64,000 nucleotides of DNA from Lachnospiraceae bacterium (GTDB taxonomy: Bacteria > Bacillota > Clostridia > Lachnospirales > Lachnospiraceae). Positions 1 through 64,000 of the stretch are shown piece by piece. The notes below the pieces were generated by a model that was not told the DNA's origin, did not search any database, and was given only the letters and a program-made list of their open reading frames with translations. The stretch is taken from NCBI GenBank assembly GCA_017474455.1, contig JAFVHP010000034.1:124001-188000 (forward strand), in the 5' to 3' direction. Position 1 is the first letter of the stretch; each line of letters begins with the position of its first letter. The position numbers were made by a program, and so were the translations under genes.

Positions 1-452
1 AGAAAGTTCCGACCCCGATCACTCCCGTTCGGATCGATCCGGATAACCGCCAGATCAGTCTGGCTTACTTCGACCAGAAGAGTACCGTCGATTACATAGG
101 CGTCATCCAGGGACTGCCCGTGTGTTTTGACGCGAAAGAAAGTGCAACGATGACTTTTTCCCTGCAGAACGTCCATCCGCACCAGGTCAGTTTCATGCAG
201 GAATTTGAGCGCCAGGAAGGTATCGCCTTCTTCCTGATCTATTATAAAAGCGAAGAACTGTACTATTACCTGCCTTTCAGGCATTTCCTTCCCTTCTGGG
301 AAAGAGCCGAAAAGGGAGGCCGGAAAAGTTTCCGTTTTGAAGAACTGGACAAAACTTTCGTGCTCGGCCAGCATCAGGGCGTAATGATCCCTTATCTGGA
401 AATGATCAATAAAGACCTTCTGGAAAGAGAGGAGAATACAGACAGAAAATGA
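1..452 (+). CDS. recU: Holliday junction resolvase RecU (5' partial)
   Basis: The reading frame is open from base 3 and the true start lies left of the window; about 149 C-terminal residues are present. RecU cuts four-way DNA junctions during recombinational repair and chromosome segregation in Firmicutes. The visible part carries the family core: a TPITPVRID stretch, then STVDYIGVIQGLPVCFDAKE, which holds the D, E and K of the nuclease site, then LQNVHPHQ and GIAFFLIYY. The GTG at 120 lies inside this conserved core and is not a start. The stop overlaps the hisZ start by 4 bases (ATGA), so the two genes are translationally coupled. Identification is firm from the motif order. Confidence 0.93.
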   Translation, partial: KVPTPITPVRIDPDNRQISLAYFDQKSTVDYIGVIQGLPVCFDAKESATMTFSLQNVHPHQVSFMQEFERQEGIAFFLIYYKSEELYYYLPFRHFLPFWERAEKGGRKSFRFEELDKTFVLGQHQGVMIPYLEMINKDLLEREENTDRK

Positions 453-1576
453 ATTATTCTTCCAAAGGACATGAACTGTGGCATACACCCGACGGTGTCC
501 GCGATATCTACGGCAGTGAGCTCGAACTGAGACAGAAGACGCTGGAGAAACTCAAGAAAGACCTGTTCCTTTTCGGATATGATGAGATCCTTGTTCCTTC
601 CATAGAGTATTTCGATGTCTTTTCCGGCGAAACAGGTACGATACCTTCCAGGGAACTGTACAAGTTTTTTGACAGGGATAACAACACACTGGTACTGCGG
701 CCTGACTTCACTCCTTCCGTTGCCCGCTGCGTCGCAAAATACTATACGGACATAACGGATCCGATCCGCATATGCTACAACGGCAGCGCATTTGTGAACC
801 GGTCATCCCTGCTCGGACTTCCCAGGGAAGTGTTCGAACTTGGCGCCGAATTCTTTAATGACGGTTCGGCGTACGCCGATGCGGAGATGATCGCCCTGCT
901 TGTCACGCAGCTGAAAAACGCCGGCCTCGAACGGTTCGAGATCAGCGTCGGCAATGCGGAATACTTCCGCGGCCTGTGTGAGGAAGCCGGGCTGGATAAC
1001 AGCGAAGAACTGTCCCTGCGGGAACTTCTTTCCGGCAAGAATTACTACGCCGCCGAGTCTTTCCTCAAAGAACTCGGTTTCGACAAAACAAAGCGTGATC
1101 CTTTCATGCGCATAAGCAGCATCCTGCAGAACGAGGAAGAACTCGAAAAAGTCCTCGGGGAAACAGAGAGCGAAAGATGCCGGAGCGCGCTTTCCAGGCT
1201 GATCGAAGTCAGCAGGATACTGAAGGCCTATGAAGCTGACAGCTATGTATCCTTTGATCTTTCTCTGCTGAGCCGGTACGGATATTACACCGGTATTATT
1301 TTCAAAGGTTACACATACGGCGTCGGGGATGCGATCGCCAGCGGCGGCAGATACGACCTGCTGCTTTCCCATTTCGGCAAGAATTCCCCCGCCGTGGGAT
1401 ATATGATCCAGATGGATCTTCTGCTGGAAGCACTTTCCAGGCAGGCCGGCGCAGAGGATAAAGCACCCGCCGGGAATATTTCATATTTTACCGATGAGGA
1501 TTTTGCCTCCAAGCTGAAGGAAGCCGGGGAAAGAAGAGCCGCAGGAGAAAGGACGATACTGCAATGGAAACACTGA
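449..1576 (+). CDS. hisZ: ATP phosphoribosyltransferase regulatory subunit HisZ
   Basis: HisZ is a histidyl-tRNA-synthetase paralogue without charging activity. It pairs with short-form HisG to make the first enzyme of histidine synthesis and gives histidine feedback control. The 375-residue product begins with the HTPDGVRDIYG motif and has the class II synthetase core (LYKFFDRDNNTLVLRPDFTP) and a YYTGIIFKGY/ASGGRYD region. It lacks the anticodon-binding domain expected of a true HisRS, and a short HisG follows directly. It overlaps recU by 4 bases and hisG by 13 bases, marking the 5' end of the his cluster. Confidence 0.93.
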   Translation: MNYSSKGHELWHTPDGVRDIYGSELELRQKTLEKLKKDLFLFGYDEILVPSIEYFDVFSGETGTIPSRELYKFFDRDNNTLVLRPDFTPSVARCVAKYYTDITDPIRICYNGSAFVNRSSLLGLPREVFELGAEFFNDGSAYADAEMIALLVTQLKNAGLERFEISVGNAEYFRGLCEEAGLDNSEELSLRELLSGKNYYAAESFLKELGFDKTKRDPFMRISSILQNEEELEKVLGETESERCRSALSRLIEVSRILKAYEADSYVSFDLSLLSRYGYYTGIIFKGYTYGVGDAIASGGRYDLLLSHFGKNSPAVGYMIQMDLLLEALSRQAGAEDKAPAGNISYFTDEDFASKLKEAGERRAAGERTILQWKH

Positions 1577-2199
1577 CGATCGCATTGACAAAGGGCCGGC
1601 TCGCGGAAAAGACCCTGAAACTGCTGACGGACGCCGGCTATGACTGCAGCCAGATACTTGACGGCTCCCGCAGGCTCATTTTTGAAGACGAGGACAACCG
1701 GCTCCGTTTTTTCCTGGCCAAAGGTCCCGACGTCCCTACATATGTGGAATACGGTGCGGCAGATATCGGTGTGACCGGCTCGGATATCATCCTGGAGGAA
1801 AACCGCAGGGTATACGAAGTGCTTGACCTTGGTTTCGGTAAATGCTCCATGTGCGTATGCGGTCCGGAAAGTGCCGCACACCTTCTGGAACATCATGAAA
1901 AGATCCGGGTCGCGACCAAGTATCCGCGTATAGCCAGGGATTATTTTTATCACCAGAAGAACCAGACAGTCGATATCATCAAATTAAGCGGATCCGTGGA
2001 ACTTGGCCCGATCGTTGCCCTTTCCGACGTGATCGTGGATATCGTCGAAACAGGAGCGACACTGAAGGAAAACGGGCTGGATGTACTGGAAACGATCATT
2101 CCCCTTTCAGCAAGGATGGTCGTCAATCCTGTCAGCATGCAGATGAAATCTGCAAGGATACGGGAGCTGATCGACAGGATCAGGTCCGTACTGCAGTAA
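1564..2199 (+). CDS. hisG: ATP phosphoribosyltransferase, short form HisG
   Basis: Catalyses ATP plus PRPP to phosphoribosyl-ATP, the committed step of histidine synthesis. The 211-residue length is the short form lacking the C-terminal regulatory domain, which fits the HisZ partner encoded immediately upstream. Visible motifs are the N-terminal ALTKGRLAEKTL, the GAADIGVTGSDII segment, and SGSVELGPIVALSDVIVDIVETGATLKENGL, which contains the PRPP-binding loop. It overlaps the 3' end of hisZ and is followed 15 bases later by hisD. Confidence 0.96.
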   Translation: METLTIALTKGRLAEKTLKLLTDAGYDCSQILDGSRRLIFEDEDNRLRFFLAKGPDVPTYVEYGAADIGVTGSDIILEENRRVYEVLDLGFGKCSMCVCGPESAAHLLEHHEKIRVATKYPRIARDYFYHQKNQTVDIIKLSGSVELGPIVALSDVIVDIVETGATLKENGLDVLETIIPLSARMVVNPVSMQMKSARIRELIDRIRSVLQ

Positions 2200-2214
2200 G
2201 GAGGCATACCATAT

Positions 2215-3504
2215 ATGAAGATCACCGTATTGAACAGCGGGAACAGGGCTGAACTGATCGAACTGTTGAAGAGCAGGAACGCGGGATCCGTGGAAAAGCA
2301 GTCAGCGGTCGTGGCGGATATCATTGCAAGAGTCCGGCAGGACAAAGACCGCGCGGTATTCGCGCTGGAAAAGGAACTGGACCATTGTGACATTACTCCT
2401 TTGAACATCCGCGTTTCGCGGGAGGAGATCGACCGGGCATACAGCGAAGTAGGGCCGGAACTGACCGCCGCGATGCGCCATGCTGCCGACAATATCCGCC
2501 GCTTCCATGAAAAGCAGAAGGAAAACAGCTGGATAACCGTTGAAGACGGGATAATGCTCGGACAGAAGGTAACGCCCATGTATTCTTCCGGCTGTTACGT
2601 GCCCGGAGGCAGGGCAGCTTACCCGTCCAGTGTCCTCATGAATATCATTCCCGCAAAAGTGGCAGGTGTGGAACGGATCATCGTCTGTACGCCTCCGCAG
2701 CCTGATGGCAGCATCAATCCCGGCACGCTCGCCGCGGCAGATATTGCCGGGGCTGACGAGATCTACAGGGCAGGCGGCGCGGTCGCCATCGCTGCCATGG
2801 CTTACGGAACGGAATCCATTCCTAAAGTGGATATCATCACGGGCCCCGGCAACATTTACGTCGCGCTTGCGAAAAAGCAGGTGTTCGGCGACGTTGGTAT
2901 CGATTCGGTTGCCGGTCCGAGCGAGATCCTTGTCATTGCGGACAAGACGGCAGATCCCCGCTATGTTGCAGCGGACCTGCTTTCACAGGCCGAGCATGAT
3001 CCCATGGCCAGCGCGATCCTCCTCACCACCAGTACGGAACTGGCAGAACAGGTCTTAAAGGAGATCGATGCTTTCCTTGAGATACTTTCAAGACGCGGGA
3101 TCATCGAAGCTTCCCTCCGGGATTACGGTCATATTTTCGTTTCAGAGGATATGGATGAAGTGATCGATGCCGCGAACGCCATAGCTTCGGAACATCTGGA
3201 AATACTGACAGAACAGCCGCTGGAGATCATGAGCCGGATAAGGAATGCCGGAGCCATATTCATGGGGCCTTATTCGTCCGAACCGCTGGGCGATTACTTC
3301 GCAGGCCCCAATCATATCCTTCCGACCGGAGGGACAGCCAGGTTCTTTTCACCGCTGGGCGTCGATACCTTTGTGAAGAAGTCCAGTCTGATCTCGTATT
3401 CAAAGGAAGCTCTGGGCCGGATCCATGAAGAGATCGAACTGTTTGCGGAAAGTGAAGGATTGACTGCGCATGCAAATTCGATTAAGGTGAGATTTGACCG
3501 GTAA
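2215..3504 (+). CDS. hisD: Histidinol dehydrogenase
   Basis: Zinc- and NAD-dependent oxidation of L-histidinol to L-histidine, the last step of the pathway. The 429 residues match the family length. Diagnostic segments include PGGRAAYPSSVLMN, DIITGPGNIYVALAKK, GPSEILVIAD, LLSQAEHDP, ASEHLEI with the catalytic His, and GPNHILPTGGTARF. A strong AAGGAGG lies ahead of the ATG. It sits between hisG and hisB in one run of closely spaced genes. Confidence 0.97.
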   Translation: MKITVLNSGNRAELIELLKSRNAGSVEKQSAVVADIIARVRQDKDRAVFALEKELDHCDITPLNIRVSREEIDRAYSEVGPELTAAMRHAADNIRRFHEKQKENSWITVEDGIMLGQKVTPMYSSGCYVPGGRAAYPSSVLMNIIPAKVAGVERIIVCTPPQPDGSINPGTLAAADIAGADEIYRAGGAVAIAAMAYGTESIPKVDIITGPGNIYVALAKKQVFGDVGIDSVAGPSEILVIADKTADPRYVAADLLSQAEHDPMASAILLTTSTELAEQVLKEIDAFLEILSRRGIIEASLRDYGHIFVSEDMDEVIDAANAIASEHLEILTEQPLEIMSRIRNAGAIFMGPYSSEPLGDYFAGPNHILPTGGTARFFSPLGVDTFVKKSSLISYSKEALGRIHEEIELFAESEGLTAHANSIKVRFDR

Positions 3505-3520
3505 GAGAGGACGGTAAACG

Positions 3521-4111
3521 ATGAGAAATGCCACTATCCGCCGCAAGACGGGCGAAACAGACATAACCGTGACCATAGAGCTCGACGGCCGGGGCACATG
3601 TTCATGCAGTACCGGAATAGGTTTTCTGGATCACATGCTGCATGCTTTTGCCAGACACGGCTTCTTTGATCTGGAGGTCAGTGCGGACGGCGACCTGCAG
3701 GTAGACGGGCACCATACTGCGGAAGATACAGCCATCGTACTGGGCAGCGCAATTGCCAGGGCACTCGGCCAAAAGGAAGGTATCCGGCGTTACGGACAAT
3801 GCATCCTTCCAATGGATGAAGCACTGGTACTCTGTGCCGTAGATCTTTGCGGCAGGCCTTACTTTGTCTTCGAGGGAGAAGAGAAGATCACTTCCCCCAT
3901 GACCGGTGATTTTGACACCCAGCTGGTCCGCGAGTTTTTCTACTCGGTTTCCTATTCGGCCGGCATGAACCTGCATTTTATGATCCTGTCCGGTTCAAAT
4001 TCGCATCATATTATTGAAGCGATGTTCAAGGCATTCTCCCGGGCGCTGGATATGGCCTGCAGTACCGACCCGAGGATCACAGATGTTTTAAGCACGAAAG
4101 GTACTCTTTGA
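3521..4111 (+). CDS. hisB: Imidazoleglycerol-phosphate dehydratase
   Basis: Manganese-dependent dehydration of imidazoleglycerol phosphate to imidazoleacetol phosphate. The 196-residue protein is the monofunctional IGPD form, with no histidinol phosphatase domain. It shows the [14 protein letters not shown] and [14 protein letters not shown] metal-binding motifs and the C-terminal [20 protein letters not shown]. Its last codons overlap the next gene by 4 bases (ATGA). Confidence 0.96.
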
Positions 4112-5448
4112 TGACTCGAAGCATGCTCATACCGGAAATCTTCATTAAAGAAGGAGCGGCGGTAAAATCAGCCGAAAACGCTGTTACCATAATCGATACG
4201 GACCCGGTGCGGCTGGCCGGACTATATGCCGAAGCCGGTCCGGATGCCCTTATCGTCACGGATCTTTCCGAAACAGACCGAGACCATGACAGATCGGTCG
4301 GCATTATGCAGGACATCTGCTCGGCAGTGCAGATACCGGTATACGGACAGGGCAGGATCCGCCGTATGGAAGATGTCAAAAAGATCCTCTATGCCGGCTG
4401 CCGCAAGGCGATCCTGGATTTTGACCGGATCGATCATGAAACGATGTTCCGTGAACTCACCTCCAAATTCGGCGAGGACAGGATCATGGTTTCGATCTCA
4501 TCCCCCCGGCTGTCCAGGTCTTCGATATCCAAAGTCAGCGAAGCCGGAAGCGAGCTGATGCTCCGCGGCGAAGCAGCCCATGCTTATCTTAAATCCCCTG
4601 CACCGGAAGAGTACTTCGGGAGCATTCCCATCGTTATCTGTATGGAAACGGTCAGCCTTGAGCAGATCATGGATCTGTTCGCAAAGGGCGCTTACGCGCT
4701 TTGCGGCAGCTGCATCACCGATAATATCAGCAGCCTTTCATCCATCAGGCAGATGCTCGATGACAACGGCCTTTCAGAAGAAACCGACGGTAACCCGGAC
4801 CGGGTCCTGTCCTTCGAGGACCTGAAAAAGGGTCCTGACGGTCTCGTTCCTGTTGTGGTACAGGAAGCGGCCACGGACGAAGTCCTGATGGTGGCTTATA
4901 TGAACCGCGAAGCTTATGATCTGACGCTGAAGACGGGGCGCATGACATATTATTCCCGGAGCCGGAGCAGCCTCTGGGTAAAAGGCGAGACCAGCGGGCA
5001 TTACCAGTTCCTGATCTCACTCAGTGCCGACTGCGACAGGGATACGCTTCTGGCCAGAGTCAGGCAGATCGGTGCCGCCTGTCATACAGGCCACCATTCC
5101 TGTTTCTTTACGACCGTGTTCGAAGACCGGGATGCGGAGGCCCATGATCCGTCCAGTGTCCTGAAAGATGATTACGCGACGATCATGGAAAGAAAGGCCA
5201 GCCCTAAAGAAGGGTCTTACACCACTTATCTGTTCGAAAAGGGAATAGACAAGATGCTGAAGAAGCTTGGCGAGGAGAACGCGGAGATCATCATCGCCGC
5301 CAAGAATCCGGACAGCAAAGAGATAATTTACGAGATAGCCGACTACCTTTATCATATGATGGTCGTCATGGCTGAAAAAGACGTAACCTGGGACGACATA
5401 TATGACGAACTTGTGAGGAGACAGAAGAGTTCCCAGAGCAAAGAATAG
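4108..5448 (+). CDS. hisIE: HisF/HisA-like domain fused to HisI and HisE
   Basis: The 446-residue protein has three parts. Residues 5-220 resemble a HisF/HisA half-barrel enzyme. Residues 235-340 are HisI (phosphoribosyl-AMP cyclohydrolase) with [28 protein letters not shown], the DCDRD metal site at 308-312 and [10 protein letters not shown]. Residues 353-440 are HisE (phosphoribosyl-ATP pyrophosphatase) with [16 protein letters not shown] and [14 protein letters not shown]. The HisI and HisE parts look fully competent for steps two and three of histidine synthesis. The first domain does not: the catalytic Asp of HisF (IPCLDVKDG) aligns with Phe12 (IPEIFIKEG), and the second (AID) with Ser131. 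It is therefore probably structural or regulatory (inference). No genuine hisA, hisF, hisH or hisC is visible in the window. Confidence 0.9.
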
Positions 5449-5482
5449 GATCTGCAGACGCAGGTCCCGGAGGTTTTGTCAT

Positions 5483-6382
5483 ATGGAGAACAATACCGGT
5501 ATCAAACTGCATGACATCACACGCGCCATACTGGATGATTATGAAAAAGGCCGGGATATTGATAAGCTGGATACCTTTGCACAGCCCGACCAGGAAGTTG
5601 TGACCGACATCCTGCTGAAGCTGATCAATATCATTTTTCCGGGCTTTTACAGGGATAAGAATTATAAAAGCTACAATCATGACACCAGGATCTGTGTCCT
5701 CATAGAAGACGTTTACTATAACCTCAGGAAACAGACTTCGATCGCGCTCGGTTACTCCGACAGTCTGGTCTCTGCCGATAACCTGGCCCTTGAAACACGG
5801 GCTGATGAGATCACAGCTGAATTCATGCAGCGTATCCCCGCCATCCGCGCTTTAGTCGATACGGATCTTGAGGCAACGATACAGGGAGATCCCGCGGCTT
5901 CCAGCAAAGAAGAGATCATCCTGTGTTATCCCGGGCTTCTGGCAAGTACGACCAGCCGGATCGCGCATGAACTGTTTCTCCTTAACGTTCCCATGATCCC
6001 GAGGATGATGACAGAATATGCGCACTCCAGGACCGGCATAGACATCCACCCCGGCGCGACGATAGGGGACTATTTCTTTATCGACCACGGGACCGGTATC
6101 GTTGTCGGTGAAACGGCCGTGATCGGTTCGCATGTCAAGATCTACCAGGGCGTCACGATCGGCGCGCTGTCCACGAGCGGAGGCCAGCGTCTGCGCGGTG
6201 TCAGGCGTCATCCCACCATCGGGGATAATGTTACGATATATGCCGGCGCATCCATACTCGGCGGTGAAACGGTGATCGGCGACGGCTGCGTGATCGGTTC
6301 CAACGTGTTCATAACGGAATCCGTTTCCGAAAAGACAAGGATAAGCAGCAAAACTTCGGAAGTATCCATCAGAAGACGCTGA
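5483..6382 (+). CDS. cysE: Serine O-acetyltransferase
   Basis: Transfers acetyl from acetyl-CoA to L-serine, giving O-acetylserine for cysteine synthesis. The 299-residue protein has a helical N-terminal domain, then a left-handed beta-helix of hexapeptide repeats from about residue 190: IDIHPGATIGDYFFIDHG, VVGETAVIG, VKIYQGVTIGALS and the QRLRGVRRHPTIGDNVTIYAGASILGG region. The His of DHGTG is the expected catalytic base. A GGAGG precedes the ATG, only 34 bases after the his fusion gene, so co-transcription with his genes is likely. No cysK is nearby. Confidence 0.93.
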   Translation: MENNTGIKLHDITRAILDDYEKGRDIDKLDTFAQPDQEVVTDILLKLINIIFPGFYRDKNYKSYNHDTRICVLIEDVYYNLRKQTSIALGYSDSLVSADNLALETRADEITAEFMQRIPAIRALVDTDLEATIQGDPAASSKEEIILCYPGLLASTTSRIAHELFLLNVPMIPRMMTEYAHSRTGIDIHPGATIGDYFFIDHGTGIVVGETAVIGSHVKIYQGVTIGALSTSGGQRLRGVRRHPTIGDNVTIYAGASILGGETVIGDGCVIGSNVFITESVSEKTRISSKTSEVSIRRR

Positions 6383-6396
6383 TTTTCATGATCTCA

Positions 6397-6425
6397 TTGA
6401 CAAACAGTGCTTCAGATGATAAATT
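6397..6425 (+). promoter_or_regulatory. Probable promoter of the L21 operon
   Basis: A perfect -35 TTGACA (6397-6402) is followed after 17 bases by TAAATT (6420-6425, 4 of 6 matches to TATAAT). It lies just after cysE and ahead of the structured leader of rplU, where a ribosomal-protein promoter is expected. Confidence 0.6.
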
Positions 6426-6429
6426 TAAT

Positions 6430-6548
6430 CAGTGTGCCGCTTGGTGAGGTTTTAGCCGGACTGTAAGGTACTGCAGCTTCCGGAAAAAGTGCATCCTGGA
6501 TCGATGATGCCACCGAAATCAGCGAGATTTTAAAGAAGGAGGTACCGA
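6430..6548 (+). ncRNA. Ribosomal protein L21 leader (cis-regulatory RNA)
   Basis: The untranslated stretch before rplU contains GGTGAGGTTTTAGCCGG, then CTGTAAGGTACTGCAG and GCTTCCGG, resembling from memory the conserved core of the L21 leader family of Firmicutes. That family is thought to mediate autoregulation by L21. No gene is encoded here. The boundaries are approximate; a covariance-model search would settle the family. Confidence 0.65.
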
Positions 6549-6549
6549 A

Positions 6550-6852
6550 ATGTACGCAATCATTGCAACTGGCGGAAAACAGTACAAGGTTTCCGAAGGA
6601 GATCTCATCGATATCGAAAAGATCGACGCAGAAGATGGCAGCACGGTTACATTTGATAATGTTATCGCTGTCGGCGGCGATGAGCTTAAGGTCGGTGATG
6701 ACGTTAAGGATGCCAGTGTCAAGGCAACAGTCATGATGCAGGGCAAGGGCAGAAAAGTCGTAGTGTACAGGTATAAGAGAAAGTCCGGATATCATAAAAA
6801 GAACGGACACAGACAGCTCTTTACCCGTGTCAGGATCGACAGCATTCAATGA
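6550..6852 (+). CDS. rplU: 50S ribosomal protein L21
   Basis: Ribosomal large-subunit protein that contacts 23S rRNA. The 100-residue protein starts MYAIIATGGKQYKV and contains the C-terminal signature YRYKRKSGYHKKNGHRQ. AAGGAGG precedes the ATG. It is the first gene of the rplU-prp-rpmA operon and overlaps prp by 4 bases (ATGA). Confidence 0.98.
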   Translation: MYAIIATGGKQYKVSEGDLIDIEKIDAEDGSTVTFDNVIAVGGDELKVGDDVKDASVKATVMMQGKGRKVVVYRYKRKSGYHKKNGHRQLFTRVRIDSIQ

Positions 6853-7166
6853 CAACGGTAACTGTCCGCAGATCGCGTGACGGAGCTTATGACGGCTTTG
6901 AATGCCACGGTCATGCCGGATATGCGGAAGAAGGCGAAGACATTGTCTGTGCAGGCATATCTGCATTGGTCATCAACACAGTCAACTGTCTTCAGGATCT
7001 TTTAAAGATACCGCTGTCCGTCGAGTATGATGATGACGGGAATATCGAATGCCGTCTTCAAAAGACCGACGAAAAGACGCAGCTGCTGATAGACAGTATG
7101 ATCCACGGCCTTGAATGGATACAGCTCCAGTACGGGAACAAGTATCTGGCTGTAAACGAGGCGTGA
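6849..7166 (+). CDS. prp: Ribosomal-processing cysteine protease Prp
   Basis: Prp removes the N-terminal extension of L27, a step required for ribosome maturation in Firmicutes. The 105-residue protein has the family motif [20 protein letters not shown], with the expected catalytic His at residue 22 and Cys at residue 34. It sits between rplU and rpmA, the classic position, and its substrate encoded just downstream retains the cleavable leader. Confidence 0.95.
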
Positions 7167-7209
7167 TAATGGAAACTATCTGCTTGTACAGATAAGAATG
7201 GAGGAAGGC

Positions 7210-7506
7210 ATGTTAAATTTAAACCTTCAGTTTTTTGCTCATAAAAAGGGAATGGGCTCGACCAAAAACGGCCGTGATTCCAATGCCAAGAGACTGGGTG
7301 CAAAGCGTGCTGACGGCCAGTTCGTCAAGGCCGGCAACATCCTTTACAGACAGCGCGGGACCAAGATCCATCCCGGCCTTAACGTAGGTATCGGCGGCGA
7401 CGATACTCTTTATGCAAAGGCTGACGGCGTTCTCAGGTTCGAGCGTATGGGCAAGTTCAAAACAAAGGCCAGTGTGCATCCTGTAGAGGAAGCTAAAGAA
7501 GCCTGA
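7210..7506 (+). CDS. rpmA: 50S ribosomal protein L27 with Prp-cleavable leader
   Basis: L27 reaches towards the peptidyl-transferase centre. I chose the ATG at 7210 rather than the in-frame ATG at 7198, because the GAGGAAGG Shine-Dalgarno lies between them and the product then begins [14 protein letters not shown]. That matches the Firmicute leader that Prp cuts after the FF pair, exposing AHKKG. The body ([22 protein letters not shown]) is typical. The length is 98 residues. Confidence 0.97.
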
Positions 7507-7543
7507 GTTTTCCTGGGTACTGGAAGTTAGATTACATTGCAAT

Positions 7544-7585
7544 TGACTCCGGATGCAGATACATCTGGAGTCATTGTTCTTTTTT
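7544..7585 (+). terminator. Terminator-like hairpin between rpmA and obgE
   Basis: Arms at 7544-7555 and 7562-7573 pair over 12 bases (one G-U) around a 6-base loop. They are followed by TTGTTCTTTTTT ending at 7585, one base before the GAGGA of obgE. This has the form of an intrinsic terminator closing the ribosomal-protein operon, or an attenuator limiting read-through into obgE. Confidence 0.85.
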
Positions 7586-7594
7586 GAGGAAAAC

Positions 7595-8887
7595 ATGTTT
7601 GCAGATAAGGCTAAAATATTCATATCTAGCGGAAAAGGCGGCGACGGTCACGTCTCTTTCAGGAGAGAAAAGTATGTTCCGAACGGAGGTCCGGACGGCG
7701 GTGACGGCGGCGACGGCGGAAGTGTGATCTTTAAAGTCGACAAAGGTGCCTCGACACTGTCGGATTACAGGCATGTACGCAAATATGCGGCCGAGAACGG
7801 CGAAGACGGCAAAAAGAAGCGTCAGAGCGGAAAAAAGGGGAAAGACCTCATCCTCAGCGTACCGGAGGGTACAGTCATTAAGGAAGCCGCGTCGGGCAAA
7901 GTGATCGCCGATATGTCCGGGGAGACATCCGAATTCCTGATCCTGAAGGGCGGCAGGGGCGGTAACGGCAATATGCATTACGCCACGTCGACCATGCAGG
8001 CACCGAAATATGCGCAGCCCGGGCAGCCGGCAAGATCCCTGGAACTGATCCTTGAGCTCAAGGTCATAGCGGATGCCGGACTGGTCGGATTCCCCAATGT
8101 CGGCAAATCGACGCTTCTTTCCATGAGCAGCAATGCGAGACCGAAAATAGCGGATTATCATTTTACAACACTGGCGCCCATGCTGGGAGTCGTCGATCTC
8201 GGTGATATGCGCGGTTTCGTTATGGCGGATATTCCCGGGCTGATCGAGGGCGCCGCACAGGGAGCAGGGCTCGGCCATGATTTCCTTGCCCATATCGAAC
8301 GCACCCGCGTCCTGATCCATGTCGTGGACGCTTCCGGAAGCGAAGGCAGGGATCCTGTCGCTGATATATCTGCGATCAATAATGAACTGACAGGATACAT
8401 GACTGATCTGTCCGATAAACCGCAGGTGATAGCCGCAAACAAGCTCGATCTTCTCTTTGAAGACGAGGCGGAGGAAGTACTGGCACGGATCCGGGCCGCA
8501 GTACCGGAAGGCACGGCTGTTTTTCCAATCTCGGCTGCCACCGGCAAAGGTGTCCGGGAGCTTCTTTACCACGTTTACGAGATGCTGTCGGAGCTTCCCG
8601 CAAAAGAAGCACTTTTCCCCCAGGAATATGACCCCGAAGAAGAACTGCAGGGTGATTCCGTACCGTACACAGTTTCCTTTGACGCCGGGTCGGGCGAGTA
8701 CATCGTCGAAGGCCCCCGCATCGAAAGAATGCTCGGATATACCAACCTGGAAACGGAAAAGGGCTTTGTATTCTTCCAGAAATTCCTTGTTGAAAACGGG
8801 ATCATCGACCGGCTTAAAGAGCTGGGGATAGAAGAGGGAGATACTGTCAGGCTTTACGGCCATACTTTTGAATTCTATGATTCATAA
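7595..8887 (+). CDS. obgE: GTPase Obg
   Basis: Essential ribosome-associated GTPase linked to 50S assembly and stress signalling. I chose the ATG at 7595 (MFADKAKIFISSGKGG) because the Obg fold begins there and GAGGA lies 5 bases upstream. The in-frame TTG at 7553 lies inside the terminator stem. The product is 430 residues: the glycine-rich Obg domain to about residue 158, then the G domain with GFPNVGKSTLL, DIPGLIEGA and NKLD, then the OCT domain at the C-terminus. The last codons overlap nadD. Confidence 0.97.
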   Translation: MFADKAKIFISSGKGGDGHVSFRREKYVPNGGPDGGDGGDGGSVIFKVDKGASTLSDYRHVRKYAAENGEDGKKKRQSGKKGKDLILSVPEGTVIKEAASGKVIADMSGETSEFLILKGGRGGNGNMHYATSTMQAPKYAQPGQPARSLELILELKVIADAGLVGFPNVGKSTLLSMSSNARPKIADYHFTTLAPMLGVVDLGDMRGFVMADIPGLIEGAAQGAGLGHDFLAHIERTRVLIHVVDASGSEGRDPVADISAINNELTGYMTDLSDKPQVIAANKLDLLFEDEAEEVLARIRAAVPEGTAVFPISAATGKGVRELLYHVYEMLSELPAKEALFPQEYDPEEELQGDSVPYTVSFDAGSGEYIVEGPRIERMLGYTNLETEKGFVFFQKFLVENGIIDRLKELGIEEGDTVRLYGHTFEFYDS

Positions 8888-9545
8888 TAACAGCGTTGGA
8901 ATTACAACCGGACGGCCGCCGGTCCGGAAAGGTATTCTGGGCGGTACATTCGACCCGATCCACAACGGGCATCTGGCGATCGCAAAGGCTGCCGCGTCAC
9001 AGCTTGACCTGTCCGGTGTCATACTTCTGCCGTCCGGCTTTTCCTATTTTAAAGCAGGACGGGAAGACAAAATGCAGCCGCCGCAGATCCGGTACAGGAT
9101 GAGCGTGCTCGCTGCCGGCACAGATGACCTGTTTACTGCATCCGATATCGAGACTTCACGGGAGGGCAACACCTACACTTACGAGACATTGCAGATATTC
9201 TGCCGGGAAGAACCTGAGACATCCTTTTACTTTATCATCGGCGCGGATGCTTTTATGGAGATCCGGTCCTGGGCGCATCCTGAAGAGATCTTCAGGCTCT
9301 GCACTCTGGCTGTGTGCCACAGAAATAACCAGGTCAGCGCCGCGCACCTTTCTGATGAAGCTGCTTATCTTTCCGCGGCATACGGCGCGGATGTGGTACT
9401 GATCGACAGTCCGGATATCCCGGTCTCTTCAGCAGGTATCAGGAGCCTTTTAAGGAACGGGCAAAGCATCAGCGGCCTCGTTCCCGAAACAGTTGAAAAA
9501 TATATCATGGAGAACAGGTTATACCAGCCGTATGATCTGTCATAA
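8877..9545 (+). CDS. nadD: Nicotinate-nucleotide adenylyltransferase
   Basis: Adenylates nicotinate mononucleotide in NAD synthesis. The motif GILGGTFDPIHNGHLAIA carries the nucleotidyltransferase HxGH signature, and SSAGIRSLL near the C-terminus corresponds to the ISST-xxR motif. The start is uncertain: the ATG at 8877 overlaps the end of obgE, has no clear Shine-Dalgarno and gives a 20-residue leader before the fold. A TTG at 8868 is also in frame. Gene order obgE-nadD-yqeK-rsfS is conserved in Firmicutes. Confidence 0.93.
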   Translation: MIHNNSVGITTGRPPVRKGILGGTFDPIHNGHLAIAKAAASQLDLSGVILLPSGFSYFKAGREDKMQPPQIRYRMSVLAAGTDDLFTASDIETSREGNTYTYETLQIFCREEPETSFYFIIGADAFMEIRSWAHPEEIFRLCTLAVCHRNNQVSAAHLSDEAAYLSAAYGADVVLIDSPDIPVSSAGIRSLLRNGQSISGLVPETVEKYIMENRLYQPYDLS

Positions 9546-9565
9546 TTTATAAACCGGAGAAGTCA

Positions 9566-10159
9566 ATGTCAAACAGTAATGATTATCAGGAACGCCGCCA
9601 GACGCTGATCAGCGCCATGAAAAAGCAGCTGAAATGGAAACGTTTTGTTCACACGATGGGCGTAGCCGGTATCGCTTCATCCCTTGCCATGCGGTATGAC
9701 TGCGATATCCGGCAGGCAGAAGAGGCAGCCCTGCTTCATGACTGCGCCAAATACCTGGATACAGACGAGATGGAAAAGCTTGCCCGCAGGGCGGGTTATA
9801 GTGTATCACCCGTTGAAAAAGGCAATGCGTCGCTTCTGCATGCAAAAGCCGGAGCTGCCCTGGCCGCATCCAAATTCGGAGTTGACGATCCCCGGATCCT
9901 GGAAGCGATCAGGTGGCATACGACCGGTAAGCCGGACATGACCCTGCTTGAGAAGATCATCTTTGTCGCTGATTATATCGAACCCGGCAGGACGACGCCG
10001 GGTGTCGGGCCGATCAGGACACTTGCCTTTACGGATCTGGATGCCGCTGTTACGGCGATACTGGAACACACCCTTGAATATTTGAAAGAAACATGCTTCG
10101 ATATAGATGAAATGACACAGATAACTTATGAGTATTACAGGAGATCAACACATGAATAA
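9566..10159 (+). CDS. yqeK: HD-domain phosphohydrolase YqeK
   Basis: Members of this family hydrolyse diadenosine tetraphosphate symmetrically to ADP. The 197-residue protein has His29 in RFVHTMGV, the HD pair in ALLHDCAKYL (residues 58-59), LLHAKAGA, and IRWHTTGKPDMTLLEKIIFVADYIEPGR. GGAGAAG precedes the ATG. It overlaps rsfS by 8 bases. Confidence 0.93.
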   Translation: MSNSNDYQERRQTLISAMKKQLKWKRFVHTMGVAGIASSLAMRYDCDIRQAEEAALLHDCAKYLDTDEMEKLARRAGYSVSPVEKGNASLLHAKAGAALAASKFGVDDPRILEAIRWHTTGKPDMTLLEKIIFVADYIEPGRTTPGVGPIRTLAFTDLDAAVTAILEHTLEYLKETCFDIDEMTQITYEYYRRSTHE

Positions 10160-10517
10160 AAAAGATCCGGCCAGATCTGCGGAATTTACTAAACTGGCCA
10201 TAGAAGCACTGGAATCGAGAAAAGCGATCGATATAAGGATCATAGATATAACAGAAGTGTCTGTACTGGCAGATTATTTCGTTATCGCGGAAGGGTCCAA
10301 TCCGGTCCAGATCCAGGCAATGTCTGATGCAGTCGCTGAAAAGCTGCAGAAAGCAGGCTGTGTTGCAAGACAGATCGAAGGATATAACAGCGCCAACTGG
10401 ATCCTTATGGATTTCGGCGATCTGATCGTTCATATTTTTGACGGTGAGAACCGCCTGCTTTATGATCTGGAAAGGATCTGGAGAGACGGGAAACAGATCG
10501 CCCCGGAAGACCTTTGA
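10152..10517 (+). CDS. rsfS: Ribosomal silencing factor RsfS
   Basis: RsfS binds L14 on the large subunit and blocks subunit joining when nutrients are short. The start at 10152 (MNKKDPARSAEF) is preferred over the upstream in-frame ATG at 10128, because GGAG lies just ahead of it. The product is 121 residues. Family landmarks are DITEVSVLADYFVIAEGSNPVQIQAMSDAV, and NWILMDFGDLIVHIFDGENRLLYDLERIW with the typical DFGD segment. It converges on lexA with a 24-base gap and no obvious terminator. Confidence 0.96.
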   Translation: MNKKDPARSAEFTKLAIEALESRKAIDIRIIDITEVSVLADYFVIAEGSNPVQIQAMSDAVAEKLQKAGCVARQIEGYNSANWILMDFGDLIVHIFDGENRLLYDLERIWRDGKQIAPEDL

Positions 10518-10541
10518 TCCTGGTCAGGAAAGCGCCGGATA

Positions 10542-11171
10542 TCAGCGCATAAACCTGAATACACCGAATACTTTTCCAAGGATAGTACAATCACGGACTA
10601 TAATGGGCTCCATCGCGTCGTTCTCCGGCTGGAGCCTGATATGGTCCTTTTCTTTATAGAATCTCTTTACAGTTGCCGAATCGTCGACAAGCGCAACAAC
10701 GATGTCGCCGTTCTCAGCTGTTCTGCATTCGTTTACAAAGATAAGGTCTCCGTTCATGATCCCCGCGCCGATCATGGAATCCCCGCGGACTTTCAGTGCA
10801 AATGAAACACCCTTCGGCACATTTTCGGCCGGGACAGGGTAGTAGGAATCAATGTTCTGTTCGGCAAGGATCGGCATGCCCGCAGCTACATTGCCGATGA
10901 CAGGGATGGATACCATTTCTGTCCTGACCATCTGAAAACTGTCATCCACGATCTCTATGGCACGCGGTTTTGTCGGGTCCCGGCGGATAAATCCGTTCTT
11001 CTCCAGGGTCTCAAGATGAGAATGAACGGACGAGGTCGATTTGAGCGAGACTTTTTCGCAGATCTCCCGGACAGTGGGCGGATAACCGCGGGAGAGTATG
11101 ATCTCTTTAATATATTCCAGTATCTCTTTCTGTTTTTCAGTTATTCTGCGCTCGGAATTCTCAGATAACAT
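10542..11171 (-). CDS. lexA: SOS repressor LexA
   Basis: LexA represses SOS genes and cleaves itself when RecA is active. The 209-residue protein has an N-terminal winged helix (residues 1-70; TVREICEKVSLKSTSSVHSHLETLEKNGFI), the scissile Ala97-Gly98 in NVAAGMPI, the catalytic Ser132 in RGDSMIGAGI and Lys169 in DDSATVKRF. It is divergent from a LysM membrane protein, as in Bacillus lexA-yneA, and the shared intergenic region has several LexA-box matches. Autoregulation is therefore likely. Confidence 0.97.
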   Translation of the reverse strand: MLSENSERRITEKQKEILEYIKEIILSRGYPPTVREICEKVSLKSTSSVHSHLETLEKNGFIRRDPTKPRAIEIVDDSFQMVRTEMVSIPVIGNVAAGMPILAEQNIDSYYPVPAENVPKGVSFALKVRGDSMIGAGIMNGDLIFVNECRTAENGDIVVALVDDSATVKRFYKEKDHIRLQPENDAMEPIIVRDCTILGKVFGVFRFMR

Positions 11172-11214
11172 AATATCCCTCCGGAATCATCAGCCTGACG
11201 CCTGCTTTTTGAAA

Positions 11215-11220
11215 ATTATA
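11215..11220 (-). promoter_or_regulatory. Probable -10 box of lexA
   Basis: TATAAT on the minus strand, about 44 bases upstream of the lexA start. The -35 region 17 bases further upstream (TGGCAA) is weak. The nearest LexA-box match begins about 30 bases upstream of this hexamer. Confidence 0.45.
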
Positions 11221-11250
11221 CCAGACGTTTACGGCAATTGCCACTTCAAT

Positions 11251-11277
11251 CGAACATATATTCCGAAAATATGTTCG
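11251..11277. promoter_or_regulatory. Two abutting LexA-box-like sites
   Basis: Positions 11251-11264 read CGAACATATATTCC, with one good half-site. Positions 11264-11277 read CGAAAATATGTTCG, one mismatch from CGAAC-N4-GTTCG. They sit between the lexA promoter and the LysM-gene promoter and could serve either. Confidence 0.65.
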
Positions 11278-11286
11278 ATTTTATGG

Positions 11287-11315
11287 TTGACGTTCGAATG
11301 TATGTTCGGTATAAT
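11287..11315 (+). promoter_or_regulatory. Promoter of the LysM membrane protein gene
   Basis: TTGACG (11287-11292), a 17-base spacer, then a perfect TATAAT (11310-11315). The spacer contains the LexA-box match at 11295-11308, so a bound repressor would block polymerase directly. The transcript would carry a leader of about 70 bases. Confidence 0.8.
11295..11308. promoter_or_regulatory. LexA box inside the LysM-gene promoter
   Basis: CGAATGTATGTTCG differs at one half-site base from the Gram-positive consensus CGAAC-N4-GTTCG and fills the spacer between the -35 and -10 hexamers. Confidence 0.75.
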
Positions 11316-11329
11316 CAGTTCATCGGTGG

Positions 11330-11343
11330 CGAACATACGTTCG
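11330..11343. promoter_or_regulatory. Perfect LexA box downstream of the LysM-gene promoter
   Basis: CGAACATACGTTCG matches both half-sites of the Gram-positive LexA operator. It lies just after the expected transcription start, where binding would also block early elongation. Confidence 0.85.
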
Positions 11344-11390
11344 CTCTCGTGTATACAGAGGTTTCCGTTATCATACAAAGGATCACGATT

Positions 11391-11798
11391 ATGAGAAGCA
11401 CTGAATATTCCACAGCTGCAGCACTGCAGAACAGAAGATTTATCTACACGGGGCTCAAACGGAGAAGACAGCTTAAACTCCGGATAACATACATGCTGAT
11501 CACCATGATCCTGGTGATGTCATCCGTACTTCTTTTTACCTGTTTCCGCAGCTTTGCCCAGGAGACAGACCATATCGTCAGATACAAATACTACACAAGC
11601 ATCACCGTGCCGTACGGGTGCACGCTGGAGGAGATCGCCGCCGTCCATTATCAGGTCGAAGATTACCCTGATATCAACGCCTACATGCAGGAGATCTGCC
11701 TCATCAACCGCCTGAATTCTTATAATGCGGCCGGGAACTATGACGTACGTCCCGGTGACAATATCATAATTCCTTATTATTCCACTGATTTTAAATAA
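11391..11798 (+). CDS. SOS-controlled LysM membrane protein (YneA-like)
   Basis: The 135-residue protein has a basic N-terminus, one membrane segment at about residues 31-52, and a LysM-like extracytoplasmic domain at about 66-130 (YTSITVPYGCTLEEIAAVHY ... PGDNIIIPYY). The start at 11391 (MRSTEYS) is preferred because AAAGGATC lies ahead of it; an earlier in-frame ATG would start inside the LexA operators. By position opposite lexA, architecture and operators, it resembles YneA-type proteins that delay division during the SOS response. Sequence identity to YneA itself cannot be judged here. Role inferred from context. Confidence 0.8.
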   Translation: MRSTEYSTAAALQNRRFIYTGLKRRRQLKLRITYMLITMILVMSSVLLFTCFRSFAQETDHIVRYKYYTSITVPYGCTLEEIAAVHYQVEDYPDINAYMQEICLINRLNSYNAAGNYDVRPGDNIIIPYYSTDFK

Positions 11799-11834
11799 GC
11801 ATTCTGTTCTCTCCAGTCTGTTTGAAAAAATGAA

Positions 11835-11884
11835 AATTCCGGAGATTCTTGACTAAAAGCCAGGCTCCGGAATTGTTGTTTTCT
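11835..11884 (+). terminator. Intrinsic terminator after the LysM gene
   Basis: AATTCCGGAG (11835-11844) pairs perfectly with CTCCGGAATT (11865-11874) across a 20-base loop and is followed by GTTGTTTTCTT. Confidence 0.75.
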
Positions 11885-11915
11885 TATAAATCATTTCTAT
11901 TTAATTTCATTCTTA

Positions 11916-11944
11916 TTGACAATTCTGTAGTTTTTAGTCAAAAT
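11916..11944 (+). promoter_or_regulatory. Candidate promoter of the C-glycoside cassette
   Basis: A perfect TTGACA (11916-11921), a 17-base spacer and CAAAAT (11939-11944, 4 of 6 matches). It would give a leader of roughly 145 bases before the TTG start at 12096. The -10 is weak, so an activator or another -10 nearby is possible. Confidence 0.45.
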
Positions 11945-12028
11945 TTATAGAGTAAACGTTGTGTGTTTTGTGTAAATTTTACATTTATTCTTATATTTTC
12001 TGCATTTACTGCATTTAAACACTTTTTT

Positions 12029-12070
12029 AATGACCGGCAGCTTATCTGCATTTATGCTCTGCCGATCATT
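12029..12070 (+). repeat. Inverted repeat in the cassette leader
   Basis: AATGACCGGCAG (12029-12040) and CTGCCGATCATT (12059-12070) are complementary at 11 of 12 positions around an 18-base loop. The hairpin ends 12 bases before the AAAGGA ribosome binding site and follows an ACTTTTTT run. It could be a leader structure or an operator. Confidence 0.55.
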
Positions 12071-12095
12071 CAGTCCGCAGTGAAAGGAATCCGCC

Positions 12096-13061
12096 TTGAA
12101 AGCACTTATCATTTATTATTCGCAGTCCGGAAACACCTATAAGGTCGCCAGACAGATCGGAAAAGGCATCCGGGATACCGGCGCCGACGTAAAGCTGATC
12201 AAACTTAAGGAAGCAGACTATGAAATGCTGAAAGAGTATGATCTAATCGGCTTCGGTTCTCCCACCTGGAAGGCCGACACGCCGAACATGCATGCCTTTA
12301 TCGATAAACTGCCTGAACAGGACGGAAAGCACTGTTTCTGCTTCTGTACCCACGGGACGCTTCCGCACCTCTATTTTCCCATTGTCGTTCCCAATCTGAA
12401 AAGACATGGCTTCAATGTGATCGGATACAAAGACTGGTACGGGGATGTGTACATGCCCGGTATGCCGAAGCCGTATTATACCTGCGGTCATCCTGATGAT
12501 ATCGATCTTAGGGAAGCATATGAGTTCGGTAAGGAGATGGCTGAAAACAGCCCGCGTATCACGGCCGGAGAGGAAGGGCTGATCTATCCCGAGCCCGAAA
12601 TGAACGCGAAAGTCTTCCGTCAGGCCATGATCTGCTCCAACATGCTCCTTTGTCCGACAAACCCGCAGGGGGCTTTTGTCCGCGATCCTGAAAAATGTCT
12701 TTACCCGAAATGTACGATCTGTATGGACAACTGCATGATGGGCTATATCGATCTTTCAAAGGATCCCCAGGTCTTCGGCAACAGGGGAGATAAGTGTGAC
12801 GACTGCCATGAATGCTCCTACTGTTACATGCTCTGTCCGAGCGGGGCGATCACTACCGATCCGGACCATAAATTCGCACACGACATCAATGCCCCGCATG
12901 AAGCATTTGAAAAAATGCTGGAGGAGGATGAAGTGACCGGCAAGTTCAGACGTCTGATCCCGCTGGACCAGGTCGGTTATGCAACGCCGTATGTATACTG
13001 GCATCCCGAAAGGCCTTATATGAAGGTACCGAAGATGACCGATGACCTTGATGAAGAATGA
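12096..13061 (+). CDS. Flavodoxin-ferredoxin fusion protein
   Basis: The 321-residue protein joins an N-terminal flavodoxin-like FMN domain (phosphate loop SQSGNTYKVARQ at residues 9-20; FGSPTW at 53-58) to a C-terminal ferredoxin-like part. The latter has one four-Cys set at 201, 206, 209 and 213 and a second at 234, 237, 240, 243 and 247 (last one in CPSGAI), enough for two [4Fe-4S] clusters. It resembles the EFR1-type ferredoxin family. It is probably a soluble electron carrier or small oxidoreductase; the substrate is unknown. The start is TTG with AAAGGA 7 bases upstream. It is the first gene of the 12096-14938 cassette, so it may serve redox steps of the same pathway (inference). Confidence 0.85.
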   Translation: MKALIIYYSQSGNTYKVARQIGKGIRDTGADVKLIKLKEADYEMLKEYDLIGFGSPTWKADTPNMHAFIDKLPEQDGKHCFCFCTHGTLPHLYFPIVVPNLKRHGFNVIGYKDWYGDVYMPGMPKPYYTCGHPDDIDLREAYEFGKEMAENSPRITAGEEGLIYPEPEMNAKVFRQAMICSNMLLCPTNPQGAFVRDPEKCLYPKCTICMDNCMMGYIDLSKDPQVFGNRGDKCDDCHECSYCYMLCPSGAITTDPDHKFAHDINAPHEAFEKMLEEDEVTGKFRRLIPLDQVGYATPYVYWHPERPYMKVPKMTDDLDEE

Positions 13062-13080
13062 ACAAAGGAGGGCAAAACAA

Positions 13081-13359
13081 ATGATAAGAAGAGTAATAAT
13101 CAATCACATTGATCCTGAATTTGTCGAAAGCTATAAAGAAGCCAGCAAGGATCTGCTGGCCGCACTGAAAGAAAAAGAAGGACTTCTGGAGGGATCTGTC
13201 CTGATCTGTGAAGATGATCCCACACTTGTATTCAATATCGAGACATGGGAAGATGCGGAAACAGCCGGGAAAGCCCACATGACGGAAACATTTGCTTCCT
13301 TCATGCCCAGGCTCCGGGGTTTTAAAGGCAACGAGACCTATGTTTTGAAAGAGATCTGA
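13081..13359 (+). CDS. Small ABM-like (dimeric alpha/beta barrel) protein
   Basis: The 92-residue protein starts at the ATG at 13081 behind a strong AAAGGAGGGC. Upstream in-frame codons would overlap the previous gene and lack such a site. The pattern of a beta strand (RRVIINHID), a helix (PEFVESYKEASKDLLAALKEKEGLLEGSVLIC), then NIETWEDAETAGKAHMTETFASFMPRL resembles antibiotic-biosynthesis-monooxygenase-like ferredoxin folds, which act on quinones and other small aromatics without a cofactor. Fold assignment is by pattern only; its role in the cassette is unknown. Confidence 0.65.
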   Translation: MIRRVIINHIDPEFVESYKEASKDLLAALKEKEGLLEGSVLICEDDPTLVFNIETWEDAETAGKAHMTETFASFMPRLRGFKGNETYVLKEI

Positions 13360-13392
13360 TGCTGCAGAAATGATGATAAGGAGGTATCATTC

Positions 13393-13854
13393 ATGCCAAA
13401 GCGCACAATTGAAGAAGGCTCATTGAGAAACTTCACATGTCCGGAAAGCGGGAAAGTCATCGGCTTCAAGTTCGGTGTCCGTCTTCCCCGTTACCGCGGC
13501 AACATGGTCTCACTGATCAACGGCTATTATGTCAGTGTAGACGGGGAAGAGTTCCCGCAGGATAAGATCCGGTTCCAGATCAACGGGAAAGAACCCCGGA
13601 CATTCGAAGAACTGAAAACGGCTGTATGGGAACACTGGAATTATCAGGATACAGCATATCTCTATATCGAAAAAGAAGGCGGTCTTGCCCCCGGCGAGCA
13701 CACTGTTACCGCTGTTGTTTCAAACTTTGAACAATACGGATACAATCCGGCGACCGACCAGAAAAGAGTGGATGAAATAACGGTCCCCACCGCGGCAGGA
13801 ATCGGTCTCGGCGGCCCTTCCGCACCCCAGACACTGTCCCTGGAAGAGGACTGA
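13393..13854 (+). CDS. DUF6379 protein, putative C-glycoside deglycosidase beta subunit
   Basis: The 153-residue protein matches the DUF6379 pattern as I recall it: SLRNF near the start, GFKFGVRLPRYRGNMVSLINGYYVSVDGE, FQINGK, a WNYQDTAYLYIEKEGGLAPGEH segment and a TDQKRV tail. Characterised relatives (DfgB, CarB, DgpB) are the small subunits of C-glycoside deglycosidases, which cleave the C-C bond between a 3-oxo sugar and a flavonoid or anthraquinone aglycone. A GGAGG precedes the ATG. The next gene encodes a protein that fits the catalytic alpha subunit, 40 bases downstream. No signal peptide, so cytoplasmic. Substrate unknown. Confidence 0.8.
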   Translation: MPKRTIEEGSLRNFTCPESGKVIGFKFGVRLPRYRGNMVSLINGYYVSVDGEEFPQDKIRFQINGKEPRTFEELKTAVWEHWNYQDTAYLYIEKEGGLAPGEHTVTAVVSNFEQYGYNPATDQKRVDEITVPTAAGIGLGGPSAPQTLSLEED

Positions 13855-13894
13855 ATCCAGTCCGCACCGTTTTAGACAGATAAAGGAGATTAAT

Positions 13895-14938
13895 ATGTCG
13901 ACTATCAAAAGAGGAGTATCTTCATACAGCTATCAGAACCTGATCTTTGACAGGAAAATGGACTGGAAGGGTTTCATCAGGACGGTCCGTGAAGATCTGG
14001 ATACTGACGGCATCGAAATCGTTGATGAGACATTTCTGGATGACTATCCGTTCGTTACCGACCGCTTCGTTTTCGACTGGAATAATGAAATGGCCAAATA
14101 CGGCATGAAAGCCGTAACGATGGATATATATCTCGATGTCCTGCAGTTCCGCGACCATGTCATGTCACACAAAGAAGCAGCGGAAAGAATGAAGAGGGAC
14201 CTGATCATTGCTTCCAGGCTGGGGTTTGAAAATGTCCGGTGCCTGGCGACCATCCCGACCGACGTTATCGAAATGAGCCTGGAGACCGCTGAAAAATACA
14301 ACGTCCGGATCGGCAAGGAAGTGCATGCGCCTATCCAGATCAATTACGACGAAGCGACCAACCGCAACCCGAAAGGCGTCGTAGAAGCGGATTTTGTGGA
14401 CAGGACCATCGACCTTATCCAGGAAACAGGCACAAAGCATCTTGGCTTTGTACCTGATATGGGCCTCTTCCAGTCAGGCTATACCCCTTCCATGGTCGAA
14501 CAGGCAAAGAGGACTGTCGGTGCCGACCTTGTGGAAAAGATCCTTGAAATGAAGAAAGAGTGTCCGCCTTCCGAGATCCAGGCCTGGATCAGGAAGGAAC
14601 GTCCCGACGTCAATCTGTTCTCCATCGGAAGACTGATCCAGCCGCAGGCCAGCGCGGAGACATATGAACTTCTGAAAGTCATCCCCTATACCGTCAGTAT
14701 CCACGGCAAGTTCTATGAGATGATCGAAGATCCGGCCGATCCGGGGCACTATTATGATCCTTCGATACCTTATGACGAAATATTCAAATATCTGAAGATG
14801 GGTCATTACAACGGCTATATCGATTCAGAGTTTGAAGGGCAGGGCAACCGGAACGACCTCCCGGATGAGGAAATGTTCGATGAACGCGAACAGGTCCGCA
14901 GGCAGCATCTGATGATGAAAGATCTGGGCGCTGTCTGA
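13895..14938 (+). CDS. Sugar-phosphate-isomerase-like TIM barrel, putative C-glycoside deglycosidase alpha subunit
   Basis: The 347-residue protein belongs to the xylose-isomerase-like/AP-endonuclease-2 TIM-barrel superfamily. Candidate metal ligands are Glu142 (KEVHAP), Asp188 (VPDMG), His270 (SIHGK) and Glu312 (IDSEFEG), the order expected for a divalent-metal site. In characterised systems (DfgA, DgpC, CarC) such a subunit with a DUF6379 partner cleaves 3-oxo-C-glycosides. Adjacency to a DUF6379 gene is the main support for that reading over a plain sugar isomerase. No Gfo/Idh-type oxidoreductase for the preceding 3-oxidation is visible in this window. AAAGGAG precedes the ATG. Confidence 0.8.
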   Translation: MSTIKRGVSSYSYQNLIFDRKMDWKGFIRTVREDLDTDGIEIVDETFLDDYPFVTDRFVFDWNNEMAKYGMKAVTMDIYLDVLQFRDHVMSHKEAAERMKRDLIIASRLGFENVRCLATIPTDVIEMSLETAEKYNVRIGKEVHAPIQINYDEATNRNPKGVVEADFVDRTIDLIQETGTKHLGFVPDMGLFQSGYTPSMVEQAKRTVGADLVEKILEMKKECPPSEIQAWIRKERPDVNLFSIGRLIQPQASAETYELLKVIPYTVSIHGKFYEMIEDPADPGHYYDPSIPYDEIFKYLKMGHYNGYIDSEFEGQGNRNDLPDEEMFDEREQVRRQHLMMKDLGAV

Positions 14939-14967
14939 AAAACCGAACACGAAGAACCAGAAAAAGT

Positions 14968-15540
14968 ATGAACCGTTTCTTCAGTTCCCGCGGGTTCCGC
15001 GAATCTGAAATAAAGAAAAATGAAAACGAGGCAGACAGGTTTTTAAAACGCCGCAGAAAAATCGTCCGCGACGGAAGAAAACCTGTCCTGCCCGGTTTCT
15101 GTACGATCATCCGGCTGATGATGTTTATCCTGCCGGTACTGGACGCTGCGGTCGAAGCCATTGTATGGCTGGAAGGCAAAGTATCCCTTACTTTCGGCAT
15201 GTACCTGAAGCGTGTGTTCTGGTCTGCTTTTATGATCTGGCTCTTTTTTGCCTGCATCCTGATCCTTTTATCCGTGATCATGCTGTACAGGGCGGCTTAT
15301 CGCGGCTATGAGGAAAGGGTCTATCTGTTTTTAGACGAAATACCGGCAGGAGAGGATCCTGCCGGTTATGAAAAAGAATATGACCTTACTTCAGAAGAAG
15401 ATACCGATGAATCACTGGTCCTGTACAGCAGGCCCGCAGATGTTTCCGCTGACAAACGTTATGGCGGCTATATCAGGGAGTCTCTGACCGGGCTCATCAT
15501 TCTCGGCGTCCTCTACGCTGTTTCTCACTTTTTCTTATGA
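14968..15540 (+). CDS. Small membrane protein of unknown function
   Basis: I do not recognise this 190-residue protein. The N-terminus is charged and basic (about residues 10-40). Hydrophobic segments follow at about 43-65, 75-105 and, after an acidic linker rich in Glu and Asp, a last one at about 170-190 that ends the protein. The ribosome binding site is weak. It begins 30 bases after the cassette and could be co-transcribed with it. Its stop overlaps the convergent polyphosphate kinase gene by 16 bases. Confidence 0.7.
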   Translation: MNRFFSSRGFRESEIKKNENEADRFLKRRRKIVRDGRKPVLPGFCTIIRLMMFILPVLDAAVEAIVWLEGKVSLTFGMYLKRVFWSAFMIWLFFACILILLSVIMLYRAAYRGYEERVYLFLDEIPAGEDPAGYEKEYDLTSEEDTDESLVLYSRPADVSADKRYGGYIRESLTGLIILGVLYAVSHFFL

Positions 15541-17018
15541 GCCGCCTCTTTGCAGGCTTTTCTCAGTTCTTCCGTAACGATCTTCAACGCCTTTATCCGG
15601 GCGTATTTTTTATCATTTGATTCCAGTACATACCACGGCGCAAAAGCAGTACTGGTCTTCTGGATCATTTCATTGACCGCCTGTTCGTAGAGATCCCATT
15701 TTTCACGGTTTCTCCAGTCTTCATCCGTGATCTTCCATTGTTTTTCAGGAGTATTCTGCCTGTCGGTAAACCGTTCGAGCTGAGTCTTGTTGTCTATCTG
15801 GACCCAGAATTTGATCACGACAGCGCCCCAGTCATGAAGTTCTTTCTCAAATTCGTTCATCTCGTTATAGGCGCGCTGCCAGTCGTTCTCACTGCAGAAT
15901 CCTTCCAGTCTTTCTACCATTACCCGCCCGTACCATGTTCTGTCAAAGATCGCGATATGTCCGTCTTTGGGAAGCCTTGTCCAGAATCTCCAGAGGAAAT
16001 GTCTTGCCTTTTCATGCGGCTCAGGGCTGGCGATAGGGTGGACTTCAAAGCCCCTGGGATCCAGTGCGCTGGTGATTCTCTTGATATTCCCGCCTTTGCC
16101 GGCCGCATCCCATCCTTCATAGGCGATAATGACAGGTATGCGCCTGCGGTAGATCTCGTTGTGCAGAACGGAAAGTTCATTCTGAAGTCTGTCCAGTTCC
16201 TTTTTGTACTCTTCATCAGAGACTGTCTTATCGTCCAGACTGATCTCCGACAGTTTCGGGACCTTTTTAAGCGGGAACGTATTCTGGAGGATCGGAACGG
16301 CCAGCGAGTGGTTTTTCAAAGCAGTCTCGATCCCCTGGTTCAGATACTGCAGCACCTGGAGAAGAGCCCATTTCCTGCTTTTGGCATCGATAATATACCA
16401 GGGAGCCGAAGAGCGGTCGGTATCGGAAAGATACTGTTCATAAACATCCAGATATTCGCTGTAATGCCGGTTCTGGACATAATCTTCCTTAGATACGCGC
16501 CAGCTGGTATTCTTACTGTCGTTCAGTTCGTCCAGGCGTGATCTCTGTTCCTTTTTCGAAATATGGAAAAAGAATTTCATGACGAGATATCCGTTGTCCG
16601 TCAGAGATCTTTCCGTCCTGTTGATACTGTCTACCCGTTTTTTGTACTCATCATCCGACAGTTCCTTTTTTACACGGCCGGCAGTGATCTCATCCATCCA
16701 GTAGGAATCAAAAAAAGTGAACTTCCCGGCTTCCGGAATATCTTTCAGGTATCTGTATAAGAACGGATATCTTTTTTCTTCTTCCGTCGGCGCGGTCGTA
16801 GTCCTGACCTTGAAGAACCTGGGGTCGATGTCCCTGATCACTTTTCCGATGATGCTTCCTTTGCCGGCAGCTCCCCAGCCTTCAAAGATGACCATGACCG
16901 GAAGCTTCGCCTCTTTGATCTTCATCTGGTAACCGGAGAGTTTTTCTCTGGCGGCTTCCAGTTCATTATTCAGTTCCTCCGCTTCCGGTGCGGCTGTTTT
17001 TACATAATCCTTCAGCAT
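15525..17018 (-). CDS. Two-domain PPK2, polyphosphate:AMP phosphotransferase
   Basis: The 497-residue protein holds two PPK2 domains in tandem. The N-terminal Walker A is EGWGAAGKGS (residues 46-55) and the C-terminal one EGWDAAGKGG (301-310). The second domain keeps the full family pattern (FDRTWYGRVMVERLEGF), while the first has FFDSYWMDE in that place, which suggests the C-terminal half carries the main activity. Tandem PPK2 proteins of this size transfer phosphate from polyphosphate to AMP. AGAGGA precedes the ATG. Convergent overlap with the upstream-coordinate membrane protein gene. Confidence 0.9.
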   Translation of the reverse strand: MLKDYVKTAAPEAEELNNELEAAREKLSGYQMKIKEAKLPVMVIFEGWGAAGKGSIIGKVIRDIDPRFFKVRTTTAPTEEEKRYPFLYRYLKDIPEAGKFTFFDSYWMDEITAGRVKKELSDDEYKKRVDSINRTERSLTDNGYLVMKFFFHISKKEQRSRLDELNDSKNTSWRVSKEDYVQNRHYSEYLDVYEQYLSDTDRSSAPWYIIDAKSRKWALLQVLQYLNQGIETALKNHSLAVPILQNTFPLKKVPKLSEISLDDKTVSDEEYKKELDRLQNELSVLHNEIYRRRIPVIIAYEGWDAAGKGGNIKRITSALDPRGFEVHPIASPEPHEKARHFLWRFWTRLPKDGHIAIFDRTWYGRVMVERLEGFCSENDWQRAYNEMNEFEKELHDWGAVVIKFWVQIDNKTQLERFTDRQNTPEKQWKITDEDWRNREKWDLYEQAVNEMIQKTSTAFAPWYVLESNDKKYARIKALKIVTEELRKACKEAAHKKK

Positions 17019-17077
17019 GATCGTTTTCCTCTCATTCAGACTTCAGTATATGTACAATGACCGTTTAACAGTTCCCT

Positions 17078-18157
17078 TTATTCGCTCTCTGCAGGCTTAT
17101 CTTCACGCAGGCGCACGATATTGGCGGCCCCGCGCCGTCTGTCTTCTTCGATCGCCGCATAATGGCGCCTTGTGGTATTGACATCTTTATGGCCCAGAAC
17201 GTCGGCGACCAGATAAATGTCACCGGTCTCTCTGTAAAGTGAAGTTCCGTAGGTACTGCGCAGTTTGTGCGGTGTGATCTTTTTCAGTGTCGTTACAAGA
17301 GAAGAGTATTTTTTGACCATTTTTTCAACGGAGCGGACGTTCATCCTTCTGTTCTGCATGGACAGAAACAGCGCGTTTTCATCACCCGAAGCGGGAATGG
17401 TATGATGCCTTTCCTCAAGATAATCCCGCAGGGCCTTTTCAACTTCATCGCCGAAATATACGACCGCGTCATATCCTCCTTTCCTGTGGACGCGGATACC
17501 ATTCTCGTCAAAATTGATATCATTCAGATCGAGGCCCACGCATTCGGAAACACGGATACCGGTCCCCAGAAGCAGAGTAAGGATGGCCAGGTCCCTGACT
17601 CTGGTCTTTTCATGGTATTTCAGCTGTGATTTGCTCAGAGAAGTACCTTCCTCGACCTGGTCCAGGAGAGTGGCGACCTCATTGGGTTCAAGGCGGATAA
17701 TGGCCTTTTCATGGCGTTTGGGCATCTGTACAAGCGCCGAGACATCCTTTTCTATGCGTTCGGATCTGTAAAAGTAATGATACATGCTTCTTAACGCGGA
17801 AAGCTTCCTGGACTTGCCGCGTTCGTCATTCGTGTATATTTTCCCGTCTTTTTCATAATAACTGGTATACTCGAGAAACTCCTCAATATCCGATTTGGTG
17901 ATCATATCGAGGATGGAAAGGGGAAAATCACAGATCTCAGTATTCTTTAGCGCGCTGTTCGTATCATGCAGGAATTCAAAAAACACCCTGAGATCATAGG
18001 CATACGCCAGGCGCGTGCGGGCTTCCGTATTTTCCGCGATCCCCCGGAAAAAGTCCCTGCAGAAGGACGGGAGAGTACTCATGATCTCCCTCATCTTCAA
18101 TGTGTTTTTTATGTCCTGCTGCTGTGAATAGCTCTCATTCTGGCGTATCTGCGGCAT
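17078..18157 (-). CDS. xerS: Tyrosine recombinase, XerS-like
   Basis: A site-specific recombinase of 359 residues with an N-terminal SAM-like core-binding domain and a C-terminal catalytic domain. Catalytic residues are visible: Arg in GTGIRVSECVGL, Lys in HRKGGYDAV, His and Arg in PHKLRSTYG, His in LGHKDV and Tyr in TRRHYAAIEEDRRR. The length and the HKLRSTYGTSLYRETGDIYLVADVLGHKD pattern resemble XerS, the single-recombinase chromosome dimer resolvase, more than XerC/XerD. No integrase-associated genes or attachment repeats are visible, so a housekeeping role is favoured. I see no dif-like site in the 94 bases upstream. Confidence 0.85.
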   Translation of the reverse strand: MPQIRQNESYSQQQDIKNTLKMREIMSTLPSFCRDFFRGIAENTEARTRLAYAYDLRVFFEFLHDTNSALKNTEICDFPLSILDMITKSDIEEFLEYTSYYEKDGKIYTNDERGKSRKLSALRSMYHYFYRSERIEKDVSALVQMPKRHEKAIIRLEPNEVATLLDQVEEGTSLSKSQLKYHEKTRVRDLAILTLLLGTGIRVSECVGLDLNDINFDENGIRVHRKGGYDAVVYFGDEVEKALRDYLEERHHTIPASGDENALFLSMQNRRMNVRSVEKMVKKYSSLVTTLKKITPHKLRSTYGTSLYRETGDIYLVADVLGHKDVNTTRRHYAAIEEDRRRGAANIVRLREDKPAESE

Positions 18158-18251
18158 ATCAGTTCACTTCCTTTCACTTTGGGTCAATTGTAGCATATTT
18201 CGTGATATACTTGTTATCGTACAAAAAGAACATCTTCCGGAGGATGAACCG

Positions 18252-19637
18252 ATGAAGCTGAAACCCGATAAAAGACAGGTCACCTGGGGTATTGTGGCGT
18301 TTTTAGTGATTGTAGCCTCCATATTTGCCTATTCATTTCTGACGCAGCTTCATTATTTTTTTACAGCCGGGATCAGAAGCGTACTGCATTCCCTTATGGC
18401 TGTTGTTTTCGGCTGCATAATCGCATATATTCTGACTCCGTTCCTTAATTTTTTCGAAACGAAGCTGTTCATAGCACCTCTGGAAAAGCGCGGTAAAAAC
18501 GTCAGGACCAACCAGAAATTCAGGAAACGCCTGCGTACATTTTCCATACTGATCTCCATCGTGCTGTTCGTACTTTTGATCATAAGCCTGTTCGTGCTTC
18601 TGATACCGGAGTTTATCGAGAGCATCCAGAGCGTGGTCGCGAACCTTCCCGGCATCTACAGCAGCGTCGTCCGTTTTTATAATGAACATATCGCGGCGGC
18701 TGTGGATACGGAAATGAACCAGAGCGTCACACAGACGATCTATTCCGTATACCAGGGCCTGGACAGCTTCCTTGAGAATACGCTGCTTCCGCAGATGTCC
18801 GCCATTGTGCAGTCCGTCTCCAAAAGTGCCGTTTCCTTTGTCCGGCTGACTGTGAACTTCATCATCGGCATCATCGTTGCCGTTTATCTGCTCAATTCCA
18901 AGGAAAAGCTCTGTGCCCAGTTCAAAAAGCTGGTTTACGCCCTGTTTAAGGAGAATATCGCCAACGAGATAATAGGAGAGTTCCGGTACCTTCATTACAC
19001 ATTTACCGGTTTCTACGTCGGAAAGATCATCGATTCGATCATCATCGGCATTCTCTGTTACCTCGGGACATCGATCATCGGCACCCCGTATGCGCTTTTA
19101 CTGTCCATTCTTGTCGGGATCACCAATATCATCCCGTTTTTCGGCCCTTATATCGGTATGCTGATCGGCAGTATCCTGATCCTGTTCATCAGCCCGCTGC
19201 ATGCGCTGTATTTCTTCATTTTCATCATTGTTCTCCAGCAGATCGACGGCAATATCATAGGCCCGCTGATCCTTGGACAGACGACCGGCATATCCGGTTT
19301 TTCCGTCATTTTCGCGATCCTTTTCTTCGGTGGGATCTTCGGTGTCCCGGGCTGGATCATCGGCGTTCCCCTTTTTGCCGTTATCCTTCATCTGATCCGC
19401 CGTTTTGAAAGGCATCTTCTGAAGAAAAAGAACCTGTCCCAGGAAACAGAAGATTATACGGACGTTGCCTACATAGAAAACGGCACCTATTATCGCCATG
19501 AAGATGCCGATACATCCAAATTCTATAATGAAAGACCCCTGTCGGCCTTTAAAAAGGTCTTCAGATTCAAAAAGGCATCTGAAAACGACAAAGAAACGGC
19601 TGATACCGGCCGGAATGATCGTTCTGATGAGGCATGA
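18252..19637 (+). CDS. AI-2E family transporter (PerM/TqsA-like membrane protein)
   Basis: The 461-residue protein has multiple hydrophobic segments through about residue 390, including the paired hydrophobic N-terminal helices and the GIIVAVYLLNSKEKL, YTFTGFYVGKIIDSIIIGILCYLG, NIIPFFGPYIGM and DGNIIGPLILGQTTGISGFSVI segments characteristic of the family. It ends in a long charged cytoplasmic tail. The name reflects one member that affects AI-2; other members are sodium or solute exporters, so the substrate is unknown. CCGGAGG precedes the ATG. It is divergent from xerS. Confidence 0.9.
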   Translation: MKLKPDKRQVTWGIVAFLVIVASIFAYSFLTQLHYFFTAGIRSVLHSLMAVVFGCIIAYILTPFLNFFETKLFIAPLEKRGKNVRTNQKFRKRLRTFSILISIVLFVLLIISLFVLLIPEFIESIQSVVANLPGIYSSVVRFYNEHIAAAVDTEMNQSVTQTIYSVYQGLDSFLENTLLPQMSAIVQSVSKSAVSFVRLTVNFIIGIIVAVYLLNSKEKLCAQFKKLVYALFKENIANEIIGEFRYLHYTFTGFYVGKIIDSIIIGILCYLGTSIIGTPYALLLSILVGITNIIPFFGPYIGMLIGSILILFISPLHALYFFIFIIVLQQIDGNIIGPLILGQTTGISGFSVIFAILFFGGIFGVPGWIIGVPLFAVILHLIRRFERHLLKKKNLSQETEDYTDVAYIENGTYYRHEDADTSKFYNERPLSAFKKVFRFKKASENDKETADTGRNDRSDEA

Positions 19638-19746
19638 ACATGGGCCGGGGCGCCGGAATATGGAATATACATTATTAAGGCGCCTAACTTAATTCACTCC
19701 GTCTGAACGCAGTCATAATCACAAAATAAGGAAAACCGCTGTACAT

Positions 19747-20196
19747 ATGAGATTTGTTATTCAAAGAGTCCTCCGTTCAGATCTGAAGATCGACGGTCAG
19801 GAACACGCACATACAGAAAACGGCCTTGTGGTACTGGCCGGGATCAATAACGACGACAACGAGGAAACAGCCGTCCGTATGATAAGGAAACTCACGGCAC
19901 TCAGGATATTTGAGGATGAAAACGGCAAAACGAACCTGGATATCCACAGCGCTGGCGGGAACATATTATTTGTGTCGCAGTTCACCCTGTACGCGGACTG
20001 CCGTAAAGGCAACCGGCCGTCGTTCTTCAGATCCGGCGATCCGGAGCATGCGAACAGACTGTACGAATACATGCTGGATCTTTTACGGAAAGATTTTCCG
20101 GATGTGCAGCACGGCGAGTTCGGTGCGGACATGAAGATCTCGCTTGTAAATGACGGTCCGTTTACGATAATCCTTGATTCTGACGAGCTTTTCTGA
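19747..20196 (+). CDS. dtd: D-aminoacyl-tRNA deacylase
   Basis: Removes D-amino acids and glycine mischarged on tRNA. The 149 residues carry MRFVIQRVLRS, the catalytic SQFTLYADCRKGNRPSF and the C-terminal NDGPFTIIL, which matches the Gly-cis-Pro motif region. The ribosome binding site is poor (AAGGA about 15 bases upstream). It converges with the kinase-like gene across a strong bidirectional terminator. Confidence 0.96.
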   Translation: MRFVIQRVLRSDLKIDGQEHAHTENGLVVLAGINNDDNEETAVRMIRKLTALRIFEDENGKTNLDIHSAGGNILFVSQFTLYADCRKGNRPSFFRSGDPEHANRLYEYMLDLLRKDFPDVQHGEFGADMKISLVNDGPFTIILDSDELF

Positions 20197-20238
20197 ATCA
20201 TCGGGAAACCCCTGTACTCTCCTGAAAAAGGTATATGT

Positions 20239-20268
20239 CTATTCGTAAAAGCTGCCTTTTGCGAATAG
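20239..20268. repeat. Hairpin of unknown role
   Basis: CTATTCGTAAAAG (20239-20251) and CTTTTGCGAATAG (20256-20268) pair over 13 bases with one G-U and a 4-base loop. There is no T-run after it on either strand, so it is not a simple terminator; it may be an RNA-stabilising 3' structure of dtd. Confidence 0.5.
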
Positions 20269-20282
20269 TTGGATAGAGGTAA

Positions 20283-20328
20283 AAAACAGATCCCGTGCAC
20301 TCTTCCGGTCCGGGATCTGTTTTATTTC
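20283..20328. terminator. Bidirectional intrinsic terminator
   Basis: AAAACAGATCCCG (20283-20295) pairs perfectly over 13 bases with CGGGATCTGTTTT (20311-20323) across a 15-base loop. T-rich tails lie on the plus side and an A-run on the left serves the minus strand. It separates convergent dtd and the kinase-like gene. Confidence 0.9.
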
Positions 20329-20366
20329 AAATTATCGTTGCAGGGAAGCTGTTATAAAAAACCGCT

Positions 20367-20999
20367 TCAGCCTTCCAGTTTTTCGTATGTATCGATACAG
20401 GAAATAATGAACTCGGCTGTCTTGTCTATGCCAAGAAGTGCTGTGTTGATGCACATATCATAACTTTCTGCCTGGCCCCATTTCTTGATGCTGTAATAGT
20501 TGTAGTAACTCTGACGCTGTTTATCTTTCTTGTTGATGAAATCCCTGGCCTTGCTTTCGGTATCGATATCCGGATAGCGGTTCATGATCTGTTTGATACG
20601 GAAATCCTCATCCGCATGGATGAACAGGTTGATCACGTCGCTGCGCTCCGCAAGGGCTGTGTCGGCGCATCTTCCGATAAAGACTGCGGGGCCTTCCTCG
20701 GCCAGCTCCTTGATAGCGTCGAACTGTGCAAGGAATACTTTCTGGCTGATGGGCATATCCACAAAAGAAGAAGCATTGTAACCGAAGGAATATGTATCCA
20801 TAACAAGGTTGTAAAGGAAGGAGTTGGTCGGTCTTTCATCCTGCTGCTGGATCATTTCCTGGGCAAAACCGCTCTTCTGTGCTGTTTTTGCGATCAGTTC
20901 CTTATCATAACAGGCAATGCCGTAGTGCTTTGCAATCTTTTCGCCTATTTCACGTCCGCCTGATCCGAATTCACGACCTATAGTGATTATAGTATGCAT
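20367..20999 (-). CDS. Cytidylate-kinase-like protein
   Basis: The 210-residue protein starts MHTIITIGREFGSGGREIGEKIAKHYG, the P-loop form of the cytidylate-kinase-like family common in Clostridia, and has FIGRCADTAL and a C-terminal Lys/Arg-rich lid (KARDFINKKDKQRQSYYNYY). True Cmk enzymes differ, so the substrate is unknown. GGGAGG precedes the ATG and a good promoter lies inside the end of rluD, so it can be transcribed alone. Confidence 0.87.
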   Translation of the reverse strand: MHTIITIGREFGSGGREIGEKIAKHYGIACYDKELIAKTAQKSGFAQEMIQQQDERPTNSFLYNLVMDTYSFGYNASSFVDMPISQKVFLAQFDAIKELAEEGPAVFIGRCADTALAERSDVINLFIHADEDFRIKQIMNRYPDIDTESKARDFINKKDKQRQSYYNYYSIKKWGQAESYDMCINTALLGIDKTAEFIISCIDTYEKLEG

Positions 21000-21070
21000 G
21001 ATACAAACCTCCCATTAATATATACAGCGTATTTTCATAAAAATGTAAATCTATCCTGTATTTTAAGGTA

Positions 21071-21099
21071 ATTATAAATTATTGCAGGTACAATTTCAA
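21071..21099 (-). promoter_or_regulatory. Promoter of the kinase-like gene
   Basis: On the minus strand TTGAAA (21094-21099), a 17-base spacer, then a perfect TATAAT (21071-21076). The -35 overlaps the stop codon of rluD. Confidence 0.75.
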
Positions 21100-22097
21100 A
21101 CCATCTGCCGAAGATAATCGAGAACCGCCATAAAATCTTCCGGTTCCGGGACAGTCGTACTGATCGTTTCACCTGTGACCGGGTGAACAAATTCCAGTTT
21201 TTTCGCGTGGAGGCACTGTCCGTTCACTTTCAGGGATGCCGGAAGTGTCCACACTCTGCCGGCTGCATAAAGAGGGTCACAGATGACCGGATGTCCGGCA
21301 TATGCCATATGCACGCGGATCTGATGTGTCCTGCCCGTTTCCAGCCTGCATCTGATATAGGTAAACTTCTGGAAGCGTTCCAGGACTTCAACATGTGTCA
21401 CAGCCCGTTTTCCGTCACTTCTGCAGGCGTTCTTCATCCGGTCTTTCGGATCCCTGCCTATCGGCCTGTCTATGGTAAGGCTGTCTTCATCGATACAGCC
21501 GTAGACTATGGCCGTATATTCCCGCAGGGATGAATGTTCCTTTAACTGGGCGGCTATGCTCTGATGGGCAAGATCTGTTTTGCATATGATCAGGGAGCCG
21601 GTCGTATCTCTGTCGATCCTGTGGACGATCCCGGGACGAAGGACGCCGTTGATACCGGACAGGCTGTATTTTCCCGTCTCAGGATCCAGACAGTGGTACA
21701 TCACCGCGTTCACGACCGTATTGCTGTAATGGCCTGCCGCAGGATGGACGACCATTCCCCTGGGCTTATTGATCACCATCAGCTGGTCGTCTTCATATAC
21801 GATATCCAGCGGGATATCTTCCGGCAGTATATCCGGTACGGCTGATTCGGGCAATGTGATCCTGATCACTTCACCTTCTTCAACAGGATAAGAAGGCTTC
21901 GTGACCGTTTGTGCAGAATCGGGATCATCTTCCGAAAGGATCCTTTGTGCCGCCCCGTTTTTTATCAGGTTCTTGATATAACTGCGGGATATCGTCATCT
22001 CCTGCCCCAGCTGAGAGGCCAGGAAGCTGTCTATACGCTCTTTGTCGTCACTTTCCGATACTGTAAAGCAGAAAAGTCTGTCTGTTTTATCACTCAT
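21096..22097 (-). CDS. rluD: Pseudouridine synthase, RluD family
   Basis: Converts uridine to pseudouridine in large-subunit rRNA. The 333-residue protein has an N-terminal S4 RNA-binding domain (FLASQLGQEMTISRSYIKNLIKNGAA) and a catalytic domain with NKPRGMVVHPAAGH and GIVHRIDRDTTGSLIICK, which holds the catalytic Asp, then LETGRTHQIRVHMAYAGHPV. It overlaps lspA by 4 bases, a pairing conserved in Firmicutes. Exact target uridines cannot be told. Confidence 0.93.
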   Translation of the reverse strand: MSDKTDRLFCFTVSESDDKERIDSFLASQLGQEMTISRSYIKNLIKNGAAQRILSEDDPDSAQTVTKPSYPVEEGEVIRITLPESAVPDILPEDIPLDIVYEDDQLMVINKPRGMVVHPAAGHYSNTVVNAVMYHCLDPETGKYSLSGINGVLRPGIVHRIDRDTTGSLIICKTDLAHQSIAAQLKEHSSLREYTAIVYGCIDEDSLTIDRPIGRDPKDRMKNACRSDGKRAVTHVEVLERFQKFTYIRCRLETGRTHQIRVHMAYAGHPVICDPLYAAGRVWTLPASLKVNGQCLHAKKLEFVHPVTGETISTTVPEPEDFMAVLDYLRQMV

Positions 22098-22621
22098 TTC
22101 TTTAAAAAGTCAAAATCGTGTTCATCCCTGTAGTAAAACAGCACGGCTATGACCATCAGGAAAGTGGCGCAAGTCACATAGATATCTGCAACATTGAAGA
22201 TAGGGAAATTGATCAGTGAAAAATAAATGAAATCCCTCACATATCCCAGGAACAGCCTGTCTATGAGGTTTCCGGCCGCACCGGCCGCGATCAGTACCAG
22301 AAGAGCTCTGAACAGATCGTATTTTTTCTCTGACGGTGTCCTGGAGATGATATAAAAGATGACGCAGACGGCTGCCGCGGCTATGACCGAGAACAGTATC
22401 CTCGCTCCTTTGAGCATGCCGAAAGCCGCGCCTGTATTTCCGGTATACCTGAATTCAAGTACGCCGTTGATCAGGACGAACGGCGGATTGCCGGAAAGCT
22501 TGTCAAAGGCAATATGTTTCGTTATTAGATCAGCCGCAGTCAGCAGCAGAAACAGGATAAAACATATAAGGACCTTTTTCCGGCGGTCTTTTACCACTCC
22601 TGTCGGTTCAGTCGTTGTCAT
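22094..22621 (-). CDS. lspA: Signal peptidase II
   Basis: Membrane aspartyl protease that removes signal peptides from prolipoproteins. The 175-residue protein has four hydrophobic segments and the two catalytic Asp motifs GNLIDRLFLGYVRDFI and NVADIYVT, plus NTGAAFGML. A lipoprotein substrate candidate (the DacA-type protein) is encoded in this window. Confidence 0.96.
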   Translation of the reverse strand: MTTTEPTGVVKDRRKKVLICFILFLLLTAADLITKHIAFDKLSGNPPFVLINGVLEFRYTGNTGAAFGMLKGARILFSVIAAAAVCVIFYIISRTPSEKKYDLFRALLVLIAAGAAGNLIDRLFLGYVRDFIYFSLINFPIFNVADIYVTCATFLMVIAVLFYYRDEHDFDFLKK

Positions 22622-22637
22622 ATGGATCCGTTACCTC

Positions 22638-23786
22638 TTATTTACTGTTAATGTAGTCCAGCGCATCCGTGATCTCCGCGGATGATACGTCGGGACAGGT
22701 GACCGCGTTGCCTATCCCCTTGAGAAGTACAAAGGATAATACACCTGCGCTATTCTTTTTATCAAGCTTTATCAGCGGCAGTATCCTGTCGGCTGATGGA
22801 ATGGCAGTCCTTACAGGCAGTCCTGTGCTTTCAAGGAAAGCAACAGCCTCTTTCCTTTCATCAGCCGTTATCATACCTCTGTTCTCCGAGATCCGGATGG
22901 CTCCGGCACATCCGATCGAAACGCACTCCCCGTGAAACAGGGTGAATCCGGAGTCCTTTTCTATCGCATGCCCGATCGTATGCCCGAAATTCAGGAGTTT
23001 CCTTAAGCCTTTTTCATAAGGGTCCTGCTCGACCACCTGTTTTTTGATCTCATTGCTTCGAAACAGCGCGTCAAGCAGAAACTCCGGATCCTGTCCGGCC
23101 AGGCCTTCCTCATTCTCCCGGAGATATTCAAAATACTCTTTGTCCAGGATCATGCCGTGCTTGATCACTTCAGCCAGTCCGCTCAGGTACTGTCTCTTTT
23201 CCAGCATCCGTACTGTTGAAATATTGGAATAAACAAGGACCGGCATATAAAAAGCTCCGGCCATGTTCTTATAGCCGCCGACATCTACGCCGGTCTTTCC
23301 GCCTATGCTGGAATCAGCCTGTGCAAGCAGCGTAGTCGGTATCTGGACAAAATCTATTCCCCTGACATATGTGGCGGCGGCAAAACCGGCCATATCCCCG
23401 ATGACACCGCCTCCAAGGGCCAGGATCACACTGCTTCTGTCCGCTTTATTCTCTATCAGGAATTCATAGATCCGGTTCACCGTTTCCGTATTCTTGTATT
23501 TTTCACCGGCCGGCAGGACCAGCTTTGTGACCCGGAAACAATGATCCGTTACGGACGCGCTTACTTCATCCGCATACAACGGGGCCACATTTGTATCCGT
23601 AATAATGAATACTCTTCTTTTTTCCAGAGGCGCTTCCGGGTCTCTGTCAGCATACAGATCACACAGTGCCTGTCCCAGATCCCTGAAATCATATCTGTAC
23701 AGAATATCATACGTATTATTCGTATTACGGGCACTGTCCGGGCAGTTAACAGTCAGCTTATGTTCGGGATTCAGGTATCGCATCAT
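22638..23786 (-). CDS. aroB: 3-dehydroquinate synthase
   Basis: NAD- and metal-dependent second step of the shikimate pathway. The 382-residue protein carries LALGGGVIGDMAGFAAATYVRG, QIPTTLLAQADSSIGGKTGVD, GLAEVIKHGMI with the metal-binding Glu, and LNFGHTIGHAIE with the metal-binding His. AAAGG precedes the ATG. No other aro genes are nearby. Confidence 0.97.
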   Translation of the reverse strand: MMRYLNPEHKLTVNCPDSARNTNNTYDILYRYDFRDLGQALCDLYADRDPEAPLEKRRVFIITDTNVAPLYADEVSASVTDHCFRVTKLVLPAGEKYKNTETVNRIYEFLIENKADRSSVILALGGGVIGDMAGFAAATYVRGIDFVQIPTTLLAQADSSIGGKTGVDVGGYKNMAGAFYMPVLVYSNISTVRMLEKRQYLSGLAEVIKHGMILDKEYFEYLRENEEGLAGQDPEFLLDALFRSNEIKKQVVEQDPYEKGLRKLLNFGHTIGHAIEKDSGFTLFHGECVSIGCAGAIRISENRGMITADERKEAVAFLESTGLPVRTAIPSADRILPLIKLDKKNSAGVLSFVLLKGIGNAVTCPDVSSAEITDALDYINSK

Positions 23787-23800
23787 TGTCTGGCCTTTTC

Positions 23801-23835
23801 AAAATATCACGCACCGCTTTTAAACGGTGCGTGAT
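23801..23835 (-). terminator. Hairpin between sepF and aroB
   Basis: A perfect 11-base stem, ATCACGCACCG (23806-23816) with CGGTGCGTGAT (23825-23835), 8-base loop. Read on the minus strand it is followed by ATTTTGAAAAGG, so it may be a weak terminator or attenuator ahead of aroB. Confidence 0.6.
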
Positions 23836-23888
23836 CATTAAGTTTGCATTATTAAAGACCGGTCCCGCAAGAGCGGACGTGATCAGCC

Positions 23889-24437
23889 TCAGGCAAAGGG
23901 CATATTAAAAGAAGAACTTGTATCCTCCGCACCCGCGCCGAACGCTGAAGAAATATCACCGGAAATATCAACGCTCTCCGGAGTAACTACAAAAATGTAT
24001 CTGGAAATGTTGATCAGATTGCCGCGTAATGCATAGCATGATCCGGAGGCAAAATCGATGATACGCTGCGCGATCCCGACATCCAGGCCTTCCAGGTTAA
24101 GGACGACCGTACGGTTGGCCAGAAGCGTTTCAGTCAGTTCCCTGGCTTCTTCGACCGTCGTAGGCTTGATCACGCACACTTCCATCCCGGAACCTGCCGG
24201 ACGGACCATGCGGCGGTTTGCCCTCTGGGCTGCACCGGCCGGGCGCTGTTCGGCATACTGCCTTCTCTGCGGCTCGTCATCATAATCATCCTGACTGCCC
24301 GCTCTGGATCCGAACTGCCTTATCTTCCTTGATGACGATACTTCCATCTCATCATCATCATAGTCATCATAATCATCGTATCCATCCCCGCCGGGATTCA
24401 TCTTCATTGCGTTGATCAGTTTATCCATTACGCTCAT
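23889..24437 (-). CDS. sepF: Cell division protein SepF
   Basis: SepF binds FtsZ and tethers it to the membrane. The 182-residue protein has the short amphipathic N-terminus (MSVMDKLINAMKM), a long acidic low-complexity linker with DDYDDYDDDEME, and the conserved core from about residue 83 (EVCVIKPTTVEEARELTETLLANRTVVLNLEGL; AQRIIDFASGSCYALRGNL). It lies downstream of ylmE, the usual neighbour. Confidence 0.96.
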   Translation of the reverse strand: MSVMDKLINAMKMNPGGDGYDDYDDYDDDEMEVSSSRKIRQFGSRAGSQDDYDDEPQRRQYAEQRPAGAAQRANRRMVRPAGSGMEVCVIKPTTVEEARELTETLLANRTVVLNLEGLDVGIAQRIIDFASGSCYALRGNLINISRYIFVVTPESVDISGDISSAFGAGAEDTSSSFNMPFA

Positions 24438-24449
24438 AGCATTACCTCT

Positions 24450-25157
24450 TTACTGTCCTTGGCTTGCGTAGATCCGTTCACCAAAAATACCGGTACCGAC
24501 TCTGATAAAAGTAGCTCCTTCTTCAACAGCCACCTCAAAGTCTCCGGTCATACCCATTGAAAGCTCATACATATCAACATTATTGATTGATTTACGATCG
24601 ATGTCAAGGCATAATTCTTTTAATGCCGCAAAATACGGGCGGTTGGTTTCAGGATCTTCAGTAAAAGGAGCTATCGTCATCAGGCCTTTTACCGCGATCC
24701 CCGGAAGCGGCGCAATGCTCCTGACAAAATCCTCCGTTTCCTCCGGGGAAAGGCCGAACTTGCTTTCTTCTCCGGCCATATTCACTTCAACAAGCACCGG
24801 TATCCTGCGTCCTGCCTTCTCCGCTTCGGCGCTTACTGCCCGGGCCAGTTTTTCGGAATCGATACTGTGGATCATGGCGGCATGGGGTATGAGCTGACGC
24901 ACTTTATTCGTCTGGAGGTGCCCTATCATATGCCATCTGACGTCATCCGGCATAAGCGGCGCTTTCTGCAGGATCTCCTGGACTTTGTTCTCTCCGAAAT
25001 CCCTGGCCCCGGCGTCATACGCCTCCATCAGCAGTCCGACCGGTTTTGTCTTGCTGACGCTGATCAGCCTGACATCCTCCCGGTTTCTGCCGGCCTTTTT
25101 GCACGCGTTCAGGATCCGTTCTTCAACTGCGGCAAGATTATCTTTTACTGTATCCAT
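24450..25157 (-). CDS. ylmE: PLP homeostasis protein (YggS/YlmE family)
   Basis: Pyridoxal-phosphate-binding protein affecting vitamin B6 and amino-acid balance; not a classical enzyme. I chose the ATG at 25157 (MDTVKDNLAAVEERI), behind GGAAGAAG. A longer frame would overlap the HlyD-like gene. It is 235 residues with the PLP Lys in LISVSKTKPV, FGENKVQEI, WHMIGHLQTNKVR, and LSMGMTGDFEVAVEEGATFIRVGTGIFG. Confidence 0.94.
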   Translation of the reverse strand: MDTVKDNLAAVEERILNACKKAGRNREDVRLISVSKTKPVGLLMEAYDAGARDFGENKVQEILQKAPLMPDDVRWHMIGHLQTNKVRQLIPHAAMIHSIDSEKLARAVSAEAEKAGRRIPVLVEVNMAGEESKFGLSPEETEDFVRSIAPLPGIAVKGLMTIAPFTEDPETNRPYFAALKELCLDIDRKSINNVDMYELSMGMTGDFEVAVEEGATFIRVGTGIFGERIYASQGQ

Positions 25158-25182
25158 ACTCTTCTTCCGGTAAACTTGAATA

Positions 25183-26712
25183 TTACTGATAAATGAACTG
25201 GTCCGGTGTAATACTGGACGCATCCAGTACGATATAGTCATACTCGCTCAGGCCGTACATATTGCCCGGTGTTACGATGGAATACTCTTCATTGCTGTAC
25301 AGGATATCCACAAGCCTGAAATCCGCATATCCCTTATTGATATTATAAACACCGATCAGTTTGTCCTGCGCGCTCAAGACATATGTATCCGTAGAATCCG
25401 GCCTGATCAGGATGTCTCCGGAATGCAGCACATTCTGATCGAGATAATACATATCCTTTGTCTCACTGTAAGGTGTGGACGCGATAAAGACAGTGCTCTT
25501 AGACCCGTCTTCCGCATAGGTCTCCCTCAATACACCTTTGGTCCCGCCTTTTCCGGTCGTCACATATTCTTTGGGGACCAGGAAAAAGTTGCTTTCCACT
25601 ATGGATGAATTCGGTACTTTCAGACCTGTCTTCTCTTCCGTGATCAGTTCGATATCAAGGAACCGGTCGCTGCAGAATGTGACCATCGAATTGGTAAACG
25701 CCAGATTCAGGAAATACTGTCCTGTTTCATCGCCCCGCATGGTCAGTTTTGCCCAGGATTCATACTGGTTCTTGAGGAATCTGACCTTCAGGTATCCTTC
25801 CGCGGCCAGTTTTTCCGCTTCCTCTTCCGAATCCACAGGTATGACGATCGACCAGTTTTCATCAGTGGATATCTTATATATAGGATCTCCTACGGCAACA
25901 AGCTGTCCTCCCTGCAGAGTATTTTTCTCATATGCTGCCCTGTCCAGATCGGACATCCGGATATCTTCGAATTTTTTCTGTTCGTATCCGTCAGTGAAAT
26001 AAATGATATCTCCCGTGACCGGCGCATAACAGTAATGAATGGATGAGGATACACCTCCCGTATCCATGCTGTCGATATTCTGCAGGAGCCGGTTGCTGGC
26101 CATCTGCTGCGTCGCGGACATGATCGATGTCTGGAAATCATAGACCGAATAGAAAGACGCGGGATCATAGGACGAGACAAAGGAAATGATATCGTTTTTG
26201 AGTTCGGCCAGCTCGCTTTCATTCAGTGAGATCTCCCCGGCATTTTCCGAATTGATCAGATCCATGATCCTGCCCGATTCATCGATCGTACAGGCCAGGT
26301 TGTCTTTGCCGAGCCGGTCTGCTTCTTCATTATAATAATTGACATATCCGGCATAATCGCTGGTGACCACCACTTCATTGCGGAGCGCGATGCCCTGATA
26401 GACACGTGTCCCGGACAGCGAACCGGTCTTCACTTCATATCCCACGACCTTATCGGAAGTAATATATGTCATGATGACAATGATCAGATAAATGAGGATA
26501 ACGGCAAACACCACCAGACCGATATTGATATTGATCGGTCTGCGGTATTTTATGACTTTGCCGGAATTATTGCCGCGGCCGGTGGACTTTCCCGCCTGAT
26601 CCTGATTCCGCGCCGGCTTTGAAGATCCCCTGTTCGGGTCGTTTCTGCTGCTGTTTCCCTGTTTTGGCAATGAAGCCTGCTCCCGTTGATCTGGTCCTAT
26701 GTCAAAACGCAT
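25183..26712 (-). CDS. HlyD-like membrane protein next to ylmE-sepF
   Basis: The 509-residue protein has a long charged cytoplasmic N-terminus (about 60 residues), one membrane segment at about 63-88 (NIGLVVFAVILIYLIIVIMTYI), then a large extracytoplasmic region with barrel-sandwich-like segments (VYQGIALRNEVVVTSDYAGYVNYY ... YAPVTGDIIYFTDGY). This matches HlyD/membrane-fusion-like proteins found beside sepF in Clostridia. No ABC or outer-membrane partner exists here, so export is doubtful and a cell-envelope or division role is possible (inference). The ATG at 26712 lies in a perfect inverted repeat; a TTG 42 bases downstream behind GGGAG is an alternative start. Confidence 0.8.
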   Translation of the reverse strand: MRFDIGPDQREQASLPKQGNSSRNDPNRGSSKPARNQDQAGKSTGRGNNSGKVIKYRRPININIGLVVFAVILIYLIIVIMTYITSDKVVGYEVKTGSLSGTRVYQGIALRNEVVVTSDYAGYVNYYNEEADRLGKDNLACTIDESGRIMDLINSENAGEISLNESELAELKNDIISFVSSYDPASFYSVYDFQTSIMSATQQMASNRLLQNIDSMDTGGVSSSIHYCYAPVTGDIIYFTDGYEQKKFEDIRMSDLDRAAYEKNTLQGGQLVAVGDPIYKISTDENWSIVIPVDSEEEAEKLAAEGYLKVRFLKNQYESWAKLTMRGDETGQYFLNLAFTNSMVTFCSDRFLDIELITEEKTGLKVPNSSIVESNFFLVPKEYVTTGKGGTKGVLRETYAEDGSKSTVFIASTPYSETKDMYYLDQNVLHSGDILIRPDSTDTYVLSAQDKLIGVYNINKGYADFRLVDILYSNEEYSIVTPGNMYGLSEYDYIVLDASSITPDQFIYQ

Positions 26713-26747
26713 ATGATCCTGCAGTGCGATACTGGATCATATGCGTT
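26706..26747 (-). repeat. Perfect 14-base inverted repeat over the HlyD-like start
   Basis: Arms at 26706-26719 and 26734-26747 are exactly complementary with a 14-base loop. In the minus-strand transcript the 3' arm contains AGGATCAT followed by the ATG start, so the hairpin would bury both ribosome binding site and start codon. It is followed by only four Ts, so a terminator reading is weaker. Confidence 0.8.
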
Positions 26748-26790
26748 AGCCTTCAAAACGTAATTAATGATGATGCCCGGCAGCCTGCAG

Positions 26791-27210
26791 TCATTCGACT
26801 GCGGCTATCATTGTCCTGAACTCTTCCGGTATCTCTGCCTCGTCTTTGGAAATGCTGATAATAAAATCCACAGAAAACTGTTCACTGACGCCTGCAATTT
26901 TTCTCAAAGCACCTGTTATATCCTGATCTTTAAGACAGGAAATATCCAGGAAACTGTCAAAATACATCTGTTCAAGATCGTGATCCTGGGAGATGATTCC
27001 GCAGACAAAACCGATAAACTCATCAACATTCGTGATCGAAAAATCAGGAACACAGATAAGCCGGATCTTATTATTCAGTTCATACATGTGTTTGGTGTTT
27101 TTATCCAGATAGCAGATACTGCCCAGAATGTTTTTGACTTCGCTGTTGGCTTTATCTAATAAGCGTTTTGTTTTGCCTTCCCCTTTGCTTCCTACAATAA
27201 GCTGAACCAT
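26791..27210 (-). CDS. Small P-loop protein of unknown function
   Basis: The 139-residue protein opens with a P-loop-like LIVGSKGEGKTKRLLDKA and has no obvious Walker B DExx motif; FIISISKDEAEIPEEF near the end might serve. It is cytoplasmic and too short for a full AAA or PilT ATPase. I do not know the function. It has its own strong promoter and AGGAGG ribosome binding site and lies upstream of the HlyD-like gene. Confidence 0.8.
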   Translation of the reverse strand: MVQLIVGSKGEGKTKRLLDKANSEVKNILGSICYLDKNTKHMYELNNKIRLICVPDFSITNVDEFIGFVCGIISQDHDLEQMYFDSFLDISCLKDQDITGALRKIAGVSEQFSVDFIISISKDEAEIPEEFRTMIAAVE

Positions 27211-27243
27211 TGGACAAATCCTCCTGTCACTTTTGATATTATA

Positions 27244-27272
27244 ATTATAGTTGATAGATCACTGAAAGACAA
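27244..27272 (-). promoter_or_regulatory. Promoter of the small P-loop gene
   Basis: On the minus strand TTGTCT (27267-27272), a 17-base spacer and a perfect TATAAT (27244-27249), 34 bases upstream of the start codon. Confidence 0.65.
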
Positions 27273-27281
27273 TCTGCAACC

Positions 27282-28268
27282 TTACCGAATTTCCCCAAGC
27301 AGCTGATTGGTCAGTTCGTACAGCCTCTCCTGGCCCGGCGCGCGCATAACGACCGAAATATAGGACCTTCCCGAAGTATCCTTGGCCAGAAGGACCAGGC
27401 ATGATCCGGCGGCAGACGTTGTTCCGGTCTTTCCGCCTATAACAGTGATCCCGGCAGGCGCAGTGACTACTCCCCTGCTGTAAAGGTTGGTTGAAGTGAC
27501 ATTGACAGTCTTCTCGTTTCCGGCAGAATCATGGTAAACGGTCGAATACGAGTTCATATTGATGATCTCCTGGAAAAGCGGGATCTTTATAGCTTCCCTG
27601 AAGATCAGGTACATATCATAAGCAGTTGAATAATGGTTATTGTCCGAAAGACCGTTTGAATTGACAAAATTGGTCGATGTAGCACCTATGGCGGCCGCCT
27701 TTCTGTTCATCATATCGATAAAGCCGGTCGCGTCATTGCCGATGTTTTCCGCGATCATGACCGCAACGTCGTTGGCGGAATAGACCAGCAGGATACGCAG
27801 AGCCTGGTCCAGCGTCATCGTATCCCCCTGCGCAAGGCCGATCGCCTGTGCACCTGCTTCCAGATTGGAAACACTTGCCGATGCGGTAAGGAGTGTGTCG
27901 GGAGACGCGTTTTCAAGCGCTACGATGGCCGTCATGACTTTGGTCAGGCTGGCCGGATAGAGCTGAGAAAAGACATTGTCGGCATACAGTGCCCTTTTGT
28001 CTTCAATGGAAATAACGGCAGCCGCTCCGGTACCGCTGGAATCCACTGCCCCACTCCCCGTAATATCTCCGGAAATAACAGCCAGATCCGAGGCGAAGGA
28101 ATCCGCTGTGGATCTGCTGTCACTGTTTGCCGTCCCGACCGAAAAAGCCGGGACATTCATTTCATTCTGATAAGGCTGCGTCAGATCGGAACTGCAGCCG
28201 GACAGGAAAACTGTCAGAAAGAGCAGGGCAGCAAAAAGCCCGCTCCTCAGATCATTTATACATTTCAC
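27282..28268 (-). CDS. D-alanyl-D-alanine carboxypeptidase, lipoprotein (DacA-type)
   Basis: Trims pentapeptide side chains of peptidoglycan. The GTG at 28268 behind CTGGAG gives a clean lipoprotein signal (LFAALLFLTVFLSGC, lipid-modified Cys25). A TTG 24 bases earlier is also in frame. The 328-residue protein has SxxK (PASLTKVMTA), SxN (YSANDVAV) and KTG (GGKTGTTSAAGS). A Ser/Gly-rich linker follows the lipid anchor. It overlaps mgsA by 17 bases. Confidence 0.92.
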   Translation of the reverse strand: MKCINDLRSGLFAALLFLTVFLSGCSSDLTQPYQNEMNVPAFSVGTANSDSRSTADSFASDLAVISGDITGSGAVDSSGTGAAAVISIEDKRALYADNVFSQLYPASLTKVMTAIVALENASPDTLLTASASVSNLEAGAQAIGLAQGDTMTLDQALRILLVYSANDVAVMIAENIGNDATGFIDMMNRKAAAIGATSTNFVNSNGLSDNNHYSTAYDMYLIFREAIKIPLFQEIINMNSYSTVYHDSAGNEKTVNVTSTNLYSRGVVTAPAGITVIGGKTGTTSAAGSCLVLLAKDTSGRSYISVVMRAPGQERLYELTNQLLGEIR

Positions 28269-28647
28269 GCCACTCCAGGTCCCCTCTGTCAAGAGATTTA
28301 ATCAAAAGCTCCGCTGAAGCAAGATTTGTGGCGATCGGAATGTTATGGGTATCACATATCCTTCGGATCTGGTCACTGCTCTGTTCATGCGCCCTTGGAA
28401 TATTCGGGTCCAGCAGGAAGATAACGAGATCGATCTCATTGTGCTCGATCTGCGCGGCTACCTGCTGCATGCCGCCCAGGTGCCCTGTCAGATGTTTATG
28501 GATATTCAGATTCGTGACTTCTTCTATAAGGCGCCCGGTAGAACCGGTCGCATACAATTCATTCTTGGCCAGGATGCTTCTGTAAGCTATACAGAAATTC
28601 TGCATCAGTTTTTTCTTTGATTCATGTGCAATCAAAGCTATGTTCAT
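28252..28647 (-). CDS. mgsA: Methylglyoxal synthase
   Basis: Converts dihydroxyacetone phosphate to methylglyoxal and phosphate, a bypass that relieves sugar-phosphate stress. The 131-residue protein has ALIAHESKK, LYATGSTGRLIEE, HLTGHLGGMQQVAAQIEHNEIDLVIFLLDP with the catalytic Asp region, and CDTHNIPIATNLASAELLI. GGGGGA precedes the ATG. It lies between rodA and the DacA-type gene. Confidence 0.97.
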   Translation of the reverse strand: MNIALIAHESKKKLMQNFCIAYRSILAKNELYATGSTGRLIEEVTNLNIHKHLTGHLGGMQQVAAQIEHNEIDLVIFLLDPNIPRAHEQSSDQIRRICDTHNIPIATNLASAELLIKSLDRGDLEWREMYK

Positions 28648-28672
28648 TCTATCCCCCTAATAATAAGAGCAA

Positions 28673-29809
28673 TCAGGCCCCGCTCCGTCTGAAGGTGACC
28701 GCACTGCGCGGTTTTACCGTCTGCATCCTGATATTCAGTACTATCCCGAGCCCGATAAACAGACTTAACAGGCTGGTCAGGCCATAACTGACGAACGGAA
28801 GCGGCAATCCCGTGTTCGGGATGATACCTGTCGTAACACCCATATTGATGATGCCCTGAAAGCCCACCCATGCGCCGATGCCGGCCGCCGCCAGCATACC
28901 GGCGGTATCTTTGGTTTTCCTGGCAGTTATAAAACAGCTGGTACAGATAAACGCGATCAGCAGGACCACTGCACAGCTGCCTACAAATCCGAACTCTTCT
29001 CCGATCACGGTAAAAATAAAGTCTGTCTGCGACTCCGAAATATATCCGCTGTTCAAAAGAGAGCTTATCTCGTTTGTATTGTATCCCTTGCCCAGAAGCT
29101 GACCTGATCCGATCGCCATAATGGAATTCAGCGTCTGGTATGCTTTGTCGGGATAATCTTCCGGATGGAAATAGGCAAGAATACGGTCCCTCTGATAGCT
29201 CTTCAGGATCGTCTGCCCTTCCTGCAGAACCAGATTCAGGAATATGATCAGAGCTGGAATGGATATGACGAAGAACCCGATCACAAGGCGAATACTGATT
29301 CCTCCAAGAAAGATCAGAGCAGCAAAAATCAATATGACCACGATATCAGTTGAGAGATCCGGCTCCTTGTAGATCAGATAAACAGGAACAAGAATAAGGC
29401 CGGACAGTATTCCCAGCATAAGTATTGATTTCATGTGCTCTTTGTACTTCATGATAAACTGCGAAAAAAATAAAATCAATAATAATTTGGCCAGTTCCGA
29501 AGGCTGGAACGTGATGGGTCCGAGCTGGACCCAGCGCCTTGCGTCATCATGTTCCGTCCCTATAAAAAGCACCAGCAAAAGCAGGATGATATTGACGATA
29601 TACATGAGCCAGTAGAGATTCAGTATCCTGGAGTAGTCCTGGGTGGATACCGCAAGCATGATGACCACGCCGGCCAGGACGCCCATCAGCTGCCTTCCTC
29701 TTAATGCCGGGGCGGCCGAGCCGATCGCCGCCACACCGATCAGGCTTAATGCGATCGAAGCAAGAATAAGAAAGAAATCAAGTTTTCTTAGGGAAAATGT
29801 TTTAAACAT
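28673..29809 (-). CDS. rodA: Rod shape-determining glycosyltransferase RodA
   Basis: SEDS-family polymerase that builds lateral-wall peptidoglycan with PBP2. I chose the ATG at 29809 (MFKTFSLRKLDFFL) behind AAAGGACTGGAG; it overlaps minC by 8 bases. The 378-residue protein has about ten membrane segments and family motifs WVQLGPITFQPSELAKL, YKEPDLST, and NMGVTTGIIPNTGLPLPFVSYG. Its partner PBP2 is encoded two genes upstream. Confidence 0.95.
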   Translation of the reverse strand: MFKTFSLRKLDFFLILASIALSLIGVAAIGSAAPALRGRQLMGVLAGVVIMLAVSTQDYSRILNLYWLMYIVNIILLLLVLFIGTEHDDARRWVQLGPITFQPSELAKLLLILFFSQFIMKYKEHMKSILMLGILSGLILVPVYLIYKEPDLSTDIVVILIFAALIFLGGISIRLVIGFFVISIPALIIFLNLVLQEGQTILKSYQRDRILAYFHPEDYPDKAYQTLNSIMAIGSGQLLGKGYNTNEISSLLNSGYISESQTDFIFTVIGEEFGFVGSCAVVLLIAFICTSCFITARKTKDTAGMLAAAGIGAWVGFQGIINMGVTTGIIPNTGLPLPFVSYGLTSLLSLFIGLGIVLNIRMQTVKPRSAVTFRRSGA

Positions 29810-30557
29810 ACTCCAGTCCTTTTTCAAGGGAATCAATGATCAGAAGACCGTTTTTAATGAAAGCCGCCCTGGGCTGAAGCCTGGAATGGAATCCCAGCGC
29901 TTTTGATGAGGGAAGCTGGCCCCTGTAGCGAAGTCCGCATATCCTCAGTTTTTCGGGTGCGAACCCCCTGGCATATACCATACAGGAAGATCCCTGATGC
30001 TCCGGCCATTCTTCCTCATCATCCGGGCCAAAACCGGCACCGGACAGATTTGTTTCCGATCCAGCTATAGCCTGTCCCAGAAGATCTCCCAGGACAAGTA
30101 TGCTCTTATGGGACACCAGTACGCTGCCTTCCGCCGCGCTTCCCAGGACCAGCAGGTTTTCCCTTGTCTCGATCACTTCGCCCGGCCCGACGTCTTTCTT
30201 AATGACTTTGAAATTCGATATATCCGGGTCGACCGGTGTGATCTCCGGCACCCCCTGCAGCCTTCTGACCGCTCTGACGAACATCATATCCGTTACGGGA
30301 TCTTCCCTGCAGATACAGAGTATCCTGACAGCGGAATTATCTGTAATGACATCGATCAGTTCGTCTTCCTCATCCTGGCTCAGACCGCGTCCTTCAAATG
30401 TGACCGACAGCGCCGCGTCCTTGAAAAAAGAACTGCCTTCCCTGAAGCGTTTCCCTGTTTCTTCGAGAACCTCTTCAAAAGGCGCGTTCCGGTCCAGCTT
30501 AAGGCGCATTCCGTTATTAAACAATCTGATGGCAACGAGCTGTCTGGCCAATCTCAA
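29802..30557 (-). CDS. minC: Septum site-determining protein MinC
   Basis: MinC blocks FtsZ assembly away from midcell. The 251-residue protein has a variable N-terminal domain and the C-terminal beta-helix (DVGPGEVIETRENLLVLGSA ... ILVLGDLLGQAIAGSE, then EKLRICGLRYRG), interrupted by an acidic insertion (GFGPDDEEEWPEHQ). In related genomes minD and minE follow minC; here rodA starts within the minC stop region and no minD or minE is present in the window. It overlaps PBP2 by 4 bases. Confidence 0.85.
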   Translation of the reverse strand: MRLARQLVAIRLFNNGMRLKLDRNAPFEEVLEETGKRFREGSSFFKDAALSVTFEGRGLSQDEEDELIDVITDNSAVRILCICREDPVTDMMFVRAVRRLQGVPEITPVDPDISNFKVIKKDVGPGEVIETRENLLVLGSAAEGSVLVSHKSILVLGDLLGQAIAGSETNLSGAGFGPDDEEEWPEHQGSSCMVYARGFAPEKLRICGLRYRGQLPSSKALGFHSRLQPRAAFIKNGLLIIDSLEKGLEYV

Positions 30558-33421
30558 TCTCCTTCTATCGTTCCTTCTTCCATATTATTGGACGTACCGA
30601 GAAGCGAATCCCTGTCCTCTACATGGAAATAGTATTTGAGCAGATCCCTGGTGATCTGCGCGGCATAATCCGAAGTATAGCCGTATGCTACCCTGGTAGC
30701 CACTGCGATCTCAGGCGCTTCGTAAGGCGCGAAGCAGACAAACAGAGCGTGATTGGGCCTGTTGGCAGTCTGCTGCGCAGTACCGGTCTTCCCGGCTACC
30801 CTGACCGGGATATCCGAAAAGTAGCTTTTATCCTCCACGACCCCCCGCATGCCGGTCCAGATCGCATCCCAGTATGCATCATCCATCGTTATGACATTTC
30901 TGATCACAGGATTGCTTTCCCTGACTGTTTTGCCGGAACTGTCCTCGATCCTGCTGATGAGCGTAAGGTCGTGGCAGACGCCCCTGGCTGCGACCGTTCC
31001 GACATACCTGGCCAGAGCAGCCGTAGTATAGTTGTGATTGCCCTGTCCGATGGCTGAACGTACAGCGTCTTCAGTGGATATCTGGGACTGGACTTCGTCG
31101 ATCTCCAGTCCGGTCGGCTGGTCCAGCCCGTACATCTGGGCATATGTCCTGATCCTCTGCACACCGTAACTGGAATCATAGCTGTGTTCATCTTCCGGAT
31201 CGGTCAGGCCAAGCCTGTAACCGACTTCATAAAAGAACTGGTTGCAGGAATTCCTGATCCCTCCTGACACATTTAACGGACCGTGGGCGCCTTTCGGATA
31301 GATCCAGCAGTGAGGCTCCGGAAAGACTTTTGTAAAAGTGCCCGTACAGACGATCTCATCATCCAGCGTCAGCACATTCTCCATAAGTCCGGCAGTCGCT
31401 GTGACCATCTTAAAAGTAGATCCCGGCGCTGTAGCCTGCTGTGTCGCATAATTCAGGAGGGGCGTGGACTTATCGTTCCTGAGGGACTCAAAATACGCAG
31501 CATCCACGCCGTTGCTCATCCTGTTGTTGTCATAGGACGGATAACTGACCAGTGCCAGCACATTCCCGCTGGAAGGATCGATGACAACGATCGATCCGGA
31601 ATACGGATCCAGATTGAGTTCGGCAGGCGTCAGGTCCAGCTTCCTTATCCGTTCACACATGAAATCATAGGATGACTCGGTCCCGGACATGAATGCATCC
31701 AGTTCCGCATCGTTTACCGCAACGGTTTCCTGCTCAATGAGCGCACGGCAGATCTGGTCCCCGGTGATCAGATCAGACAGGAGCATATACCTGTAGATCA
31801 TTTTGGAAAACTCATTTTCAGTTATGATATCGTCTCTTATGACCCGCCAGATGCCTTCGAGTATCTCCCCGATGCTCGCGTATGACCGGTCAAGATCAAG
31901 TGCCGCGGCATCCACCCACTCTTCGCTTATGGCGTGGGACAGGAAATCGTACATACTTATGGTCTCATCCGTTGTCCATGCCCTGTATATTTCATCATCG
32001 GCATCGATCAGTTCTCTCCTGATGATATTTTTTGCATACAGCGCCTGTACGATATATGTCTGGTAATTCTTGTACTCTTTCTTCAGGTCACAGTAAGGCG
32101 TATGATAGCTGAATAATTCATCCTCCAGGACTTTTGCCGCAGAGTCCGCATACTCGTTAAACGATGCCTGCAGCTGCTTTTCGGCCTCTCCTGCCCCGGG
32201 CTGTGCAAAATGAGAAATATCCAGTGCGTTATTCCTGATCACGGAATAATAAACGTCATAGATGGGAATTACGATATCGGAACCGGAAGAATCCTCATCC
32301 AGCTCCAGTTCCTTTATCGGCCTGATCCTGGAAAGAAGGATCTCGGATATCTTTTTCTCGAGCAGGTCATATGCCATTCTCTGCAGGTCCGCATCAATAG
32401 TAAGATAAACATCGTTGCCGGTAGAAGGAAGTACGGTCGACGTAGTCTCCAGCTCACGTCCGAGATTATCCACGTACATGGTCCTGGAGCCTTTATGCCC
32501 GAACAGTTCCGATTCCATGGATGCCTCGATCCCCACTTTACCGACAGTATCCGAAGCATCATACGACGGGTTCGATTCCTTCAGGGCTGCAAGTTCCTCG
32601 GCTGAAACACTGCCTGTATATCCTATGATCTGTGAAAAATACTTACCATCCGTATAGTGCCGCAGGGTATACTCTTCGATGCTCACCCCGGGAAGGATAT
32701 CGCTGTTCTCCATGATGACGGCCACCAGGGAGCTGTCGATCCCGTAAGCTATCGGCGTTGCAATATACCGCTGGAAACTGTTGTTGGACAGCAGATATCT
32801 GACCGTGACCAGCTGAAGCACTTTTTCCCTGTCGAGCGAAAGCGTATCGATCTCATATTTATCCGCCAGATAGGCGACGATCTCTTCCGCGGTCTTATCC
32901 TTCTCTCCGGGTTTCAGGTCATCAGTCAGGGGATGCCCGTATATATCGGCCAGGAACCTGAGAAGCTGTGACCCGCTTACGGTGTATTCATATCTGCCGC
33001 TGTCATTTTGCGCGATCTGGATCCTGGCGTCCGGACTGACCCCGTTCTTTTCAAGTATCGTGATCGTATTGAGGATAGAATCGTTGAGTGCTTTATTCTT
33101 ACCGGAGGTGTCGGAAAACTCATCCCGGATCACTACAGCATAGCTCAGTTCGTTATAGGCAAGCAGTTTTCCGTTCCTGTCATAGATATTGCCGCGGATA
33201 CCGGGCAGGGAAACATCACGCCTGATCCTCAGCTTGAACGTGGTGAGATAATCATCCCCGTGTACGATCTGAAGACCAAAAAGCCTGACGATAAGGACTA
33301 TGGACATGACAAGGAAGCCTGATGCCAGTACAAGCAGGCGCCAGTTGATCTTTTTTATAAACTCACGCAGTTCTTCATTGGCGAAAAGGCTGCTGAAGAA
33401 ATTCCTAAGATATCGAAGCAA
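30554..33421 (-). CDS. mrdA: Penicillin-binding protein 2, elongasome transpeptidase
   Basis: Cross-links peptidoglycan for rod-shaped growth. The 955-residue protein has an N-terminal membrane anchor (about 26-52), the dimerisation domain with GIRGNIYDRNGKLLAYN, and the transpeptidase with SxxK in PGSTFKMVT (about residue 668), SCN in RNSCNQFFYEVG, and KTG in VAGKTGTAQQ (about 877). A helical insertion of about 200 residues sits between the dimerisation region and the transpeptidase, making it much longer than the usual 600-700 residues. It overlaps mreD by 17 bases. Confidence 0.94.
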   Translation of the reverse strand: MLRYLRNFFSSLFANEELREFIKKINWRLLVLASGFLVMSIVLIVRLFGLQIVHGDDYLTTFKLRIRRDVSLPGIRGNIYDRNGKLLAYNELSYAVVIRDEFSDTSGKNKALNDSILNTITILEKNGVSPDARIQIAQNDSGRYEYTVSGSQLLRFLADIYGHPLTDDLKPGEKDKTAEEIVAYLADKYEIDTLSLDREKVLQLVTVRYLLSNNSFQRYIATPIAYGIDSSLVAVIMENSDILPGVSIEEYTLRHYTDGKYFSQIIGYTGSVSAEELAALKESNPSYDASDTVGKVGIEASMESELFGHKGSRTMYVDNLGRELETTSTVLPSTGNDVYLTIDADLQRMAYDLLEKKISEILLSRIRPIKELELDEDSSGSDIVIPIYDVYYSVIRNNALDISHFAQPGAGEAEKQLQASFNEYADSAAKVLEDELFSYHTPYCDLKKEYKNYQTYIVQALYAKNIIRRELIDADDEIYRAWTTDETISMYDFLSHAISEEWVDAAALDLDRSYASIGEILEGIWRVIRDDIITENEFSKMIYRYMLLSDLITGDQICRALIEQETVAVNDAELDAFMSGTESSYDFMCERIRKLDLTPAELNLDPYSGSIVVIDPSSGNVLALVSYPSYDNNRMSNGVDAAYFESLRNDKSTPLLNYATQQATAPGSTFKMVTATAGLMENVLTLDDEIVCTGTFTKVFPEPHCWIYPKGAHGPLNVSGGIRNSCNQFFYEVGYRLGLTDPEDEHSYDSSYGVQRIRTYAQMYGLDQPTGLEIDEVQSQISTEDAVRSAIGQGNHNYTTAALARYVGTVAARGVCHDLTLISRIEDSSGKTVRESNPVIRNVITMDDAYWDAIWTGMRGVVEDKSYFSDIPVRVAGKTGTAQQTANRPNHALFVCFAPYEAPEIAVATRVAYGYTSDYAAQITRDLLKYYFHVEDRDSLLGTSNNMEEGTIEGD

Positions 33422-33950
33422 TATTGTTATCCCCTTTAGGCGTTTCCGTCCTGTCTTTCAGTACTCCGGTGAACAGAAGCCTGACGAGCGGGTACAGCAC
33501 AAGCGATACAAGCATGGTATACACAGCTTCCGGTATCGAGTAACGCACAAGAAAGGTACCGGTAAAAATATGGTTCTGCAGAAGGAAAAGGAAAACATAA
33601 CCGTAGATCCCCTTCGCCAGATCAGCAAAAAACACGACCGCGGCAGGGAATTTCAGATCGTCGATATACAGGTTCCTGCCCAGTCTGGCGCAAAAAAAAC
33701 CGGCAAGAGAATAGAAAAGCGCATAGAACCCGATAAGGTCCATCGAAAAGATATCACACAAAAGTCCCATGAAGAATCCGGTCAGGATAGCGTAGACCTC
33801 GCCTTTTGTAAGTGCGAGTGCAACCGTAATGACAAGGATGACATCCGGGATGATGCTGCCGATCCTGATGGCCTGGAACAGCGTCGTCTGCAGAATATAG
33901 GCTGCCGGGACGATCAGTATGGCAGCTATGATCCGCGCCGCTTTCATCAT
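33405..33950 (-). CDS. mreD: Rod shape-determining protein MreD
   Basis: Integral membrane component of the MreBCD elongasome. The 181-residue protein is almost entirely hydrophobic, with about five membrane segments and the typical ALTKGEVYAILTGFFMGLLCDIF region. It is identified mainly by size, hydropathy and position between mreC (4-base overlap) and PBP2. Confidence 0.92.
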   Translation of the reverse strand: MMKAARIIAAILIVPAAYILQTTLFQAIRIGSIIPDVILVITVALALTKGEVYAILTGFFMGLLCDIFSMDLIGFYALFYSLAGFFCARLGRNLYIDDLKFPAAVVFFADLAKGIYGYVFLFLLQNHIFTGTFLVRYSIPEAVYTMLVSLVLYPLVRLLFTGVLKDRTETPKGDNNIASIS

Positions 33951-34837
33951 TCGTCTGTTTCCTCATATTCTGCCTGCTGCTTGATCTCAAGTATGACCAG
34001 CACCGTATCCAGATGCTCGAAATCAACTGCCGGCGTGATGTATCCCGAACTGGTGATATTGTTGGGATCCTTTTCTATCATATTGATATAACCGATCAGT
34101 ATGCCCGGCAGATACTTGTCGCTGATATTGGAAGTAATGACCTTATCACCGTTTTTAACATTTCCCGCCGCGTCAAAAAGCTGTGAGAATGCGATGCTGC
34201 CGGTATCATAAAGCTTCAGCGATCCGGAAACGATCAGGTTCTCGCCGGAGCCGAGGATCATGGACGAGACATTTGAATTATCATCGATGATCGCCTCCAC
34301 GCGTGCCCATCGCCTGCCGGTCTGGGAGATCCTGCCGACAAGACCGCCGGCGGCCATGACGTTCATATCTTTCCGGATACCGTCGGCTTCACCCTTGTTG
34401 ATGATAAAGGAATGGTACCAGTTGCCGCTGTCCTTGGCTATTACAGAGGCGCTGAGCTTCTCGTACTGAGAATACTCCCTCTGCGTTTCGTAGAGATCTT
34501 CCAGCCTTCTTAACGAGTAATTCTTCTCCTGAAGCTGTGTCTTATCCTCAATAAGGGAAGCTATCTCATTCTTAAGCTGCCTGTTCTCTTCCCGGAGTTC
34601 TTCAATATCCCCGAAGTAATCCGTAACTCTGACAAGAGCTTTTCCGACCCTGCCCAGTCCTTCCTGGAACGGTACGATCACAAGGTCTGCCGCATCGGCA
34701 AACGGTTCAATAAAGGAAGGTACGTTAAAAGTAACGATCATCAGGATAACACAGAGAACGCCCGTAATGACCATAAGCAGCTGAGCGGAAAAGACAGCTT
34801 TTCTTTCTTCACGGTTCTTCTCGAAACGCGGGCTCAT
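33947..34837 (-). CDS. mreC: Rod shape-determining protein MreC
   Basis: Extracytoplasmic scaffold linking MreB to PBP2. The 296-residue protein has a membrane segment at about 17-40, a coiled coil at about 75-125 (DIEELREENRQLKNEIASLIEDKTQLQEK), then the MreC beta domain with VIAKDSGNWYHSFIINKG, MAAGGLVGRI and DKYLPGILIGYI. It overlaps mreB and mreD by 4 bases each. Confidence 0.95.
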   Translation of the reverse strand: MSPRFEKNREERKAVFSAQLLMVITGVLCVILMIVTFNVPSFIEPFADAADLVIVPFQEGLGRVGKALVRVTDYFGDIEELREENRQLKNEIASLIEDKTQLQEKNYSLRRLEDLYETQREYSQYEKLSASVIAKDSGNWYHSFIINKGEADGIRKDMNVMAAGGLVGRISQTGRRWARVEAIIDDNSNVSSMILGSGENLIVSGSLKLYDTGSIAFSQLFDAAGNVKNGDKVITSNISDKYLPGILIGYINMIEKDPNNITSSGYITPAVDFEHLDTVLVILEIKQQAEYEETDE

Positions 34838-35850
34838 TTTGACAGGCCCTCGATCGTATAAGCAAGTGATCTGTAGAAAGATTTGCGGATGATCTGGGCG
34901 ATCCCCAGAACAGCCGAATTGACCGGACTTTTCGCAATGTTGACCGGCAGGGAGACCTCATCGCCGATCATCTGCCACAGTTGTGCCTGTGTGGAAGCTC
35001 CCCCCGTAAGGAAAACGCCGTGTCTGTATATATCCGCGGCAAGCTCGGGAGGTGTCCTCTCAAGCGTCACGCGTATGCTCTCGGCGATCATCCTGAAACT
35101 GTCAGCCAGCGAGGACGCGGCAAAATCATAGGTGATCTTCCTCTCCTTCGGAAGACCAGTCACGATATCCCTGCCGAACACGGAAACTTCCATATCCCTG
35201 TCTTTGACGGGGTCGGCATCATGAAATGCGATGCGCACGCTTTCCGCCGTTTTCATGCCGATGACCAGATTGAATTCCCGCCTGACGGCATTTACAAGAG
35301 TGGCATCAAAGCCGTGTCCGCCTGTTTTGATCAGACGGCTCAGTACGATCCCGCCCAGGGACAGTACGGAGATCTCCGTAGTATCATAGCCGACGTCGAC
35401 GACCAGGACGCCCTGGGAGTTTTTCACATCGATGCCCATGCCCAGCGCATCCGCGACAGACCTGTCGACCGCCATGATCTTCCTGGCTTTTATGCCGGCA
35501 TCTTTCAGCAGGTCATAAAAGGCCCTTTTTTCAACTTCTGTAACGTCTGTTGGAATGGAAATGTAGTAATCGGCGCCTTTCAGATATCCCTTCTGGATAT
35601 CCTTCATCAGCATACGGATCAGGAGCTCCATATTGTTGATGTCGGCAATGACACCGCTGGAAAGCGGTGAAGAAACAACTATATTCGCCGGGGCTTTCTC
35701 GAACATTTCATATGCCGAGTCACCGTAAGCGATCATGCGGCTGCGGTTCTCGATCGCGATCATGTTTTTCTGAACATAGATCTGATCGGCAGCGTCACTG
35801 AAGATCTTTATCGTATAAGTGCCAAGATCGATGGCAAACGTATTGCTCAT
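34834..35850 (-). CDS. mreB: Actin-like shape protein MreB
   Basis: Filament-forming actin homologue that guides lateral wall growth. The 338-residue protein has the phosphate-1 loop FAIDLGTYTIKIF, VVDVGYDTTEISVLSLGGIV with the phosphate-2 loop, and GVFLTGGASTQAQL. It is first in the mreBCD group and directly downstream of radC. The phosphate loop TYTIK departs from the common TANT(L/V) form, so an MreB-like paralogue is possible. Confidence 0.92.
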   Translation of the reverse strand: MSNTFAIDLGTYTIKIFSDAADQIYVQKNMIAIENRSRMIAYGDSAYEMFEKAPANIVVSSPLSSGVIADINNMELLIRMLMKDIQKGYLKGADYYISIPTDVTEVEKRAFYDLLKDAGIKARKIMAVDRSVADALGMGIDVKNSQGVLVVDVGYDTTEISVLSLGGIVLSRLIKTGGHGFDATLVNAVRREFNLVIGMKTAESVRIAFHDADPVKDRDMEVSVFGRDIVTGLPKERKITYDFAASSLADSFRMIAESIRVTLERTPPELAADIYRHGVFLTGGASTQAQLWQMIGDEVSLPVNIAKSPVNSAVLGIAQIIRKSFYRSLAYTIEGLSK

Positions 35851-35868
35851 TCGTCAGTCCCTTCCTCT

Positions 35869-36564
35869 TCAGAGGTGGTCCAGATATCCGCACTGACGCA
35901 GGCTCCTGTATTCGCCGTCCCCGATCACCAGATGATCTATCAGTTCTATGCCAAGCAGATGACCAGCTTTCAGGATCTTATCGGTGATCTCGATATCCTC
36001 GCCGCTGGGCTCCGGATCTCCGCTCGGATGATTATGCAGAAGCATAATATTTACTGCCTGCATACTCAGTGCGTTCACAAACACTTCGCGGGCAGATAAA
36101 AGAGCTGTATTAACAGTTCCCTGAGAAAGGACAGTCTCTCCAAGGAGCGATAATCTCTGATCGAGCAGAAGAAGAAGGCATATCTCCTTCTTCTCGTGCC
36201 GAAGCCTCTCCATATAATAGTCCGCTACTGTGGCAGGGTCCCTGAAGGACAGCCTGTGTTTGGCCTTTTCAGCAGACATACGTTTGGATACTTCGGCCAG
36301 GCATAACAGTTTTACTGCCTTGACCTGCCCGATCCCGCGGACCGAAAGCAGTTCGTCCAGCCTGAGATCATATAGCACAGACAAAGCAGTATTATCTTTA
36401 TCACGAATGGACAGGATCTCCTGTCCGAGCGCCGTTGCGGAAACTGATTCAGTTCCGGTCCGTAAAATGAGTGCCAGAAGCTCCGCATTTGTCAGGCTCG
36501 CGGGTCCGTGGCTGATAAAGCGCTCATACGGCATCTCATCATTATATGCGAATTCTTTTTTCAT
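35869..36564 (-). CDS. radC: RadC family JAMM-domain protein
   Basis: The 231-residue protein has an N-terminal helix-hairpin-helix region (LRLDELLSVRGIGQVKAVKL) and a C-terminal JAMM metalloprotease-like domain with LLHNHPSGDPEPSGED. Despite its name the family's role in DNA repair is doubtful. AAGGAGG precedes the ATG. It leads the mre operon from a promoter within the preceding gene. Confidence 0.95.
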   Translation of the reverse strand: MKKEFAYNDEMPYERFISHGPASLTNAELLALILRTGTESVSATALGQEILSIRDKDNTALSVLYDLRLDELLSVRGIGQVKAVKLLCLAEVSKRMSAEKAKHRLSFRDPATVADYYMERLRHEKKEICLLLLLDQRLSLLGETVLSQGTVNTALLSAREVFVNALSMQAVNIMLLHNHPSGDPEPSGEDIEITDKILKAGHLLGIELIDHLVIGDGEYRSLRQCGYLDHL

Positions 36565-36601
36565 ATGCCTCCTTGCTCTCCGGGCAGGGAAGCTTTAGAT
36601 A

Positions 36602-36630
36602 ATTTTATAGACTAATAAGACCCCGGTCAA
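36602..36630 (-). promoter_or_regulatory. Promoter of the radC-mreBCD operon
   Basis: On the minus strand TTGACC (36625-36630), a 17-base spacer and TAAAAT (36602-36607), each 5 of 6 matches. It is embedded in the last codons of the PLP-enzyme gene. Confidence 0.7.
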
Positions 36631-37894
36631 GGAGATTTTGGAGACTTCTCATGATGCCGTAGCGTACATGCCCGAAGGTCAGGCCGCCCTGGAAAAACGC
36701 TGTGTACGGCTCCCTTAAGGGGCCGTCCGCAGACAGTTCGATCGATGAACCCGAGACAAATGCGCCGGCAGCCATTATGACCGGGACGTCGTATCCCGGC
36801 ATGTCGGAAGGATAAGGTACAACGAAGCTGTCAATGGGGGAAGCGGCCTGAATACCCTCGCAGAAACCGATCAGTCCCTCCGGGGTGCCAAATGTTACAG
36901 CCTGTATGATATCGTGTCTGTCTTCAGCTGCCGAAGGATTGACCCAAAATCCCAGCCGCTCATAACAGGCAGCAGCAAATATCGCACCCTTTAAGGCGCT
37001 GGCCGTCACTTCCGGCGCCAGGAAAAATCCCTGGAACATGGACGGGAGGACATCAAGCGTTGCACCGACTTCTTTCCCCAGCCCCGGTGCCGTCAGCCTG
37101 ACCGCAGCGTTCTCTATGCATTCTTTAGTTCCGCAGATGTAACCGCCCGTAGGGGCCAGCCCGCCTCCGGGATTCTTTATCAGTGATCCGACTGTCATAT
37201 CCGCACCGACGTCCGAGGGCTCCTTCTTTTCCACAAATTCCCCGTAACAGTTGTCGACCATACATACAACATCCGGCCTTAATGTATGGATCAGTTCCAC
37301 CGCTTCTCCGATCTGGTCCACCGACAGGGTCCTCCTGGTCAGATACCCCCTGGAGCGCTGGATCGCGCAGATATGCAGTGTCCGGTCTTTCAGGAGTTCC
37401 CGGATACCGTCAAAGTCAAATCCTCCGTCCTCTTTCAGGTCCACTTCCCTGTAACTGACGCCGTACTCTGCAAGGGATCCCTTCTGCGGCCTGATCCCGA
37501 TCACCCCTTCCAGCGTGTCGTAGGGGCCTCCCGATACATAAGCCAGCGTCTGGCCGGGACGAAGGTTTCCGGACAGGGCAAGGCTCAGTGCGTGTGTGCC
37601 GCAGGTGATCTGCGGCCTTACAAGCGCGTCCTCGGAGCCAAAATAATATGAATAGGCTTTTTCCAGTCCTTCCCTTCCTATGTCGTCATATCCGTATCCG
37701 GTCGTGCCTTTCAGGGAAGCTTCACCGATATGTGCCTTCTGCATCGCATTGATCACACGCAGCTGGTTGTACTGTGCAGTCCGTTCTATATCTTTGAACG
37801 GATCCTTAAGTCCTGCCAGGATATCCTCCGAATATTCACAGACAGCCCTGCTTATGCCCAGATCCGCAAACAGTTCCAGTTCCTCTTTATCCAT
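36605..37894 (-). CDS. Methionine gamma-lyase family PLP enzyme
   Basis: The 429-residue fold-type I PLP protein belongs to the family often labelled aluminium resistance or methionine gamma-lyase-like (Bacillus YnbB). Features are GTTGYGYDDIGREGLEKAY, RPQITCGTHALSLALSGNLRPGQ, VDNCYGEFVE with the cofactor Asp, and GSLIKNPGGGLAPTGGYI with the PLP Lys. The true substrate is unproven. It lies 3 bases after miaA, the usual neighbour in Firmicutes. Confidence 0.9.
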   Translation of the reverse strand: MDKEELELFADLGISRAVCEYSEDILAGLKDPFKDIERTAQYNQLRVINAMQKAHIGEASLKGTTGYGYDDIGREGLEKAYSYYFGSEDALVRPQITCGTHALSLALSGNLRPGQTLAYVSGGPYDTLEGVIGIRPQKGSLAEYGVSYREVDLKEDGGFDFDGIRELLKDRTLHICAIQRSRGYLTRRTLSVDQIGEAVELIHTLRPDVVCMVDNCYGEFVEKKEPSDVGADMTVGSLIKNPGGGLAPTGGYICGTKECIENAAVRLTAPGLGKEVGATLDVLPSMFQGFFLAPEVTASALKGAIFAAACYERLGFWVNPSAAEDRHDIIQAVTFGTPEGLIGFCEGIQAASPIDSFVVPYPSDMPGYDVPVIMAAGAFVSGSSIELSADGPLREPYTAFFQGGLTFGHVRYGIMRSLQNLLDRGLISL

Positions 37895-37897
37895 CCT

Positions 37898-38872
37898 TCA
37901 TCCTTTCAGGATCGTCTTCCTTACGATCCCGGCCATATATTCAGCGATCTCTTCTGCGCCGGAAAATCCGGCAGGATCGATCCGTATCCAGTCCTTTTCG
38001 GCATAAAACCAGGTCTGCTGCCTTTTTGCATAATGCCTTGACGCGATTTTAATGTTCGCCGCCGCTTCATCCAGAGTACATTTTCCATCCAGATGATCGA
38101 GAATTTCCTTATATCCGATCCCCTGCATGGACTGAAAGCTTCTGTCGAACCCTTTTTTCTTAAGATTTTCGACTTCTTTGACCAGTCCGTTTTCGAACAT
38201 GATATCCACACGCCGGTCGATAGCCTCGTACAAAAGCTTCCTGTCAGGATCCATAAGGAATCTGACTGCGTCATATTCCGGTTCTTTCTTCTTCTGTTCC
38301 TCGTTATGCGAAGAGATCGGCTGTCCGGTCTGTGCATAGTATTCCAGCGCCCTGATCACCCTTTTTATATTGTTTTCATGGATCTTCCCGGCTGACACCG
38401 GATCCGCTTCGGCCAGCATCCGGTGCAGGGCGGACGCCCCGTTCTTTTTCGCGAACTCTTCCAGTTCCTTTCTGTACGCGGTATCTTCCGCAGTTTGAGT
38501 AAAATCAGTCCCGTACAAAAAAGCCCGTATATAAAATCCTGTCCCTCCGGCGAGGACCGGGATCAGCCCCTGTCCGTAAAAACGCTCGTAGGCCTGCCTG
38601 GCCATCTGCTGGAAGAGGACGACATTCCACGGCTCTTCCGGCTCCAGACAGTCTATAAGTGCGTGCGGGACACCTTTCTGTTCGGCAGGTGTTGTTTTTG
38701 CGGTTCCGATATCCATGTGCCTGTAGCACTGCATCGAGTCACCGGAAATGACCGCGCCCCCGATCAGTCTGCACAGTTCCACAGCGCATGCCGATTTACC
38801 GGAAGCAGTCGGTCCCGCGATGATAACGAGCGGGCGTTCAGACTGTACGCTTGAATTTTCTTTCCAGTTCAT
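37898..38872 (-). CDS. miaA: tRNA dimethylallyltransferase
   Basis: Adds the isopentenyl group to A37 of tRNAs reading U-starting codons; MiaB then methylthiolates it. The ATG at 38872 (MNWKENSSVQSERP) behind GGAAAAG is preferred over upstream ATGs deeper in mutL. The 324-residue protein has the P-loop IAGPTASGKSA, ISGDSMQCYRHMDIGTAK, and SMQGIGYKEI. It overlaps the mutL 3' end by 35 bases. Confidence 0.95.
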   Translation of the reverse strand: MNWKENSSVQSERPLVIIAGPTASGKSACAVELCRLIGGAVISGDSMQCYRHMDIGTAKTTPAEQKGVPHALIDCLEPEEPWNVVLFQQMARQAYERFYGQGLIPVLAGGTGFYIRAFLYGTDFTQTAEDTAYRKELEEFAKKNGASALHRMLAEADPVSAGKIHENNIKRVIRALEYYAQTGQPISSHNEEQKKKEPEYDAVRFLMDPDRKLLYEAIDRRVDIMFENGLVKEVENLKKKGFDRSFQSMQGIGYKEILDHLDGKCTLDEAAANIKIASRHYAKRQQTWFYAEKDWIRIDPAGFSGAEEIAEYMAGIVRKTILKG

Positions 38873-40748
38873 CTTTTCCAAAGACCACCATAGTCGGTCT
38901 TCCATGCGGGCAGTGATACGGATCTTCCAGTCCGAGCAGTTCTTCAATCAGTTCGGCCGCCTCGGCAAAAGACAAAAGGTTCCCGCCTTTGACAGCTGCC
39001 TTGCAGGACATGGAAGCCACTTTCTGCAATATGACGGAAGGTGTGCCTTCCAGTTTTTCATCAAGGATCTCGTCCAGCGTATCCAGAAGCATTGACTGCG
39101 GGGAAGCGCCATAGAGTTCTGCCGGCACAGCCCGCATGGCATAGGCGTTTTCTCCGAAGCTCTCCAGCTCGAAGCCCAGCTTTTCAAATGTATCCCGGTA
39201 TCTTTCATATGCCGCCTCCTGTCTGCCCGTCAGATGAACGACGGCAGGCGGGGACAGCAGCTGGGATGAGCCCTGGTCCTGAAGACCGGCGCTGACTCTT
39301 TTCATGATCCTTTCGTAGTGCACTTTCTCATGGGCTGCATGCTGATCTATCATCAGCATCTTTCCTTCCGTCTCAATGATCCAGTATGTGGAAAAGACCT
39401 GACCGGCTATCCTGAAGCCGGCCGCTTTTTCTTTTGAAAAGATCGGAAGTTCCTGCTGGACAGGTACCTGCTCCCTTATATCTTCTGCTGTTACCGGCGG
39501 AAGTTCAGTTCCCGCCTCTTCTGCAGTCTTCGGTGCAGGATCATAAACGGCCTGTTCATCGAACAGTACATCGCTCCCTGTTTCGGGCAGCTCGTAAGAA
39601 AGGCCGGAAGTCTTTTCGGACCTTCCTTTTTCAAAAGGTTCGACATGCCCCTCCTGTCTGAACAGTTCGATCCTTTCCTGTTCTTCAGCCCTTACGGAAG
39701 CTGATTCTTCACGGGCATTCAAGAAGTTTCCTTCCGTGATCTTCTCTTTCCTTCCAAGGGCTGACCGGACTGCGTTTTTAACGAATGAATAGATCTTTTC
39801 CGGATCTACGAAACGGATCTCCATTTTGGACGGATGGACATTGATGTCCAACAGTGCCGGGTCCATGTCGAGATTCAGTACGGCAAAAGGAAACCTGTGC
39901 TGCATCAGGTCAGTGCCGTAACCTTCTTCCAACGCTTTGGACAGAAGATCATTCTTAAGTATCCTACCGTTGACGTAAAAGAACTCCTGGCTCCTGCCTG
40001 ACCTTGTCAGCTGCGGATGTGCCGCGTAGCCCCTGATGGTGATATCCCCGTTCTCCGTCTCTTCCCGGCCGGTCACTTCGATCAGCCTGTCCATCGTTTC
40101 TTTACCGAAAATGCGGTAGATCACCTCTTTGAGACTGCCGTTTCCGGTCGTATGGAGCTTTTCCTGTCCGTTCACCCGGTAATGGAATGAAATTTCCGGA
40201 TGGGACAGTGCGAACTGCTGGATCATATCCGTTATATAGGCTGCTTCCGTCTGGGGCCTCTTAAGGAACTTCCGGCGTACGGGGACATTGCTGAACAGGT
40301 CCCTGACGATAACGGTCGTACCGCGCGGCGCTCCTGCCTCGCTCACCTCCAGTTCCTGTCCGGAATACGGCCTGTTCCGGACATGTACACCGACCGTCTC
40401 TTCTTCACAGCGCGTGATCATCTCCACATCCGCAACGGCAGCTATACTGGAAAGCGCTTCCCCGCGGAATCCGAGAGACGATATGCGGTGCAGGTCGGCC
40501 GCCGTATCTATTTTGCTGGTAGCATGCCTGTAAAAGGCATAAACTATCTCATCTTTTTTAATGCCGCAGCCGTTGTCGCTCACCCTCAAAAAGGATATCC
40601 CGCCGTCCCTGATCTCGCAGGTCACGGCAGTTGCTCCGGCGTCTATTGAATTTTCGATCAGCTCTTTGGCAACGTTCATGGGTCTTTCGACCACTTCACC
40701 GGCAGCTATCTTGCTGATCGTATCGTCACTCAGAATATGTATCGGCAT
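38838..40748 (-). CDS. mutL: DNA mismatch repair protein MutL
   Basis: Couples MutS recognition to strand incision. The 636-residue protein has the GHKL ATPase (ELIENSIDAGAT, VSDNGCGI, GFRGEALSSIA) and a C-terminal dimerisation domain carrying the endonuclease motif DQHAAHEKVHYE together with SCKAAVKGG and CPHGRPTMV. It is therefore the nicking type used where MutH is absent. It is 6 bases downstream of mutS. Confidence 0.97.
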   Translation of the reverse strand: MPIHILSDDTISKIAAGEVVERPMNVAKELIENSIDAGATAVTCEIRDGGISFLRVSDNGCGIKKDEIVYAFYRHATSKIDTAADLHRISSLGFRGEALSSIAAVADVEMITRCEEETVGVHVRNRPYSGQELEVSEAGAPRGTTVIVRDLFSNVPVRRKFLKRPQTEAAYITDMIQQFALSHPEISFHYRVNGQEKLHTTGNGSLKEVIYRIFGKETMDRLIEVTGREETENGDITIRGYAAHPQLTRSGRSQEFFYVNGRILKNDLLSKALEEGYGTDLMQHRFPFAVLNLDMDPALLDINVHPSKMEIRFVDPEKIYSFVKNAVRSALGRKEKITEGNFLNAREESASVRAEEQERIELFRQEGHVEPFEKGRSEKTSGLSYELPETGSDVLFDEQAVYDPAPKTAEEAGTELPPVTAEDIREQVPVQQELPIFSKEKAAGFRIAGQVFSTYWIIETEGKMLMIDQHAAHEKVHYERIMKRVSAGLQDQGSSQLLSPPAVVHLTGRQEAAYERYRDTFEKLGFELESFGENAYAMRAVPAELYGASPQSMLLDTLDEILDEKLEGTPSVILQKVASMSCKAAVKGGNLLSFAEAAELIEELLGLEDPYHCPHGRPTMVVFGKDELERKFKRTV

Positions 40749-40754
40749 AGTGCT

Positions 40755-43490
40755 TCAGGGTCTCCAGGTGTTTTTCAGTTCGTTCTGCAGTCTGTACAGT
40801 GTATTTAAGGCGTCTACCGGCGTCAGGTTCCCGATATCCAGCGCTCTTATCTCATCGGCGATCTTTGCCTCGTCTACGGTATCGAACAGTGACATCTGTG
40901 AAAGGTCCACTTCGTCATAATGGACGCCCTTTTTCTTCGTCCGTTCATCTTTCGAGACGTCGATGCTCTTTGCCTTTTCAGCGATATCGTTTTCCGTAAG
41001 CTGCCCCAGGATCTCTTTGGCCCTGTCGATCACCATGTCCGGGATGCCGGCCAGCCTGGCGACCTGGATGCCGTAGCTTCTGTCAGCACCTCCCGGTATG
41101 ATCTTGCGCAGGAAAACGATGTCATCCCCGTTCTCCTTGACGGCGATGCAGTAATTGTTCACGCCGGGCAGCTTCCCCTCCAGTTCGGTCAGCTCATGAT
41201 AATGTGTGGCAAAGAGAGTCTTTGCGCCAAGGAGCCTTTTGCTGCTGATATGCTCGATCACAGCCCAGGCAATGGCCAGTCCGTCGTAGGTGGAAGTGCC
41301 GCGGCCGATCTCATCCAGGATAAGCAGGCTGTTTTTGGTCGCGTTCCTGATGATGGATGCGACTTCATTCATCTCGACCATAAATGTGCTCTGGCCGCTC
41401 CCGAGGTCATCAGAAGCCCCTACCCTGGTGAATATCCTGTCTACGATGCACAGGTCAGCTTCCCTTGCAGGGACAAAGGAACCGGTCTGGGCCATCAGCA
41501 CGATCAGTGCGACCTGGCGCATATACGTCGACTTGCCGGCCATATTAGGTCCGGTTATGATCGCCGTCGTCCTCTTATCCATGTCCAGCAGGGTATCATT
41601 GTCCACAAATTCCCCCTGCAGCATCTGTTCAACAACAGGATGCCTGCCTCCGGCGATCCTGATCAATCCTTTTTCATTGATGGACGGTCTGACATAACCG
41701 TTCCGTTCTGCCGCAACAGACATCGCGCACAGTACGTCCAGTGCCGCCAGCGCCCTGGCCGCTCCCTGGATACTGGGCGTTATGGAAGCGATCCTGTCAC
41801 GGATCTGTGTAAAGAGTTCATACTCCAGTGCGTAAAGCTTGTCCTGGGCATTGATGATCGTATCTTCCAGATTCTTCAGCTTTTCAGTCGTGTACCGCTC
41901 GGAACCGACCAGCGTCTGTTTGCGGATATAATCATCAGGCACCATTGATTTATAGGAATTGGTGACGTCGAAATAATAGCCGAAGACCTTGTTGTATTTG
42001 ATCTTCAGGTTCCTGATCCCTGTCCTCTCCCGGTCTTCTTCTTCCAGGTCCAGGAGCCACTGCCTGCTGCTGGTCCTGGCATTGCGGAACCTGTCGACAT
42101 CTTCGTTGTACCCGTCCCGGATAAAGCCTCCCTCATGCAGCGTCAGCGGCGGATCATCTTCGATCGCCCTTTCCAGAAGGTCCTTCAGTTCGGAGAAATC
42201 TTCCATCTCATCCTTAAGCTCTGTCAGCAGCGGATCTGATAAAGCCCCGATAAGCATGCGCACCGGCTTAAAGACGGCAAGTGATGACCTTAAGGCGATC
42301 AGGTCCCTGGCATTGGCGCTCAAATAAGAGATCCTGGTCATCAGGCGTTCAAGATCATATACGTTCTGCAGGTATTCCCTGATCTCATCCCGGTCTACGC
42401 TGTTATTGCAGAGCGTTTCCACAGCATCCTGTCTTTTGATGATGTCTTCTTTGGAGAGCAGCGGCTGTTCCAGCCATGACCTTAAAGTCCTGGCTCCCAT
42501 CGCTGTGACCGTCCTGTCCATGACCCATAAAAGACTGCCCCGTTTCTGTTTTTCCCTGATCGTCTCGGTGATCTCAAGCGACCGTCTGGTCGTGTTGTCC
42601 AGCAGCATGAACTTGCCGGTCGTATACACGTCCAGCGCGGTAATGCCGGAAAGATCGTTTTTCTGCGTATCATAGAGGTACTTAAGAAGCGCTCCGGCCG
42701 CCGCCCTGCCGAGCGGGCAGGCATCAAGCGAAAGCGCCTGCAGGGACGGGACTTTGAAATGTCTTAAGACCAGCCTGGTACTGGCCTGGTCTTCAAACCC
42801 CGAGGCATCGACGGGATGGATGCTTGCGTCTGTCTGTGAACTGAATCCTTCCGTCTGCGCGATCGACATCATAAAGCCGTCATTGCAAATGATCTCTGAA
42901 GGCTGGTACTGGAGGATCTCATTGATCGTTTTCTGCTTTCCCCGGACCTGTGTGACCCTGAAATCACCGGTCGACAGATCGCAGGCCGCGATCCCGGCGG
43001 CCATATTGTTTTCCGCTGACGCTCCTGTTCCCTTTTCAGGGCCAAAGTCCGTTCCGGTATAGAAAACACAGAGGATATAGTTGTTCCTGGTCTCGTCCAG
43101 GGAATTCATATCCAGATTTGTGCCGGGCGTCACGATCCTGATCACATCTCTTTTTACGATGCCTTTTGCTGTTTTCGGGTCTTCCAGCTGCTCGCAGATG
43201 GCGACGGAATAGCCTTTGGAGACCAGCCTGGTCAGGTACCCGTCGACCGCATGGAAAGGAACTCCGCACATGGGTGCCCTTTCTTCCAGACCGCACATCT
43301 TACCGGTCAGCGTCAGTTCCAGTTCCCTTGAGACCGTGACCGCGTCTTCGAAGAACATCTCGTAAAAATCACCCAGTCTGTAGAACACGATACAGCCGGG
43401 ATAATCGTTTTTTGTCTTAATGTAATGCTGCATCATCGGAGAAAGCATCTCCATCTGCTGCGGCGTCAGTTCACTGATACTTTTCGTCAT
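40755..43490 (-). CDS. mutS: DNA mismatch repair protein MutS
   Basis: Recognises base mismatches. The ATG at 43490 (MTKSISELTPQQMEML) overlaps the miaB stop by 4 bases (ATGA); an earlier in-frame GTG or ATG would add an arginine-rich leader not seen in the family. The 911-residue protein has the mismatch-contacting FYRLGDFYEMF, the connector and lever domains, and the ATPase with TGPNMAGKSTYMRQ, LILDEIGRGTSTYDGLA and FATHYHEL. Confidence 0.97.
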   Translation of the reverse strand: MTKSISELTPQQMEMLSPMMQHYIKTKNDYPGCIVFYRLGDFYEMFFEDAVTVSRELELTLTGKMCGLEERAPMCGVPFHAVDGYLTRLVSKGYSVAICEQLEDPKTAKGIVKRDVIRIVTPGTNLDMNSLDETRNNYILCVFYTGTDFGPEKGTGASAENNMAAGIAACDLSTGDFRVTQVRGKQKTINEILQYQPSEIICNDGFMMSIAQTEGFSSQTDASIHPVDASGFEDQASTRLVLRHFKVPSLQALSLDACPLGRAAAGALLKYLYDTQKNDLSGITALDVYTTGKFMLLDNTTRRSLEITETIREKQKRGSLLWVMDRTVTAMGARTLRSWLEQPLLSKEDIIKRQDAVETLCNNSVDRDEIREYLQNVYDLERLMTRISYLSANARDLIALRSSLAVFKPVRMLIGALSDPLLTELKDEMEDFSELKDLLERAIEDDPPLTLHEGGFIRDGYNEDVDRFRNARTSSRQWLLDLEEEDRERTGIRNLKIKYNKVFGYYFDVTNSYKSMVPDDYIRKQTLVGSERYTTEKLKNLEDTIINAQDKLYALEYELFTQIRDRIASITPSIQGAARALAALDVLCAMSVAAERNGYVRPSINEKGLIRIAGGRHPVVEQMLQGEFVDNDTLLDMDKRTTAIITGPNMAGKSTYMRQVALIVLMAQTGSFVPAREADLCIVDRIFTRVGASDDLGSGQSTFMVEMNEVASIIRNATKNSLLILDEIGRGTSTYDGLAIAWAVIEHISSKRLLGAKTLFATHYHELTELEGKLPGVNNYCIAVKENGDDIVFLRKIIPGGADRSYGIQVARLAGIPDMVIDRAKEILGQLTENDIAEKAKSIDVSKDERTKKKGVHYDEVDLSQMSLFDTVDEAKIADEIRALDIGNLTPVDALNTLYRLQNELKNTWRP

Positions 43491-44977
43491 TCTTCTGCGA
43501 TCTCTCCAAAGAAATAAAAGCCGTGGCACTCGCAAAGTCTCACTCTGATGATGTTCCCGATCAGGGATCTGTCACCGGGCACATGTACGATCATGTTGTT
43601 AGAGAGCCTGCAGGTGACAAGGGACGGATCCTGCGCGTTCATTTCTTCGGCAAGTGCCTCCATGGTACTGCCGGTTAGAAGTTCCGCCTTCATTTTTGCC
43701 GTTTCCTGTACAGTCTTCAGAACCCTGTCAAATTCACGGCCGATCTCTTCCTCTGTCATGACCGACGGCATGGAGGCAGCGGGCGTTCCCCTCCTCCTGG
43801 AATATATGAAAGTAAAGGCGTTCTCAAATCCCACCTTTTTGATGACATCGATCGTATCATCCACGTCTTCTTTTGTCTCACCGGGGAATCCCACGATGAT
43901 ATCGGTCGTTACCGAACAGTCGGGCAGTTCTTTCCTGATCTTATAAGCCAGCTCAAGAAATCCCTCCTTTGTATACTGCCGGTTCATTTTTTTCAGGACG
44001 GCCGTTGAACCGGACTGCATGGGAAGATGGATATGTCTCGCGATCTTCGGGTGGGATCTGATGACTTCGATCAGGTCGTCCCCGAAATCCCTCGGGTGCG
44101 GCGTCATGAACCGGACTCTTTCTATGCCTTCTGTCTCCGCAACTTTTGCGATAAGGCCGGCAAACGTGACTCCGTTCCCAAGATCCTTGCCGTAGGAATT
44201 GACATTCTGTCCTAATAGCATGATCTCCTTTACGCCGTCGGCAGCAAGGGCTCTGACCTCGCAGAGGATCTCTTCCGGGTCGCGGCTCTTTTCACGCCCC
44301 CTGACATAAGGAACGATACAGTAAGTGCAGAATTTATCGCAGCCCAGCATGATATTTACGCCGGACCTGTAGGGATACTTCCTGTCTGAAGGCATGGCCT
44401 CCATGATCTGCGGACTTTTATCCCAGATATCGGCGATCTTTTCATCCTGCATATATATCCTGTAGAGATATTCGCTGAAACAGTACAGGTTGTGGGTACC
44501 GAAGATCAGATCTACAAACGGGTAGCTTTTCTGAATCTTTTCCACATTGGAGCTTTCCTGCATCATGCAGCCGCAGAGCGCGATCTTCATGCCGGGATTG
44601 CTCTTTTTGTAATGCCCTGCCCTGCCGAGGCGGCCAAAAACTCTCTGGTCCGCGTTATCCCTGACCGTACAGGTATTGTAGATAAGGAAATCGGCTTTCT
44701 CGTCCTCTGTCATCTCAAAGCCTGCCCGCCGCAGAACGCCGGAAAGCTTTTCGGAATCCCTGGCATTCATCTGGCATCCGAATGTAATGACACAGGCTGT
44801 GGGGGTACGGCCCAGGCGGCTTTTAAGGTCTGCCGCCATCTCGATATCCTTCTGAAGGTAATAATAGGCTTTCAGGGCAGCATCCTCAGGCACCGGGCCG
44901 TCCGTATTGACAGCGTCCAGCATCTTCTCGCTGAATATCCCGTTTTCAATATCAGGCGTCAAGTTCATACTCTGCAT
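43487..44977 (-). CDS. miaB: tRNA-2-methylthio-N6-dimethylallyladenosine synthase
   Basis: Radical-SAM methylthiotransferase acting on A37 after MiaA. The 496-residue protein has the N-terminal cluster domain (ITFGCQMNARDSEKL, NTCTVRDNADQRVFG, ALCGCMMQE), the radical-SAM CxxxCxxC (LGCDKFCTYCIVPYVRGREKSR region) and a C-terminal TRAM domain. The start is uncertain between 44977 and the in-frame ATG at 44968. It overlaps pepT by up to 26 bases. Confidence 0.96.
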   Translation of the reverse strand: MQSMNLTPDIENGIFSEKMLDAVNTDGPVPEDAALKAYYYLQKDIEMAADLKSRLGRTPTACVITFGCQMNARDSEKLSGVLRRAGFEMTEDEKADFLIYNTCTVRDNADQRVFGRLGRAGHYKKSNPGMKIALCGCMMQESSNVEKIQKSYPFVDLIFGTHNLYCFSEYLYRIYMQDEKIADIWDKSPQIMEAMPSDRKYPYRSGVNIMLGCDKFCTYCIVPYVRGREKSRDPEEILCEVRALAADGVKEIMLLGQNVNSYGKDLGNGVTFAGLIAKVAETEGIERVRFMTPHPRDFGDDLIEVIRSHPKIARHIHLPMQSGSTAVLKKMNRQYTKEGFLELAYKIRKELPDCSVTTDIIVGFPGETKEDVDDTIDVIKKVGFENAFTFIYSRRRGTPAASMPSVMTEEEIGREFDRVLKTVQETAKMKAELLTGSTMEALAEEMNAQDPSLVTCRLSNNMIVHVPGDRSLIGNIIRVRLCECHGFYFFGEIAEE

Positions 44978-46265
44978 ATGCGTTAACGATCCTTATTCCA
45001 ATTTCAACACATTTAACCAATTCGTCGATACAGACGAACTCATGTCTTCCGTGGATACAGTAGGAGCCGGTGCCCAGGTTGGGGCACGGCAGGCCTTCGA
45101 AAGAGAGCCTGCATCCGTCCGTCCCTCCGCGGATAGGCTGTATCACGGGTGTGAGCCCGGCTTTCTGGATGGCAGCTTTGGCATTTTCGATCAGGTGCAT
45201 ATGCGGCCTGATCTTCTCCGCCATATTGTAATAGGAATCCCTGATGCTCACATCAAAGGCGTCCTCCCCGTAACGCGTACCAAGGAACTTTACCGCCTCA
45301 AGAATGGTCTTTTTCCTCTCTTCAAACTTATCGCGGTCATGGTCCCTGATGATATACTCGGCATGCGCCCTGTCGCAGGTCCCGTCCAGCTGCGTAAGAT
45401 GATAAAAACCTTCATATCCTTCCGTACAGGCCGGGATCTCGGCTGCGGGAAGCATGGCGTTGAGTTCCATCGCCATCAGCAGCGCATTCTTCATCTTACC
45501 TTTGGCCGAACCCGGATGCGTGCTCATGCCCTTGATATCGATTTTGCAGGTCGCGGCGTTAAAGCATTCATATTCAAGCCCTCCGGCACTGCCGCCGTCG
45601 ACCGTGTAGGCATAGTCGCAGGCAAAACGATCCCTGTCGACCCACAGTGTGCCGTTGCCGACTTCCTCATCGGGGGTAAATACCAGCCTGATCGTCCCGT
45701 GGGGGTATTCCGGATGGGACAGATAAAACCGGAAGATCTCCATGATAATGGCGATGCCGGCCTTGTCGTCGCCGCCGAGCACGGAAGTGCCGTCACAGAC
45801 GACCAGGGTCTTTCCCTTCATGTCCTTAAGCTCAGTGATCACATCAGGATCAGAAACGATGTTTTCCTCATCGTTAAGCGTGATCACGCCTCCGTCATAT
45901 TCCTCGATGAGCCTGGGCTTAACGCAAAGTCCGGCAACGGCGTCACTGGTATCCATATGCGCCATGAAGCCGATCACGGGAGCAAGGTCGGTACGTCTTT
46001 TCTGAACGGCATCCTCCCGCTTCGAAAGCGCATCGTTATCAGCGGGAATATTGCCCGGTACAGCCGCATAGACATAACAGTGCTCACTGTCATAATAGAC
46101 CTCGGAAGCACCCATTTCGGTCAGCTCATCATACAGGAGCAGGGCAAGGTCCCTCTGGCAGGGTGTAGAGGGCGTCGTTTCACATCCCTCCTTCGACTGC
46201 GTGGTAATAGCCGCATATCTCATAAACCGCTCTGCCGCTTTATCTTTTGTCAGTTCAAGTTCCAT
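44952..46265 (-). CDS. pepT: Tripeptidase T
   Basis: Zinc aminopeptidase releasing the N-terminal residue of tripeptides in the cytoplasm. The ATG at 46265 (MELELTKDKAAERFM) is preferred, with AAGGAGAAAAGGACAGG ahead of it. The 437-residue protein has the metal site pieces GFMAHMDTSDAV, GDDKAGIAIIME, FTPDEEVGNG and, at the end, IRGGTDGCRLSFEGLPCPNLG with a final His in IHGRHEFV. Confidence 0.96.
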   Translation of the reverse strand: MELELTKDKAAERFMRYAAITTQSKEGCETTPSTPCQRDLALLLYDELTEMGASEVYYDSEHCYVYAAVPGNIPADNDALSKREDAVQKRRTDLAPVIGFMAHMDTSDAVAGLCVKPRLIEEYDGGVITLNDEENIVSDPDVITELKDMKGKTLVVCDGTSVLGGDDKAGIAIIMEIFRFYLSHPEYPHGTIRLVFTPDEEVGNGTLWVDRDRFACDYAYTVDGGSAGGLEYECFNAATCKIDIKGMSTHPGSAKGKMKNALLMAMELNAMLPAAEIPACTEGYEGFYHLTQLDGTCDRAHAEYIIRDHDRDKFEERKKTILEAVKFLGTRYGEDAFDVSIRDSYYNMAEKIRPHMHLIENAKAAIQKAGLTPVIQPIRGGTDGCRLSFEGLPCPNLGTGSYCIHGRHEFVCIDELVKCVEIGIRIVNAYAEYELDA

Positions 46266-46297
46266 CCTGTCCTTTTCTCCTTTCCCTGTAATCCCGC

Positions 46298-47050
46298 TCA
46301 ATGTATATCATGATCACAGGCCGTATACAGATAAGCCCTTCCGCGTTTGCCTGTGCGCCTGACAGCTTTCAGTTCCGTAAGGAGCAGCAGGGCTGTGGAA
46401 GCCCTCGCTTTCGCCAGCCCGCAGGCTTTCGCAAAATCCGCGCTTGTAAAAGTATCTTCCAGGTCTTCCGGGACAAACTGCCTGTAATCGGACACATGTT
46501 CAATAGTCAGTGTATCACAGAGCGCAAGCGGTATCCTGTCAAACCGGTGTGACCCCCGTTTGCCTTTATTGCCCCAGCCGTCCCGTATCCTGTACTCTTC
46601 CATGTCGATGAGCATCAGTTCGAGGCTGAGGTTCGGATCGGAAAGAAAGGGCCGGATCCGGTAAAGCTCTCGAAAAGCATCGGCAAAACATCCCTTTTTC
46701 GGGGACCGGTTCCTTTTTTCCGGATGCCCTGTCTCCGGATCGACCCATATGATCCATTTTACATGCGGTATCGGATAAACGATCCGCACCCTGTATAATG
46801 GCAAAAAGGCGGCCAGTTTGGCACGAAGAGCGTCAAAATTGGCCGTCTGTATCTCTGTTATTTCATTGTCTTTGAAAATATCTGCTATATACCCTTCGAC
46901 CGGTCTCTCATGAAACCCGGCATCCGGTTCCTTGTACACCTTGATCACGGCATGCAGGGTCTTTTCGTTCTGCATGCCGATACTGAGCGGTACCCTGCCG
47001 TCCAGTGTCAGACATTTTCTTACCGCATCATCAAACCGTTCCCGGTCCAT
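46298..47050 (-). CDS. EIQT-motif, winged-helix protein (possible nuclease-like fold)
   Basis: I cannot name this family with certainty. From the ATG at 47050 it is 250 residues. The N-terminal half has a strand-rich patch with Asp57 in GYIADIFKDN and Glu66-Ile-Gln68 in EIQTANF, the spacing of a PD-(D/E)xK nuclease site with Gln in place of Lys. The C-terminal 60 residues (SADFAKACGLAKARASTALLLLTELKAV) look like a winged helix-turn-helix, ending GRAYLYTACD. DNA binding is therefore plausible; catalysis is only an inference. The start overlaps the GH13-like gene by 20 bases and has only a weak ribosome binding site. Confidence 0.7.
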   Translation of the reverse strand: MDRERFDDAVRKCLTLDGRVPLSIGMQNEKTLHAVIKVYKEPDAGFHERPVEGYIADIFKDNEITEIQTANFDALRAKLAAFLPLYRVRIVYPIPHVKWIIWVDPETGHPEKRNRSPKKGCFADAFRELYRIRPFLSDPNLSLELMLIDMEEYRIRDGWGNKGKRGSHRFDRIPLALCDTLTIEHVSDYRQFVPEDLEDTFTSADFAKACGLAKARASTALLLLTELKAVRRTGKRGRAYLYTACDHDIH

Positions 47051-48911
47051 CAGAATCTTTTCGTCCGAGCAGGACGCATACAGACCGTTCCCTGACCATG
47101 AGATGGTGCTGTTCCTCAAGGCACACCGGGGCTTTGGCAAACGGCTCATCCTCAAATGTATTCATGCACACATACCATGAATACCCCTCGGGAAGCTTTG
47201 GAAGGCCAAGTTCCGCCCTTCTCCAGAACATATTCATCCCTATGTAGAGGATATCCCCGTCGACCGCATAAAGAACACCCGCGCAGAGACTGTTCCCGTC
47301 CAGATCCGGTTTCCATGCCTCTTTACCGTGCAGTGAAAACTCCGGCAGCTTGTCCTTGAGCATGGCGGCGTTTTTTGAGAAGTCTTTCTTGCTTGAAAAC
47401 ACCGGATGCGCGTCCCTGAAAGCAGTCAGTTCCCTGAAGAAACCGGTCAGAGCCTCGCTCTCCTTATTCTTCTTCCAGCTGACCCAGCCGGTCTCATTAT
47501 CCTGGCAGTACGGATTATTATTGCCGTTCTGGGTATTGCCGAATTCGTCCCCTGAAAAGATGAGCGGTGTGCCCTGGGACAGGAAAAGCAGCGCCAGGAA
47601 GTTCCTCATCTGCCTCTGTCTCAGGCTCCGGATCTCCTTTTTACGGCTTTCCCCTTCTATTCCGCAGTTCCAGCTGAGATTGATATTCTCGCCGTCACGG
47701 TTGTCTTCCCCGTTTTCCTCATTGTGTTTGAAATTATAAGTAACAAGGTCATACAGGGTAAACCCGTCATAATTGGTGGCGTAGATCACTCTTCCGTGAC
47801 CGGTGGGGACACTCGTAAACGCGCGCAGGAACGCGGGCATTGACTGCGGGTCGCCCTTCACATAACTTCTGATCAGCCTCCTGTAGGACGCATTGTGCTC
47901 ACAAAGGTTCGACAGGGAAGGTTTTCCGAAGAACGGGGATGATCCCGGTGTTTTCAGGATATCATTATAGGCAAAACCGTCATGGAAGATCGCCGTCCTG
48001 GAAAGCAGCGGGTCTTCCGCAATGGTACGTATGGCACTGGCGCTGCCGATAATGTGGAACCCGTCGATCTGGTAATGCGTAACATAAAACTTCACGACTT
48101 CGTGCTGCATCTGCGCGGAGACTGTATCCGGGAAATGCATCATCAGATACACTCTGATATCCGCTTCATGGAGCTTTCCGACCATTTCCTTAAATTCGGC
48201 GGACGCGTCATCGGAATAAGCATAGTCATTCTTCGGGGAATAATAACATCCGTCACCGAAATTCCAGAAATTGGTCTTAAGATTTCCCGCGGCCTTTGGA
48301 GAGGCAGCCGGGTTGTCGGCCTGCTCATCCGTTTTTGAGGAATCAGGATATGAATAACCGTTTACCGGTGCTGATTCATAAGCGGGCATCAGTTCCACAG
48401 CCTTTACACCGACGGCTTTGAGGTACGGGATCTTCTCAGCCAGTCCGGCAAAAGTGCCTTTTTTCCGCACTCCTGATCTCGATGAGGCCGTGAGTCCCTT
48501 TACATGGCAGACATATATCCACTCAGATGAAAAATCCACCGCCTTATCCGCCACCGGCGACGGTATGAACGTTTCTTCCCTGTCGAGGAAGAAACCGCCT
48601 GCAGCCGTTGCGTCGGACAGTATGATCAGCTTCTTTGCTCCCGGATCAACGAAACTGATCCCGTCACGGTAATATCTGTATCCCCATTCCTTAGGGGAAA
48701 GACCGGCTATCCGCACGGAATACAGGTCTCCGAACCGGTATTCGTCAGAAAAAGGGATACGGACAGACCCGTTGTCTTTCAAATTATAGAGAATAAGGCC
48801 GCATTCGGAACACGATCTGAATACGCAGGAGAAGACGACCGCGCCGGACAGGACCCTGGTCCCCGGGAATTGCTCATAAGCAGGAAAAATTTCCAATTTA
48901 TAGTCCTTCAT
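47031..48911 (-). CDS. GH13 debranching-enzyme-like protein lacking catalytic residues
   Basis: The ATG at 48911 follows GGAGG at ideal spacing; the product is 626 residues. It keeps the layout of GlgX/isoamylase/pullulanase proteins: an N-terminal beta domain, KAVGVKAVELMPAYE, NFWNFGDGCYYSPKNDYA, KHNEENGEDNRDGENINLSW, and SQGTPLIFSGDEFGNTQNGN. The active-site regions are altered: the nucleophile motif GFRFD reads GFHII (284-288), the acid motif AEPWD reads near IFHDG, the DVVYNH strand reads YLMMHF, and AHDG reads NYDG (His to Tyr381, Asp382 kept). It is probably glycan-binding or regulatory rather than hydrolytic (inference). No glycogen genes are nearby. Confidence 0.85.
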   Translation of the reverse strand: MKDYKLEIFPAYEQFPGTRVLSGAVVFSCVFRSCSECGLILYNLKDNGSVRIPFSDEYRFGDLYSVRIAGLSPKEWGYRYYRDGISFVDPGAKKLIILSDATAAGGFFLDREETFIPSPVADKAVDFSSEWIYVCHVKGLTASSRSGVRKKGTFAGLAEKIPYLKAVGVKAVELMPAYESAPVNGYSYPDSSKTDEQADNPAASPKAAGNLKTNFWNFGDGCYYSPKNDYAYSDDASAEFKEMVGKLHEADIRVYLMMHFPDTVSAQMQHEVVKFYVTHYQIDGFHIIGSASAIRTIAEDPLLSRTAIFHDGFAYNDILKTPGSSPFFGKPSLSNLCEHNASYRRLIRSYVKGDPQSMPAFLRAFTSVPTGHGRVIYATNYDGFTLYDLVTYNFKHNEENGEDNRDGENINLSWNCGIEGESRKKEIRSLRQRQMRNFLALLFLSQGTPLIFSGDEFGNTQNGNNNPYCQDNETGWVSWKKNKESEALTGFFRELTAFRDAHPVFSSKKDFSKNAAMLKDKLPEFSLHGKEAWKPDLDGNSLCAGVLYAVDGDILYIGMNMFWRRAELGLPKLPEGYSWYVCMNTFEDEPFAKAPVCLEEQHHLMVRERSVCVLLGRKDSDGPGTV

Positions 48912-48962
48912 TTCATACCTCCGGATGTGCTTTAGTTTATCACAATTGACGGCCATATGAAA

Positions 48963-50876
48963 CTAAGACAGCCATTCTCCTTCCGTATACGGGAGCCCGG
49001 TTTCCATAAGGAACCTGGACGGCGGTCCGGCAGTATGCGCTTCGTTTTTGATAAAACTCATAAACAGCTGCCGCCTGGTCCTGGTCATTGCCACATAAAA
49101 GAGTCTTCTTTCTTCTTCTGTCGACCGCAGATCCCTTGCCGACCTTGCCGGAATGATCCCTTCATTCAGGTCAGGCATGAACACTGTATCAAATTCCATT
49201 CCCTTTGCGCCGTGCATGGTCAGCACGGATACACGCTGTGCTGTATCTGCCGCCTGTGCCGGGGCGGCCGGAACGGGCATATCCTTCAGTATCCTTCCCA
49301 GTTCACTTAAGGTCGAAGCAGTGCGGCTGATCCCCAGAAAGCGCTCCGGAAGCAGTTCTTCTCCCGCAGAGCAGGCCGGGAGAACGGCATTTCTTATATA
49401 GGTCTCGTAATCCAGTGTTTTCATGATATACCGGAACCAGTGTTCCGGCCTTAGCCTGCCCGCAAATGCCAGGCGTTCGATAAGGGTGTTGAGATCCGGA
49501 TCCGGAATATGCCGCGCCCTCTCCTGTTCCATAAGATCCGCGGCTGTCAAAAGCTGTCCCGGTGCTTGGATGCCTGAGAAAGTATAAGGCAGAGCCAGCC
49601 TCCTTTCCGGATGATTGAGTATTCTCTCAAGATCAGCTGCCGGCACGCCGCTGCCCGCGATATGCATGCTGACATTTAGATAGCATAACAGATCCTTTCT
49701 GATGATCGTGAAAGCGTCCTCCGCAGGACTTTCTTTCCTGTGTCCGTCTGCCTCCAGCCCTTCTTCCTTCAGACACTGCAGCACAGCCCTGGCCTGATGG
49801 ACTGTTCTGACCAGGATACAGGCCTTACCGTCTCCCAGCGTCCTGATCTTTCTGCATATTGCCCTGTATTCGTCCTGTACGGATCTGAAGGCGGCACATT
49901 CCGTTTTCCCCTTTATACCGCTCCCTGCCCGGATCCGTTTGTCCTGCCGGATGCGGTTATGCCTGATCACACGCATACTCCTTTCCGTGACCGTTTCAGC
50001 GCACCTGTAATTGATTTCCAGGCTTATCCTTGCCGCGTCAGGATATACTGTCATAAACTTTCTGAATATATCCGGTTCGGCGCCGCGGAATCCATAGATG
50101 CTCTGGTCTTCATCGCCCACCGCAAAGATAGAGCGTTCATTATCCAGAAGCAGCCGTGCTATCCTGAACTGTACAGGAGATACATCCTGGAATTCGTCGA
50201 TCAGAAGAAACCGGATATCCGGCCTGATACTGCCCTTTTCCAGTTCATCAAGGCACCTCAGCTGAAGGTCGTCCAGGTCCATCTGTCCCCTCCCCGCAAG
50301 ATAGGTATTGTATTCTTCAAATATCGCCTCAAAGTGGCAGGTCAGCGCAAAGCCTGCTGCCGGTCTGCTGTTCTTTCTTAAGCTGATCAGCCTCTCCAGT
50401 TCCTTAACGGGGACTGCTTCACTGCCGAACTCCCACCCGGCTGAACCGTCTTTTGTACCGGAATACAGGGACAGGGCATACCGGCTGCAGATATTTTCCA
50501 GCAATTCTCTTTTAGCGGTGTTGTCTATTATGTTTACAGTTCTGTGCAGATATTCGTTCAGAAGGCTGCGGCAGAAGGAATGAAATGTAGAGAAATGTAC
50601 ATTCAGAATGTCAGAAGGATGATCAGAACCGGGCAGTGATACGGAAGATGCATACCGCTGCCGCATGTTGGCGGCGGCATTTCTGGAAAAAGTCAGGACA
50701 AGGATCGATTCAGGCGGTATATGCCGGACTGTTACCAGTTCCCTGACCCTTCTGGTCAGGACGAAAGTCTTCCCGCTGCCCGGTCCCGCAGGGACCAGGC
50801 AGGGGCCTGTGAAATGGCGGATCGCTGCCATTTGGGAAGTGTCCGCCATTTCGTTCGTTATGTTATTGACCGGCAT
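48963..50876 (-). CDS. UvrD/PcrA-type superfamily 1 DNA helicase
   Basis: ATP-driven 3'-5' helicase of 637 residues, about 100 shorter than PcrA. Motifs in order: GPGSGKTFVLTRR (I), LTFSRNAAANMRQR (Ia), LLIDEFQDVSPVQ (II), FAVGDEDQSIYGFRGAEPD (III), INYR (IV), VSVLTMHGAKGMEFDTVFMPDLNEG (V), and EERRLFYVAMTRTRRQL (VI). It starts at the stop of gltX with a 1-base overlap. The exact role (repair or replication) cannot be told. Confidence 0.92.
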   Translation of the reverse strand: MPVNNITNEMADTSQMAAIRHFTGPCLVPAGPGSGKTFVLTRRVRELVTVRHIPPESILVLTFSRNAAANMRQRYASSVSLPGSDHPSDILNVHFSTFHSFCRSLLNEYLHRTVNIIDNTAKRELLENICSRYALSLYSGTKDGSAGWEFGSEAVPVKELERLISLRKNSRPAAGFALTCHFEAIFEEYNTYLAGRGQMDLDDLQLRCLDELEKGSIRPDIRFLLIDEFQDVSPVQFRIARLLLDNERSIFAVGDEDQSIYGFRGAEPDIFRKFMTVYPDAARISLEINYRCAETVTERSMRVIRHNRIRQDKRIRAGSGIKGKTECAAFRSVQDEYRAICRKIRTLGDGKACILVRTVHQARAVLQCLKEEGLEADGHRKESPAEDAFTIIRKDLLCYLNVSMHIAGSGVPAADLERILNHPERRLALPYTFSGIQAPGQLLTAADLMEQERARHIPDPDLNTLIERLAFAGRLRPEHWFRYIMKTLDYETYIRNAVLPACSAGEELLPERFLGISRTASTLSELGRILKDMPVPAAPAQAADTAQRVSVLTMHGAKGMEFDTVFMPDLNEGIIPARSARDLRSTEEERRLFYVAMTRTRRQLFMSFIKNEAHTAGPPSRFLMETGLPYTEGEWLS

Positions 50877-52363
50877 CAGGCATTTTCACCGGCCCCACTG
50901 TTTTCAAGTTTTTCGAGTCCCTTCCTCAGTCTTGCAAGACTCTCTTCTTTTCCGAGGATCTCCATGATCTGGGTCGCTCCCGCAGGCGTAACGGCCTTTC
51001 CGGAGGCAGCGGTCCTGAGCGGCCACATGACATAACCTGTCTTGTACTCATGGCCGGCGCAGAATTCCTGCAGCAGTGCAAAAAGGGAATCGTTGGAGAA
51101 ATCACTGCACTCTTCAAGAAGCGGGATCACCTCCTTAAGCACAGCAGTCGAACTCTCAGCCGTGGATTTCTGCTTTTTGTTCGTGTACATATCGATGTCA
51201 TATACGGGAAGCCTGGCGAAAAAGCCGATCATTTCGCTGATGTCCGAGAACACTTCGATCCTGGTCTTGACCATATCGGCGATCTTGATAAGCTTTTCAT
51301 CGTCCGCGGCAACAGGGGACCCTTTCAGGGCATCCCTGATATAGTCCATGGCCATTGCGTAGAATCTTTCATTGTCCATGGCTTTGATATATTCACCGTT
51401 CATCCATCTCAGTTTCGTATAGTCGAATACCGCGGGGGATTTTCCGATCCTGTGATAATCAAAGATACGGGTCAGCTCTTCCAGGGAGAAAATCTCTTCG
51501 TCGGACTCGGGCGACCATCCCAGAAGCGCGATGAAGTTTACGACCGCTTCCGGAAGAAAGCCCTGTTCGATCAGGTCTTCATAACTGGAATATCCGCTGC
51601 GTTTGCTGAGTTTTTTATGTTCCGCGTCCGTAATGAGAGGGCAATGGATATACTTCGGGATATCCCAGCCGAAGGCCTCATACAGCCTGTTGTACTTCGG
51701 TGTGGAGGAGATATACTCATTTCCCCTGACCACATGCGTGATCCCCATCAGATGGTCATCGACCACATTGGCGAAGTTATAGGTAGGATACCCGTCGGAC
51801 TTGATCAGGATCATATCATCCAGTTCCTTGTTGTCAACGGTGATGTCCCCGTACAGTTCATCATGAAATACCGTAGATCCCTCGGAAGGATTATTCTGGC
51901 GGATCACGTAAGGCATGCCCGCTTCAAGATTTGCCCTGACCGTTTCAGGCGACAGATGCAGACAGTGCTTGTCATAGACCGTTACTTCTTTTCCCTCGAT
52001 CTCCTGCGTCAGCGTAGCAAGTCGTTCCGGTGTACAGAAGCAGTAATATGCTTCCCCGCGCTCTACCAGTTCCTTCGCATACTGCATGTAGATGCCGCTC
52101 TTCATACGTTCGCTCTGAACATAAGGGCCTGTTTCACCCGGCTTGTCCGGGCTTTCATCCGGTATCAGCCCCGTAGCATCCATGGTACGGTTAATGATAT
52201 CCACCGCGCCTTCCACATATCTTTCCTGGTCGGTGTCTTCTATTCTCAGAATAAAAGTCCCGTCTTCATGCTTGGCGATCAGGTAAGCATAGAGCGCCGT
52301 TCTTAAATTGCCTACATGCATGCGCCCCGTAGGACTGGGCGCGTATCTGGTACGAATCTTCAT
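50876..52363 (-). CDS. gltX: Glutamyl-tRNA synthetase
   Basis: Charges tRNA-Glu. The 495-residue class I synthetase has the HIGH-type motif [30 protein letters not shown], and [11 protein letters not shown] as the KMSKS-type loop, with a C-terminal helical anticodon-binding region. Whether it also charges tRNA-Gln cannot be judged here. It is followed immediately by the helicase gene. Confidence 0.96.
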
Positions 52364-52383
52364 GATCTTGTTCCCCTCCGATC

Positions 52384-52821
52384 TTATTTGATACCTGTCG
52401 ATCCGAAACCTCCGCGGTCCTTATCAGGCAGGTGATCCGTCTCTTCAAATATCAGTTCAGGCTGCTTTTTCATTATCCTGAACTGGCAGATCCTGTCATT
52501 TACATGGATCACTGTATCTCGCAGTGCCAGTACGGGCATGCACCATTCATCATTGTCCCCGCAGTAGCTGTTGTCCACAACGCCCTGGTGGTTGGTCTGG
52601 ATGATCCCGAAATTCTTGAAAGTAGAGCTCCTGGGCACGATATGCGCCTCATATCCCTCCGGCAGCTTGACGGCGACGCCCAGCCTGATCAGCCTGGCTT
52701 CCCCTTTTGACAGGACTGCTTCTTCCGCGCTCCGAAGGTCGATCCAGTCGGATTTGCCTCCGACAGGTCTCAGTTTTTCTATATCTTTGCTGATATAGCG
52801 GATCAAAAGCCTTTCACTCAT
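52384..52821 (-). CDS. dut: Deoxyuridine triphosphatase
   Basis: Hydrolyses dUTP to dUMP, keeping uracil out of DNA. The ATG at 52821 ([15 protein letters not shown]) follows the rnhA stop by 5 bases and is preferred over an upstream frame inside rnhA. The 145-residue protein has the trimeric-dUTPase motifs WIDLRSAE (I), [12 protein letters not shown] (II), [14 protein letters not shown] (III), NDRICQFRI (IV) and the C-terminal RGGFGSTG (V). Confidence 0.94.
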
Positions 52822-52826
52822 AGCAC

Positions 52827-53288
52827 TCACTTTTTCAAAACACTGTCCGCGGCGGCAGTAGCCAGCCTGTCGCATCTTTCATTCAAAGGGTGGCCGTTAT
52901 GCCCCTTGACCCAGTGATAGTTTACATGATGCATTTCCATTGCCGCAAGGAGTCTTTCCCACAGTTCACGGTTTCTGACAGGAGTCCTGCCGCTGGTCTT
53001 CCATCCGTTCTTCTTCCAGTTGTCTATCCAGTGCTCCTCAAAGGCCTTTACCAGATACTGGGAGTCTGAATACAGATCGACTTCGCACGGTCTGTTCAGG
53101 GCTTCCAGCGCAACGATCGGTCCAAGGAGCTCCATCCGGTTATTGGATGTTTTTTCGAATCCTTCCGAAAACTCCTTCTCATGCAGAACGCCGCGGCTGT
53201 CGACGTACTGTATCACCGCCCCGTACCCGCCTGGCCCTTCCGGGTTTCCCCTTGCCGCCCCGTCCGAGTATATCGTCACGTGCGTCAT
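52827..53288 (-). CDS. rnhA: Ribonuclease HI
   Basis: Cleaves RNA in RNA-DNA hybrids. The 153-residue protein shows the catalytic set: Asp in [16 protein letters not shown], Glu in NNRMELLG, Asp in LYSDSQYLV and Asp in NERCDRLA, with the WVKGHNGHP loop. It overlaps the MutS-like gene by 4 bases, so the two are translationally coupled. Confidence 0.96.
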
Positions 53289-54979
53289 GACCAGACACCG
53301 CTTTCCATGAAACGTGACGCCCTGTCACCGGCAGCTTTCACGATATCCTCATCATAACCCAGTGCCGAAAGAAGACGTATCGCATTCCGCGTCGTTGCCT
53401 TCCCGTCCTTGAGCTGATATGAGAATACGACGTCGCCGTCCTTTATCTCTTCTTCAAAATGATAATTGGTGAAGCTTCCTTCCAGTATCGATGCCAGCTC
53501 CAGGTCGTGCGTCGCCGCAAAACACATGACCTTCCTCTCGCTGAAGCATTTGAGGATCTCTGCGGACGCGGCGATACGCTCGATCGTATTGGTCCCCCTG
53601 AGCACTTCATCTATACAGCAGATGACGGGTCTTTCCCCGTCTGCCCTGGCGGTCGCGTCCAGTATCCTCTTCAGGGACCTGATCTCAACGATAAAATAGC
53701 TCTCACCGCTGTCAATATCATCTCTGAGGGCCATGGAAGAATAGATCCTGTAACGGGGCGCCCTGTAAGAGGACGCACATACCGTACAGACAGTCTGGGC
53801 AAGCAGGGCCGACAGCGCGGCGGCCTTCAGGAAAGTCGATTTTCTGGAAGCATTGGAACCGGTCAGCAGTACAGGCGTATCCGCAGTGATCGAATTGCCT
53901 ACCGGATCGGGAAGCAGCGGATGATACATGTCTCTGGCAGTAAACGGCGCATCATCTTCCGTAAATTCCGGGACACACCAGCACGGAAGAGAGAGCCTGA
54001 AGCCCGCGATGCAGATGACCGTGTCTATACTGCCGAGTACAGTAAGAACACGGTCGACCCGGTCCGCCTTCTCCCTGACCGTCTTCAGCATCAGGCTGAA
54101 CTTGATGAGATCAAGATGGAATAATATCCGCAGGTAGTCCAGCAGAATATCCAGCGGATTTCCGCTGCTGGCCGTCTGCGTGTCGTAGGTCAGAAGGAAC
54201 GAGCCCCTTTTGAACCCGGACAGTTCCTTAAGGCCGGAAGAAAGCTCGTCATAGCTTCTCTTCAGTACCGGGCAGTCCACCTTCAGGATCTCCTCCCCTG
54301 CATCGATCATGCGCAGCAGGTAGCGGAACGAAACGATATAAGGTTCCATCTCACGTTTGCTTTTGAAATAGCTGACAAAACTGTATGCAACGGAAGCAAT
54401 AAGCAGAAGCGATCCGATCCTGACATCGGCCAGCATGACGGCAAAGGACGCAAACGGCATAAGCGCTGCCGCGACGTGCGGCCACAGAGGCCGTTCACCC
54501 AGGTTATCCAGAAGGTCAAGATATTCATACAGTGAATACTTGCCTGTATGACCCAGAAGCTTTAAGGCGAGCATCAGCCTGACCCTTACATCCTGCGACG
54601 AAGGATCTTCAAAATAGCGGATGATCTCATCCGTTATGAGTTCATTGTTCCCGGCATCCGGCGTCCTTAACAGGTAGTACAGATACTCTTCCCCTGCCGC
54701 GCTCTGTGTGTTGTCGATCCTTTCAAACACATCATCAAGATTCAGATCGTTCCAGGTTATATCGTCTATCTGGTCATCTTTTCTGTGCCTTAAGTAGTAC
54801 GCGGGGATCTTGACATACCTTTCAAGGGGTATCTCCTTGGACGGGATAATGCCGAAATCTTTCCGAAACCGGGCTTCGAATCTCCTGTAGATCGCCTTTT
54901 TCTGATATCTGCCGTAGACCGCGGCAGTGACCAGAAATGCCGCGACGAAGATAAGGAAAACTGTCAGTGTATTATCCAA
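53285..54979 (-). CDS. Membrane-anchored MutS-like ATPase
   Basis: The 564-residue protein starts with a membrane segment (about 5-22) and has a second hydrophobic pair at about 166-203, then a MutS-type ATPase domain. The Walker A is [11 protein letters not shown] (374-382 core), where the usual Gly before the Lys is Arg379. Later motifs are intact: [41 protein letters not shown], and [10 protein letters not shown]. It lacks the mismatch-binding domain of MutS. It is not a classical repair protein; function unknown. Confidence 0.87.
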
Positions 54980-56276
54980 GGATCCTGTCTCTTACCTCCT
55001 GTGCTGTACGATAGATCTCTTCCGTTTCATAGGGAATATCAAAACGGGCATATCCGTCAAATCTGTCATAAACGATACTGCCCTCTATCATCGTCATTTT
55101 TACATTGGCTTTGCTGCCGCTGTATACCAGATTGCAGGCGATATTGTTGATGGGCTGCATATTCGGCTGGGCCAGGTCGATCATGATCATGTCCGCCTTT
55201 TTCCCGGCTCTCAGGCAGCTGCAGTCCGGCAGCAGCATAATGTCGGCGCCGTTTACGCAGGCCATGCGGAGCACGCTTTCCGCAGGGACGGCAGCAGCGT
55301 CTTTTGTAAGGAGTTTTCCCAGGCCGGCTGTAAGGAACATCTCCCTGAACATGTCCAGGCAGTTGTTGCTGGCAGGCCCGTCTGTCCCTATCGCCACTTT
55401 CAGACCGCTGTCCAGATATGTCTGTATGGGCGCTATTCCGCTGGCCAGTTTTGTGTTGGAACCCGGATTGGTCACCACGCCGATCCCTTTTTCCTTCATG
55501 ATGGCAATATCGTCCGGTGTCGTATGTACAAGATGATAGCCTGCGCCGCCGTAATCAAAGAGTCCCAGGCTGCAGAGCAGGTCCACAGGGGTCTTACCGT
55601 ATCTTTCCAGACATCCGCTGACTTCATTCTCTGTCTCCGATATGTGTGCAAAAAACGGCGCCCTGTATTTTTCTGCAAGGGCTGAGAGTTTTTCCAATAA
55701 TTCCCTGCTGCAGGTATATTCCGCATGAAATCCCAGCGCAAATGAGGACAGAGGATGCCGGCCGTTAAGGGACAGGTACCATTCTTCCAGAAGTTCCGGC
55801 GACTGGCTGAAATTGTTCACGCCGCCGACCTGGACTACCCTCATGCCCATATCGGTGCATGCCCTGGCAACAGCGGGCGGATCCAGATACATTTCCATGA
55901 TCGATGTTATCCCGCTGGTATAGTATTCAAGGATCGCAAGCCTTGTCAGGATCTCTATATCGCTGCCCGTCAGCTTTGCCTCATAGGGGAAGACCTGTTC
56001 AGTCAGCCATTCCTGGAGCGGCAGGTCATCCGCGCTGGATCTCAAAAACGTCATGGCGGAATGCGTGTGCGCATCCTTGAACCCGGGCATAAGGAGATTT
56101 CCTTCACAGTCGATCTCCCTGTCAAATACTTCACCGGCCGGCCAGCCAAAGCTTTTGCCCACATAGGTGATCTGTCCGTCTTTCGTATGGACTTCCCCGT
56201 TAAACACTGCTGTATCCCCTGCTTCGAAAAGCGGGTCCATCGTCAGTATCCTTGCGTTATAAAATCTGTATTTCAT
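54972..56276 (-). CDS. mtaD: Amidohydrolase, MTA/SAH-deaminase-like
   Basis: Metal-dependent deaminase of the TRZ/ATZ family, 434 residues. Visible metal and active-site pieces are FKDAHTHSAM, FHAEYTCS, HISETENEV, YHLVHTT and IGTDGPASNN. Relatives deaminate 5'-methylthioadenosine, S-adenosylhomocysteine or guanine; the family pattern fits the MTA/SAH group best. The next gene downstream in transcription is the MutS-like ATPase (8-base overlap) and upstream is purine nucleoside phosphorylase, which could take over the deaminated nucleoside. Exact substrate uncertain. Confidence 0.85.
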   Translation of the reverse strand: MKYRFYNARILTMDPLFEAGDTAVFNGEVHTKDGQITYVGKSFGWPAGEVFDREIDCEGNLLMPGFKDAHTHSAMTFLRSSADDLPLQEWLTEQVFPYEAKLTGSDIEILTRLAILEYYTSGITSIMEMYLDPPAVARACTDMGMRVVQVGGVNNFSQSPELLEEWYLSLNGRHPLSSFALGFHAEYTCSRELLEKLSALAEKYRAPFFAHISETENEVSGCLERYGKTPVDLLCSLGLFDYGGAGYHLVHTTPDDIAIMKEKGIGVVTNPGSNTKLASGIAPIQTYLDSGLKVAIGTDGPASNNCLDMFREMFLTAGLGKLLTKDAAAVPAESVLRMACVNGADIMLLPDCSCLRAGKKADMIMIDLAQPNMQPINNIACNLVYSGSKANVKMTMIEGSIVYDRFDGYARFDIPYETEEIYRTAQEVRDRILG

Positions 56277-56292
56277 ACTGTTTATACCTCAT

Positions 56293-57114
56293 TTAAAGCC
56301 TGCTGATCACAGCAGTTACAAGTGCGGAGAACTTTCCTGCGGCATTTTTCCCTGCTTCGTCCACTTCTTCCGAACTGAGTTCTCTTTCCGATATTCCGGC
56401 GGCCAGATTGCTGATAAGCGATACACAGACAACTTTCATCCCCATATGCCTGGCTGCGATAGCTTCTACTACGGTGCTCATTCCCACTGCTGACGCACCC
56501 AGCATCTCAAACATCCTGATCTCCGCCGGAGATTCAAAACTCGGACCTGTAGTCTGCAGATAAACGCCTTCCTTCAGACTGATCCCTTCCTCCGCGGCAC
56601 ACTGTCTGACCAGTTCCTGCAGCTGCCTGTCATAGACGTTCGTCATATCCGGGAAACGGACGCCCAACTCCCGTATATTCGGTCCGATCAGGGGATTTGC
56701 CGCAAAGGATGAGATATGATCCGTGATCAGGCACAGATCCCCCGGCCTGAAAGTGCGGTCGATCCCGCCTGCGGCATTGGTCAGAAAGAGCACTTCCGCG
56801 CCAAGGAGCTTCATGATCCTTACCGGCATGACGACAGTCTGTGCGGAATACCCTTCATACATGTGCACTCTTCCTCTCATGCACACGACGGGCGTCCCCT
56901 TACAGTAGCCGAAAATGAACATGCCTTTATGACCGGGCGCGGTCGATACCGGGAAACCGGGAATATCCCGGTAATCCAGCTCATAGACCACATCAAGAGA
57001 CCCGGCATAATCACCCAGGCCTGATCCCAGCGTCAGCGCTGCCCTGGGTACAAAATCAGTCTTTTCCCTGATGTAGCTGCAGATCTCCGTAAGCCTTTTG
57101 TATTCATCCGTCAT
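56293..57114 (-). CDS. punA: Purine nucleoside phosphorylase
   Basis: Phosphorolysis of inosine and guanosine for purine salvage. The 273-residue trimeric-type protein has LTLGSGLGDYAG, HKGMFIFGYCKGTPVVCMRGRVHMYEGY, FLTNAAGGID, and TTGPSFESPAEIRMFEMLGASAVGMSTVVEAIAARHMG. It sits upstream of the deaminase, consistent with a purine salvage pair. Confidence 0.95.
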   Translation of the reverse strand: MTDEYKRLTEICSYIREKTDFVPRAALTLGSGLGDYAGSLDVVYELDYRDIPGFPVSTAPGHKGMFIFGYCKGTPVVCMRGRVHMYEGYSAQTVVMPVRIMKLLGAEVLFLTNAAGGIDRTFRPGDLCLITDHISSFAANPLIGPNIRELGVRFPDMTNVYDRQLQELVRQCAAEEGISLKEGVYLQTTGPSFESPAEIRMFEMLGASAVGMSTVVEAIAARHMGMKVVCVSLISNLAAGISERELSSEEVDEAGKNAAGKFSALVTAVISRL

Positions 57115-57133
57115 AGTTATCCTCCCGTTCCGG

Positions 57134-58930
57134 TCAATGTTCTCTAAGTATACCTCTTGCCACAGGATTGATGCCCGTCCTTACCGCATTCCGGACCAGT
57201 TCGGGCGATATCTGCGACATGATGCTGTTCATGATAGGAGAAGTGCCGCTGCTTCCCGGGCCGATCTTTTCGAGCGTTGTCGCGATCATTTCACTGCCGG
57301 GTGTTTCGTTAAAATACAGACTTATGTTCCCGTCCTTTTCGAAGACCAGTTTTATCAGCCTTTCACAGGCTTCTTCGATAAAACATATCCTCAGGCTGAG
57401 CACGTCCCTTCCGTCCTCATTCCTTGAAAGCCTGCCTTTTGTGCCGATAAGATACGATTCCCCCATGAAATCAAGGCTGGCATGCCTTCCCTTTCCGAAT
57501 CCGATGGGTATAGAAAAAGTCTCCGGGCCTTCCAGCACGTCCATGTAGACCGTCCTGTTAAGCGTCCTGAACCTGATTAGCGATATACCTCTTGTATAAT
57601 TATTGTGTATGACCTGCATCATCAGGGGCATCACACCTATACCCTTTTCCTGCAGCTCATATGTTTTTCCCGCGATATTTCTGAAGAAGAGCACCGGATC
57701 CGGCAGCAGGCCGGCACCGGTCATATACCTTCTCTTCCAGCCTCCCTTAACGATGGTACAGGGCATACTGCTTTGCGCGCTGCCTTCACACCGTTCCTTC
57801 AGTGCGGCCAGCTTTGCGAGATCGCCGCGCGCTGCCGCGGGATCTGTGCCTTCGGCCATGACTTTGAAACCATCGCCGAAATGCGACCTGATAATATCGG
57901 TCACCCTGCTTTTCTGCAAGATGGAATCATGTCCTCCGTTAACGGCAATGACCATATCCAGGTCGGGGTAGCAGTGGACGTCCTGGCCGAGCATCCCATT
58001 GAACATAAAACTGCCTTCCCTGTGGTCCATCCAGATCTGCATGCCGTAGAAGGGGCTGTACGGCATATCCGTACCGATCTGCGGCGTGGTCGCCATATTG
58101 ACGAATTCTTCCGAAAGGATCCTTACGCCGTTATAGACTCCTTTGTTCATGAACAGGAGCCCGATCTTGACAGCATCTTCCGTTTTGATAAAAAGTCCCC
58201 ATCCGCCTTTGGTGATCCCAGTCGGCGAGCTTTCCCAGAAGACTTCCCTGATCCCCATAACGGAAAATACTCTGAGCTTTAGAAATGAGAACAGGTCCAT
58301 GCCGGCACATTTGGATACGATGGCGGAAAGCATGAACGTGTTCATGCTGTTGTAATCGAACCTGCTTCCGGGTACGAATTTAAGGGAAGATGAGAAAAAT
58401 CCTTTGACCCAGTCATTTCCGGATATCGCCCCGACTTCATTGAACGAAGATCCGCCTGACATGACCAGGAGGTCTTTAACCGTCATAGAGGAAAAACGGA
58501 TCCCGTTTACCGGGCTCCACTCCTCGGGGAAATAATCGATCACCCTGTCATCCAAAGAGATCCGGCCTTCATCAAGCAGGATCCCGACAGCGATGACGGC
58601 GGCGCTTTTGCTCATGGAATAGGCATAATGCCATACACCGCGTACATAGGGATCGAACGCGGTCTCAAAGATCACTTTGCCGTGCCTGACGATCATGAGC
58701 TGGTGGACATGCGCTTTTTCATCCTCGCTCAGTTCTTTCACAAAGGCGTACAGATCGGCCGATGAAACTCCCTCTTCTTCCGGCAAGGCGCGGGGAAGGT
58801 CGGTCTTTTTGGATTCGTCTAGGGAAAATGCGGGCTTCTGCGGCCTGAAACTCACTCTGCCCACTTTCTCCGTCTTGTGGTTCATCAGTTCCCATATAAG
58901 GGTAATAAAAGCGATATTTATATCAAACAT
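57134..58930 (-). CDS. Large serine hydrolase (beta-lactamase/class C family)
   Basis: The 598-residue protein has a class-C-like serine hydrolase domain at about residues 50-370, with Ser105-Met-Ser-Lys108 as the SxxK nucleophile and a DYNSMNTF motif. The C-terminal 220 residues form a beta-rich extension. There is no convincing signal peptide, so it may be cytoplasmic. It is probably an esterase or peptidase; resistance to antibiotics should not be assumed. The ATG overlaps the topB stop by 1 base; an ATG 45 bases later is possible. Confidence 0.87.
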   Translation of the reverse strand: MFDINIAFITLIWELMNHKTEKVGRVSFRPQKPAFSLDESKKTDLPRALPEEEGVSSADLYAFVKELSEDEKAHVHQLMIVRHGKVIFETAFDPYVRGVWHYAYSMSKSAAVIAVGILLDEGRISLDDRVIDYFPEEWSPVNGIRFSSMTVKDLLVMSGGSSFNEVGAISGNDWVKGFFSSSLKFVPGSRFDYNSMNTFMLSAIVSKCAGMDLFSFLKLRVFSVMGIREVFWESSPTGITKGGWGLFIKTEDAVKIGLLFMNKGVYNGVRILSEEFVNMATTPQIGTDMPYSPFYGMQIWMDHREGSFMFNGMLGQDVHCYPDLDMVIAVNGGHDSILQKSRVTDIIRSHFGDGFKVMAEGTDPAAARGDLAKLAALKERCEGSAQSSMPCTIVKGGWKRRYMTGAGLLPDPVLFFRNIAGKTYELQEKGIGVMPLMMQVIHNNYTRGISLIRFRTLNRTVYMDVLEGPETFSIPIGFGKGRHASLDFMGESYLIGTKGRLSRNEDGRDVLSLRICFIEEACERLIKLVFEKDGNISLYFNETPGSEMIATTLEKIGPGSSGTSPIMNSIMSQISPELVRNAVRTGINPVARGILREH

Positions 58931-61005
58931 CAGCCCTCAGACGTCTCCTTTTTCCTCTTTTTCGCTCCGCGTCCGGCGGACGTTTTCTTTTCCGGATACA
59001 CGCCCGCGATCTGCCTGTAATTATCCATCAGGGCACGGTTGAAATCTGTCTGTTTCACATAATCGCACCTGCGCGTGATAAAACTGACGAGTTTCTCCAT
59101 GTACTCTTCTTCACTGACTGTGCCCTCAACGACTCTCTGCAGACCCATTTCCCAGCTGGCTGTCAGTCTCGGGTCGAGCAGAGGCTTCATGCAGGCACTG
59201 ACCGCATCAAATATCATCTCTCCGAACTGTGTCGGCGTAACGATCTGGGTCCTGCTGTTCAGGGACAGATAACCGTTCCTGACGAGCTTGGACAGTATCT
59301 CCGCCCTGGTCGCGCTGGTCCCGATCCCGGCGCCTTTGATCTGCTCGCGCAGTTCTTCCTCTTCGATGAACTGGCCGGCATTTTCCATGGTCAGGATCAG
59401 GCTTCCGGAGTTATACCTTTTGGGCGGCGTCGTCTCGCCTTCCCTGACGCTGTATCCCCTGACCGGGATCTTCTGGCCTTTTCTGATGCCGGAAAGATAT
59501 CCGCTGCCGCCTGTCTCTTCGTTCTCTTCAGCCTGCTCTTTGTCCTTAAAGAAGCTGTATTTCATAACGGCAAGATAGCCTTCTTCCTTAAGATGCTTTT
59601 CACCGGCGACAAACCGCTCGATACAGGCTTTTCTGCCGTTTTCTGCTTTTCCGGACAGGCCGGCTGCAGTCACCTGTATTCTATCAAAAACGGCAGGCGG
59701 ATAAAAGACAGCGAGGAACCGCCTGACGATGGCTTCATATACTTTGGCCGTTACCGGCGCCAGTGAAGACAGGGCGGATATCCCGTCTCCCGTAGGTATG
59801 ATGGCATAATGATCGGTTATGGCCTTATCGTCTGTATAGCGGCTCTTTGCGATCTTTGCCGCGCTCCCTAAGGCAGCGATCTCGTTTATGTACGGTGCAT
59901 AGGCCGGGATCCTGGACAGGCCCTTCAGGTTCACGCCGATCTGCCTGGCCACTGCACTGGAAAGCACCCTGGCATCAGTCCTGGGATATGTGGTCAGCTT
60001 CTTCTCGTACAGTTCCTGGGCTGCCTGCAGCGTCTGGTCAGGGCTGATCCTGAACATGCGTGAGCAGTCATTCTGCAGCTCCGCGAGGTTATAAAGCAGC
60101 GGCGGTCTCCTGGTCTCTTTTTTCCTGACGACGCTTTCTACGGTCAGCTCGTTCGCGCTGCCGTTCTCTTTCAAAAGGCTGATCAGCCTCTCGGCATCTT
60201 CTTTCTTTTTAAATCCTTTTTCAGAGTACAGGGCAGCTGAATCCGCATATACGCTGTCCTCCGAGCAGGTCCATTCAAGATCTGCTCCCGTCACGCCATC
60301 CCCTGCAGAAGCGATAACACGGAAAAACGGGGTCTTTACAAAGTTCCTGATCTCCCGTTCCCTGCTGACTACGATACCGAGTACACAGGTCATGACCCTT
60401 CCCACAGCGATCACGCATTTTTGCCTGCCCAGGAAATCCTTCATGGCATTTCCGTAGCGAAGCGTCATTGCCCGGGAGAAATTGATCCCCATCAGATAGT
60501 CTTCTTTTGCGCGCAGATAAGCTGCAGACGCCAGATGATCATATTCGCTGTCATCCCTGGCCTCCCTGATCCCGCGCAGGATCTCGTCCTTTGTCTGGGA
60601 ATCTATCCATACCCGCAGCTGCTTCTTGCTGCCTATGCCGCAGCTGTCAGCGATCAGTCTGTAAATATACTCGCCTTCCCGCCCGGAGTCGGTGCAGATG
60701 TAGATCGTATCCGTTTCCGGAGAAGTCAGCAGTTTTTTGACCGTCTGGTATTGTTTTTTTACAGAATCTATGACCTGATAGCGATATGTCTGCGGGATGA
60801 AAGGAATGGTGGTCATCGACCATTTCTTATACTTTTCATCATAGGCTTCCGGATATGACATCGTGATCAGATGGCCTACGCACCAGGTGATGATACTGTT
60901 TTCCGATTCCAGATATCCGTCGCGTCTTTGAAAGTTTTCACCCAGTGCAGCCGCAAATTCGCGGCCGACACTGGGTTTCTCAGAAATAAATATCCGTTTT
61001 GACAT
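58930..61005 (-). CDS. topB: DNA topoisomerase III
   Basis: Type IA topoisomerase that decatenates single-stranded junctions. The 691-residue protein has the Toprim start FISEKPSVGREFAAALG, the DSGREGEYI acid triad, the catalytic Tyr in TYPRTDARVLSS, and GIGTSATRAEIL. The C-terminus is Lys-rich (GRGAKKRKKE). Chromosomal context gives no sign of a conjugative element, though such elements often carry topB. Confidence 0.95.
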   Translation of the reverse strand: MSKRIFISEKPSVGREFAAALGENFQRRDGYLESENSIITWCVGHLITMSYPEAYDEKYKKWSMTTIPFIPQTYRYQVIDSVKKQYQTVKKLLTSPETDTIYICTDSGREGEYIYRLIADSCGIGSKKQLRVWIDSQTKDEILRGIREARDDSEYDHLASAAYLRAKEDYLMGINFSRAMTLRYGNAMKDFLGRQKCVIAVGRVMTCVLGIVVSREREIRNFVKTPFFRVIASAGDGVTGADLEWTCSEDSVYADSAALYSEKGFKKKEDAERLISLLKENGSANELTVESVVRKKETRRPPLLYNLAELQNDCSRMFRISPDQTLQAAQELYEKKLTTYPRTDARVLSSAVARQIGVNLKGLSRIPAYAPYINEIAALGSAAKIAKSRYTDDKAITDHYAIIPTGDGISALSSLAPVTAKVYEAIVRRFLAVFYPPAVFDRIQVTAAGLSGKAENGRKACIERFVAGEKHLKEEGYLAVMKYSFFKDKEQAEENEETGGSGYLSGIRKGQKIPVRGYSVREGETTPPKRYNSGSLILTMENAGQFIEEEELREQIKGAGIGTSATRAEILSKLVRNGYLSLNSRTQIVTPTQFGEMIFDAVSACMKPLLDPRLTASWEMGLQRVVEGTVSEEEYMEKLVSFITRRCDYVKQTDFNRALMDNYRQIAGVYPEKKTSAGRGAKKRKKETSEG

Positions 61006-61029
61006 GAAATTCCCGAAATGGAGATCTGA

Positions 61030-62115
61030 TTATTTAGCGCTGATATATCCGAGCGCGCAGAGAAGTTCCGCACACTCAACGGCACCGCCTGCGGCACCCC
61101 TCATCGTATTATGGGAAAGACCCACGAATTTATAGTCGTAGACTGTGTCTTCACGGAGCCTGCCGATGGATATCCCCATACCGTTCCCGTAATTGACATC
61201 CGCCGTGATCTGCGGCCTGTTGTCTTCTTCGAGATACTGGATGAAATGTTCAGGCGCGCTGGGCAGATGCAGTTCCTGGGGCTTTCCGGAAAAACTGCGG
61301 AGTTTTTCTATCAGCACTTCCTTTTCCGCCCTTTTCCCGAATCTGACAAATACCGCGGCAGTATGTCCGTAAAGGACAGGTATCCTTATACACTGGCAGG
61401 TGATGACCGGTGAAACAGCAGGAACGATCACTCCGTCACTGATCTTTCCGAAGATCCTGAGCGGCTCTTTCTCGCTCTTTTCCTCTTCTCCTCCGATATA
61501 GGGTATCACGTTTCCGACCATTTCCGGCCAGTCAGCAAAATTCTTACCGGCCCCGGATATTGCCTGGTAAGTCGTCGCGACGACTTCCACCGGATCGAAT
61601 TCCTTCCATGCGGCCAGCGCGGGCGTATAGCTCTGGATCGAGCAGTTCGGTTTTACAGCGATAAAGCCGCGGCTGGTCCCGAGCCTCTTCTTCTGGTATT
61701 CTATAACGTCCGCATGCTCCGGATTGATCTCCGGAATGATCATAGGCACATCGGGTGTCCATCTGTGGGCGCTGTTATTGGAGACAACGGGTGTCTCCGT
61801 TCTGGCATAAGCCTCCTCTATATCGCGGATCTCTTCCTTGGACATGTCGACGGCGCTGACGCAGAAATCGCAGTCTGATGCGATCGCGTCAATATCCCGC
61901 ACGTCCCGGACAACGATGTTCCTGACACTGTCCGGCATGGGGACCTCGAGCTTCCACCTGCCGCCTGCCGCTTCTTCGTATGTCTTGCCTGCGCTTCTGG
62001 GGCTTGCCGCAATGGCAGCTATCTCGAACCACGGGTGGTCGGAAAGAATGGAGATAAATCTCTGTCCCACCATCCCTGTACCGCCGAGCACGCCTACACG
62101 TAATTTTCTTTCCAT
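61030..62115 (-). CDS. asd: Aspartate-semialdehyde dehydrogenase
   Basis: Reduces aspartyl phosphate to aspartate semialdehyde, the branch point to lysine, threonine and methionine. The 361-residue protein is of the archaeal/fungal-like branch: VGVLGGTGMVGQRFI, nucleophilic Cys in VKPNCSIQSYTPAL, CQCIRIPVLYGHTAAVF. GGAGGAG precedes the ATG. Confidence 0.93.
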   Translation of the reverse strand: MERKLRVGVLGGTGMVGQRFISILSDHPWFEIAAIAASPRSAGKTYEEAAGGRWKLEVPMPDSVRNIVVRDVRDIDAIASDCDFCVSAVDMSKEEIRDIEEAYARTETPVVSNNSAHRWTPDVPMIIPEINPEHADVIEYQKKRLGTSRGFIAVKPNCSIQSYTPALAAWKEFDPVEVVATTYQAISGAGKNFADWPEMVGNVIPYIGGEEEKSEKEPLRIFGKISDGVIVPAVSPVITCQCIRIPVLYGHTAAVFVRFGKRAEKEVLIEKLRSFSGKPQELHLPSAPEHFIQYLEEDNRPQITADVNYGNGMGISIGRLREDTVYDYKFVGLSHNTMRGAAGGAVECAELLCALGYISAK

Positions 62116-62182
62116 CTGTATTCTCTCCTCCGGATCTGATCAGTGTACGTTACTTCCCCCCGATACACCTGAACGATGCTGT

Positions 62183-62212
62183 ATTATATATCAGTTCCTG
62201 CCCGGGTTGCAA
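62183..62212 (-). promoter_or_regulatory. Probable promoter of asd
   Basis: On the minus strand TTGCAA (62207-62212), an 18-base spacer and a perfect TATAAT (62183-62188). It overlaps the last codons of argH. Confidence 0.55.
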
Positions 62213-63588
62213 ACAGATGACAGAAACTCCTTTGCTTCCCTGATCTCCCCATTGATCGCTGAAGGACCCGGCGCTCCTTTGGTAAGGCGCCTGCTGATGC
62301 AGGTCTCAAGCGAGACCGCATCGTAGAAATCTTCCCCCATGGTATCGGCAAAGCATTTTAATTCGCCAAGCGTAAGATCGCCGAGCGCACAGTCCTTTTC
62401 AATACAGTACAGCACCATTTTCCCGATCACGGAATGAGCATCCCTGAAAGGCATGCCTTTTCTGACCAGGTAATCCGCGGCATCCGTCGCGTTCGTAAAA
62501 CCAAGGGCTGCGCTTTCCCTCATCCTTTCCTTATCGAAAGCGATCCCCGGCAGCATTCCGTTGAACAGTCTCAACGCCGTCATTGCCGTATCCACGGCAT
62601 CAAAGGATACTTCCTTGTCTTCCTGCAGGTCTTTGTTGTAAGCCAGCGGGATCCCTTTCATCATGACGAGAAGGGACTGCAGTGCCCCGTAGACCCTCCC
62701 GGTCTTTCCCCTGATAAGTTCAGCCACATCCGGGTTCTTTTTCTGCGGCATGATGCTGGATCCGGTGGAATAGGAGTCATCGATCTCGATATAGCGGTAT
62801 TCGTTGGAATTCCAGAGTATCAGTTCCTCGCACCATCTGGAGAGGTGCATCATGATAAGGGACAGGTCAAATACGAATTCGATCAGGTAATCCCTGTCGG
62901 AAACAGAATCCATGCTGTTCCTTGTCGGTCCTTCGAACCCAAGTTCCGCCGCCGTCATATCACGGTCCAGGGGATATGTCGTCCCGGCCAGGGCGCCTGC
63001 ACCCAGCGGGCACAGATTCATCCTCTTCCTGCTGTCGCACAGCCTTTCATAATCCCTGCGCAGCATTTCAAAATAAGCGCCGAAATGATGGGCCAGCGTC
63101 GTGGGCTGTGCCTTCTGCAAATGTGTAAACCCGGGCAGGACGGTATCCGTGTTCGCTTCCATGATATCCAGCACAGTCTTCATAAGGGACAGGACAAGGT
63201 CCTTTGTTTCATCGATACGGCTGCGGATAAACAAGCGCATATCCAGGGCTACCTGGTCGTTCCTGCTCCGCCCAGTATGGAGTTTTTTGCCCGCGTCGCC
63301 GATCCTTTCTGTAAGTACGGCTTCGACGAAACTGTGGATGTCCTCATATTCGGGAGTGACTTCGAGTCTGCCGTCCGCGATCTCTTCCGCAATGCCGTTG
63401 AGTCCGCTTACGATCAGGGAACATTCCTCTTCGGAAATGATCCCTGACGCGGAGAGCATCCGTGCATGGGCAATACTGCCCGTTATATCTTCCGACCACA
63501 GACGCTTGTCAAAATATACGGAATCTATTGCTTTCCTGATCGATTCTTCAGTCGGCTTTTCAAACCGCCCGCCCCAGAGCTGTGCCAT
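62191..63588 (-). CDS. argH: Argininosuccinate lyase
   Basis: Splits argininosuccinate into arginine and fumarate. The 465-residue protein has WGGRFEKPTEESI, TGRSRNDQVALDMRLFIR, GFTHLQKAQPTTLAHH, and the family signature GSSIMPQKKNPDVAEL with the catalytic Ser. GGGGAG lies 11 bases ahead of the ATG. No argG is adjacent in the window. Confidence 0.97.
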   Translation of the reverse strand: MAQLWGGRFEKPTEESIRKAIDSVYFDKRLWSEDITGSIAHARMLSASGIISEEECSLIVSGLNGIAEEIADGRLEVTPEYEDIHSFVEAVLTERIGDAGKKLHTGRSRNDQVALDMRLFIRSRIDETKDLVLSLMKTVLDIMEANTDTVLPGFTHLQKAQPTTLAHHFGAYFEMLRRDYERLCDSRKRMNLCPLGAGALAGTTYPLDRDMTAAELGFEGPTRNSMDSVSDRDYLIEFVFDLSLIMMHLSRWCEELILWNSNEYRYIEIDDSYSTGSSIMPQKKNPDVAELIRGKTGRVYGALQSLLVMMKGIPLAYNKDLQEDKEVSFDAVDTAMTALRLFNGMLPGIAFDKERMRESAALGFTNATDAADYLVRKGMPFRDAHSVIGKMVLYCIEKDCALGDLTLGELKCFADTMGEDFYDAVSLETCISRRLTKGAPGPSAINGEIREAKEFLSSVCNPGRN

Positions 63589-63621
63589 AAAACGTTATTC
63601 TCCCCGTGTTCAGATCTGTAT

Positions 63622-64000
63622 TCAGGAACGTGAAGCCTCCAGGAGCTTCTGCTTGAGCTGTCCTTCGATCTCCAGAAGTTCCACTTCGGCGGCAGCACGT
63701 CTTTCCTTGCCTTCCTTCTGAACAAGAAGTACTTCATCGATCGTAGAGATCAGCTGTTCGTTGGTGTGCTTTAAGGTCTCGATATCGACGATGCCCCTCT
63801 CCGATTCCTTCGCGCTTTCCACCGTGGCTGTCTTAAGCTTGTCGGCATTCTTCTTCAAAAGCTCGTTGGTCATGTCGTTGACCTTGCGCTCTGCCGTTGC
63901 TGCCTGTGACATGTGTTCGACACCGATCGCGATCACCATCTGGTTCTTCCAGAGCGGGATCGTGTTCACGATCGTGGACTGGATCTTTTCAGCCATCATC
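63622..64000 (-). CDS. telA: TelA/KlaA-family toxic-anion-resistance protein (C-terminal end)
   Basis: The gene runs off the right edge; only about 125 C-terminal residues are visible. They match the family tail: VNTIPLWKNQMVIAIG, then a long helix with NDMTNELLKKNADKLK and IETLKHTNEQLISTIDEVLLVQKEGKE. Despite the name, chromosomal copies often act in envelope stress or unknown roles. An internal ATG at 63999 is not the start. Confidence 0.9.
   Translation of the reverse strand, partial: MMAEKIQSTIVNTIPLWKNQMVIAIGVEHMSQAATAERKVNDMTNELLKKNADKLKTATVESAKESERGIVDIETLKHTNEQLISTIDEVLLVQKEGKERRAAAEVELLEIEGQLKQKLLEASRS

Follow-up and report, generated by a model that had tools for sequence, protein, structure and literature searches.

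The closest described systems are the C-glycoside deglycosidases (CGDs) DfgAB of Eubacterium cellulosolvens (7bvs) and DgpBC of strain PUE (7bvr), in which an alpha subunit (TIM barrel) and a beta subunit (DUF6379) are encoded by adjacent genes. According to PMC8563793, Glu, Asp, His, Lys and Glu are the metal ligands of CGDs and a catalytic His acts with a supporting Glu. Tyr39beta of the enzyme PuCGE was reported in PMC10628242 to be essential for the cleavage of C- but not O-glycosides. Catenibacillus scindens and C. decagia, which belong to the same family as the host of the DNA described here, carry several dgpBC pairs; with a threshold of 33% identity, six dgpBC pairs and a DfgAB homologue were counted in C. 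decagia and four DgpBC pairs in C. scindens (PMC11170127).

The window analysed in this study is a stretch of 64,000 nucleotides from a Lachnospiraceae bacterium (GenBank assembly GCA_017474455.1, contig JAFVHP010000034.1, positions 124,001 to 188,000). Four consecutive plus-strand ORFs, which an earlier note had described as closely spaced genes, were confirmed at 12096..14938 with intergenic gaps of 16, 33 and 40 bp; only the length given for the ABM-like protein (92 residues) has to be corrected to 93. The features of the locus are as follows:

12096..13061, + strand: flavodoxin/ferredoxin of the EFR1 type (FLD), 321 aa (NF038196, PF00258)
13078..13359, + strand: ABM-like protein, 93 aa, orphan (PF03992)
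13393..13854, + strand: predicted CGD beta subunit (DUF6379/CGDB), 153 aa (PF19906; DfgB, DgpB and other DUF6379 PDB chains)
13492..13494, + strand: beta Tyr34, aligned with PuCGE Tyr39beta (alignment to DgpB)
13895..14938, + strand: predicted CGD alpha subunit, TIM barrel, 347 aa, clade W (PDB alpha-chain matches; tree)
14318..14326, + strand: alpha Glu142 (putative metal ligand) and His144 (putative catalytic base) (alignment; roles from PMC8563793, as for the next three lines)
14456..14458, + strand: alpha Asp188 (putative metal ligand) (alignment)
14702..14710, + strand: alpha His270 and Lys272 (putative metal ligands) (alignment)
14828..14836, + strand: alpha Glu312 (putative metal ligand) and Glu314 (putative water positioning) (alignment)
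14968..15540, + strand: 190-aa protein, 29 bp downstream of the alpha gene
15525..17018, - strand: two-domain polyphosphate kinase 2 (PF03976, 461 bits in two stretches)

The profile searches assigned no family over cut-off to the 190-aa protein, whose gene is possibly in the same transcript as the CGD genes. The polyphosphate kinase 2 gene belongs to the same inserted stretch but lies on the opposite strand and is probably unrelated to the CGD block.

The beta subunit matched PF19906 with 116.6 bits (cut-off 27.6) and the DUF6379 chains in the PDB, DfgB and DgpB included. The alpha subunit reached only 24.2 bits with PF01261, which is under the cut-off of 31.1. In the PDB sequence search it matched the solved CGD alpha chain 8qvc_A (E 4.2e-39) as well as 7bvs_A, the partner of DfgB (E 2.5e-23), and 7bvr_A, the partner of DgpB (E 4.5e-23). 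The window alpha is thus only distantly related in sequence to the DfgAB and DgpBC enzymes (E about 1e-23), whereas a clade D paralogue in the host genome matches 7bvs_A at 8.5e-114. Its best solved relative is the TIM barrel of 8qvc/8qvd/8umc, which shows the same pairing with a DUF6379 partner, although a relative has a clade X alpha with a far better match to 8qvc (2.4e-75). The metal residues, the catalytic residues and the beta Tyr are common to DfgAB, DgpBC and the window pair. The earlier note had rightly proposed E142, D188, H270 and E312 as a metal site; with K272, H144 and E314, the window alpha contains the full published set. In the comparison with DfgA/B and DgpB/C, both subunits matched solved CGD chains. 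Every sequence test run agreed with the identification of the DUF6379 protein as beta and of the TIM-barrel protein as alpha subunit of a CGD, and by these tests the pair is a C-glycoside deglycosidase. Among the alphas aligned across genomes, 97 of 101 keep all seven residues, three show gaps in the final four columns, probably through truncation where a contig or stretch stops, and one carries Asn at the His144 column. In a plasmid search, a distant alpha relative (<60% identity) was found in 21 of 72,556 records.

The window locus differs from those of DfgAB and DgpBC in that it has no Gfo/Idh neighbour and that the FLD and ABM genes lie upstream. The absence of Gfo/Idh genes, noticed earlier for the window, extends to its whole contig, where no match was found; the 15 matches in the host genome (14 over cut-off) are all on other contigs, and five of these have another CGD gene at a distance of 3.0-6.4 kb. 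The Gfo/Idh gene is part of the cluster in the dgpABC-type operon, but this feature does not define a CGD, because dgpA is also located apart from dgpBC in C. scindens (PMC11170127). The earlier note suggested a variant with its own redox step. In such a variant, FLD, with the ABM-like protein, would re-oxidise or replace the glycoside 3-oxidase, and the four genes would form one functional unit. The genes are indeed co-oriented and closely spaced, and none of the four was found at this site in congeners; moreover, all genomes in which FLD orthologues were detected also bear CGD genes, and a Gfo/Idh-type gene within 6 kb in 4 of 33 FLD loci makes a link to an oxidase possible. However, the profile searches detected no dehydrogenase domain over any cut-off in FLD, ABM is a family of monooxygenases and not of sugar oxidases, and a separate redox step is not needed since 15 Gfo/Idh matches are present elsewhere in the genome and 3-oxo-glucose can serve to re-oxidise DgpA (PMC11239390). 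The lack of a dehydrogenase domain, together with this recycling of the known oxidase, argues that FLD is not a sugar oxidase, and its candidacy as a glycoside oxidase was rejected.

We consider this variant very unlikely, also in view of the distribution of the four genes. The ABM-like protein matched PF03992 with 29.6 bits (cut-off 23.1), and its best matches in the PDB were weak (4dpo, 0.0035; the putative anthrone oxygenase 7bio, 0.022). Membership of the Lachnospiraceae suggests a strictly anaerobic host, in which oxygen-dependent monooxygenase activity would be doubtful. No orthologue of the ABM-like gene was detected in 396 other genomes of the family, so that only one genome in 397 had a match at E 1e-8, the host genome itself. 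Neither an ABM gene nor an adjacent CGD gene was seen at any of 33 FLD loci on GTDB contigs, at 11 of which one flank is cut off within 1.5 kb by the end of the contig or stretch. The co-occurrence of the four genes in relatives, on which their reading as a conserved cassette depended, was thus not found and that reading was rejected; we regard the product of the ABM-like gene as a local passenger. An alternative start of its ORF at 13042 would overlap the FLD gene.

The whole block (the four genes, the 190-aa gene and the polyphosphate kinase 2 gene) was not found at the same site in 15 congeners, which were taken from the 21 that had a lexA match. The right-flank gene was also shown in 9 of the 15 (XerC or AI-2E-like in five, only DTD in four), the other six being represented by the left flank only; the labels lexA, yneA, XerC, AI-2E and DTD for the genes flanking the site are our assignments from reading the sequences.

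Taken together, we favour, with a probability of about 0.78, a heteromeric CGD that is fed by a Gfo/Idh enzyme encoded elsewhere, with FLD delivering electrons to a subsequent step. The gene identities, the key residues, the copy number, the co-occurrence and the missing block in congeners are observations, whereas we infer the CGD activity, the substrate and the role of FLD. The last two genes would encode a heteromeric C-glycoside deglycosidase of the Mn2+ type. A DgpA-like Gfo/Idh enzyme, encoded elsewhere in the genome, would first oxidise the glucosyl group at C3, and the oxidised group would bind between alpha and beta. The metal, held by E142, D188, H270, K272 and E312, and His144 would then remove the C2 proton, while beta Tyr34 would stabilise the aglycone phenolate. 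The C-C bond would break by beta-elimination, yielding the aglycone together with a 3-keto-glycal; hydration and reduction may convert the latter into glucose. FLD most likely carries electrons for a later step, for example a reductive conversion of the aglycone.

The natural substrate is not necessarily a C-glycoside, because PuCGE cleaves 3-keto O-glucosides as well as C-glucosides (PMC10628242). The pair could accordingly be an eliminase of the same fold for O-glycosides or for mixed 3-keto-glycosides, with the many copies in the host genome serving mostly O-glycosides, and 33 copies do seem many for C-glycosides alone. Yet the beta Tyr is kept in 33 of 33 host betas, although enzymes acting on O-glycosides only would not require this residue if it is needed specifically for C-glycosides, as that source reports. 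We consider this alternative unlikely.

The FLD protein matched NF038196 (EFR1 type) with 81.3 bits (cut-off 75) and also PF00258. Like the EFR1-family ferredoxins, it consists of an N-terminal flavodoxin and a C-terminal two-cluster ferredoxin; Cys 201, 206, 209 and 213 and Cys 234, 240, 243 and 247 form two 4Fe-4S motifs after the flavodoxin domain, and none of the eight varies among the 30 orthologues aligned. FLD differs from that family in its Cys spacing (CX4CX2CX3C and CX5CX2CX3CP) and in a conserved C-terminal tail. This EFR1 subfamily was found only in CGD-bearing genomes in the searches run, among them that of C. scindens, whose orthologue is 48% identical to FLD of the window. Orthologues were detected in 6 of 397 Lachnospiraceae genomes, all six CGDB-positive and from six genera, against a background of 35 CGDB-positive genomes in 397 (Fisher p 3.5e-6 with the host genome excluded and relatedness ignored). 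Similarly, all 33 genomes with FLD orthologues from GTDB contigs were CGDB-positive, again with relatedness ignored; five of them are also in the family sample. The earlier notion that FLD belongs to CGD metabolism is therefore backed by co-occurrence at the genome level. As the searches detected FLD in no genome lacking CGD genes, the protein is probably an accessory to CGD metabolism, though not a sugar oxidase. The action of CGDs does not need it, because 29 of the 35 CGDB-positive family genomes had no FLD match at E 1e-40 and the genus sample likewise gave none in its six other genomes with CGDB. Riboflavin degradation was also considered as a role for FLD; the passages of PMC12934955 that were consulted contained nothing on C-glycosides.

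FLD and CGD could also share genomes merely via plant-feeding Lachnospiraceae of the rumen and gut, with a functional link absent. Rumen and gut MAGs do dominate the 33 FLD genomes, many of which look related, and the 33 loci have no constant neighbour gene; as stated above, no CGD gene was seen next to FLD in any of them. This explanation is at variance with the six genera of the FLD-bearing family genomes, all CGDB-positive, and with the proximity of the genes: CGDB lay within about 10 kb of FLD in 4 of 14 full-flank loci against 0.45 expected (p 7.6e-4, relatedness ignored), two of the four being close relatives. It is therefore somewhat unlikely. An alpha-beta pair was present within 10 kb in 5 of the 33 loci, and one more has a partial alpha at its edge.

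The link of FLD with CGD is not confined to one clade of the alpha tree. The tree was based on a partial sample of 66 stretches, 46 from 25 FLD-bearing and 20 from 17 FLD-lacking genomes, with some of the CGD loci of each genome included; 16 of the 17 FLD-lacking genomes gave an alpha. Clade X alphas occurred in 18 of 25 FLD-bearing versus 4 of 16 FLD-lacking genomes and clade W alphas in 10 of 25 versus 1 of 16. The host genome has no clade X alpha, so that an obligatory link of FLD with one CGD clade, which had been considered, does not hold and no single clade is required.

The host genome of 2.62 Mb contains 33 CGDB (beta) matches and 34 alpha domains, whereas the next-richest genomes seen had 14 CGDB matches, the number also found for PF19906 in C. 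scindens. All candidates were scored in the genus sample and the GTDB contigs, where the most outside the host were 19 candidates with 14 matches. The first candidates per genome were scored in the family sample (11 or 18 for the host genome), and no other CGDB-positive genome listed there exceeded 17 candidates. All seven catalytic and metal residues are present in 34 of 34 host alphas, and 32 of the 33 betas lie within 187 bp of an alpha, overlap it or are fused to it; two of the beta matches have low scores (49.9 bits for a partial one, 37 bits for the other). The distances of alphas and betas correlate (mirror tree of 32 nearest-neighbour pairs, one alpha being used twice; r 0.81, a value reached in 0 of 2000 permutations). 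The assembly consists of 51 contigs, and CGDB copies are absent from 54 of the 60 sampled congeners, as might be expected if the copies arose from assembly or binning. Such an artefact is nevertheless extremely improbable, as the copies are spread over 14 contigs among what we take, from reading the ORFs, to be core genes such as those for ATP synthase and ribonucleotide reductase, the alphas are divergent (highest identity 78%, median 29%), and completeness and contamination are 96.55 and 1.3, respectively. The window locus is one of 33 CGD loci in the host genome, which looks specialised for plant C-glycosides and perhaps for O-glycosides too.

C-glycosides resist ordinary glycosidases, and their cleavage in the gut and rumen decides the activity of many dietary and medicinal flavonoids. 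The literature examined counts a handful of CGD pairs per bacterium, whereas this 2.6-Mb genome has 33 divergent ones, which offer a convenient set for studying how the pockets between alpha and beta determine the substrate range. Tentatively, and at somewhat less than even odds, we propose that the FLD subfamily serves specifically as a redox component in the anaerobic catabolism of C-glycosides, supplying electrons for post-cleavage steps, and that the host is specialised to an extreme degree, its 33 pairs representing its substrate repertoire. Each pair would then have its own aglycone pocket, a repertoire comparable to polysaccharide-utilisation loci for glycans, and forage flavone C-glycosides would be the likely diet if the host lives in the rumen like its nearest FLD-bearing relatives. 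No description of such a component was found in the literature searched, nor did a carrier of this kind appear among the best matches for C-glycoside combined with flavodoxin and ferredoxin; no paper on rumen CGDs was recognised by title or start of abstract among the best matches for rumen and C-glycosyl flavones. FLD, a marker whose occurrences were restricted to genomes with CGD genes, points to a so far unexplored redox step of the pathway; its role is testable in cultured C. scindens.

A promoter scan performed no better than shuffled sequences (7 found versus 5.6 expected). The motif TTGACA-17-CAAAAT occurs at 11916-11944, upstream of the FLD gene, which starts with TTG preceded by GAAAGGA.

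The four genes described in the earlier note were confirmed on the plus strand, and the locus is arranged as follows:

12096-14938, plus strand: four genes, in the order flavodoxin-ferredoxin, ABM-like, DUF6379 (predicted beta subunit of a C-glycoside deglycosidase, CGD) and TIM barrel (predicted alpha subunit)
downstream, plus strand: 190-aa open reading frame
15525-17018, minus strand: two-domain polyphosphate kinase 2 (PPK2)

The proposed identities of the products held as well. Profile matches identified the first product as an EFR1-type protein, in which a two-cluster ferredoxin region follows the flavodoxin domain, and the second (93 aa) as ABM-like, and the third matched Pfam PF19906 (named CGDB) at 116.6 bits. 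The TIM barrel scored under the cut-off of PF01261 in the Pfam profile search; its eight PDB matches at E ≤0.01 all came from entries with DUF6379 chains or an alpha-beta fusion, among them 7xrf, which carries the DgpB sequence (PDB chain search with the beta subunit). Both alpha and beta align with solved CGD chains. In AgCGD2, the alpha Mn2+ ligands are Glu147, Asp179, His269, Lys271 and Glu305, and His149 and Glu307 have catalytic roles, according to the accessible part of the study (PMC8563793). The suggested E-D-H-E metal site (E142, D188, H270, E312) is present in matching motifs of the window alpha, and the motif alignment adds K272 to the metal counterparts and provides H144 and E314 as the catalytic ones. 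Tyr39 of the PuCGE beta subunit is required for the cleavage of C-glycosides and hardly for that of O-glycosides (PMC10628242, accessible part), and Tyr34 of the window beta aligns with it. By sequence-level criteria, the DUF6379/TIM-barrel pair is a predicted CGD.

One noteworthy result is the 33-pair CGD repertoire in a single genome. The profile search placed PF19906 at 33 sites in the 2.62-Mb genome of the window and at none in 14 control genomes; two of the 33 matches are weak (one at 49.9 bits and partial, the other at 37 bits). The window and the 26 fetched stretches covering the PF19906 places outside it contain 33 beta and 34 alpha domains, including four in alpha-beta fusions, and the loci are spread over 14 contigs. 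Nearly all betas (32/33) are fused to, overlap or lie ≤187 bp from an alpha, and in the remaining case a fused gene intervenes between the beta and its likely partner. All seven metal and catalytic residues are kept in 34/34 alphas and the Tyr in 33/33 betas. The copies are not assembly duplicates, because pairwise identity among the alphas is only 19-78% (median 29%). Alpha and beta distances are correlated (r 0.81; 0/2000 permutations as high), as would be expected of partners. At L011 (4859-7610), a single beta gene lies between two alpha genes and may serve both.

CGDB was found in 7/61 genus genomes (33 copies in the window's genome, then 9, 5, 2, 2, 1 and 1), 35/397 family, 10/246 order and 4/378 phylum genomes, these samples overlapping and containing the window's own genome. 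The next-highest count was 14, reached by Catenibacillus scindens and a 6.4-Mb Clostridiales MAG. At a threshold of 33% identity, the accessible part of PMC11170127 gives six dgpBC clusters and a DfgAB homologue for C. decagia and four DgpBC for C. scindens, whereas PF19906 detected 14 CGDB in C. scindens DSM 106146. Since the published criteria are stricter than the PF19906 count, the fair comparison is 33 with 14. No larger CGD set was reported among the papers listed by the literature searches or in the accessible part of PMC8398226.

The flavodoxin-ferredoxin gene was detected at E ≤1e-40 in 6/397 family genomes, which represent six different genera and are all CGDB-positive; with the window's genome left out, the co-occurrence gave a Fisher p of 3.5e-6 (family sample, relatedness ignored). 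A GTDB contig scan with the six-orthologue alignment yielded 33 loci, including those of C. scindens, Anaerobium acetethylicum and Faecalicatena orotica and many in MAGs whose titles indicate rumen or gut. CGDB was present in 33/33 of these genomes (relatedness ignored; five also belong to the family sample), and the electron-carrier gene is noteworthy in that it never occurred without CGD in these searches. It had no match at E 1e-40 in 29/35 CGDB-positive family genomes and was absent from six other CGDB-positive congeners. Of the 14 loci whose flanks were complete, four had CGDB within ~10 kb, compared with 0.45 expected from copy number (relatedness ignored), and no neighbour was constant among the 33 loci. 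We read the gene as a real accessory of the CGD lifestyle in a subset of CGD bacteria, outside the CGD reaction itself.

Co-occurrence of all four genes was not borne out: the flavodoxin-ferredoxin gene was not seen adjoining CGD genes at any of the 33 GTDB-contig loci (in 11 of them the contig or fetched stretch stops less than 1.5 kb away on one side). The ABM-like gene had no match at E 1e-8 in the 396 other family genomes, nor did the remaining CGD stretches of its genome yield one at E 1e-3. The closest solved relatives of the ABM-like protein in the PDB search were weak, one being a putative anthrone oxygenase, and this gene is the least explained part of the locus.

The known enzymes for C3-oxidation are DgpA, a Gfo/Idh protein with bound NAD, and the GMC flavo-oxidases; 3-oxo-glucose can re-oxidise DgpA (PMC11239390, accessible part), and an anaerobic cycle would therefore need no outside carrier. 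Fifteen Gfo/Idh matches were found in the genome (14 above the cut-off), and five lie at a distance of 3.0-6.4 kb from CGD genes of other loci. With these matches and a recyclable DgpA, the suggested variant with its own redox step is not supported as stated, and the flavodoxin-ferredoxin is probably not the sugar oxidase.

Neighbour clusters within 6 kb of the flavodoxin-ferredoxin gene were each present in 3 to 6 of the 33 loci. An OYE-family reductase (L049, L051, L069, L073), an FMN reductase (L061, L074, L076) and a Gfo/Idh-type gene (L061, L071, L075, L076) were found there, and in some relatives a class II aldolase, a thiolase with a ChsH2-type zinc ribbon protein, and what we take to be a sugar kinase and two dehydrogenases. 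This set suggests a role in product processing; a link to the oxidase is possible. At L049, L050, L051 and L073, the thiolase and zinc ribbon protein are accompanied by an acyl-carrier-like protein, a trio reminiscent of the acylphloroglucinol acyltransferase (Phl) set, and by analogy C-acyl chemistry on aglycones is possible. The flavodoxin-ferredoxin orthologue in a Blautia MAG (L055, 3989-4951) has one in-frame stop.

In 15 congeners, the lexA-yneA site yielded no match to the four genes, the 190-aa frame or PPK2; a right-flank gene was also seen in nine of them (XerC or an AI-2E-like gene in five, only DTD in four), and in one congener yneA and XerC are ~100 bp apart. The simplest account of the stretch at 12.0-17.05 kb is an insertion in the window's genome, since the block was not found at this site in the 15 congeners. 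PPK2 lies in it, with yneA on one side and the XerC-like recombinase gene on the other. An insertion fits the four genes having arrived together in one block, without proving it. The closest flavodoxin-ferredoxin relatives (70-76% identical) occur in Lachnospiraceae and Blautia MAGs, though the gene is absent from 60 sampled congeners, which suggests horizontal gain.

In a 101-leaf tree, the window alpha falls into clade W, which has 20 leaves, nine of them from the window's genome, and a support of 1.0. Its best match to any solved structure had E 4.2e-39; a clade D paralogue matched 7bvs_A at 8.5e-114 and a clade X relative 8qvc_A at 2.4e-75. Clade W appears to be a CGD subfamily in which no closely related structure has been solved. 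One genome without a flavodoxin-ferredoxin match at E 1e-40 (G351; L140, L141) has two alphas, one in clade W and the other in clade X, and is the sole clade W case among the 16 genomes in the tree lacking that gene. The closest parallel to the arrangement in the window is L071, where the flavodoxin-ferredoxin orthologue has upstream of it a Gfo/Idh-type gene (at 1.4 kb) and a clade W alpha-beta pair (at ~5-7 kb).

Thirteen solute-binding, lipoprotein-like proteins form a cluster found beside CGD pairs in 9/26 stretches of the window's genome (L012, L013, L014, L017, L021, L024, L026, L028, L029). The one member scanned has a C-terminal DUF3502, and the scanned neighbour at L017 is an ABC permease; uptake systems beside CGD pairs are thus probable. 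A five-protein cluster also adjoins CGD pairs (L011, L013, L018, L027, L028), and its only scanned member, from L027, combines an AraC-type helix-turn-helix with a GH39-like domain.
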